From positions 1 through 36,303 of IMG/VR virus record IMGVR_UViG_3300000228_000015: 36,303 bases of DNA. One strand, 5' to 3'. Shown here piece after piece: positions 1 to 36,303 of this stretch. This stretch comes from a virus. The position numbers and the translations under genes are program-made. The notes under the pieces are model-generated. The model did no database searches, had not been told where the DNA came from, and was given only the letters and a program-made list of their open reading frames with translations. Every line of letters starts with the position of its first letter. Within the stretch, counting starts at the first letter, position 1.

Positions 1-1
1 C

Positions 2-103
2 TTCATAGCACACAGGGAGTTGCCTGTGCTTAACGGACGCAGAGGGACAATAAGACCAGTTACCATAATGGCAAGTTTCGATGAAGCGTCTAAAAAGTGG
101 TGA
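2..103 (+). CDS. C-terminal end of an unidentified plus-strand protein (partial)
   Basis: A reading frame is open from the left edge to a TGA stop and gives 33 residues ending in EASKKW. No start codon or ribosome binding site is visible, because the gene would begin outside the window. The piece is too short to recognise a family. Support is only the open frame, followed 7 bases later by a strong stem-loop, as expected for a gene end. It converges on the minus-strand gene at 230-448. It could be a chance open frame. Confidence 0.35.
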   Translation, partial: FIAHRELPVLNGRRGTIRPVTIMASFDEASKKW

Positions 104-110
104 AAACCAT

Positions 111-138
111 CATAGAACATAAATTTCTATGTTCTATG
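111..138 (+). other. 10-bp stem-loop after the partial plus-strand gene
   Basis: CATAGAACAT (111-120) is the exact reverse complement of ATGTTCTATG (129-138), with an 8-base loop. It starts just after the stop at 103. No T-run follows on either strand, so this is at best a factor-dependent terminator or an RNA 3'-end stabiliser. The structure is seen in the sequence; its role is inferred. Confidence 0.4.
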
Positions 139-164
139 CAACTATAACCGAAACATTAGGGAAT

Positions 165-196
165 AAAAAACCTCAGATGGATAAATCCATCTGAGG
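165..196 (-). terminator. Intrinsic terminator of the small minus-strand gene
   Basis: CCTCAGATGGAT (171-182) and ATCCATCTGAGG (185-196) form a perfect stem. Read on the minus strand the stem is followed at once by six T (165-170). It lies 33 bases beyond the stop of the gene at 230-448. A T10 tract at 212-221 on the plus strand is 15 bases from the stem, so plus-strand termination is less likely. Confidence 0.75.
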
Positions 197-229
197 TAAA
201 CCGGGGGAGGGTTTTTTTTTTGGAAATTT

Positions 230-448
230 TTATGCCCAGGTGGCAGGTACTACGGTTTTCCATGCTGTAGTATCCCAAATAACAATACGCGCTCCGGAAA
301 TACGCATTTCACCCTGTTTAGGGGCTTGAGTGGTTACATCCGCGGCATCAGCTGGAAAAGGAGCATCTGTCAGCAATCCTTTGCTAGTTACGGTACCGGG
401 AAAATTATGTTCGCAGTTATAATGCGTGAAAACTTTACTTGATGCCAT
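230..448 (-). CDS. Small putative virion-associated protein (72 aa)
   Basis: A complete 72-residue frame with an ATG start and a GGGAG Shine-Dalgarno about 8 bases upstream; a terminator follows the stop. No family is recognised. The C-terminal half (GEMRISGARIVIWDTTAW, residues 46-63) resembles the short beta-rich 'G-x-hydrophobic...W-D-x-x-x-W' stretches common in phage fibre and decoration proteins, so a virion role is a weak inference. Its start codon is preceded by a two-hairpin leader nearly identical to that of the gene starting at 35956, which suggests the two genes are co-regulated. There are no membrane segments or signal peptide. Confidence 0.7.
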   Translation of the reverse strand: MASSKVFTHYNCEHNFPGTVTSKGLLTDAPFPADAADVTTQAPKQGEMRISGARIVIWDTTAWKTVVPATWA

Positions 449-467
449 TTTTAACTCCCGCCCCTAT

Positions 468-513
468 ATCGTTCGAGAACGATCCTGACTGCTTCCAGGA
501 GATCCAGTCTAGT
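468..513 (-). promoter_or_regulatory. Two-hairpin 5' leader, copy A
   Basis: Read on the minus strand, the leader starts with ACTAGA and forms a first hairpin GACTG...CAGTC (487-491 with 505-509). A second, palindromic hairpin ATCGTT-CTCG-AACGAT follows (468-483). The ATG of the downstream gene begins after a gap of exactly 19 bases. The same element occurs at 35892-35936, about 41 of 46 positions identical by hand alignment, with the same 19-base gap. The first stem differs by a paired change (T-A here, C-G there), which suggests it is selected as RNA structure. It may act in translation, RNA processing or as a guide-RNA-like segment. Confidence 0.65.
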
Positions 514-723
514 ATTAATTTGATAATTCCCTGCTAGTTCGCCACTATTTAAAGTTCAGACAAAATCTAAACCCCCAAGATGTGTCATTAGTAAAATAGT
601 GATGCTTTCAAAAGATTAGTTGTTAAATTATTCAACTGATGAGGGAAGAGATACATCAACCTCGTGACTAATCATTACCAGGAAATTCAAGAAAAATTTA
701 ATTCAAATCTTACCGGATAAAAA
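514..723. promoter_or_regulatory. Divergent intergenic region, probable promoters
   Basis: This AT-rich stretch separates the leader of the minus-strand gene from the plus-strand pair starting at 724, so it should hold promoters in both directions. I see no convincing -35/-10 pair. It contains GATTAGT (614-620) and its reverse complement ACTAATC (667-673), a heptamer that recurs in other intergenic stretches of this window. There is no open frame of note and no tRNA-like fold. Confidence 0.35.
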
Positions 724-1341
724 ATGTCATCTTTAACCCAAGAGGAAGTAGAAAAAAGATACGCTGAGCAGGGGATCCAATTGTTGGAAATTTTCAAAGG
801 TGTACATATTCCCCACGATTATAGATGTACGTGTGGCAAAATTCATCGAAAGACACCAAATTCATTATTACAAAAAATTCATGAATGTCCGGATGAATCA
901 CGAGAGCGTAGGAGAATTAATAAGCAAAATGAATATGTGGAATTATTCAAATCTATGGATGCAGAATTATTAGGAGAATATAGAGGCGCTAAAATTCGAG
1001 TGAAATATAGATGTGTCTGTGGCAAGATATCTGAAATTACTCCTGCCAATTTTCGTCAAGGCAGGCGATGTTTTGAATGTGGTAAAAAGAAAGCTTATTC
1101 CATACGTATGGGAGTGACCCTGAAAGAAAAAACAGTAGAATCTGCTTCCGATAAATTCATGAGAGAATTATCTGAGATAGCAAAAAAACATAACGGAGAA
1201 ATAATAAATAAATCAGGGAAATATGTCACTTTTCAGTGTCGATGTGGTTCTCAAGACATCAAAACTGTTATTTCTTATCGCCGGAATCCGCTATGTGAAA
1301 AATGTGTCCGTAAAAATAGAACAGATCAAGTGAAATCATGA
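724..1341 (+). CDS. Zinc-finger repeat protein, probable DNA-binding partner of a nuclease
   Basis: A 205-residue protein with three related cysteine modules: YRCTCGKIH near residue 33, VKYRCVCGKIS...CFEC at about 93-118, and FQCRCGS...LCEKC at about 170-194. The second and third have the CxC(G) plus CxxC pairs expected of a treble-clef or zinc-ribbon fold; the first has only one late Cys. The unit (aromatic-C-x-C-G, Thr/Ser stretch, C-x-x-C) resembles repeats seen in phage proteins linked to homing or VSR-like endonucleases. It overlaps the next gene by 4 bases (ATGA), so the two are probably translated together. No good Shine-Dalgarno precedes the ATG. DNA binding is inferred; no catalytic motif is visible here. 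Confidence 0.8.
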   Translation: MSSLTQEEVEKRYAEQGIQLLEIFKGVHIPHDYRCTCGKIHRKTPNSLLQKIHECPDESRERRRINKQNEYVELFKSMDAELLGEYRGAKIRVKYRCVCGKISEITPANFRQGRRCFECGKKKAYSIRMGVTLKEKTVESASDKFMRELSEIAKKHNGEIINKSGKYVTFQCRCGSQDIKTVISYRRNPLCEKCVRKNRTDQVKS

Positions 1342-1889
1342 AAAAGATAACATCTCGAAGTGCAAAAAATAAAGGGGCAAGATTCCAGAAAGAAGTCGCA
1401 GCTAAGATATCCGAATTAGTTAATATGCCTTATGGCAAAGATGAATGTATACAATCCAGGATAATGGGCGGAACATCCGTAGATATTGTATTGGTTGGCC
1501 CCGCGAAGCGAGTTTTCCCTTGGTCTTGTGAATGTAAAAATGATAAGAGTTTTAATTTAAAATCATGGATCAGGCAAGCATCAAAAAATATGTTGTCTGA
1601 TACTCACTGGTTAGTTTTATTCAAAAAAAATAATTTTAAACCAGTGGTTTGCATGGACATCGAAGTTTATGAATATCTTTTTGGTGAAGCAGACTTGAAA
1701 ACTTTAGAATATTCTTCTAAAAACTGGTTTTTAGAAGAATATATCTTGAAAGCTAGGGAAAACCACGACAGATGGTGCCTTAAACTCTTATATGATAAAA
1801 CATTTGTGGCGGTAATAAATATGGATCTCTTTTTTGAATTATTGACTATTAGAGGATCAGAAATTAAAGGAAAATCTTCTTTACGGTAA
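1338..1889 (+). CDS. PD-(D/E)XK nuclease, Holliday-junction-resolvase-like
   Basis: A 183-residue protein starting inside the stop of the zinc-finger gene. The N-terminus has a basic SRSAKNKGARFQKEVA helix carrying a Glu, then IQSRIMGGTSVDIVL with the candidate catalytic Asp (about residue 49), and WSCECKN with the E-x-K pair (about 65-67). This order (E...D...ExK) fits the PD-(D/E)XK fold. Similar 'MGG/MGA...D...ECKN' proteins are common in phages as putative Holliday-junction resolvases or endonucleases; that comparison is from memory. The C-terminal third has no recognisable motif. The stop is 36 bases from the convergent stop of the ribonucleotide reductase gene. The pair may be a mobile endonuclease cassette split over two genes. 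Confidence 0.8.
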   Translation: MKKITSRSAKNKGARFQKEVAAKISELVNMPYGKDECIQSRIMGGTSVDIVLVGPAKRVFPWSCECKNDKSFNLKSWIRQASKNMLSDTHWLVLFKKNNFKPVVCMDIEVYEYLFGEADLKTLEYSSKNWFLEEYILKARENHDRWCLKLLYDKTFVAVINMDLFFELLTIRGSEIKGKSSLR

Positions 1890-1925
1890 TTATAGCTAAC
1901 TTTTCTTAATCTTGGTTGATTTATC

Positions 1926-4649
1926 TTAATGACATTTGCTGTAACCACACTCATGACATTTTGAACAACCCTCCTCGAAGACCATTTGTCCTTGCTTACA
2001 ATCAGGACAAGTCACTGAATATCCCAACTTCGTTTGGGATAAGAAACTCTTAAATAATTTACTTAGTTGAGAAGGAAGATCAGCCATATGGCCCGTAGAT
2101 TTATCTAATTGGTCAATGATATCTTGTAATGGCATACCATAACGTAAAGCAGCGGATATCAATCTACAAGTAGTGGTCCACATAGTAGTTTTATCCTTAT
2201 AATCCCTATTACTTCCCCGATCGAACCACGCAAATACTTCTTTCACTTTTTCGGATTCATCAAAACAAATAGTGATATTCATTGAATGATTATCTCTATC
2301 CGCTAATTGAAAACACATACCAGGAAGAACTTCTGATAATTCTTCTTTATCATATTTCAATGATATCGAAGGATCTTCTGATGGAGCCGGCGTACTCATC
2401 TTATTCAATACCTGCTCTTTACGACTACCATCTCTGTAAACTGTCAAACCTTTACATTTTTCGGCATAACCCAAGAGATAAGCATTTTGAACATCTTCCA
2501 AAGTGGCTGAATTTGGCAAATTTATTGTTTTTGATATGGAAGAATCGACTCCATTTCTTTGAAGTATACCTTGCATTTTTATATGATCTTCTGTTGAAAT
2601 ATCTTGTGCTGTCTTGAAGATATCTTGCCAATGTTCTGGTATTTCTGAATGACCAACAACAGTCGAAGTATTTTTTATTTTCTCTAATAATTCTGGTGTG
2701 AAAAACTTTTCTCTCTTACCTATTTTTTCAAATAATTTATTAGATATTAATAGTTTATCCCCGTCCATTACGTGTTTCTCTGTGACTATCAAAAAATGAG
2801 GCTCCACACCACTTCCACAATCAGCAATCATACTAATTGTGCCTGTCGGTTGCACGGAGGTCAAAGCCGCATTTCGGCGAGGTGGATAAAAATTTACACT
2901 TGAATCATAAGCTGGAAAAGGTCCCCTAATTTTCGCCAATTCCTGTGATTTGTATAACGATTGATCATGTACAAACTGCATAACTTTAGCAGACTCTTCC
3001 CGACCCTCTTCTGAAGCATAAGGTAACTTTTTCATTATAAGATAATCATGCAAGCCCATAATACCGAGACCTATCTTCCTAGTCTTCAGCGTCATCTCTC
3101 CGATTTCTGGTATTGGAAAATTATTACAATCAATGACATTATCTAGAAATACAGTTGCTAGATGCACCACTTTTTTTAATCTTTCCCAATCAGTCTCTGA
3201 TGTGTCAAAATCTACAAAATTTCCTAAATTGATGGAGCCTAGATTACAGCTCTCCATTGGTAATAACCATTGTTCCCCACAGTTATGAACAAGAACGCCA
3301 GAACAATTCAGATACTTATCATCCTCCGTGCTTGTGATAATATAAAAATTGTGGTTGTCCTCCACATTGAGATCATAAACATCCTCTACTCCATCACTCT
3401 TGATTGAGACAACTGTTGTTCCGTACTCTTTGTTTGTAATCGTTATCTCTGAGGGGGTATAATCTGGTTCGGTCCCTAAGGAATCGTTAGTTTTGGAATT
3501 GATATACCTATAACCATTCTCTTCTAAATCAGTATAGCTATTAAATCTGCGAATGATTTTGTCGATACTTTCACCAGCAGTTATATATCCACCATCTAGA
3601 AGAGCTAACAAATGATCTTCCGTACATCTGAAAGAAGAACCATCAGATATAGTTACTTTTACTACTGGCCTGGTGCCTGTCTTGAACGCTATTGCGTTCT
3701 TAATTTCTGTCTCCCAATGAAATTTTTGATGATAAAGAGACTCCCTAGCAGAATAAACTGGAAATGTTTCCCCGAGTTCCGATAATTCTTTGATACTTAC
3801 TCCATTTCTATCATCTGCTACTGCAACTATTGTGCTTCCAACAAAACATGGATTCGTAGAGGAGAAATCACCTAATTGGGGGGTACTATTGGCCCTATTA
3901 GCTTCATCTATAAATAAAATGCCAGGCTCTCCATTATTATAAGCTAACTTTATTATTTGATCGAAGAGATCTTTAGCATCCACCTGGTCAACTATTTGAT
4001 TTGTATGTGGATCCACTAGATCGAATAGATCAGCTGCATAATAAGCTTGCATGAATTTATCGGTGATTGCTACCGATAAATTGAAATTTTTTAATACACC
4101 CTCGGTTGTTTTTGCTCTTATAAATTCATAAATATCCGGATGGTCTATTCGTAAGACCCCCATATTTGCCCCTCGTCTTTTACCACCTTGTTTGATAGTT
4201 TCTGTAGCTGAGTCAAACACTTTCATAAAGGAAACAGGACCGGAGGCGACCCCTTGAGTCGATTTGACTTTCGAATTCTTTGGTCGCAAACTCGAGAACG
4301 AATAACCAGTACCACCACCACTGTGATGAATCTTCGCCCCGTTGTGGATAGCATCAAAAATGCCGTCTATAGAATCATCTACTGGTAATACGAAACATGC
4401 AGCCAATTGACCTATGTTGGTACCAGCATTCATCAAACAAGGAGAATTTGGTAAAAAATCTAAATTATACATAACATCATAGAAATCTTGAGTTAATGTC
4501 GTTCTGGTATCTTCTGGCTCTTGAGTAGCTATCGCGTTGGCCACACGCATACATAACCCACTCCAATCTTCAATGGGCTCATTTTTTTCATCTTTAAGAT
4601 AATATCTACGAGCTAATACAGTTTCTGCAGTTTTGGATAAAGTCGACAA
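1926..4649 (-). CDS. nrdJ: Ribonucleoside-triphosphate/diphosphate reductase, class II-like, with mini-intein
   Basis: Reduces ribonucleotides to deoxyribonucleotides for phage DNA synthesis. The 907-residue precursor shows SPCLMNAGTN (70-79), GGGTGYSFS (111-119), the catalytic motif NPC/GEQ interrupted after NP by an intein (268-456), ESCNLGSINL (466-475), a PTGTISMI-type segment and VYRDGSR. It ends in a Cys-rich tail (CPDC...CSKCHECGYSKC) typical of B12-dependent class II enzymes. No small (radical-generating) subunit gene is seen nearby, which also favours class II. Removing the 189-residue intein leaves about 718 residues. The start is TTG, chosen because GGAG lies about 8 bases upstream and no in-frame ATG fits. 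It is the last gene of the minus-strand metabolism run. Confidence 0.93.
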   Translation of the reverse strand: MSTLSKTAETVLARRYYLKDEKNEPIEDWSGLCMRVANAIATQEPEDTRTTLTQDFYDVMYNLDFLPNSPCLMNAGTNIGQLAACFVLPVDDSIDGIFDAIHNGAKIHHSGGGTGYSFSSLRPKNSKVKSTQGVASGPVSFMKVFDSATETIKQGGKRRGANMGVLRIDHPDIYEFIRAKTTEGVLKNFNLSVAITDKFMQAYYAADLFDLVDPHTNQIVDQVDAKDLFDQIIKLAYNNGEPGILFIDEANRANSTPQLGDFSSTNPCFVGSTIVAVADDRNGVSIKELSELGETFPVYSARESLYHQKFHWETEIKNAIAFKTGTRPVVKVTISDGSSFRCTEDHLLALLDGGYITAGESIDKIIRRFNSYTDLEENGYRYINSKTNDSLGTEPDYTPSEITITNKEYGTTVVSIKSDGVEDVYDLNVEDNHNFYIITSTEDDKYLNCSGVLVHNCGEQWLLPMESCNLGSINLGNFVDFDTSETDWERLKKVVHLATVFLDNVIDCNNFPIPEIGEMTLKTRKIGLGIMGLHDYLIMKKLPYASEEGREESAKVMQFVHDQSLYKSQELAKIRGPFPAYDSSVNFYPPRRNAALTSVQPTGTISMIADCGSGVEPHFLIVTEKHVMDGDKLLISNKLFEKIGKREKFFTPELLEKIKNTSTVVGHSEIPEHWQDIFKTAQDISTEDHIKMQGILQRNGVDSSISKTINLPNSATLEDVQNAYLLGYAEKCKGLTVYRDGSRKEQVLNKMSTPAPSEDPSISLKYDKEELSEVLPGMCFQLADRDNHSMNITICFDESEKVKEVFAWFDRGSNRDYKDKTTMWTTTCRLISAALRYGMPLQDIIDQLDKSTGHMADLPSQLSKLFKSFLSQTKLGYSVTCPDCKQGQMVFEEGCSKCHECGYSKCH
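3282..3848 (-). other. Mini-intein inside the reductase active-site motif
   Basis: Encodes precursor residues 268-456 (189 residues). Splicing signals seen: first residue Cys268 (block A, CFVGSTIVAVAD), block B with TEDH (343-346), a block F-like segment VYDLNVEDNHNFYI (424-437), and block G ending LVHN (H455, N456) followed by extein Cys457. Joining gives N-P-C457-G-E-Q, so splicing restores the thiyl-radical cysteine motif. The length fits a splicing domain alone; no LAGLIDADG or HNH endonuclease domain is present. The host enzyme should therefore be inactive until splicing. Boundaries are exact if the standard Cys1/Asn-Cys chemistry applies. Confidence 0.92.
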
Positions 4650-4683
4650 GGTAGATCTCCGATTATTAAATTAAAATAAAAAA

Positions 4684-4902
4684 TCACACATTAACTCCAG
4701 CTTTTCTACCTTTATCTCTGGAAGTAGTATAACCATCCTTACACCAGCAACTGCCAGATAAGAAAAAACTATTCTTGCTCATTATCCTATGAGACACATC
4801 TGAGCAATAAGGACATTGAACCTCATCTGGACGATTATTGATTGGAAAAATATGTTCTTTCACTGCTCCACAACCTTCACATTCATATTCATATACTGGC
4901 AT
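4684..4902 (-). CDS. FmdB-like zinc-ribbon protein
   Basis: A 72-residue protein beginning MPVYEYECEGCG, with a second pair CPYC at residues 31-34 and a third CWC pair near 52-54. The MPxYEYxCxxCG start and two CxxC knuckles match the FmdB family of small putative regulatory zinc ribbons, whose exact function is not settled. An AGGA Shine-Dalgarno lies about 8 bases upstream. It sits between the gp46-like gene and the reductase, 13 and 34 bases from each, so it is probably part of the same transcript. Confidence 0.85.
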   Translation of the reverse strand: MPVYEYECEGCGAVKEHIFPINNRPDEVQCPYCSDVSHRIMSKNSFFLSGSCWCKDGYTTSRDKGRKAGVNV

Positions 4903-4915
4903 TCTGGAATTCCTA

Positions 4916-7087
4916 TTAAAATTTTTGATGAATCCTACTATAAGTATCCCGGGTAATTGTGGTTCGATGATCCCATTGAAAAGATTTCAGTGGGACATCA
5001 TGTGATATAACAATTAAGGATACATTTTTCTCTTTGGCGAAATCTTTTTCAAAATTGATTACTTGTTCAACTAATTGGGGCGATAAACTATTAGCAAATT
5101 CATCTATAATTAACCAACCAACTTCTATGCCTCTAACGGATGCTTCCATGTCTCTTAAAGAATGTGCTAGAGCTAAGGATATCAACCTTTTCTGACCATC
5201 ACTTAAATCATCTTTCAAAGAAAGAGATGATATACCAGGTCTGCCACTAAAGACAGGTTTAGTGATGTCTCTGGGATTTATTTTCATACTGAATCCCAAA
5301 CCCAATCTTTCGGTATAATATGGTAATTTGGAATTCAATTGTGGTATTATTCTCTGTGTGATGTATGACCATACTTCGTCTAATATATCTCTGTAGGCAC
5401 CAGTGACTAAATATTTACGTTTTGATTGTTCAATGGAGATAGACTCGTCCTCCAATAATTGCCTAGCTGAAATGGCTTCTGCCTCCATTTTGTCTAAATT
5501 CGGAGTAGCGGACTCATATTCAGAATTTAAAGATTCCAATCTTCTACGCATCACATCTTCTTGAGTGAGTATATCCTGAAAGATATCGATTAATTCTTTT
5601 ATTTTGACACACTCATCCTGTATCTTTATTAATTTTTTTTCACATTCCTTTATGATGTTTTGACTATCTAAAAACTGTGTAAATGCAGTTATAAAGGTAT
5701 TTTTTTCTTTTCTAAGGCTGACTAAAGCCGATTCAGAATCATTAAGCTGTGCAGTGGTTTCGGCTAAAATTACTACTATTTTATTGAAATCTGCATATTT
5801 TTCTTTTACTTCAGTTTCTGACCTGACAATATCATTTATCGATTCACTGAGCTCTAGTAATTTATCCTTATATCCCAGCATTTTTGATTTATTACTAGTT
5901 ATCGATATATCAAGTTCATCTACTAAGCGATTGAAATAAGCCACACAATCAGTCGAATCTATGTTGTCCTTATCTTGGATCATTTCATCTCGGGAAGATA
6001 TCAAATCATTGGTGGTTATTTTTAATTGGTCCAAATCATTTTGTGTTTTGGTACGTTCATTTAATAATTGTGAATGATCCTTTGCCACAAGGTCCAGAAT
6101 TTGATTAAACTCGTTTTCGGAGGGTAATCTACTAAGGGTCTCTGTTATCTTAGAGATCAACGATGTTTTCTCTTCTATAACAGTAACTAATTGATGAATA
6201 TTATTTTCTAATGCTAAATGAATATCTTCAACAGAAGATATGTGAGAAATAGTTCCTTTAATTTCATCCCAAGTTTTTTGATGGATTGAATGAGCTCCGT
6301 TCAGTCTTGCTAATTCTTCTTTACATCCATCTTCTCTCACAGCAAGTGATTGTAGAGAAGATAGTAATTCTTCTAATTTCTTAGTAGCTTTTAGGATATC
6401 AGCATCCGGATTTAATTTTGATTCTATATTTTTCCGTTCAATATCGATTCGTTCTTTGATTACTTGTGCTTCTGTAATGGTCTCAGAGATCATGCGTTCT
6501 ATTCTAGCTAAATTATCAGTCATTGCTCTGACTGAACCTTCTTTCTCCGAGCATACTAATTTCAATCCACTCTCCTCACTTTTACTGATAGTGATTAGAT
6601 TATCTAAAAGAGTGGAGTCTACGAAGTTACGAATAAACTTTAAACGCTCTTGTTTATCTAAACTGAAAAAAGGTAATGTCTTACTCGATGATAGCATACA
6701 GATGTTATAGAGAGCCTGTTTAGATGTAATATGCAAAAGCTCATCCAACCTAGCCTGCATATCCATATTCACTGACTTACCTAAACCTGTCACGTTGAAT
6801 AACGAAGGTTTAGTACCTCTAACAATACTAATTGGCTTACCATTCAACATTAAATCACATTCAATTACACATTGTTTCTGAGATACGCAATTAACTATCG
6901 TTTTACTAAAAGCTTTAGAACCAACGAAACCATAAGTGATAGCATCTAATATTGAAGATTTTCCTGCTCCTACATCGCCTTCCACTAGCATCGTTTGGCC
7001 TGCGGGAGGAAAAATGAATGTTTCCTTCTTGTTACCGTAACTTTTAAAATTACGAAAAGTCACTTGTTTGATAGCTAGTTTATTCAT
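4916..7087 (-). CDS. SbcC/Rad50-like recombination nuclease ATPase subunit (T4 gp46-like)
   Basis: ATPase partner of the gp47-like nuclease in DNA end processing and recombination-dependent replication. The 723-residue protein has an N-terminal Walker A GDVGAGKSS (37-45), a long Glu/Lys/Ser-rich central region that reads as coiled coil (about 170-560), and a C-terminal signature SDGQKRLISLALAH followed by Walker B WLIIDEF. T4 gp46 is about 560 residues, so the coiled-coil arm is longer here. No CxxC zinc hook is visible in the arm. Its ATG overlaps the TGA of the upstream gp47-like gene (ATGA), implying translational coupling. Confidence 0.93.
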   Translation of the reverse strand: MNKLAIKQVTFRNFKSYGNKKETFIFPPAGQTMLVEGDVGAGKSSILDAITYGFVGSKAFSKTIVNCVSQKQCVIECDLMLNGKPISIVRGTKPSLFNVTGLGKSVNMDMQARLDELLHITSKQALYNICMLSSSKTLPFFSLDKQERLKFIRNFVDSTLLDNLITISKSEESGLKLVCSEKEGSVRAMTDNLARIERMISETITEAQVIKERIDIERKNIESKLNPDADILKATKKLEELLSSLQSLAVREDGCKEELARLNGAHSIHQKTWDEIKGTISHISSVEDIHLALENNIHQLVTVIEEKTSLISKITETLSRLPSENEFNQILDLVAKDHSQLLNERTKTQNDLDQLKITTNDLISSRDEMIQDKDNIDSTDCVAYFNRLVDELDISITSNKSKMLGYKDKLLELSESINDIVRSETEVKEKYADFNKIVVILAETTAQLNDSESALVSLRKEKNTFITAFTQFLDSQNIIKECEKKLIKIQDECVKIKELIDIFQDILTQEDVMRRRLESLNSEYESATPNLDKMEAEAISARQLLEDESISIEQSKRKYLVTGAYRDILDEVWSYITQRIIPQLNSKLPYYTERLGLGFSMKINPRDITKPVFSGRPGISSLSLKDDLSDGQKRLISLALAHSLRDMEASVRGIEVGWLIIDEFANSLSPQLVEQVINFEKDFAKEKNVSLIVISHDVPLKSFQWDHRTTITRDTYSRIHQKF

Positions 7088-8070
7088 CGAGTCACCTGTA
7101 ATTGAGTAGCTTTTTCAACTAAATTCAAATGTATACCCATCAGGTCTACTCTTGCTTCTTCTTCCTTACTGTTTATTATCTCTACTATAGCATCTTCAAT
7201 AGTTAACGATGAATAAACAGCTTCTTCGATTTCTTCAAATTCTTTATCAATTGTATGTATTTCGACGGTTCTAGCCCCTGTTTCCAACAAACCTTTCTCT
7301 ATTATTTCTATATCCAAAGGGTCCACATTGATTACTTTGATTTTACAACCTAGTGGGATAGAAACATTAACATCTGGTTTATTCATATCCAAATTAATAT
7401 AATTTGGAAACAGATGCATAGTGGATATGGATTCTACTAGATCTAATTTATCATCTAATATATGAACGAATTTGGGAGTGTCTGCATCTGAAAAAGAATG
7501 TTGAAGTGGACTACCAACATAAGTTTTATTTCCTATTGTTTGAAATCCATGAAAATGACCGGTATATATTCTATTAGGTATCGAAGTTGTATCGATGCCG
7601 TCACTCTCCACTTGTGGACCATTATTAAAAGAAAAACCATTTAATGCCAGATGAGCCAATAACACAGCATCTTTGGTGACCTCTAATTTCTCCCCTTTAT
7701 ATAACCACGGTACCCAAAGTATATTACCTTGATATTGAATGGTGTCTATTAGTCGAGCCCCATAGAGATTTAAGTGTTTGAGATTGGATGTTTTTCTCTC
7801 GACCATGTCCCGTCCGTCGTGGTTACCGTGAAGGATTTCGACAAGGATCCCTAAGCTATTGGCGGTTTGTAAGAAAAATCCTATCTCTTCGGCTAATATT
7901 CGGTGACTTATAATAGTCTGATTATCTAGTAAGTCACCTAGTATTCGTAATAGTTGGATATCATTAGCTTTACAAATATCTAATATCCCTAGAGCAGTCT
8001 GTAACACGACACCGGGGGTTGCTGAAGATTTACCGAAATGTAGGTCTGCGGTGATTATACTTGATGGCAT
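7084..8070 (-). CDS. SbcD/Mre11-like recombination nuclease subunit (T4 gp47-like)
   Basis: Calcineurin-like metallophosphoesterase forming the nuclease with the gp46-like ATPase. In the 328-residue protein the metal ligands are in order: TADLHFG (D9, H11), GDLLD (D46), GNHD (N83, H84), AHLAL (H140) and TGHFHG (H172, H174). The ATG at 8070 is preferred over the in-frame TTG at 8082 because GGAG lies 6 bases upstream of the ATG. That GGAG lies in a 20-bp hairpin (8076-8120), so translation may be restrained unless the hairpin is opened. Overlaps the next gene by 4 bases. Confidence 0.94.
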   Translation of the reverse strand: MPSSIITADLHFGKSSATPGVVLQTALGILDICKANDIQLLRILGDLLDNQTIISHRILAEEIGFFLQTANSLGILVEILHGNHDGRDMVERKTSNLKHLNLYGARLIDTIQYQGNILWVPWLYKGEKLEVTKDAVLLAHLALNGFSFNNGPQVESDGIDTTSIPNRIYTGHFHGFQTIGNKTYVGSPLQHSFSDADTPKFVHILDDKLDLVESISTMHLFPNYINLDMNKPDVNVSIPLGCKIKVINVDPLDIEIIEKGLLETGARTVEIHTIDKEFEEIEEAVYSSLTIEDAIVEIINSKEEEARVDLMGIHLNLVEKATQLQVTR

Positions 8071-8075
8071 CTTTA

Positions 8076-8120
8076 TCTCCAATGAGTTAATTGATCATAA
8101 ATCAATTAACTCATTGGAGA
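8076..8120 (-). promoter_or_regulatory. 20-bp hairpin covering the Shine-Dalgarno of the gp47-like gene
   Basis: 8076-8095 pairs perfectly with 8101-8120 around a 5-base loop. On the minus-strand RNA the 3' arm contains the GGAG that serves the ATG at 8070. No U-run follows, so it is not a normal intrinsic terminator. It lies 8 bases after the topoisomerase stop. Plausible roles are translational control of the nuclease pair or an RNA processing site; the structure is seen, the role inferred. Confidence 0.65.
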
Positions 8121-8128
8121 GGGTGATT

Positions 8129-9415
8129 TTAGGCGAGAAGTCCGACTATTTGACTCTTCCAATGATTTTCTGGAGTCAATTGTTGATATGATTTTATTTG
8201 AGAATGTAATTCTTTAATTTCCTCGATGAGTTCTTTTATTTTTTCTTGGGTGAAATTAGTGATCGCTATCCTGGTCAATTGTTGGTGCAGTTCAGGATTC
8301 TGAGTGAATTTACCAATTCTCTGATTCAAAATATCTCTGGTGAGTCCTTGAATACCACTTCGTATCATATCGTCTATGAATAATATTTTGGATTCTAAAT
8401 TTTCCAGTGTTTTTTCTCTAGAGGATATATGATTTCTCACAGAAGCATCTGATATTTTCAATCGTTCTTCTATAAATTTTCCTATATAATCCCAAACATC
8501 ATCGAAAGTTATTACTGCATTATCATGTATAAAAACAAAAGTTTCAGCTGGTAATTTGGTTCTTAACTTGAGAGCGTCCTCGATATCCTTTGGTTGTTCT
8601 TTAAGCCAAACACGAAATGGGGGGTTATTATCTGACATAGTGACTTCATAATTCGATATAACACCTTTAGCCAATAAAGTTTCCAATTTATTTTTATAAA
8701 CTTCTTGTGTATATAATGGCGGCAATTCGGTCACGTCATAAATATTTCGTTGTACGTGCTTTACTGAACCTATACTATCAAAACCTTCAATCTTAGCAGT
8801 GGATGATGGATATTCAATGTCTAATAAACCGGGTTCTGGTGTTCTACCACAAAGTAATTCATGTATCAATTTTGCTATCTTATGGGGGTTTCTAGGATGT
8901 ATAGTGGATGCATAACCAGTAGCTATACCAGTACAACCATTCACTAGATTCCATGGAACATTACAAAAATATTGATCAGGCTCATAACATTCACCGTCAT
9001 CTTGTGGGGTAAAAGATAAAGCATTGAAATCAGAGAACCAGGTCAAAAAATTCTGAGATAAACGAACCATGATATACCGTGGGGCAGCAGCTTTTGGTTC
9101 TAAACGCCAACCAAAATAGCCATCATGATCTAAGATCGGTACATGATTCGACCACGGAGCTGCTAATTTAACAATAGCTTCTGATACCGACATATCGCCG
9201 TGGTGATAATTTGATTCTGCCAGAACATAACCAGTAAGCCCTATAACTTTGATGAAAGATTTAGCTTTACGTTGAGCTGTCCACATAATCTTCCTATGAA
9301 CGGGTTTTAACCCCCCTAGTAGATCCGTGATGGCTCTATTGTGTAATGTATAAAGTGAGTAATCACGAAAATCTTCATTCAAAAAATTACGTAGTGGCCG
9401 TTTTACCTCAGTCAT
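8129..9415 (-). CDS. Type II DNA topoisomerase, DNA-cleaving subunit (T4 gp52-like)
   Basis: GyrA/ParC-type breakage-reunion subunit that relaxes DNA during phage replication. The 428-residue protein is close to T4 gp52 (about 440). Seen: GLKPVHRKIMW (35-45), YHHGDMSVSEAIV (70-82), and the catalytic arginine-tyrosine in AAAPRYIMVRLS (R113, Y114), which forms the covalent DNA link. The C-terminal third is helical with a coiled-coil-like stretch and no GyrA beta-propeller. Its Shine-Dalgarno (GAG) overlaps the tnpB stop just upstream. Its partner ATPase subunit lies about 11 kb away (20781-22583). Confidence 0.95.
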   Translation of the reverse strand: MTEVKRPLRNFLNEDFRDYSLYTLHNRAITDLLGGLKPVHRKIMWTAQRKAKSFIKVIGLTGYVLAESNYHHGDMSVSEAIVKLAAPWSNHVPILDHDGYFGWRLEPKAAAPRYIMVRLSQNFLTWFSDFNALSFTPQDDGECYEPDQYFCNVPWNLVNGCTGIATGYASTIHPRNPHKIAKLIHELLCGRTPEPGLLDIEYPSSTAKIEGFDSIGSVKHVQRNIYDVTELPPLYTQEVYKNKLETLLAKGVISNYEVTMSDNNPPFRVWLKEQPKDIEDALKLRTKLPAETFVFIHDNAVITFDDVWDYIGKFIEERLKISDASVRNHISSREKTLENLESKILFIDDMIRSGIQGLTRDILNQRIGKFTQNPELHQQLTRIAITNFTQEKIKELIEEIKELHSQIKSYQQLTPENHWKSQIVGLLA

Positions 9416-9425
9416 TTATTTACTC

Positions 9426-10841
9426 TCATTTGTGGAATCTGCAATTAGTGGTGTTTCCCATTATTGTCTTTCCAGGTTGAATAAACTTACAAAAACTTAT
9501 AAGACGAGGAATTCCTGGAATTTCCTCTAGTGTGTTTTTTGACAACATAGGTATCTGTCTATTCAGTCTTTGAATAGGTGATGGTTGTCTCTTGAGAGAT
9601 TTCCACCTGGTACCTAACTCAGTTAGAGTCACTTTCTTCAATGTCTGCCACTTACCAAATGACTCCTTAGAGTTCATTCGAGAATCTCGATTCCTTCCAT
9701 TGGTTGATCGATCATCCTGAAGTGATGACAAACATCTTAGATTCTTTGGAACTTTTTCTGTAAAACCTTGAGCTCTTCTTGCTTGAACCATCGCAGCTGC
9801 GCAGTGGTTACTTAACCCCAAACGAGGAGCATATTTTAAGACTCCAATTACTGAAGTATATGCACAAGGAGTTTCAACAATTACAACACCTTTTCTTTCA
9901 GCGACTGAAGTGATCTTATTTCTGAGAGATTGTACTCCAAAATTACCAATTACACGACGAAGTCCTTTACTACTGCCAGATCCTTTCTTGGAATTTTGAA
10001 CATTCACTCCATCCATAGCAATTGAAGAATCTGTTGAAAGGGCTTGGTCCACTATTTGATTAGCTAATTCATATCTTTTGAGTTCTCTTCGTTTAGTGGA
10101 TAAGTAAGTCAATTCTCCTGTTTTGATGTTTTCATGTGATTGTAAATTCCCGTCTTCTTTCACAATCGCAACTGCAATCGAATGTGGACTAGCATTGAAA
10201 TCAATTCCCAACATTTTCTGTTTTTTGGTAACTTTTTTCTTAACTATCTTGAACGTAACGTATGCCAACCAGATATTATTTCTACGTTGGACTCTAACGG
10301 CATATGGTGTACCTAAAGCAATTGATATCTGAAAATCTGACCAATATAATTTGTGGTGTCCTTTGTAATCCAGATAGATCCATTCTTTATGACCGACAGT
10401 TACTCTTAACTTGTGGTTATCAACAAATCTGATATGTCGATTACCGTCTTTATATGTATCTCCTGAATTGTATAAATTACATTGACGTTTCTCCACCCAT
10501 TCTTCTCTTAATTTGGATCTTTGAATATCTGAAATTCCTTTATTATTCAACTGTTCGAATAATTTCTTTGAACCAAATACGATCTTTGTTGGATCGATAT
10601 GACCTAATTCTTCGATTGATGAAATTTTAGCTTGAGCCTCTAAGACAGCTTCAGCAGCATATCTTGCATTCAACTCGAACTTTGACTGTAAAGATTTACG
10701 CAAATCCCCATAAGTCTCACCTTCTAATAACCGGTTGTAAGCATATCTCGTGCAAGATGAATATCGCCGACAAAGATCCAATAACTTGATCTCATCCACT
10801 GAATTTGGAAATAATCTAATAATGATGGTTTTATGACTCAT
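9426..10841 (-). CDS. tnpB: TnpB-family RNA-guided nuclease-like protein, atypical active site
   Basis: A 471-residue IS605/IS607 OrfB-type protein. The RuvC-I motif GIDFNAS (D214) is clear. The position of the RuvC-II Glu reads IAMDGVN (D277), and the RuvC-III region reads LSNHCAAAMVQARRA, with Asn/His (N345, H346) where canonical TnpB has an Asp. The usual CxxC...CxxC zinc ribbon between II and III is missing (CAYTSVIGVLKYAP instead). It may belong to a TnpB-related subfamily with this altered site, or be nuclease-weak or nuclease-dead. The last ~105 residues are low-complexity; this DNA overlaps the likely omegaRNA and is duplicated at 35.7 kb. The final ~25 codons may be read-through into flanking phage DNA. 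The start overlaps the tnpA stop. Confidence 0.88.
   Translation of the reverse strand: MSHKTIIIRLFPNSVDEIKLLDLCRRYSSCTRYAYNRLLEGETYGDLRKSLQSKFELNARYAAEAVLEAQAKISSIEELGHIDPTKIVFGSKKLFEQLNNKGISDIQRSKLREEWVEKRQCNLYNSGDTYKDGNRHIRFVDNHKLRVTVGHKEWIYLDYKGHHKLYWSDFQISIALGTPYAVRVQRRNNIWLAYVTFKIVKKKVTKKQKMLGIDFNASPHSIAVAIVKEDGNLQSHENIKTGELTYLSTKRRELKRYELANQIVDQALSTDSSIAMDGVNVQNSKKGSGSSKGLRRVIGNFGVQSLRNKITSVAERKGVVIVETPCAYTSVIGVLKYAPRLGLSNHCAAAMVQARRAQGFTEKVPKNLRCLSSLQDDRSTNGRNRDSRMNSKESFGKWQTLKKVTLTELGTRWKSLKRQPSPIQRLNRQIPMLSKNTLEEIPGIPRLISFCKFIQPGKTIMGNTTNCRFHK
9497..9771 (-). ncRNA. Putative omegaRNA region at the tnpB 3' end
   Basis: In IS605/IS607 elements the guide (omega) RNA overlaps the end of tnpB and runs into the flank. 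Here the tail holds hairpins CTAAC/GTTAG (9614-9626), CTATTCA/TGAATAG (9559-9577) and GAGGAA/TTCCTC (9506-9527). All three are kept in the free-standing copy at 35.67-35.92 kb with loop or paired-base changes. 54 bases (9609-9662) are identical in both copies. Sequence after the last hairpin would be the guide. Exact RNA ends are unknown. Confidence 0.5.
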
Positions 10842-11413
10842 TTCTTTTTCCTACCACCACGCCTATCGTGAATACGAGCGGCATAAACAGTCACTATGCT
10901 AATTAAATCTTCGACAAATTCTTCTTCATAAGGTTTATCTGGTTTATCATTGAGAACTACTACTTCAACCCCCAATAATTCACACCACTGATGAAATGTG
11001 GGGAACCCATATCTAAGTATCCGATCCCTGTATTCCACTATAACTTTAGAGACATCCTCATCGAGTAGCCTCTTTAGCAACTTTCGATAATCTTTTCTCT
11101 TCTCGTTGAGAGCACTACCTATATCTTTAAAAAGTTCAACCTTATATCCTTTTTCTACGCAATAAGTAAGCAATCTACCAACCTGTCTCTCTAAATTCTC
11201 CTCTTGAGCTCGTGTAGATACTCTAGCATAAACCAACACCTTATCACGAGGCATTCCAGACTTTAATCTTCGGATTTCATCTTCGGGTATTCTTCGATGT
11301 CCGCCTGAACTTCTGACGGTGATTATTTTATCATTATTACTCCAATTTCTCAAAGTTTGAGTAGTCACACCCAACTCTTTGGCCGCCACGGATAAAGTTA
11401 CTAGATTGCTCAT
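10838..11413 (-). CDS. tnpA: IS607-type serine recombinase
   Basis: Catalyses element mobility. The 191-residue protein begins with a MerR-like helix-turn-helix (VAAKELGVTTQTLRNW, residues 9-24, then GGHRRIP), followed by the serine-recombinase domain VLVYARVSTRAQEENLERQ with nucleophile S67. It carries the usual short C-terminal region of IS607 TnpA (EEEFVEDLISIVTVYAARI). All expected motifs are intact. The start at 11413 is preferred because the helix-turn-helix follows directly; it has no good Shine-Dalgarno and lies inside a small upstream frame (11337-11525), suggesting coupled translation. Overlaps tnpB by ATGA. Confidence 0.93.
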   Translation of the reverse strand: MSNLVTLSVAAKELGVTTQTLRNWSNNDKIITVRSSGGHRRIPEDEIRRLKSGMPRDKVLVYARVSTRAQEENLERQVGRLLTYCVEKGYKVELFKDIGSALNEKRKDYRKLLKRLLDEDVSKVIVEYRDRILRYGFPTFHQWCELLGVEVVVLNDKPDKPYEEEFVEDLISIVTVYAARIHDRRGGRKKK

Positions 11414-11525
11414 ATAATTTTTGAAATTCATCCAATATAGGTTCATAATCGAGAGGTGGATCTATTTCAAAAATCGAACCATCATCCAACTCGTATTCTT
11501 CTTTTGTTACACGGATTAGTCTCAT
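11337..11525 (-). CDS. Small acidic protein overlapping tnpA (possibly truncated by the element)
   Basis: A 62-residue frame beginning MRLIRVTKEEYELDDGS. The first ~40 residues look like a genuine small acidic protein. The last ~22 (from QSSNFIR) are read in a different frame over the tnpA start and look like chance coding. A GTGG-rich Shine-Dalgarno-like stretch lies about 5-10 bases upstream of the ATG; a GTG 12 bases further up is also possible. Two readings fit: a leader peptide carried by the element and coupled to tnpA, or a phage gene cut by the insertion. Confidence 0.45.
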   Translation of the reverse strand: MRLIRVTKEEYELDDGSIFEIDPPLDYEPILDEFQKLYEQSSNFIRGGQRVGCDYSNFEKLE

Positions 11526-11640
11526 AATGACCACCACACTCTTTGATTTTTAAGTAGTTTTTTACAAGATTTTATAAGTTTATGAAGAGCTGCTATACCA
11601 CACAATAACTAGGTCGGCTTTGGTAAGGATGATTTGGATC

Positions 11641-11680
11641 CAAACTTTTAATGAAACTAATTATTTTCATTAAAAGTTTT
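11641..11680 (-). terminator. 15-bp stem-loop overlapping the stop codon of the 1147-aa gene
   Basis: 11642-11656 pairs perfectly with 11665-11679 around an 8-base loop that contains the TAG stop (11657-11659). On the minus-strand RNA only three U follow, so it is a weak intrinsic terminator or a 3'-end stabiliser for the three-gene cassette. The arm inside the gene encodes its last codons. Confidence 0.5.
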
Positions 11681-14600
11681 CAAATCAGTCTCGTTGGTTA
11701 AATCCCGAATTAAGAAATTTTCGACGTATTGCCAGTAAGCACTATCACCGTTTGTCACTTGACCATAAGAGCCAGTAACGGTGAATAAAGTATCTTGATA
11801 AATTTTAGAGGCAGGAACTTTGGGCACGCAATCCCATGGAGAACCATCGTGCGGTGGGATATGACTTCCTGAGAATTTAACTTTTATTTGTCCGGATGAG
11901 TCAGGAATTTTTATTATTGTCGTTACCAACTCTGGGAGAGTTGGACAATATGGTGCTACATTTGTATTAATAAAACCTGTCCTCAACAATGGTTGACACC
12001 ATTCATGCTCTTGTTCTTCCGCAAATTTAGTGACTGGATTTAATGCGACATCAGGATCTTTATGTATGTAATATCCGATATCTGTTGGTATCCAATAGAA
12101 ACCATCCGGGTGTAATCCGATGTAATGTGGGGTAGCACCATAACCATAATAATTATATATAATTGGAGGTACCCCTCCCCAATTATCACCGATATTAATA
12201 ATATCACTATAAATACTGATATTACTACAACCACTTCCTAAAGCTACCCCTATTTCACCTGCGGTGTGGTTATAAAGTACCGCTGCCACTAAACCATGCA
12301 CGTAGTCTGCTTTATTATACGTCATTTGAATATTTAAGTTCCAAGTGACTGATGCCTCGATCTGCCTAAATCCAATCATTGTTTGTGATGAGGACATACT
12401 TAAATCCAAAATACTCACATAAGACTTAAATAATTTGGTATATAACCCTCCATGAACTAAACCTGCTTCCATCACCCGTTTGTTTAACGTGTTCATGGGA
12501 ACATTACCGACCATATCAATAAATCCTCTATCTTGTATTTTCCTCTGTCGTATCTTCATACCCCTGGATGATATTGCAGTTGGTAATCCATTGGCACCAT
12601 TATCAACTGATAAATTCCAGGCATAATCAAAAATAGTTGAACGGACTAAACCAGTAGACTCGTATATCATTTCATTAAAACCGTATGCTATTTTATCTTT
12701 CCAAGGGCGGAATGCTGTAACATTACGAGTATCTGGGATTGGTATTGGAGGTGTAACTTTAAAAATAGCATAAGGCGCAACGGCTTCTGCCCAATCCGGA
12801 TCAGGCTCTGTGTTTTCTATAATAGGCAAATTCATAAACCCCCCCTGGAAAGAATCTGGTGTTGATTTAATAAAAGTATCCAAATAGAAATTCCGTGGAT
12901 TTGGAGGAGCTCCCCCGAATTTAACACTCACTCTACGGCTACTAACAAAAGCCAAAGCCATGTTAGAAAGCGTTGTATTTTTAAAATCTGAAAGCGTTGT
13001 ATTTTGAGAATTTGATCCACCAGCATTAGACAATATCGGTGAAGGCATACTTGAAGCAGTACAAACAGTGGTGGCCACCATATTATAACATCTATTACAA
13101 ATCTTAGCGTGATCTACCATTTTTATACATAAATCACTCCCAAAACAAACTAAAATTTTTCTAGTTTCTGGAGGAGGAGTCGAAGGGGAAGTCGAAGGGG
13201 GGGTCGAAAATGTCGAGATAACTGGCCCGTCAACAGCACATGAATATATATATTTGTCAAACGACCCCGATCCGTTACTTAATTTTGATCCTATCTCTGG
13301 AACATTTGTTGCTGAATCTTTTTGAGGTATATTGTAGATACCCACATTTGCAGAGATAGGGAAAAAATTTATATTTTTATATAAATTACACGGAAGTATT
13401 TTACCAGGGTCTATATTTATCGCATCACGGGATGTAGTCATCTTCAGATTATGACTATATGTTGACTGGAGCACCTGGTTAGTTAATAGAGTAGTGACTA
13501 AATCGGGTACCGAGGCTTCTGGTGGTGTTATAGCCGGGTCAGTTGACTCTCCATCTACTATTGGATAAGTTATCTTGGAATCAGCTGCGGAGCACCATTT
13601 GACGTCAAAAGTTAAAGATGGGAGGAACCCAGTATGTGGAATATGAGTCATTCTTTCTACCTCAGATCTAGTATTTCCCCATGCTACTAACCCACTATAA
13701 AAATTCTCATTGGACGCGGGTAATTTATAATCTTCAAAATATTTTAAAGATTTTAAAGTTTGCACGCTGATTGGTGATGGATTATTATCAGCCGGGGAAG
13801 TAGTATGCTCTATTGGAGTTTGTTCACCCTCGTATACTGTATGGAGGTCATTACCACATAAAGGATTAAGAGATTTATATATTTTGAAGTTATCAGTGAA
13901 ATTAGCATATAAGCCGAGACGCCCCCCGGTCATGAATTCTCGATAAATTGGTGACTTGACATAAATATTATATTTATAAGCCATAAATTTTATCCAGAAA
14001 TCTGACATGATATTCACCACTAGACCATAACCAGCTATCATAGGACTAGCATAAGAATTGCTGAAAGCACTATAGATGCCTCGATATAAATTTATATCAT
14101 AAAGATTTTCAGGGGCTAGAGCATTCTCAAAACTATCTTTTGAAGTATATGGAAGTAAATTACCATCTAGTTGATCTGGGTCGGCTAATATTGTATTATA
14201 TTTACCATGATCTTCTGGAATCGTATTGGTTGGATACCATTGATTGCCATCCAATCCTTGTCGATAATAAGACCCTTTTCTGTTAAATTGATATGCTAAT
14301 GCATAATGAGTGTCCGCCCCATATTTATCGACGAATTCTGGTCTATCGAGTCTCCATTCCTGAATTTTTGATAATTTTGATTGATATAATTCTAAAGGGA
14401 GAGAATTAAGAGATGCTTCCGCTTTATAAAAATGAGATCTCACCCCCTTATGCACGCTTGTATCACGTGCAGCCCATCCAGCACTATTTATATTGACAAA
14501 ACCATAACTACTATAAAAAACACCAAACTGGGGGTAACGATTAAATATATCAGTAAGTAAATTACGTCCTATTTTCATGCGATCGCCGAAACTTGATAAC

Positions 14601-15100
14601 CAAGTTTCTTGATTATTGTGGTCGAAAACAACATTGGCATCCGCAACATAATTATAATCACAAGTACCGCTTCGAAGTACGGGAGGTGGAGGTGAAGTAT
14701 TCTGTGTTCCACCATTTAAGTCCGCTGGGTCAAAAGTTTCTTCATATGGTAATACCCTTTTAGTTAATATGAATTCACCTGTACTTTTAATCGTTATTGG
14801 TGCATTATCGGTTTCGTTTCTGATATAATCCATAGCTATCATGTGATAAATAATGCCATTTGGTCCGACGAGAACTCCGACTTGTATAGCTAACTCCTTT
14901 GATGGGTCGGATGCATTATTAGAATGATTTAACTGGTCGGTATAGAGCTCTATTTCAACTGCTGTTAAATAATTACCAATATCGGGTGTGTATATAACTA
15001 CTCCAGGAACAGTTGGGGAACTTGATCCGTCTGGTGGTTTCATATTTGGGAATGTAAAAGAAACACTACCTAATATTTTATGATAATCTTCATTATTCAT
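11657..15100 (-). CDS. Large protein of unknown function, probable virion component (1147 aa)
   Basis: No family recognised. The protein is rich in Asn, Ser, Thr, Tyr, Gly and Pro, with many short hydrophobic beta-like stretches, no signal peptide and no clear membrane segment, a composition typical of phage structural proteins. A proline-rich linker (PPSTSPSTPPPET) is near residue 638 and a small Cys cluster (CNRCYNMVATTVC) follows near 670. A short duplication (TTLSDFKNTTLS) arises from a 16-base tandem repeat near 12967-13005. It is the third gene of a cassette in which each start overlaps the previous stop; its ATG overlaps the TGA before it and GGAGG lies about 12 bases upstream. Function is inferred only from composition and context. 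Confidence 0.85.
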   Translation of the reverse strand: MNNEDYHKILGSVSFTFPNMKPPDGSSSPTVPGVVIYTPDIGNYLTAVEIELYTDQLNHSNNASDPSKELAIQVGVLVGPNGIIYHMIAMDYIRNETDNAPITIKSTGEFILTKRVLPYEETFDPADLNGGTQNTSPPPPVLRSGTCDYNYVADANVVFDHNNQETWLSSFGDRMKIGRNLLTDIFNRYPQFGVFYSSYGFVNINSAGWAARDTSVHKGVRSHFYKAEASLNSLPLELYQSKLSKIQEWRLDRPEFVDKYGADTHYALAYQFNRKGSYYRQGLDGNQWYPTNTIPEDHGKYNTILADPDQLDGNLLPYTSKDSFENALAPENLYDINLYRGIYSAFSNSYASPMIAGYGLVVNIMSDFWIKFMAYKYNIYVKSPIYREFMTGGRLGLYANFTDNFKIYKSLNPLCGNDLHTVYEGEQTPIEHTTSPADNNPSPISVQTLKSLKYFEDYKLPASNENFYSGLVAWGNTRSEVERMTHIPHTGFLPSLTFDVKWCSAADSKITYPIVDGESTDPAITPPEASVPDLVTTLLTNQVLQSTYSHNLKMTTSRDAINIDPGKILPCNLYKNINFFPISANVGIYNIPQKDSATNVPEIGSKLSNGSGSFDKYIYSCAVDGPVISTFSTPPSTSPSTPPPETRKILVCFGSDLCIKMVDHAKICNRCYNMVATTVCTASSMPSPILSNAGGSNSQNTTLSDFKNTTLSNMALAFVSSRRVSVKFGGAPPNPRNFYLDTFIKSTPDSFQGGFMNLPIIENTEPDPDWAEAVAPYAIFKVTPPIPIPDTRNVTAFRPWKDKIAYGFNEMIYESTGLVRSTIFDYAWNLSVDNGANGLPTAISSRGMKIRQRKIQDRGFIDMVGNVPMNTLNKRVMEAGLVHGGLYTKLFKSYVSILDLSMSSSQTMIGFRQIEASVTWNLNIQMTYNKADYVHGLVAAVLYNHTAGEIGVALGSGCSNISIYSDIINIGDNWGGVPPIIYNYYGYGATPHYIGLHPDGFYWIPTDIGYYIHKDPDVALNPVTKFAEEQEHEWCQPLLRTGFINTNVAPYCPTLPELVTTIIKIPDSSGQIKVKFSGSHIPPHDGSPWDCVPKVPASKIYQDTLFTVTGSYGQVTNGDSAYWQYVENFLIRDLTNETDLKTFNENN

Positions 15101-16239
15101 TTTTTATCAAGACCTCCCAAAGCCACAGACATGTCAAAACTTGTTATTTTATGAGGTTTATTTGCCAGAAAAGAATTTGCTTCATCTTTTGGGTGCGTTC
15201 CTTCAACAATAGGATTGACTGTAGTTTGTGGTACCCAAGACAATGGTCCACTAAATTCTTCGTGATTTACACTTTCTTGGAGTTTTAATACTGATTTATC
15301 TTTACCGACATAAATTAAATCTCCAATAGTAGTCATTCTTCCCCCGACAACCAATAAAAAAGTAACTTCTAGGAAATTTTCAGCCTTGTTTATTAAAGAG
15401 TTATCTATCGTAAATTCGACCCCAAAAACATCATCCCCCTCATTAGAATCTTCTGAGAGGCCATCTGTATCGTCATAAGGTTCAGAAAAAAGAATGTGAG
15501 TTATTTTGTCATTTGGAATTATAGTTTCTGCGTTGAATTTTACTTTACGTTTAATTGATCCCCCAGTATTCTGAGACGGCAATGTTTGGCAAAATTCTAA
15601 TTCTGTTATAGATAAGGAATAGACAGCTTCGCCTGGATTACCGACAAATATCGATAAACTTAAATCCGACTGCATTATGTCCTCTTCTGTATCATAAGGG
15701 TCAATTGCGCCACCCATTCTCCCTTTATTCGCCATCGTCAAGACGAGTTCTGGTAGTTCATTTGATATAGTTCCTAATATACTTTCCTGGTTTACTTCTT
15801 CTTCACTAAATAACTTACGTGAGTATGACCGCATATCCCCCTTGACATAACTAAAGTCTGGTAACGGATTTACTACGTTGCCTCCCCAAAGTCTATAACC
15901 CCATGGGTCCATTCGCATTTTGAAAGAAATTTTAGGATTCTCATCTGGACGAAAATTTCTACTATAGATTCTCCTGCCGGATTCCACCCGAGAACCACTA
16001 GACCAAAATTTTAATATCGAAAAGGGAATACCAATCTCATTATATTTAGGAAAAAGAAAGTTACTTAAATTACCTGGGGAGGAACCCAAAACCATACCAC
16101 CCGGACCGGAAACACCTGGAAAACCGCACAATAATTCAGCTACAGTTGGTGGTAATGGTGGTAAAAAAGTTGAATCCTCTATGCCTCTAGGAGTAAAGAA
16201 AACATTAGAACCAAAATCGTCATTACTATTTATGCTCAT
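15097..16239 (-). CDS. Protein of unknown function, probable virion component (380 aa)
   Basis: No family recognised. The N-terminus (residues 1-60) is rich in Gly, Pro and Phe, followed by a region rich in aromatic and charged residues and a beta-like second half. No catalytic motif, signal peptide or membrane helix is visible. The start overlaps the preceding stop (ATGA) and its own stop overlaps the next ATG, so it is made together with its neighbours, probably in matched amounts, which suits parts of one structure. An assembly or tail/baseplate role is a guess. Confidence 0.85.
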   Translation of the reverse strand: MSINSNDDFGSNVFFTPRGIEDSTFLPPLPPTVAELLCGFPGVSGPGGMVLGSSPGNLSNFLFPKYNEIGIPFSILKFWSSGSRVESGRRIYSRNFRPDENPKISFKMRMDPWGYRLWGGNVVNPLPDFSYVKGDMRSYSRKLFSEEEVNQESILGTISNELPELVLTMANKGRMGGAIDPYDTEEDIMQSDLSLSIFVGNPGEAVYSLSITELEFCQTLPSQNTGGSIKRKVKFNAETIIPNDKITHILFSEPYDDTDGLSEDSNEGDDVFGVEFTIDNSLINKAENFLEVTFLLVVGGRMTTIGDLIYVGKDKSVLKLQESVNHEEFSGPLSWVPQTTVNPIVEGTHPKDEANSFLANKPHKITSFDMSVALGGLDKK

Positions 16240-17630
16240 AATTGTGTTATGAATAATTTACCGGTGAATTTCTCTGTTAAATGAATTACATTCCCGCATT
16301 GTTTCCATTGGCTTAATTTGTTAATAGAAACAGTTTCTGAAATTGTTCTTATGGCAATAATGGACGTGACTGATGTGTGCGATTTTACTGATAATTCTAG
16401 ATTATATCCATTATTAGATGGAATGATTAAATGATTATCTAGATTACCGAGGTTAAATGTGGAAACTTCTGCCGATAAACCTACTGGTATCCATTCGATA
16501 TCTACCCCATTGAGTCTAGGCATAAACATCGAATGCCCGTCAGTAAAATTAAAGAAAAGTCCTTCTTTTCTCTCAATAGATACTTCACATGATGGTGGTA
16601 ATGATATATGTTGGTAAAAATCATCATCTACTTCCAAATCTTCAAAATCCACACATAATGGTCCTATAGATTTTATCTTTTTTGGTATTGTAAATGATAA
16701 ACAAGAACCAGTTCGGCGTAGTGGAGTTTGTGTGTTTAATTGTATGTATTTTTTCGGTTCATCATCCACTTTCATATAAACCTTACCCGAACTTTCCGAA
16801 CACATCAAATTGACTGTATTTATTTTCCTATTCGAATTTACCCCCATTTTTATGTCAATCACACCACCAGCTTTATCGATAATATATTCGTTATTAAATA
16901 CACCATTAAAAATAACATCTTCATTAATACCTCGGTGTGTCATCTCAAATTCTTTAACTAACCTACTAGTATCTGTTAAATTAGAAATAGTAATATGTTC
17001 ACTCGAGCTGGTGGTAGTCTGTAAGGTCAGGTCAATTACATTTAAACCATTCACAACAGTGAATTGGGAACTATCCATTATATCAATCGTGGATACCGTG
17101 GGGATAGATAGTAGAGGGTTAGACACAGACTCTAATAATGATGGTAAAACTGGATCCCCCGATTCCTCTATCCGCTTTGTATAAGTATTCCTAGTCATAA
17201 AAGGATCCGATGAATTTCTTATGGCGCTAATACCTTCTTTTAGAATATTTAATTGATACCTGATCCATTCCTGCTGCTTAATAAATAAGCTTCCAAAAGA
17301 TAAGATTCCAGAAATTTGTGACTCTACTGGAATCTTCTGTAAAATTCTATCTCTACTGATCTCTTTCAATTTGGCTATATTATTATCCGCAATAATTTTC
17401 AAATTCGTATTTTGTTGTACAGTAGGTGTAGTTTCTAAAGAATGTAAAAAATTATTATCATCTATGATGTATAAATCACTCAAGGGGATCAATCCTTCCT
17501 CACGTAATACACCAGAGAAAAAAGTACCAGGTACTAGAATATTCGGGGCTCCATCTACCTGATTGTTATCTCTAAGCCAGCCACAAACTCTCTTTTTGCC
17601 TCTTTCTAAACGATAAGTTGCTCTAAACAT
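16236..17630 (-). CDS. Protein of unknown function, probable virion component (464 aa)
   Basis: No family recognised. It begins MFRATYRLERGKKRV, has a helical, charged stretch at about 75-155, and is then beta-rich with many Ser/Thr and Ile/Val alternations. It is the first gene of the three-gene cassette and starts 4 bases after the DNA polymerase stop; its Shine-Dalgarno-like GGGGA is inside the end of the polymerase gene. No catalytic residues can be named. The location between replication genes and the IS element is unusual if it is structural. Confidence 0.85.
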   Translation of the reverse strand: MFRATYRLERGKKRVCGWLRDNNQVDGAPNILVPGTFFSGVLREEGLIPLSDLYIIDDNNFLHSLETTPTVQQNTNLKIIADNNIAKLKEISRDRILQKIPVESQISGILSFGSLFIKQQEWIRYQLNILKEGISAIRNSSDPFMTRNTYTKRIEESGDPVLPSLLESVSNPLLSIPTVSTIDIMDSSQFTVVNGLNVIDLTLQTTTSSSEHITISNLTDTSRLVKEFEMTHRGINEDVIFNGVFNNEYIIDKAGGVIDIKMGVNSNRKINTVNLMCSESSGKVYMKVDDEPKKYIQLNTQTPLRRTGSCLSFTIPKKIKSIGPLCVDFEDLEVDDDFYQHISLPPSCEVSIERKEGLFFNFTDGHSMFMPRLNGVDIEWIPVGLSAEVSTFNLGNLDNHLIIPSNNGYNLELSVKSHTSVTSIIAIRTISETVSINKLSQWKQCGNVIHLTEKFTGKLFITQL

Positions 17631-17634
17631 CTTT

Positions 17635-20600
17635 TTAAATCCCCAATGATTTTTTTATAAAAAAACTGATCTCTTCCTCGGTGAATTCAGTAGGATTTTC
17701 TATCCAAGTCCGATAATCTGTATCAGTTCCCTTTGGTTTTCGATTCAAAAACTTCAAAAGATTAGTTAAGATCATTTCCCAACCAAAAGCCCCTAGTAAT
17801 TTTTGACCTTTTTGGATGAAGTCTACTTGGACGATTTGGGCCACATCCGGTTTGAGTGACATCAATTCTTTTGGTAATTCTTCTTTAAAACAAATAGCCG
17901 TCCATTTCGGTAATGGTGGTTTTATTTTTAAACATCGAACTCTATCTCCTGAAAATATCTCTGGTACTGATGACTTAGATTCTCTCAATAACATATTATG
18001 TATAAGTGCCCCCTTAACGTGAATAGGTGCACTTTTTCCGAAAACATTCGGACCACTGCCTATATATTTTTCTAAATTATTAACAGCAACGGAGTAGCTC
18101 AGTCTATTAGCTACCTCTTGCGGAGACCCGATAGACAATAGATTATGCAATTTTTTAGCTCTATTCAAGAAATCTAATAATGCAGAATTCATGTCTAATT
18201 TTTTACCATTATCTAATAAATAATTAACAAGTATTTCTAATTCTTCCCTGATACCTTCACTCATGTTAACTTTCTTAAGTTCGAAACCAGTTATTTTTAA
18301 TTTCTTGGTATTAGCTGTCCTTATGATGTATTTTTTCTTCGCCAGATACATGGCACCGTCAGATATTTTCTCAGCCTCGTGTTCGAAAGCAATGGAAAAA
18401 TTGGATGTCGATCGCAGACGTTTTACTTTGAATTCTGCATTCATAAAAGTATTTAGAGTGGACACTGCTATATCGACCACAGCTTTTATTAATTTGATAT
18501 AATCACCCGCTTCATCATCAGGAAAAACACTTTCAACCAAGTCATCTAAGGCGAAAACAACAGAATCTGTATCCATAGTAACAACTCTATCGGTTATCGA
18601 ATCATCCCAAAACGGGATTTCCAGATGTTCTTTGTCGAATTCTTTAAGTATTTGTTGAAGAGCCGGAAGATGTTTTTTATAGATACTCTGGAAGAAAATA
18701 TTTATCCATTGTTCTGCATTCAAGACGACAGCTTGTCCGGTACTGGTGATGCCTTGTGCGGTTAAAGGATTGTATAATCTATTATACCGTGAGGCCAACT
18801 GTCCATAAGAAGCATTAAGTAATAGTTTCCAACCTAGTTGACCAGTATTATATTTATCCATCGCAACTTTGTCTTCTTCTAGATGATTCAGATCATAAGC
18901 ATCGCGATGTTTTTGGAACTTCCGTTTCAACAATTTACGGGTGGTGAATCCAGATTCAATAAAGGAGGCAAATACACCCTTTTCGTCTTCAGATGATGGA
19001 TTTTTGTGTAATGTTCCATCACCACTAATATTCCAAAGACCGGAGGATAGATTGTTTCTTAATACCACCGCGTCGATCGAAAACCCGGCTGGGGGATGCT
19101 CAGTCGTCGGCAGAGTCACTAGAAATTCATCACTTATCAATGAAGTATCTTCATCGAAAGAATTATCATTTTTTTCTGTGTCCCCTGGTGCCTCGTTGGG
19201 AGACATTTGTGGTTCGGTTGAAATCCAAATGTCTCCGTTTTCCGGTAGCAAATCCAATACGTCCAAGGTCAAAGCAGCCTTACGATTTAGAAGAGTCTTT
19301 GCCCCATCATCCCCCGGTGCCACTTGATAATGAAATACATTATCTAAATAGATCTTACCAATGAAAGTTTCGGGTGACATATTGAGTACAACCATACCAG
19401 TCGGATAAGAAGATGTAACATCAATACAAGTAGTGTGTTTATAAAATCGTCTTCCCCAAACACTTATAGGTTTTTTAACAAAACCTCCCTTAATTTTATC
19501 CAAATTCGGACTCACGAAATGTCCCGGAGCTACGAAATTCCGTTCACGTAAGAATTTAACTAAGGCTCCGTCTAATATAGCTGACATGTATACCACTCTA
19601 TCGACCGGGATACCAGCCAGTGAACAAAATTCACATGCTAACTCAGTGAGATTACGTTTGATATCTACATCAGCGGTCAAACGGACATCTCTTATATTAT
19701 ATGCTACATAAGTTTCCCAATGTTCTTTGAACATAGTAACAAGACTTAACTCTTTATTACCACCATCTCCGTATGCTTTTAATTTACCTTCACTGAATTC
19801 AAATTTACCAACATTGTCCAACGAGTATGATGAAAGGCTAATTCTTGTGAATTTTTTATAAAGATCCAGTAAATCTAGCAATCCTTTACCTGGTATTTTA
19901 ATGAACCATTTATTTCTAGCCTCTTTGGAATCATATTTTTTGTAAACACTCACATAACCAATATCTGACACAGAAGCTAAACCAGCCGCTAAGATTTTAT
20001 AATATTTATGTTTTTTATTCTTGGCAACAGATCTTAATACTTCGCATCTCCGATGTATGTAAGGTATATCATATTGGTTACTATTCCACCCAGATATAGT
20101 ATGCCCCTGACTCATTTCACCCAATATATGTGCTATCAAAGTCACTTCATCTTCACAATAGACAAACTCTGTATCATCTGGTAATTCATTCATTTGTTCT
20201 TGGGTTAATGGTTTTATGCCATAACAAATCATTTTATTTTCCCAATAACGTAAAAATGTACAAGCTGTTATAGGCCATAATGCTTTTTCGGGAGACGGAA
20301 AACCAGTTTCAGAAAAGACTTCTATATCAAAATATAATCGTTTCGGACGTATCACAGTCTCCGGTGTTTTAGGAAAAAGTTCAGATATTCTGGGAATCTC
20401 TGGGGGGACGAAACCATTTTCTTTGACAACTATTTTTTCTTCCCCCCCGATATTCTTGAGGTCTTCAGTCAAATTAAATAGCCTATCATATTTAATTTGG
20501 ATTAAACTATGTCCTTCTAATGATTTTAATTTGGTGTTTATTTGCGGATCTTCACTACTGGGGGCACGAACATAAATGGTAGGTTTCCAGTGGTCTTTAA

Positions 20601-20706
20601 TGTATCTGAGTGTCATGGAATCATCGAAGGCCCAGATGTGTAAATCCGAATTTTGACGATCCAGATAAGAATCAAAATAATATAAATCATCGAATGAAAT
20701 TGTCAT
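17635..20706 (-). CDS. Family B DNA polymerase with 3'-5' exonuclease
   Basis: The replicative phage polymerase. In the 1023-residue protein all key motifs are present: Exo I FDIEV (D127, E129), Exo II ISGWNSNQYD (about 204-213), Exo III YNIRD (about 336-340), Pol A DVTSSYP (about 429-435), Pol B KLLLNASYG (about 627-635) and Pol C MDTDS (about 711-715). Both activities should be intact. An acidic, Ser/Pro-rich stretch of some 40 residues (about 495-540, APGDTEKNDNSFDEDTS) lies between motifs A and B and looks like an insertion. T4 gp43 is about 900 residues. The start at 20706 is chosen because GGAG lies 9 bases upstream; in-frame TTG and ATG codons further up lack suitable spacing. A terminator precedes the gene, so it must have its own promoter or depend on read-through. 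Confidence 0.96.
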   Translation of the reverse strand: MTISFDDLYYFDSYLDRQNSDLHIWAFDDSMTLRYIKDHWKPTIYVRAPSSEDPQINTKLKSLEGHSLIQIKYDRLFNLTEDLKNIGGEEKIVVKENGFVPPEIPRISELFPKTPETVIRPKRLYFDIEVFSETGFPSPEKALWPITACTFLRYWENKMICYGIKPLTQEQMNELPDDTEFVYCEDEVTLIAHILGEMSQGHTISGWNSNQYDIPYIHRRCEVLRSVAKNKKHKYYKILAAGLASVSDIGYVSVYKKYDSKEARNKWFIKIPGKGLLDLLDLYKKFTRISLSSYSLDNVGKFEFSEGKLKAYGDGGNKELSLVTMFKEHWETYVAYNIRDVRLTADVDIKRNLTELACEFCSLAGIPVDRVVYMSAILDGALVKFLRERNFVAPGHFVSPNLDKIKGGFVKKPISVWGRRFYKHTTCIDVTSSYPTGMVVLNMSPETFIGKIYLDNVFHYQVAPGDDGAKTLLNRKAALTLDVLDLLPENGDIWISTEPQMSPNEAPGDTEKNDNSFDEDTSLISDEFLVTLPTTEHPPAGFSIDAVVLRNNLSSGLWNISGDGTLHKNPSSEDEKGVFASFIESGFTTRKLLKRKFQKHRDAYDLNHLEEDKVAMDKYNTGQLGWKLLLNASYGQLASRYNRLYNPLTAQGITSTGQAVVLNAEQWINIFFQSIYKKHLPALQQILKEFDKEHLEIPFWDDSITDRVVTMDTDSVVFALDDLVESVFPDDEAGDYIKLIKAVVDIAVSTLNTFMNAEFKVKRLRSTSNFSIAFEHEAEKISDGAMYLAKKKYIIRTANTKKLKITGFELKKVNMSEGIREELEILVNYLLDNGKKLDMNSALLDFLNRAKKLHNLLSIGSPQEVANRLSYSVAVNNLEKYIGSGPNVFGKSAPIHVKGALIHNMLLRESKSSVPEIFSGDRVRCLKIKPPLPKWTAICFKEELPKELMSLKPDVAQIVQVDFIQKGQKLLGAFGWEMILTNLLKFLNRKPKGTDTDYRTWIENPTEFTEEEISFFIKKSLGI

Positions 20707-20723
20707 ATACAGCATCTCCAAAT

Positions 20724-20763
20724 AAAAAGGGTTTATAGATCTCTAAGATCAATAAACCCTTTT
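20724..20763 (-). terminator. Intrinsic terminator after the topoisomerase large-subunit gene
   Basis: 20725-20736 and 20752-20763 form a 12-bp perfect stem (AAAAGGGTTTAT), with an inner GATCT/AGATC stem in the loop. On the minus strand five T follow at once. It stands 18 bases beyond the topoisomerase stop and just before the ribosome binding site of the polymerase. On the plus strand four T end the stem, so weak termination there is possible. Confidence 0.8.
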
Positions 20764-20780
20764 TGCCCGGGAATTAAATT

Positions 20781-22583
20781 TCAGAAATTGAACATATAAC
20801 TACAATCACCTAACCATTCCTTACGAAGATCCGCGGAATTCGGTCCCTTACCAAAAACTAATTCGAAATATTTATCGGAATTCTCATCAACTTCCACTCT
20901 TTCCAATAAAGGTTTTAATAATATTTTTTTAACATCCGTCAAAGATAAGGATCCGAGTCCTTTTATATACTTCATATCAGATGGCAATGGTGATGGCAAT
21001 TCATTTTCATGATAATAAAAATCCCTTTTGCCCCCAGCGATATATCTCGGTGTCAATAACCGGCAAATTCTACCTTTCATTAAGAGTTCAGGCCAAAAAC
21101 GCCAATAAAAACCATAAAGTAAACCACATATAGATGTGCCATCATGATCAGCATCAGTAGTTATGTAGATTTTACTATATCTACAATTAACTATATTTGG
21201 GGATGTCATAGATAACCCCATCACAGAGCATAAATCCAACAAAGCCACACTATCCGCAGATTTGAGAATATTATCTTCACCTATAACGTTTTTGATTTTA
21301 CCCTTTAAACAATAAACTGCTTGAGTCTTGGGGTTTCTAGCTTGAGCAAAGAAACCTTTAGCAGAATCCCCTTCTGTAATTATCAAAATACGATCCTCAG
21401 CTTTTGAAGCAGTTGCATCTATTAATTTTTCAGATTTTACACGTCGCTTACTGCCTTTTTCCTTACCACGTATTTTCTTGTGTGTTCGTTCCTCAACAAC
21501 AGACTCGATGAGTTTTACGAATTCTTCATTATTACTCAGTTCTTCAGCGACCAGGTCAACTAATGGTTCCAAATTAGTTTTTAAGTCGTTTTTATCGCAA
21601 TCAACCATTTCCAATTTTGTCGGACTGTGAAATGCTGGGTTTTTTACCCTTATTGCGAGCAATCCCCCAACATTTCTAGATATATCTCCTCTTTCCAATC
21701 CTTCAATCTTCATTAGATCCACGAGCTTTCCAGATAATAAAGATTTGAAATTTTTTACATGGAGACCACCACATTCTGTGCCATTTACCCAACCGACAAA
21801 AGAGCTAGTATCGTTAGTTACAACAGCTCGACAAAAACCACCCGACACATCACAAAGGGGTTCAATCTCATTTCCTTTTATGAAATCTTCTCCTCGGAGT
21901 AATGGGATTTCACCATCATCATAATAACACTTCACGTCAATTTCCGGGTAACAAAACATGATGTTGTTCAAGAGTTGTAAAACAACCTCAATATCTTTCG
22001 CCGTCCATTGTAATCTATTTAGATCTAAATAGACATCGACCTCAGTGCCGGTTTCGCCTTCATAATCTGTAATTTCTGGCTTATCAATGTTACTCAGATT
22101 ATTGCGGAATGACTGGGTGTACTGTTTGCCGTTAAATCTTGTAACTAGATCCATTCTAGTCGACATGACATTGACTGCAAATACACCGATACCGAATAAA
22201 CCAGATGTCGCTCTCTCCCCTTCAAAATTCGATCCAGCTAATGAATTTGCGAATGCTAATTCAGGCTGCCAAACACCAGATTCTGAGTCTTTTTTAATCG
22301 GGATACCGGTACCGTTATCTATTACTTTGAATCCGTCCTCCCGCAAGAATACTTGTATAGAATCACCGTTCTTGAACTTGGAACGAATAGCTGCATCGAC
22401 TGAATTATCCAATACTTCCTGAACCGCTCTGATGGAAGCTGGAGAATAGCCACTCACGTCTTTTATCACACCACCAACATAACCTTTCCTAAGATCTTTA
22501 GAAGGTGTGATTGGTCCGAGGTAGAGATCGGTTCTCAAAAGTACATGTTCGACTGGATTTAATTTCTTGACATCGCTTACCAT
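20781..22583 (-). CDS. Type II DNA topoisomerase, ATPase subunit (T4 gp39/gp60-like, undivided)
   Basis: GyrB/ParE-type subunit that partners the gp52-like protein. In the 600-residue protein: GHKL ATPase motifs EVLDNSVDAA (E56 to A65), VIDNGTGIP (87-95) and GLFGIG (128-133); the QTK-loop equivalent SPTKLEM (320-326); and the TOPRIM metal site ITEGDSA (E404) with TDADHDG (D477, D479, D481). T4 splits this protein over genes 39 and 60; here it is a single frame. GGAG lies about 12 bases before the ATG. It is preceded by a homing endonuclease gene and followed by a terminator. Confidence 0.96.
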   Translation of the reverse strand: MVSDVKKLNPVEHVLLRTDLYLGPITPSKDLRKGYVGGVIKDVSGYSPASIRAVQEVLDNSVDAAIRSKFKNGDSIQVFLREDGFKVIDNGTGIPIKKDSESGVWQPELAFANSLAGSNFEGERATSGLFGIGVFAVNVMSTRMDLVTRFNGKQYTQSFRNNLSNIDKPEITDYEGETGTEVDVYLDLNRLQWTAKDIEVVLQLLNNIMFCYPEIDVKCYYDDGEIPLLRGEDFIKGNEIEPLCDVSGGFCRAVVTNDTSSFVGWVNGTECGGLHVKNFKSLLSGKLVDLMKIEGLERGDISRNVGGLLAIRVKNPAFHSPTKLEMVDCDKNDLKTNLEPLVDLVAEELSNNEEFVKLIESVVEERTHKKIRGKEKGSKRRVKSEKLIDATASKAEDRILIITEGDSAKGFFAQARNPKTQAVYCLKGKIKNVIGEDNILKSADSVALLDLCSVMGLSMTSPNIVNCRYSKIYITTDADHDGTSICGLLYGFYWRFWPELLMKGRICRLLTPRYIAGGKRDFYYHENELPSPLPSDMKYIKGLGSLSLTDVKKILLKPLLERVEVDENSDKYFELVFGKGPNSADLRKEWLGDCSYMFNF

Positions 22584-22678
22584 TTTATGATTCTTCTCCG
22601 TTGATTGATCTGATGAAAAATTATTTGTGTGCTTGATTAACTATAGTTGCAATAGCTCAGGAATTAGTTTCCCGAATT
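22584..22678 (-). promoter_or_regulatory. Gap between the homing endonuclease and topoisomerase genes
   Basis: 95 bases without an open frame. On the minus strand it ends in ACGGAGAAG about 10 bases before the topoisomerase ATG. A TATAGT hexamer is present but no -35 box sits at a normal distance, so I do not call a promoter. No hairpin terminator follows the endonuclease gene. Confidence 0.3.
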
Positions 22679-24298
22679 TTACTCAATAGACAAATTCAGC
22701 TCATTTTCGTAAACCAAATTTCCACAATCCCAAATTCTATCATAAGCATTCATAAGCATATTTTTCCATGCAGATAAATCGGGATCGAAAATCGCCAATT
22801 TATCTTTCAGGAGATGTTTTTGAAAACGATTTCTTGAATGAAGATTAACATAGTCTTTTGTGTAGAAATGATTGGGTGTTGAAGTTCGTAAATAAGTGAA
22901 CCCCATAGCTTGATAGAGTTTACCATTTGACCAACGGCGATTAGCATAACTGATAATCGACCCCCTATTTTCAATTCTGAAAGCTTTCAACAACTTACTG
23001 GCAGCCCCAATTACCTGATAATTTTTCTCACTACAAAATCGAATCAACTCCCAATCATGACTTTTAGAGAAACGAGACTTATTGAAAGTCATCAATGCCA
23101 CTAGTTTACCCTCATGGAACAAACCTTTCCTGATAGCAGCACTCACATAACCTTGGAGATGATTTTGTTCCAGAAATGATCTACTCTCTAGGTCCGACAC
23201 ATCTCTTACAATAGTTTTTCTCGCCCCTATTTTATGATCACATATTCCCAGTTTGCTTTTCACTACGGATAACCAAAGTTCCAACGGTTCATTGTCAAAA
23301 ATATGAAGTAGTTGAATTCCTTGTTTCTCACATGCCAAAGTTTTATTCAAATGATAATTTTTGTCTTTCCCTTGATTTTCTGAGTGCCAATAAACCCCAT
23401 CGAATTCGATCGCCAATCCGTGTTCCGGGAAATAAATATCTATTTCGAATGGAGGAATCAATTTCCTAGTGTTGGTTATAATTTCACCCACATAGAAGTC
23501 TCTAATACGATCCAGCAAGTGTATTTCAGCCGCTGAATTAAATTTCTCAAACCTAAGAGGGATATCATGTAACTTTAAATATCGAGTAATTGTGCAAAAA
23601 GACAATTTTAGAATATTAGCCAACACTTGACAATTATGTGAGGACTCTTCGAACATCTTATTCATTTTATTTTTATCTTCTAATATTATTCGTATTTCTG
23701 GTGAATAATATTCACCCAATATTTTATTTCTTACAAATGTTTTGAACTGATCCGTTTGTGAAAAATGTTCTTTACCGAAATTCTTTAAATTCGTTTTTTT
23801 CTGTTTCTCTAATATAGTGTAATTTTTCAGGGGATGAGTGCACCCGTATTTTTCTAAACTTGTTTTTCTCTTCTTGTCTTTACATTCATCTGTCTCAGCA
23901 TAATTATCGACCCCATATAATTCTCGATTTCTAGAAATCGAAATGGTTTTAAATTCGGCAACTTTAGCAAAATTATCAACTCCATATCTGGCTGAATTAG
24001 TCTCTATAGTTTTACTTCTAATAAAAGGGGAATTAGCAATGCATTTTGTACTGCAATATAGAACAGGGTTTCTTTTGGGTACCAAATCCCCACCACAAAC
24101 TAAACATTTCTCTAGATCGGTCTGACCGTTTAGATATGCAAATACACGAATATTAAAATTCACTGATGGAGGAAAAAATGAAGTGGCCTGCATTAAGGCA
24201 TATTTGAAATCGAAATCCATCGTTTTTTCAAATTGGCTATTTAATCTGGTTCCGTCTTTAATGAAAGCATTGTACAATATATATTCTCGGAGGGTCAT
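22679..24298 (-). CDS. Free-standing homing-type endonuclease (VSR-like, with DNA-binding repeats)
   Basis: A 539-residue multidomain protein of a kind common as mobile genes in large phages. In order: a treble-clef CLVCGG...YCSTKC (about 65-86); repeats of the 'YGvdNfa...f' type (YGVDNFAKVAEFK, YGVDNYAET, YGCTHPLKN, FGKEHFSQTDQFK; about 105-186) used for DNA recognition; a VSR/EDxHD-like nuclease core with FEIDIYF (D287) and LAIEFDGVYWHSE (E298, D300, H305); and a C-terminal domain (about 355-480, FLEQNHLQGY, KLVALMTF, GAASKLLKAF) often attached to such nucleases. The ATG at 24298 follows AAGGA; a TTG 18 bases up lacks one. It sits between the capsid and topoisomerase genes, after the capsid terminator, as expected for an intergenic homing insertion. 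Confidence 0.88.
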   Translation of the reverse strand: MTLREYILYNAFIKDGTRLNSQFEKTMDFDFKYALMQATSFFPPSVNFNIRVFAYLNGQTDLEKCLVCGGDLVPKRNPVLYCSTKCIANSPFIRSKTIETNSARYGVDNFAKVAEFKTISISRNRELYGVDNYAETDECKDKKRKTSLEKYGCTHPLKNYTILEKQKKTNLKNFGKEHFSQTDQFKTFVRNKILGEYYSPEIRIILEDKNKMNKMFEESSHNCQVLANILKLSFCTITRYLKLHDIPLRFEKFNSAAEIHLLDRIRDFYVGEIITNTRKLIPPFEIDIYFPEHGLAIEFDGVYWHSENQGKDKNYHLNKTLACEKQGIQLLHIFDNEPLELWLSVVKSKLGICDHKIGARKTIVRDVSDLESRSFLEQNHLQGYVSAAIRKGLFHEGKLVALMTFNKSRFSKSHDWELIRFCSEKNYQVIGAASKLLKAFRIENRGSIISYANRRWSNGKLYQAMGFTYLRTSTPNHFYTKDYVNLHSRNRFQKHLLKDKLAIFDPDLSAWKNMLMNAYDRIWDCGNLVYENELNLSIE

Positions 24299-24336
24299 AG
24301 TAATCCTTTTTATCAAAAAACTGATTCAGTCCCAAC

Positions 24337-24370
24337 AAAAAAACCTCATCCCTTTCAGGATGAGGTTTTT
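24337..24370 (-). terminator. Strong terminator after the major capsid gene (bidirectional)
   Basis: 24339-24351 and 24358-24370 form a 13-bp stem (AAAAACCTCATCC with GGATGAGGTTTTT) around a 6-base loop. On the minus strand seven T end the structure; on the plus strand five T do. It lies 20 bases after the capsid stop and insulates it from the homing endonuclease gene. Confidence 0.9.
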
Positions 24371-24390
24371 AAAAACAAGGTGAGAACAGA

Positions 24391-25524
24391 TTACACGATA
24401 GTTACCTGACCAAACAGGGTAGGCTCGGTGATGTCAACCCGGTCCACACTGAAAACCACTTGGCTGGTACTCAAGTCGCGATCGAAGATCTCGGGAGAAA
24501 CACCCAAAGCGATGTACGGTGCATAAAGGATGGGATTCTGAGTGGGGTCATCCGGATTGAATACACCGACGATAGCATTATTCCCCATTGCAGGATCATA
24601 ATATACCATCCATCTCTTTGCGAATACACCCATGCGTCCTTTCTGAGGAATCATGTCACTCCACATTTCATTCGGTTTGGTCTTGATCCAACGCTCTACA
24701 AGGCGAAGGCCCTTGGTGCCGAGCATCACGACATTGGGATAAAGACCAGTGGATACGTGAACCCGATTCGAAGCATCAGCAAGAGCTTCGAAGAACAGAC
24801 CATACTCACACTCTTTCTCTGTACAAGTTTTAGCGGCGTCTAAGATGGGATCAGTGAAATTCACCTTGTTACCAGCAGGAACTATGGAGGGCAGGCGAAG
24901 AATAGTGGCCATCTCCAACTCATCACGAAGTTTGACGTAAGCAGTCTGTAACATCTTATTATCAAAGCCTGCTTTACTGCCCTTACCAAGAACAGATGCA
25001 CGACGGAGAATGGAGTGGAAGGTCTGTGAGAGCTCCAAAGGACGAATGGTAGCTTCAACCAATTCTCTCCGAAGTTCTGCTTTCAAGCGTCTGGCGGGGG
25101 ACTGCTCGCCTGGATCACTTGCATAAGAGGAAGAACGTACAGCACCGAGGGTCTGACCGGCAGTGATAGAATCAGCCGCATGATCATCAGCATACTCGAA
25201 CTGCAGACGATAAATATAGCCATAGATATTATCCAATACCTGAGTAGAGGCTAATTCGTTGATCATGGAGCCGGTCCAAAATTTACCAGTGATAATCATG
25301 GAAATATCACGATAAAGATCGGTGTCATCCTGAACCATACCAGCACCAGATTCAGCGATTGCTGCATAATATTTAGCAGTATTCATACTGACATCAAAAA
25401 GAGAGCCAGTATCGACATTGGGGTGACGTTCAGCAACGGTGGTTACGAAAGCCTCAACCTGGTCCAAATTATCCTGGCTGAGAGTGGCTGCATGGCAGCT
25501 TTCTAAAATTTTATCCATCTTCAT
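24391..25524 (-). CDS. Major capsid protein (T4 gp23-like)
   Basis: Main shell protein of the head, HK97 fold inferred from the gp23 family. In the 377-residue protein the C-terminal stretch KRWMVYYDP...NPILYAPYIAL (about 300-340) matches the gp23 pattern of the last strands. An I-A-E tripeptide ends at residue 58, near where gp23 is cut (after residue 65) by the gp21 protease, whose consensus is I/L-x-E; so removal of the first 58 residues is plausible. The ATG at 25524 is preferred over one at 25545, since AAGGAG lies 9 bases before it and directly follows the stop of the scaffold gene. The base composition is less AT-rich than the neighbours, consistent with very high expression. A strong terminator follows. 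Confidence 0.9.
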   Translation of the reverse strand: MKMDKILESCHAATLSQDNLDQVEAFVTTVAERHPNVDTGSLFDVSMNTAKYYAAIAESGAGMVQDDTDLYRDISMIITGKFWTGSMINELASTQVLDNIYGYIYRLQFEYADDHAADSITAGQTLGAVRSSSYASDPGEQSPARRLKAELRRELVEATIRPLELSQTFHSILRRASVLGKGSKAGFDNKMLQTAYVKLRDELEMATILRLPSIVPAGNKVNFTDPILDAAKTCTEKECEYGLFFEALADASNRVHVSTGLYPNVVMLGTKGLRLVERWIKTKPNEMWSDMIPQKGRMGVFAKRWMVYYDPAMGNNAIVGVFNPDDPTQNPILYAPYIALGVSPEIFDRDLSTSQVVFSVDRVDITEPTLFGQVTIV

Positions 25525-25537
25525 TTTTTTTGTCTCC

Positions 25538-27130
25538 TTAGACATAGAGAGCAGCTAAACATTTACCACTCTTCTTAGTTTTTGTTTTATCTTCTTCGAA
25601 AATTGTGTCGAGATTTTCTAACCCTTTAGTACCTGGGCTGGATTCTTTGATCACATCTAAAGGTTGCGCAGAGGGGTTGGTATTACCGACAGCGGTAATT
25701 AATCGTTTCAAACCAGGATTTTCCGTGATCGCTTTAAATGCACGTACTTGTTCAACTGTTTTTGAAGATATTACAGATTCTGCGATTCCCTCTAACGCAG
25801 AACCCTCACTGAGAGTTGAAAGGGCTTCGATTTTATAATCTCGTAATTCAATACCCATTTTCAGTTGATCATTCTCTGCCAAAGAGGCACTCAATTCTGT
25901 GTTCAACTGTTCAACTTTAGCTGCAGACTCTTCAATTAAAGTAGTGTCTGCTTTAATAATTAATTCATTTTCTTTCGGTAAGTTACCCATCAAAGCTTGA
26001 GCGATAGAAACCAAACTTTCGCGGACTCTGGTCATTTGTTCCGGAGAAATTGTTAATAATGTAGCATCAATTATAGAAGGTAATTGTCCAGATCCGTGCA
26101 GTAGATTTGCACAAGCTTCGATGATTGCGATGTCCTTACCGTTTTCAGTCATGGCGGCTTCTTCAAAAGGAATAATTGACTCCCCTTCGATGAGATCAAT
26201 TGATACCATCCGCACACCTGGTGTCTTCTTTGAAGTCACATCAAGACCAGCAGGATATCCAGCACTCTCTTGAACCTGTGTATTAGCATCAGTACCAGCC
26301 ATTTCTTTAACTGCATCATAATGACCCTGGAGGTGGGTAGCAGCTGACTGTTTGACTTCTTCAGTACCAGTAAAACGACCGGATTGAATATAATTAGAAG
26401 CAGCTGCCAAACCTGCAGTATTCAATACGATGGCACCACTTTCTTCGATTACATGATGAGGATATTTCCAAGTGGTAGGATCATCAACTGATCCCACTAT
26501 AGCATAAACTTCAGCAATAGCGGCATCTGCTCCCTCTCCACCAGCTTCTTTGATGGTCTTCAATGTCTCTTTTATGCGTGCTTTATCGACAGATCCCCAT
26601 GGTGTTTCATCAATTTTTTCGGAAGGAGCTATAATCGTCAGAGTAATACCACCTTCTTTTATTGTGGTGTCTGCGGCAGCATCAGCACCTTCAGGAGCAG
26701 CAGGAGCACCTTCAATTATAGTTTCTAATTTTTGAGCAACAACGGACCCAGTATCTGACCCCCCACCTTCAGCTACAACAGTAAGTATAGAAAGTAACTC
26801 ATCCTGTTTTTCTTTGAAATCTGCAAAAAGACCAAAGAGAGGATTTATTTCTTCGCTGATCAAAGCAGCCGCTGATTCAAATATTTCCTCAGTGGTAGCT
26901 GAATCCGCAATCAGTTTGTTAAATTCAACAGTAGCCAAATGCTCTATGAATTGATCAGTACTAAATGTAAAAAGATCCTTGGTTTCACATTTAGCACTTT
27001 CAGTGATTTTTGTAACGAGGCTTTGTGCATAAGTTTTAGTGTTAGTATCGGTTGGATCAAACGAATTACTATCGGTTCTCCCGGCCACCAATTCTGATAC
27101 TTTAGCCTTAAAGTCAGAGAGTGTATACAT
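25538..27130 (-). CDS. Prohead scaffold/core protein
   Basis: By position (protease, this gene, capsid) this is the gp22-type core on which the shell assembles. The 530-residue protein is acidic and rich in Ala, Glu, Ile and Thr, with long helical stretches. It has many I/L-x-E sites (IIE, IKE, IFE, ISE, LSE, IAE) that the gp21-like protease could cut. A central segment (about 185-290: TPWGSVDKARIKETL, TTWKYPHH, IVLNTAGLAAASNY, THLQGHYDAV) resembles a small domain found in other phage prohead protease/scaffold proteins (W..DK ... W-x-x-P ... N ... HY). The start at 27130 is chosen over 27187 because AGGAGG lies 8 bases upstream. Confidence 0.8.
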   Translation of the reverse strand: MYTLSDFKAKVSELVAGRTDSNSFDPTDTNTKTYAQSLVTKITESAKCETKDLFTFSTDQFIEHLATVEFNKLIADSATTEEIFESAAALISEEINPLFGLFADFKEKQDELLSILTVVAEGGGSDTGSVVAQKLETIIEGAPAAPEGADAAADTTIKEGGITLTIIAPSEKIDETPWGSVDKARIKETLKTIKEAGGEGADAAIAEVYAIVGSVDDPTTWKYPHHVIEESGAIVLNTAGLAAASNYIQSGRFTGTEEVKQSAATHLQGHYDAVKEMAGTDANTQVQESAGYPAGLDVTSKKTPGVRMVSIDLIEGESIIPFEEAAMTENGKDIAIIEACANLLHGSGQLPSIIDATLLTISPEQMTRVRESLVSIAQALMGNLPKENELIIKADTTLIEESAAKVEQLNTELSASLAENDQLKMGIELRDYKIEALSTLSEGSALEGIAESVISSKTVEQVRAFKAITENPGLKRLITAVGNTNPSAQPLDVIKESSPGTKGLENLDTIFEEDKTKTKKSGKCLAALYV

Positions 27131-27275
27131 TTTTATTTTTCCTCCTGGTTTATTCGGCCTATATATAGCCGTGAGAATGTTATCCAATTAGGGCAACACT
27201 ATTCGATTAGCGGATTAGTCTCTGTGAACTCACATAGTTGAGACGAAAAATGATTAGAACTCTGCTTATGAATTG

Positions 27276-28133
27276 CTACCATTCGATTCTGGCTCTATCA
27301 TTTTTTTCTACTAACCGTATATTACGTGAAAAATCTTCATTAATATCAAGTAGTTTTAACCTGACCGCTGGTGAAATTTTACAAGTATTTACATTCAAAC
27401 TAGCGGCTGCTTCCCGTATATCTGCCGGTTTACTTTTCGATAAATCATTTATGACAAAGTTTGACATATCTATGATTCTATCGGAAAACATTTTTACATG
27501 TAATGATCCAGCAGACTCCGCTATTATTTTTGGAGAATTATTAATAAGTGGTAAACCCGACTCTAGTTGAGATGGTAGCACTACAAGATCCCATCCTAAT
27601 AGTATGAAATTGTCCAACATTTTTATGATATTTTTATAAACTTGAGTTCCCAATCGTTGCCAATATGCGACTTTTGTATCCCCTAATTTTCGGATCATTC
27701 GGACTTTAGCTACATTTGACTGATCGAAACCATTAGTGGAACCAGGTCTTACTTCCCTTATACTGCCGAACCCCCTAGTACTAACAGGAGATACCATATT
27801 AAGACCCGCCAAATTCATTATCTTCAAGGCATTAAAAGTCGGGGTACCACCAAAAACAGTATAATCTATCCTGACCGTAGAACTATCATCGATATATACA
27901 TTGTCTAAAACACCACCGACATTTTTCCACTGTGCGTCTTTGAGATCGATATGACTATCCAACATCACACGATAGTAAGGTGCAATATCGATCAATCTCT
28001 TATATTCTTCAACGGATTCTTTGATGATAGTATTAGGAAAAACGATACCCGTTTCGCCTTGAATATTAGGAGTTATACCAGCTTGGCCGGTTACTTTTAT
28101 TCTATCCTCAAATATTTTTATAGTACTGTCCAT
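27276..28133 (-). CDS. Prohead maturation protease (T4 gp21-like, U9 family)
   Basis: Serine protease that degrades the scaffold and trims head proteins before DNA packaging. In the 285-residue protein the catalytic His is likely in MLDSHID (about H60) and the Ser in PVSTRGFGSI (about S115), matching the gp21 pattern 'H ... S-S/T-R-G-x-G-S'. The C-terminal half (about 150-285) is helical and longer than in T4 gp21 (about 212 residues). The start at 28133 is chosen because GAGAAG lies 7 bases upstream, 10 bases after the terminase stop; an earlier start would overlap the terminase. It lies between terminase and scaffold, with a 145-base gap before the latter. Confidence 0.82.
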   Translation of the reverse strand: MDSTIKIFEDRIKVTGQAGITPNIQGETGIVFPNTIIKESVEEYKRLIDIAPYYRVMLDSHIDLKDAQWKNVGGVLDNVYIDDSSTVRIDYTVFGGTPTFNALKIMNLAGLNMVSPVSTRGFGSIREVRPGSTNGFDQSNVAKVRMIRKLGDTKVAYWQRLGTQVYKNIIKMLDNFILLGWDLVVLPSQLESGLPLINNSPKIIAESAGSLHVKMFSDRIIDMSNFVINDLSKSKPADIREAAASLNVNTCKISPAVRLKLLDINEDFSRNIRLVEKNDRARIEW

Positions 28134-28143
28134 ATTATTCTTC

Positions 28144-29952
28144 TCAAATTGGTAATGTGCGACCGAAATTATCACCATGTGAAGGGGATTTCGGCTGACC
28201 TTTCGGGACTGACCCTAATCGGGAACGCAGCCCGTCAATGTAATTATTGACACTGAAGCCTGGGACTTTACTAGATCCAGTCCCTAACCCCATGATATCT
28301 TTTATGAGGCGAGATCTTATATCTTCCCCGCCATCGACACCGAGTAGATCAGGAAATAATGTTAATGCTAAAAGGGCTACACCGAGGGAAAATATTGTAT
28401 CATCCCCCTTGGTTCCTTTCAACTTACCCTTTTGATCCCTTTTAAAATTATTGACCTCATATTTTAAAATCGGGGAGATATCATCTGAATCTAAGGTGAA
28501 AAATTTACTAATCAGTTTTAGTAACATTTCTCTCGTCGCTGTATTAGTCAGCATTCCGTAGTCCCCATTCGGTCGTTTGAATAATCGGTGATCTTCACTG
28601 ACACCGACGAAGTAATTCAATACGGCGAATCCCCTATTTTTCTCGACAACGACCATAGCGTTGTTATAATATTTGGAAAGATCCACTAAGGTACCAAATA
28701 CCATATTAGGTGTTCGCATCTCTAAGACTACTTTTGGTGGCTTATATGGAAAACCATCTATCCTCATCACCGCTATACCATTATCAGATGAATCCCCATC
28801 ATCTGCTGGATCGTGTCCAATAAGGTAGACGATATCTGGTTCGCGATACTCTATGATGTTACACCAATTACTACGGGGCATAGATACTTGTTCTTCAAAC
28901 TCGTTGAACGAATAAAGATCTACTATATCTTCTTTGAAGTCGGATCTATCTGTGATAGATGCCTGTATACCAACAGAGGGTAATTTATGGACTAACTCTA
29001 AATCGAAAAACGGAGTTCCCCTGTTGATAAATCCCATATCTAACTCTGTCCGTATCAGAGAAGCCACGTGATTCAATTTAGCACATTCTCTCGCATACCA
29101 TGCCTCATCTCTGCCTGGTATCGATCTCCAAGGTATCTCTATTAATTCGAATACACTCCTATTGGATCTACAATTCTCCACCAAATCATAGAAAAATCCT
29201 TCTTCTTCCCATGGGGTGGAGATGATTACTGCTTTACCTCCCGTCGTTGTTAAGGTAGGTGAAGCTGCTGCCCAGATATCATTAGCCCCCTGGATAAATG
29301 CAGCCTCGTCCATTACCAATATGGTAGCAGTATAAGAACGTCCCGAACCCTTACCAGATGTTAATGCTTTTATGGAACTGGCATTATATTCTGTACCTAG
29401 GTCCATTTCTTTCTTTTTCAATATACCGTCTTTTAGTCTCCTCCGTAAAAAAAACGGTAAGTATAGATAAGCAGTCTGTACCTCATCGAGAAATTTGACT
29501 GATTCTTTTTCGGACTTAGAGATAACTATGAATAGTTTATTATTACGGAAAGTTGTCTGGTGGAGAAGAAATAACCCGGTATTAGTACTAACGCCTGATT
29601 GTCTAGTCTTGATAGAACAAGTATTTTGGTTGGCCATGACAGAACGAAGAAACGTATCCTGTATAGGATACGTTTTCAGATCTATCATGTCCCCATATAA
29701 AATAATATTCGGCGCTAAAGCTTCTATATTTTCTGCCCTATTTCGGACTAGACAATAATTATTTATAAAGTATAAAGGATCACGAGCACATCGTATCTTT
29801 TCTTCGTGTACCCATTCCTTGGTTACTTTTATTTTTCGATGATCAAATATTTCCATCCAGAGTTTATCAGCCACTGACCAATTTTTTGCAATATCCTCTA
29901 TAGTGAGTATAGTTTTTTGCTCATCTTCTGCGAGTGATAAGAGTTTACTCAT
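28144..29952 (-). CDS. Large terminase subunit (T4 gp17-like)
   Basis: Motor ATPase and nuclease that packages DNA into the prohead. In the 602-residue protein (gp17 is 610): Walker A KTRQSGVST (115-123), Walker B ILVMDE (211-216), coupling motif STPWEEEG (245-252). The RNase H-like nuclease has acids in GHDPADD (D381), VVVEKNRG (E437) and GDDTIFSLG (D517/D518). Both activities look intact. The start overlaps the stop of the preceding 159-residue gene (ATGA). No intron or intein. Confidence 0.95.
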   Translation of the reverse strand: MSKLLSLAEDEQKTILTIEDIAKNWSVADKLWMEIFDHRKIKVTKEWVHEEKIRCARDPLYFINNYCLVRNRAENIEALAPNIILYGDMIDLKTYPIQDTFLRSVMANQNTCSIKTRQSGVSTNTGLFLLHQTTFRNNKLFIVISKSEKESVKFLDEVQTAYLYLPFFLRRRLKDGILKKKEMDLGTEYNASSIKALTSGKGSGRSYTATILVMDEAAFIQGANDIWAAASPTLTTTGGKAVIISTPWEEEGFFYDLVENCRSNRSVFELIEIPWRSIPGRDEAWYARECAKLNHVASLIRTELDMGFINRGTPFFDLELVHKLPSVGIQASITDRSDFKEDIVDLYSFNEFEEQVSMPRSNWCNIIEYREPDIVYLIGHDPADDGDSSDNGIAVMRIDGFPYKPPKVVLEMRTPNMVFGTLVDLSKYYNNAMVVVEKNRGFAVLNYFVGVSEDHRLFKRPNGDYGMLTNTATREMLLKLISKFFTLDSDDISPILKYEVNNFKRDQKGKLKGTKGDDTIFSLGVALLALTLFPDLLGVDGGEDIRSRLIKDIMGLGTGSSKVPGFSVNNYIDGLRSRLGSVPKGQPKSPSHGDNFGRTLPI

Positions 29953-30428
29953 AACCTGTCCATTAAGGGTAAATCTTTAATATGTGCTTTAGTGTGGTTG
30001 CATTGTTCTTGTTCTGTTCTTGTTTTTTGCATGCACTCTAAAGCTTTTGACTTGCTAACCAGCACGTTCTGGTACCAATATTTAGTAAAAGCTCTCCAAA
30101 AATCCATATCGCCGGCAAATGGGGGTCTTGCAATATTCAATTGATCATCGACTATTGTAACAGCTGGAGCTGTCATCGTTTTTTCATCGCGAAACTGTAT
30201 GGTATTGACCCACACGGGAATACCATTGTATTCTCTCTGACCTATATTGATAGCAGCATAAATATAACTAGCTGCTATTTTCGCAGCATTATCTAGTGTA
30301 GTAGTAGCCGCTTTCTTAATTTTACATGTGCGAACATCTATTTGAATTAAACCCTCTGCTATTTTAATATGACGCCCCTGGAAAAGGTTCTCTCTAAGAT
30401 CATTATCTGCATATTCTTTGAAACTCAT
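29949..30428 (-). CDS. Unknown protein upstream of terminase (159 aa)
   Basis: A 159-residue protein with an AGGAGAGAG Shine-Dalgarno about 5 bases before the ATG and a 4-base overlap with the terminase gene. No domain is recognised. It has an N-terminal alpha/beta part with VWVNTIQF and VTIVDD strands and a basic, Gln/Glu-rich C-terminal helix (about 120-150). Position suggests a small terminase subunit or another packaging or neck factor, but no helix-turn-helix or gp16-like pattern is evident, so this is only positional. First gene of the head cassette. Confidence 0.8.
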   Translation of the reverse strand: MSFKEYADNDLRENLFQGRHIKIAEGLIQIDVRTCKIKKAATTTLDNAAKIAASYIYAAINIGQREYNGIPVWVNTIQFRDEKTMTAPAVTIVDDQLNIARPPFAGDMDFWRAFTKYWYQNVLVSKSKALECMQKTRTEQEQCNHTKAHIKDLPLMDRL

Positions 30429-30514
30429 ATCTCTCTCCTATCTGATTAGTGATTTGATTAGTTCATTTGGTTATTGCACTAATCCATTAAAAATTAACAG
30501 CGTTAAACGAAATT
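30429..30514. promoter_or_regulatory. Divergent promoter region with repeated GATTAGT heptamer
   Basis: 86 bases between the head cassette and the giant kelch gene. It contains GATTAGT at 30444-30450 and 30456-30462 and the inverted ACTAATC at 30478-30484. The last is part of ACTAATCCATTAAA, repeated exactly at 35618-35631. No bacterial -35/-10 pair is evident. The repeats could be binding sites for a phage regulator or part of a phage-specific promoter. Confidence 0.4.
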
Positions 30515-33500
30515 ATGATCGAATATCACTCATTTAACCCCACAGATTTAATAATCTCTGGGGGTCACGAAAAAAACGAAAAAATATCAATCGCTAATGA
30601 TACAGTATCTGTATCGTTAGCATCCATGATTACTCCTAGAAGGGGTGCTTATGGATTTGGTAATAATTCAAACTCGTGGTTGATAGCAGGATTCGACACA
30701 AAAACAACGGAACGGTTGGATCACTCCAATTTATCTCAGGTAGCCGTACCTGGTAGTGATCTACCAACAACCGCTGCTGGCGGTACTACATTATATGGCG
30801 ATCAAAATGCTTTCTTATGTGGTGGTGCTTTTAGTTCTAGTGTCTATATTTTCTCAACCGCCACTGAATTAGCCACATTAACTAGTCCTATGCCTTTAAG
30901 AGTCCGTGATTGTGCTGGAGCTAGAGACTCCGATGTGGGGTGGTGTCCTGGTGGTGTAAGAACTGATGGGGTCATCAGTAATGGTACACAGAAGGTAAAC
31001 ATTTCAACATCTACGTGGACAAATTTATCTACACTGGATATAATTGGTGGTAGAGCTAGACACAGTACACATTATAGAAATCATAATCTTTATATGTGTG
31101 GCGGTATTCTATCCAGTGGTGGCGGCACAAGCTCAATTATATTATTAGATACTAGCACCGATGTCTCTTTGTCCATGACCAGATGTTCATTGAGTACTGG
31201 ACGAGATTTTATTGGTGGAGGTAATAATTTAGAATATGGTTGGAGTGTTGGCGGTAATAATATGGGGGCAACTCCGATTGTTGATCGTATAGATTTTTCA
31301 AATGATACAACAGATTCACAATATAGGACAAACTTACTCAATCCTAGATATTATGCTATTTGCGTAGGTAAGTTGGAATTTTCGAGTGGTTTTTTAGATG
31401 ATCATTCAATTACTGGTTTATGCTATAACGGATTAAGGATCACTGACGGGATAAAAAATATTCTCCCACTATCTTTGGGGTTAGGTCCATATAGTATATG
31501 TACAGAGTTATTCCTAGGTGGTGGTCAGAATTATGATATACTATATAATAGTATAGATAAATTGGACACGACTGCAGATACTACTTCGACTGAGGCCAAT
31601 TCTACTCTTACCAGACGTTATGGCCTAGTGGGGCTGAGCAACCAAGATTATAGTTGGTTCAATTCCGGCATCGTAGATATTAATAACACCACAACAAATA
31701 TAACAGAGAAATTCCAGCACGCCAATCAAGTGGTCGCAGTAACAGCAAGTGCGGCCAGTCCACACGCATTTAGTAATGGCGCCAGTACTTCATTCCTCGA
31801 TAAAGGTTTCGTGAAAAATGGAACCCATAGTTATTCTTTTGATTTTACTACTGAATCTTGGACAGTACTGACTGATTATGGGGGTGAAATATTCCAAGCA
31901 GGATGTGGTATAGGACCATATGCCTTATTTGCCGGTGGTACAATAGGGTCAGAAAGGTCTAATGATGTGTATAAGTACGACTCAACTACCAATATATGGA
32001 CGACAGCTATTAATATATTGGCGGAAAAACGCAGTGGGTCGGCTGCATCTGCCAACTCCGAAAATGTTTGGTATGCTGGGGGTTCGCGGTATGGGTCAAC
32101 AAATCAGATAGAACGTTTTGATGTTTTTACTAGTGTGTCGACTTCAATAGTTCGAGCATTCTTATCATCATCTAAACAAAGATTTGGATCTCATATAAAC
32201 CAAGATTATATTTGGTACAGTGGGGGTTTTAGGACTAGCGCTCTGAGCGATATAGACAGATATGATTACTTCAATGATACAGTTTCCGCGATATACCGGG
32301 GACCTCTAAACACTCCAAGACACTCCTTTGGTAGTTCCAGTTCAACTGACTTTGGTATCAGAACTTTTTCTGATCGTTTCGTGCGTCTTTATGTATCTCA
32401 AACAATAGATAGAACGTGTTTACATTACGGTTCTAGAGCATCTACTACTACAAATGCTGTATATTATCCGGTAGAAAATTTTTTCGATCAGCGATATATC
32501 CGGTTAAAAACTTTACCGTGGGTGGAACTATCACAACGGAATGCCACGTTGAAATCCGGTGAATTGTATACCTCTGACGTAAATATGTGTATGAGCTATG
32601 GAACACATACAGATTTAAATTCATATTCATCTGCAGCTATACCAGCTATCACTATAAAATCCACTGGTCTATCTAATTTTTATACAGCTCGACCAATAAC
32701 CACTATTAACCCAGCGAAAATGTGGATAGCCGGTGGTACTAATTTGACAAAATTAGAATCGACGGACCAAAATACAGGTTGGAGTGTTCGGGGACAATTA
32801 ACTGTCGGCCGAACTTATGCTGCTGGTGTTTCATCTCTTGAAGAAGCTTGGTTTGGTGGAGGGGCTGTAGATAATATCATAGAACACTTAGATTACAGTA
32901 ATGATACTGGGGTGTTATTAGATGTAGCTGATCTGTCAGTTAATAGAATTAAACTGATGGCTACACAAAGTCATCAATATGGTTGGTTTTGGAGTGGTGA
33001 GAAAATAGACGGAGTATTAACTGGGGTGATCGACCGATTGGACAAAGATAATTATACTGTCCAAGCTATAAGTCGAGCTTATGAAACAAACCGCAAAGGG
33101 GCTAAAGGAGATACCTGCGGAGCGTTGATGTACGGAATAGGCGGCATGAATAGTGTGAGTAATTTAGCCACGATAGTATCATTATCGCCAGATAATGATA
33201 CTTCTACACACGCGGTTGTACCTTTTCCTAAACTCATTTCATCGCACACAGCAACATCTTGGGATGATAATTGTATTTATATACAACATTATTCCGATAT
33301 ATGGAAATACGATATCAGTAATGGCGGGTTCACTGTCAATGCTGGTATTGCCTATTATAGAACGAATGGTACTAGTGCCCGACTTGATTCTGTTATACTA
33401 TTAGCTGGAGGTAGTCATAATTCATATACAAAATATTGTGAACGATTTGACGTGTCTAATGGTATTTGTGAAGTTCATGGAGAAACCATTTATGCACACA

Positions 33501-35569
33501 ATAATTCATGGAGTGTATGTGAACGTGCTTTTATAACACAATTAACTCCAAATGTGATCTGTAAAACCAGTGCAGTCGCAACGGATATCACTGACCTTTT
33601 AAGTTTTACTCCTTCTCCGATTAATTCGGCTTCACGTTTGGAATCCAATTTTTCTAGTATTGCTGAAATCTCATCCTCTTTGAAATCTCTTGGTTATGGA
33701 ATGGGGGGATGCGCTATAACCCCGGGTTTTGGGAAGACTTGGATACATCATGGCACTAATTGTTTCATGCTGGATTCGCCAGACGGCACTCTTACAGCAG
33801 TAGCAGATTTGCCGATATTATCCAATAGAACTACCTCATTTTCTAATGCTGATTATGGTTGGTTTATTGGAGGTACGAATAGTTCAGGATGTAGATTATC
33901 CTATTGGGATGGTGTAACGACAACTGTTGCTGGACCTACAGATATTAATATCGAATTTTCCTGTGGGCTGAGCCAAGTGAACAGGGGTATATTGTTTGGT
34001 GGAGTATCGAATACAGCAACACTTAATGTGATGAACGGAACAAATGCTATTCGAACTATAGATTTTGCAACTGAAACTTGGACTTTTTTGACCCCCTTTT
34101 TAATGGAGAATTTAGCAAGAGCATCAGTCGCTCAATCAGGTAATCTAGGCTTCCTTCTGGGAGGAGATAGAGGAGCATCCTGGGATAGATCTGATAGAGT
34201 TATTAAGATTGATATGACCACTGACACAAATTCAGACACTGTCAATCAATCGTTATACCCATTTGACTTAGTGTCAGGTGTCACAAGGGATGACAGCAAT
34301 ATATTATTAAGTAATGGATGGCAATATTATCCATCAGTTGATACTTTCATGGTATTACCAACTGTATCTTTTTTGAATAGGCATGGCAGTACATGGGGGT
34401 GTGGTGCTCATGAGTCTGTATTACTCTGTGGTAAAGATCAAAGATATTCGGATCCTTTAAATTTAGGGGATATCTATAGTGGTGGTAATTCAGTTACGAC
34501 TATGGAATATTTTGATCAGTCAAACGATACTATTACATATCTACCTGGATTGTCTCCAATAGGATTGTCTGAAAACTCAGCATTAAGTCCATATTCTTTC
34601 TGCAGACCCTATGGTAGAGGTTCTGGATTAATTGATTGTTGTCTACGAAGTTATGGTAGGTATAATTCCGCATTGAATTCAGTAGCTTATAAGGATTATA
34701 CTTATTCTGATATAATCCTTATAACTGAATGCCAAGATCATGGGGAGTCTACCATAAGTTGTTATACTTTATCGGTAGAAGAAGGGGTTCGCCGGTGTAT
34801 AGTCTCTGGTGCAGATACCATTTCTAACTCTAGAACTGGAACGTTGCATAATGCTGTCGCCCCACATAATAACGATCAGATAGTAAGTTTTTCAGCCGCA
34901 GACACAGTCTTAGAGGATTTACTGACGTTTATAAGATGGGAACAAGCAGGTATAACGAGATTATGTTATTCTGCCAGTTTAGCTGCTGAAAGATTGATGT
35001 CTACAAGGACTGGTTTTATGTATTCTGGTGGGCCATTTAATGATCTACGATGTATCGTTTCCCCGTCTTTTGATTTGACGTGGTCTTATATTGTCAATAA
35101 TCTACCAACAACTATTTTTTCCAAAACAATTGACCGAGGAGTTGTTGCGACTTTGTTAGAGAAAAAGATTTTTGAAGATTTAACATCAATAGATTTAGAT
35201 CAGATAATTAAAGATCTACAATCAAAATATGGTAATTTACAAGATGTAGTTTATTTGATAGAGACAAAAGAGAGTACCAAATTTAATACAGACATTCTGA
35301 TTTATAAAGCTATCGGATTGCGTCAACTTACTCTTCTAATAAACACATCTGACCCTTATTTCTTGTTCCGCATTTCGAACGAGCAAGATTTTGTGGTACA
35401 TTCTGACAAAAAATATCCGGTGAATGGGTCTAGAATAATACCCATGATGTACGGTACTCAGTTACTTCGTATAATCTTCGATGAACCTCCATTACTGGTC
35501 GGAGAACGAATAGATCTCGAACTCAGTAACCAGACCAACCGGATTTCTATCCGTTTAGGCTCTATGTGA
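30515..35569 (+). CDS. Giant kelch-repeat protein, probable tail fibre or virion surface protein (1684 aa)
   Basis: Contains about twenty kelch-like repeats of roughly 50-60 residues across residues 40-1480. Each has a Gly-Gly following a hydrophobic/aromatic strand (FLCGG, LYMCGG, WSVGG, LFAGG, WYAGG, WFGGG, WFIGG) and then a (R/H)-x-D-(F/Y)-x-N-D-T type segment (RIDFSNDT, RYDYFNDT, HLDYSNDT, YFDQSNDT). Enough repeats for about three beta-propellers. The last ~200 residues are not repetitive (helical IFEDLTSIDLDQIIKDL then beta-rich) and could be an attachment or assembly domain. Similar 'DYSNDT' repeats occur in phage fibre-like proteins (from memory). No signal peptide. No clear Shine-Dalgarno precedes the ATG. 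Cell-surface binding is inferred. Confidence 0.85.
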   Translation: MIEYHSFNPTDLIISGGHEKNEKISIANDTVSVSLASMITPRRGAYGFGNNSNSWLIAGFDTKTTERLDHSNLSQVAVPGSDLPTTAAGGTTLYGDQNAFLCGGAFSSSVYIFSTATELATLTSPMPLRVRDCAGARDSDVGWCPGGVRTDGVISNGTQKVNISTSTWTNLSTLDIIGGRARHSTHYRNHNLYMCGGILSSGGGTSSIILLDTSTDVSLSMTRCSLSTGRDFIGGGNNLEYGWSVGGNNMGATPIVDRIDFSNDTTDSQYRTNLLNPRYYAICVGKLEFSSGFLDDHSITGLCYNGLRITDGIKNILPLSLGLGPYSICTELFLGGGQNYDILYNSIDKLDTTADTTSTEANSTLTRRYGLVGLSNQDYSWFNSGIVDINNTTTNITEKFQHANQVVAVTASAASPHAFSNGASTSFLDKGFVKNGTHSYSFDFTTESWTVLTDYGGEIFQAGCGIGPYALFAGGTIGSERSNDVYKYDSTTNIWTTAINILAEKRSGSAASANSENVWYAGGSRYGSTNQIERFDVFTSVSTSIVRAFLSSSKQRFGSHINQDYIWYSGGFRTSALSDIDRYDYFNDTVSAIYRGPLNTPRHSFGSSSSTDFGIRTFSDRFVRLYVSQTIDRTCLHYGSRASTTTNAVYYPVENFFDQRYIRLKTLPWVELSQRNATLKSGELYTSDVNMCMSYGTHTDLNSYSSAAIPAITIKSTGLSNFYTARPITTINPAKMWIAGGTNLTKLESTDQNTGWSVRGQLTVGRTYAAGVSSLEEAWFGGGAVDNIIEHLDYSNDTGVLLDVADLSVNRIKLMATQSHQYGWFWSGEKIDGVLTGVIDRLDKDNYTVQAISRAYETNRKGAKGDTCGALMYGIGGMNSVSNLATIVSLSPDNDTSTHAVVPFPKLISSHTATSWDDNCIYIQHYSDIWKYDISNGGFTVNAGIAYYRTNGTSARLDSVILLAGGSHNSYTKYCERFDVSNGICEVHGETIYAHNNSWSVCERAFITQLTPNVICKTSAVATDITDLLSFTPSPINSASRLESNFSSIAEISSSLKSLGYGMGGCAITPGFGKTWIHHGTNCFMLDSPDGTLTAVADLPILSNRTTSFSNADYGWFIGGTNSSGCRLSYWDGVTTTVAGPTDINIEFSCGLSQVNRGILFGGVSNTATLNVMNGTNAIRTIDFATETWTFLTPFLMENLARASVAQSGNLGFLLGGDRGASWDRSDRVIKIDMTTDTNSDTVNQSLYPFDLVSGVTRDDSNILLSNGWQYYPSVDTFMVLPTVSFLNRHGSTWGCGAHESVLLCGKDQRYSDPLNLGDIYSGGNSVTTMEYFDQSNDTITYLPGLSPIGLSENSALSPYSFCRPYGRGSGLIDCCLRSYGRYNSALNSVAYKDYTYSDIILITECQDHGESTISCYTLSVEEGVRRCIVSGADTISNSRTGTLHNAVAPHNNDQIVSFSAADTVLEDLLTFIRWEQAGITRLCYSASLAAERLMSTRTGFMYSGGPFNDLRCIVSPSFDLTWSYIVNNLPTTIFSKTIDRGVVATLLEKKIFEDLTSIDLDQIIKDLQSKYGNLQDVVYLIETKESTKFNTDILIYKAIGLRQLTLLINTSDPYFLFRISNEQDFVVHSDKKYPVNGSRIIPMMYGTQLLRIIFDEPPLLVGERIDLELSNQTNRISIRLGSM

Positions 35570-35669
35570 AAATCAGATAGAATTCTCAATAATCACTATA
35601 ACTGTTAAACCATCATGACTAATCCATTAAATACAATTTTGATCAATAGATCGAATCATCATCTACGGA
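35570..35669 (+). promoter_or_regulatory. Intergenic stretch before the TnpB-tail relic
   Basis: 100 bases without a gene. It contains ACTAATCCATTAAA (35618-35631), an exact copy of the sequence 24 bases before the kelch gene. No U-rich terminator hairpin follows the kelch stop. It could carry the promoter of the transcript that includes the relic and the gene at 35956. Confidence 0.35.
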
Positions 35670-35920
35670 GGATTTACAGAAGAAGTTCCAAAAAATCTGA
35701 GATGTTTGTCATCACTTCAGGATGAGAGTTCTACCGATGGAAGGAAACTCGATTCTCGAATGAAGGATTCGTCCTCATTTGGTAAGTGGCAGACATTGAA
35801 GAAAGTGACTCTAACTGAGTTAGGTACCGGATGGCAGCCATCACCTATTCAATCTTTGAATAGACAGATACCTATTAGACAAAAAACTAACACTAGACCG
35901 ATTTCCTGGAAGCGGTCAGG
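35670..35920 (+). mobile_element. TnpB-tail / omegaRNA-like relic without TnpB core
   Basis: Aligns with the 3' end of tnpB from Gly359 (GFTEEVPKNLRCLSSL here, GFTEKVPKNLRCLSSL there) to the last hairpin, with the reading frame kept through a 12-base deletion. 54 bases (35775-35828) are identical to 9609-9662. No RuvC core, TnpA or start codon is present; a frame can be read only from non-ATG codons to a TAA at 35952-35954, and I do not call it a gene. Hairpins: CTAAC/GTTAG (35811-35823), CTATTCAA/TTGAATAG (35845-35863) and GACCG/CGGTC (35896-35917). Upkeep of stems with changed loops or pairs suggests a retained RNA. Confidence 0.75.
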
Positions 35921-35936
35921 ATCGTTTTCGAACGAT
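35892..35936 (+). promoter_or_regulatory. Two-hairpin 5' leader, copy C
   Basis: Continuous with the end of the TnpB-tail relic. First hairpin GACCG...CGGTC (35896-35900 with 35913-35917), then the palindrome ATCGTT-TTCG-AACGAT (35921-35936), then 19 bases to the ATG at 35956. Copy A at 468-513 has the same order, about 41 of 46 identical positions and the same 19-base gap. The UUCG loop here is CUCG in copy A. It stands in the 5' untranslated region of the last gene. Confidence 0.65.
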
Positions 35937-35955
35937 TTAGGATCAGGATTTTAAG

Positions 35956-36303
35956 ATGGCAATTTATTATGGTGTATGTGATAATTTTAATGGATATCGT
36001 ATTAACATTGGTCGTTCAATGTTAAGTTGCGGTCCGAGGGTACTTTTTTTCGCGAGTGGAATGTCCGGCGAAGCTGTTAAATATAAAGCGGGTATCATGC
36101 CTCCAGCTCAATTTCAAGATGTTTTATGTGCGGATGATTTTTTCGCCAGATCGGCATCTATGAACACTCGTTTAAACAACAACCCACTCATCATAGGATG
36201 TTGTACAGATGCTACTACTGCTTCTGCTGATACCTTATTAGATACTTGTATTGGTGGTATGTCGGTTTCTTCTGAAACTTCTCTTAGTGTGAACGGTCAG
36301 GGG
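35956..36303 (+). CDS. N-terminal part of an unidentified protein, probably virion-related (partial)
   Basis: An open frame of 116 codons from ATG to the right edge with no stop (MAIYYGVCDNFNGYRINIG...). AGGA lies 7 bases upstream of the ATG. Rich in Ala, Ser, Thr, Cys and Gly with beta-like stretches; no family recognised and no signal peptide. It follows the relic/leader closely: the relic frame stops 1 base before this ATG. It shares the leader type with the small gene at 230-448, so the two may be expressed together. The gene continues outside the window. Confidence 0.75.
   Translation, partial: MAIYYGVCDNFNGYRINIGRSMLSCGPRVLFFASGMSGEAVKYKAGIMPPAQFQDVLCADDFFARSASMNTRLNNNPLIIGCCTDATTASADTLLDTCIGGMSVSSETSLSVNGQG

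What the first reader, a model, noticed from the sequence alone, without database searches (positions are those of the whole stretch)
35670..35936. Free-standing omegaRNA-like copy of a tnpB 3' end, without TnpB
About 250 bases match the tail of the tnpB at 9.4-10.8 kb. 54 bases are identical, and elsewhere the loops or paired bases change while stems stay: CTATTCA(aagac)TGAATAG versus CTATTCAA(tct)TTGAATAG, and GAGGAA/TTCCTC versus GACCG/CGGTC. In IS605/IS607 elements this region encodes the omegaRNA scaffold. A core-less copy with intact stems, placed directly before a phage gene, looks like an RNA kept after the protein was lost, possibly able to work in trans with the resident TnpB. The alternative is a recent, still decaying insertion relic.
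Basis: partly seen in the sequence, partly recalled or inferred. Interest (0 to 1): 0.8.

Follow-up and report, generated by a model that had tools for sequence, protein, structure and literature searches.

The report
Orphan transposon guide-RNA copy in phage
A phage genome carries, just in front of one of its genes, a stranded but still perfectly foldable copy of the guide-RNA end of a small transposon, most likely the young remnant of a second transposon whose enzyme genes are gone; whether the phage's remaining enzyme still uses it is open and directly testable.

Summary
Positions 35669-35947 (+) are about 80% identical to the 3' end of the resident IS607-type tnpB (E 1e-62), with 54 identical bases in a row. 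Both fold alike: 63 shared pairs, 10 changed on both sides and all still paired (0 of 500 shuffles reach this). About 75 relatives from hot-spring bacteria and phages show that this region is the element's omegaRNA and right end: a covarying stem around ACCGATGGAAGGAA, a CCTGG-loop hairpin, a last hairpin, and an end in ACCAGG. A model built without window sequences ranks the resident tail and the copy first and second in the window. Best reading: a young, 5'-truncated remnant of a second, diverged IS607 element with an intact scaffold (70/70 pairs; at most about 7 neutral substitutions), ending 8 bases before a phage start codon. Trans use by the resident TnpB, or co-option as a gene leader, is possible but unproven. 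A partial third copy (443-521, -) before another phage gene favours co-option somewhat. No relative spanning the site was found.

The parts
35669..35947 (+). Solitary right-end/omegaRNA fragment of an IS607-type element (the finding); no tnpA, tnpB or recognisable left end attached
   Evidence: BLASTN to 9768-9512; family right-end anatomy; model R1 hit 35726-35750, E 0.0028, from a model built without window sequences
35669..35695 (+). Residual tnpB coding sequence upstream of the RNA fold (GFTEEVPKN)
   Evidence: 4 differences from tnpB, 3 at third codon positions and synonymous
35696..35802 (+). Outer stem P0 (35696-35712 with 35786-35802) enclosing hairpins P1 and P2
   Evidence: Same fold predicted separately for copy and tnpB; 15 pairs, identical in both
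35719..35756 (+). P1 hairpin with conserved loop ACCGATGGAAGGAA; 3 of 10 pairs changed on both sides against tnpB
   Evidence: the inner stem appears independently with covariation in 27 relatives
35757..35781 (+). P2 hairpin (copy AGGA-UUCG-UCCU, tnpB ACUC-UAAG-GAGU); 3 pairs changed on both sides
35806..35863 (+). Hairpins at 35806-35822, 35830-35842 (P3a) and 35845-35863 (P3)
35896..35917 (+). P4 hairpin with CCTGG loop, a family right-end signature; 4 pairs changed on both sides against tnpB
   Evidence: 56 of 74 relatives have a 6-bp hairpin around C[CT]TGG
35920..35937 (+). P5 terminal hairpin (ATCGTT-TTCG-AACGAT)
   Evidence: the same hairpin with loop CTCG occurs at 443-521
35942..35947 (+). 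Inferred right end of the element (ATCAGG; family ACCAGG)
   Evidence: 67 of 74 relatives have an ACCAGG-like end; similarity between separate Caldicoprobacter insertions stops 1-6 nt after CCAGG
35949..35968 (+). Predicted guide segment (TTTTAAGATGGCAATTTATT) if the RNA is used; overlaps the start codon
   Evidence: Inference from the right end plus the one-nucleotide scaffold rule of IS607 ISXfa1 (PMC10711439)
35956..36303 (+). Phage gene directly downstream (253 aa, continues beyond the window); its Shine-Dalgarno-like AGGA lies at the element's right end
   Evidence: no homologue found
443..521 (-). Partial third copy: P4- and P5-like hairpins, degenerate end (GCGGG) and ribosome-binding site before the 72-aa gene 230-448 (-)
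   Evidence: 82% over 79 nt to 35884-35961, E 8.5e-15
9426..10841 (-). Resident TnpB-related protein, 471 aa, with the omegaRNA (about 9742-9472) inside its 3' coding sequence
   Evidence: NCBIfam TnpB-type hits; relatives; RuvC-II E to D
10838..11446 (-). Resident IS607-family serine transposase TnpA
   Evidence: NCBIfam transpos_IS607, E 1.8e-56

Best explanation
The segment is the right end, with the complete omegaRNA scaffold, of a second IS607-type element of the same family as the resident one but diverged about 20% from it. The front of that element (left end, tnpA, nearly all of tnpB) is gone or was never copied; its right end abuts the ribosome-binding site of a phage gene. Shown: homology, shared fold, compensating changes, family right-end anatomy, absence of attached tnp genes. 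Inferred: the truncation is young in evolutionary terms, the region is read as part of the 5' leader of the downstream gene, and the resident TnpB could still bind the RNA because the scaffold is intact. If it did, the guide would be about TTTTAAGATGGCAATTTATT and would aim at alleles of this gene that lack the insertion, as TnpB normally does at its own site. I take no present selected function as the default.
For: Match to tnpB tail; shared 63-pair fold with 10 doubly changed pairs, all paired; P1 stem found independently in 27 relatives; model R1 from relatives alone ranks the resident tail and the copy first and second in the window; right-end anatomy in 67 of 74 relatives and at separate insertions; coding-type differences in the 27-nt 5' remnant; 70 of 70 pairs intact, compatible with no more than about 7 neutral substitutions since selection stopped; TnpB-deleted but omegaRNA-bearing copies sharing one deletion exist in Caldicoprobacter, so such derivatives arise in this family.
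Against: Absence of any broken pair is also what continued selection would give. A third partial copy placed the same way before another gene (443-521) is unexpected for an unselected relic. No left end or empty site could be identified, so the truncation event itself is inferred.
Confidence: 0.58

Rival explanations
1. Working trans-acting omegaRNA: the resident TnpB loads the RNA transcribed from about 35696-35968 and uses the guide over the start codon, as a homing aid that cuts insertion-free alleles of competing phages or as an RNA-guided regulator of the gene.
For: Scaffold intact; core identical to the resident omegaRNA over 54 nt; intact right end with a guide position. TnpB-driven bias towards insertion-bearing DNA is shown for IS200/605 in plasmids (PMC11870625), and TnpB processes the 5' end of its own omegaRNA from mRNA (PMC10278001).
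Against: No transcript data; no convincing promoter; no second target for the guide in the contig; the resident TnpB has E to D at the second RuvC acid, seen in no aligned relative; the 27 strong omegaRNA hits examined in relatives all sit behind a TnpB gene or fragment.
Confidence: 0.19
2. Co-opted 5' leader: right-end hairpins P4-P5 and the adjoining ribosome-binding site now serve expression of the downstream gene, without TnpB; the same module precedes the gene at 448 (-).
For: 82% match over 79 nt between two leaders, with the P4 stem kept by a compensating change and an unchanged P5 stem; in both the ribosome-binding site lies at the right end, 7-8 nt before ATG.
Against: Two cases only; the upstream scaffold P0-P3 would be superfluous, yet is intact; the similarity past the right end (A.TT.AA.ATGGCA) may reflect ribosome-binding-site constraint alone.
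Confidence: 0.18
3. The segment is kept as a coding fragment (open for about 95 codons in the tnpB frame, TAA at 35952) that makes a TnpB-tail peptide.
For: Open frame.
Against: Net +1 indel shift against tnpB within the frame; no good start codon; no protein family hit; the open frame is inherited, because the family encodes its omegaRNA inside the tnpB CDS.
Confidence: 0.03

Closest known systems
omegaRNA/reRNA of IS607-type TnpB elements (ISXfa1, PMC10711439; ISFba1 with RAGATH-18, PMC11061315)
   Same: Structured RNA at the right end of an IS607 element, ending at a GG-type transposon end with the guide just beyond
   Different: Here there is no TnpB attached; the scaffold is encoded inside the tnpB CDS, as in its Thermus/Aquificota relatives; no Rfam family matches, so it is not RAGATH-18
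Thermus/Aquificota 'TnpB-related' tnpB elements (e.g. L007, L020, L024; phage phiLo L005)
   Same: Same RNA anatomy: ACCGANGGAAGGAA hairpin, CCTGG-loop hairpin, ACCAGG end
   Different: Those copies are attached to a tnpB gene
TnpB-deleted, omegaRNA-bearing copies in Caldicoprobacter oshimai (L118, L124, L128)
   Same: Right end and omegaRNA kept after TnpB coding sequence was lost
   Different: There the element keeps the tnpB start and end and has an internal deletion; here everything in front of the last 27 coding bases before the RNA fold is missing
omegaRNAs encoded away from their nuclease (IscB of Ktedonobacter racemifer; from memory, not checked here)
   Same: Guide-RNA locus without its nuclease gene next to it
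   Different: IscB rather than IS607 TnpB; bacterial chromosome rather than phage

Membership tests
omegaRNA (reRNA) of IS607-type TnpB | Homology to the right end of a tnpB element of that type | tested here: met
   80% to the resident tnpB tail; resident tnpA is IS607-family
omegaRNA (reRNA) of IS607-type TnpB | Conserved secondary structure with covariation | tested here: met
   10 doubly changed pairs, 0/500 shuffles; P1 independently in relatives; model hits
omegaRNA (reRNA) of IS607-type TnpB | Scaffold runs to the transposon right end, guide beyond it | tested here: met
   ATCAGG at 35942-35947 corresponds to the family's ACCAGG end; the guide itself is inferred
omegaRNA (reRNA) of IS607-type TnpB | Transcribed, processed and bound by TnpB | not testable with these tools
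   No RNA data
Transposable non-autonomous IS607 element (MITE-like) | Both ends present | tested here: inconclusive
   Right end present; 35570-35668 shows no similarity to the resident's tnpA-proximal flank, but the left end of the sister lineage is unknown
TldR (nuclease-dead, TnpB-derived RNA-guided repressor) | RuvC catalytic residues lost | tested here: inconclusive
   RuvC-II E to D, unique among the aligned relatives; RuvC-III H shared with a natural clade
TldR (nuclease-dead, TnpB-derived RNA-guided repressor) | Immobilised, no transposase beside it | tested here: not met
   tnpA lies directly upstream of tnpB
RAGATH-18 or another Rfam family | Match above gathering score | tested here: not met

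The most novel reading that the evidence does not exclude
A phage keeps one or more TnpB-free omegaRNAs in the leaders of its own genes and supplies TnpB in trans from a single resident element, so that one nuclease serves several guide loci for homing against rival phages or for RNA-guided control of its genes.
Probability: 0.17. Interest if true: 0.75.

Novelty: new member of a known kind. Interest (0 to 1): 0.42.

Why it matters
It shows an omegaRNA scaffold of a family not in Rfam surviving intact without its nuclease in a phage that still encodes a related TnpB. That makes the question of whether TnpB uses guide RNAs supplied in trans directly testable in a natural pair. If it does, a phage would have a multi-guide system with one nuclease; if not, it is a clean example of how such elements fall apart and leave hairpin leaders in front of genes.

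Tried and rejected
Chance similarity: rejected. Known Rfam RNA: no match. Left end in front of the copy: no similarity to the resident element's flank. Sigma-70-like and T4-late-like promoters: matches not above background or too frequent to mean anything. Guide targets elsewhere in the contig: none convincing. Close relatives of the copy in IMG/VR: none by DNA pattern; the single hit for the P4 pattern lies inside an unrelated gene. Relatives of the flanking genes: none; one 97%-identical contig (L135) covers 16144-23917 only, so an empty site could not be read. Solitary omegaRNAs in relatives: the weak phiLo hit at 124857 lies in an SNF2 gene and is chance. Reading the resident TnpB as nuclease-dead: not claimed, because H in RuvC-III is shared with a natural clade. 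An attempt to read the resident's left end from a joined small gene gave no unique answer. One tree run failed at display and was replaced by FastTree.

Full report
WHAT IS THERE. The window is most of a 42.9-kb IMG/VR contig of a large tailed phage with T4-type topoisomerase II, ribonucleotide reductase, SbcCD-like proteins, DNA polymerase, terminase and homing endonucleases. It carries one IS607-type element: tnpA 10838-11446 (-) (NCBIfam transpos_IS607, E 1.8e-56) and tnpB 9426-10841 (-) (weak hits to TnpB families; about 25-41% identity to 'TnpB-related' proteins of Thermus, Aquificota, Carboxydothermus and Thermus phages). The reported segment, 35669-35911 (+), matches the 3' end of that tnpB at 80% (E 1.4e-62) with a 54-base identical run.

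WHY IT IS AN OMEGARNA. In the relatives the 3' end of the tnpB CDS carries a constant RNA anatomy: a hairpin with loop ACCGANGGAAGGAA, a core TGGCGRGT...GGTAGC, further hairpins, a hairpin with a CCTGG or CTTGG loop, a last hairpin, and the end ACCAGG, after which sequences differ. In Caldicoprobacter, similarity between separate insertions stops 1-6 nt after CCAGG. RNAalifold on 27 relatives, without any window sequence, finds the first hairpin with strong covariation. A covariance model from those 27 puts the resident tnpB tail (E 0.0007) and the copy (E 0.003) first and second in the window; the next hit has E 0.5. The copy has all these elements and ends in ATCAGG at 35947, 8 nt before the ATG of the next gene.

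WHAT THE CHANGES SAY. Copy and tnpB share a 63-pair fold. Ten pairs are changed on both sides and all stay paired; none of 500 shuffles reaches this, and sliding the partners gives 0-3 such pairs. The folds were also predicted separately and agree in the 5' domain. So the divergence between the two sequences happened under selection for RNA structure. That does not mean the copy was selected after losing its protein: two full elements diverging in parallel would give the same result. The 27 bases of the copy upstream of the RNA fold are tnpB coding sequence; 3 of 4 differences there are synonymous third-position changes. This fits a diverged full-length sister element that lost its front, but the sample is small.

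HOW OLD. All 70 pairs of the copy (63 plus the last hairpin) are intact. About 35% of random substitutions would break one, so more than about 7 neutral substitutions (2.8%) since the end of selection are unlikely at the 5% level. The copy is therefore either a young relic or still under selection. This computation cannot separate the two.

THE PARTIAL THIRD COPY. 443-521 (-) matches 35884-35961 at 82%: both right-end hairpins, the ribosome-binding site and ATGGCA. One pair of the CCTGG-loop hairpin changes from C-G to U-A between them. It has no scaffold and its end is GCGGG. Two phage genes thus begin behind the same right-end-derived leader. This is the best argument for co-option as a leader and is not explained well by pure relic decay.

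CAN THE RESIDENT TNPB USE IT. The scaffold is intact and its core identical, so binding is plausible. Against activity, the resident TnpB has D where the aligned relatives have E at the second RuvC acid (72 E with D or H in RuvC-III and 1 further E; one fragment has Q); its RuvC-III H is shared with a natural clade with which it groups. I do not call it dead. In IS607 ISXfa1 one nucleotide beyond the right end belongs to the scaffold (PMC10711439), so the guide here would be about 35949-35968, over the start codon. No second target is in the contig.

CONTEXT IN RELATIVES. Of the strong model hits examined in related genomes and phage records (27 loci, window excluded), all sit behind a TnpB gene or a TnpB fragment, one of them cut by a contig end. 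Several have lost the middle of TnpB but keep the omegaRNA; in Caldicoprobacter oshimai two copies at different places share the same deletion junction and a third has it with an additional rearrangement, which suggests that TnpB-less derivatives can spread. A copy stripped of all but the right end, as here, was not seen elsewhere.

CONCLUSION. Confirmed as a real, structurally intact, TnpB-free omegaRNA copy. Most likely a young truncated remnant of a second element. Trans function and leader co-option are open and testable.

Noticed in passing
L006:4148-4517 (Thermus phage Lalka27b, PQ109077.1 54065-54434): A TnpB-family gene in a phage is followed within about 15 bases by an annotated CRISPR-like array (about 7 repeats GTTTCTCCCGTGCGCGCATGGAGGCACCG with unequal spacers), an unusual pairing of TnpB and array.
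   Followed up: partly
window 443-521 (-): Right-end-derived hairpins, without omegaRNA scaffold, form the leader and ribosome-binding site of a second phage gene (72 aa, 230-448).
   Followed up: partly
window 9426-10841 (-), codon near residue 277: Resident TnpB has D in place of the RuvC-II catalytic E of its relatives.
   Followed up: partly
L118, L124, L128 (Caldicoprobacter oshimai): Copies of an IS607-type element with a shared internal tnpB deletion but intact omegaRNA at different chromosomal sites: probable non-autonomous derivatives mobilised in trans.
   Followed up: partly
window 22679-24316 (-) and 724-1341 (+): HNH/homing endonuclease genes next to the topoisomerase and nucleotide-metabolism genes of the phage.
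   Followed up: no
window 16144-23917 (L135): A 7.8-kb IMG/VR contig from another sample is 97% identical and colinear over this stretch, so the phage has close relatives.
   Followed up: yes
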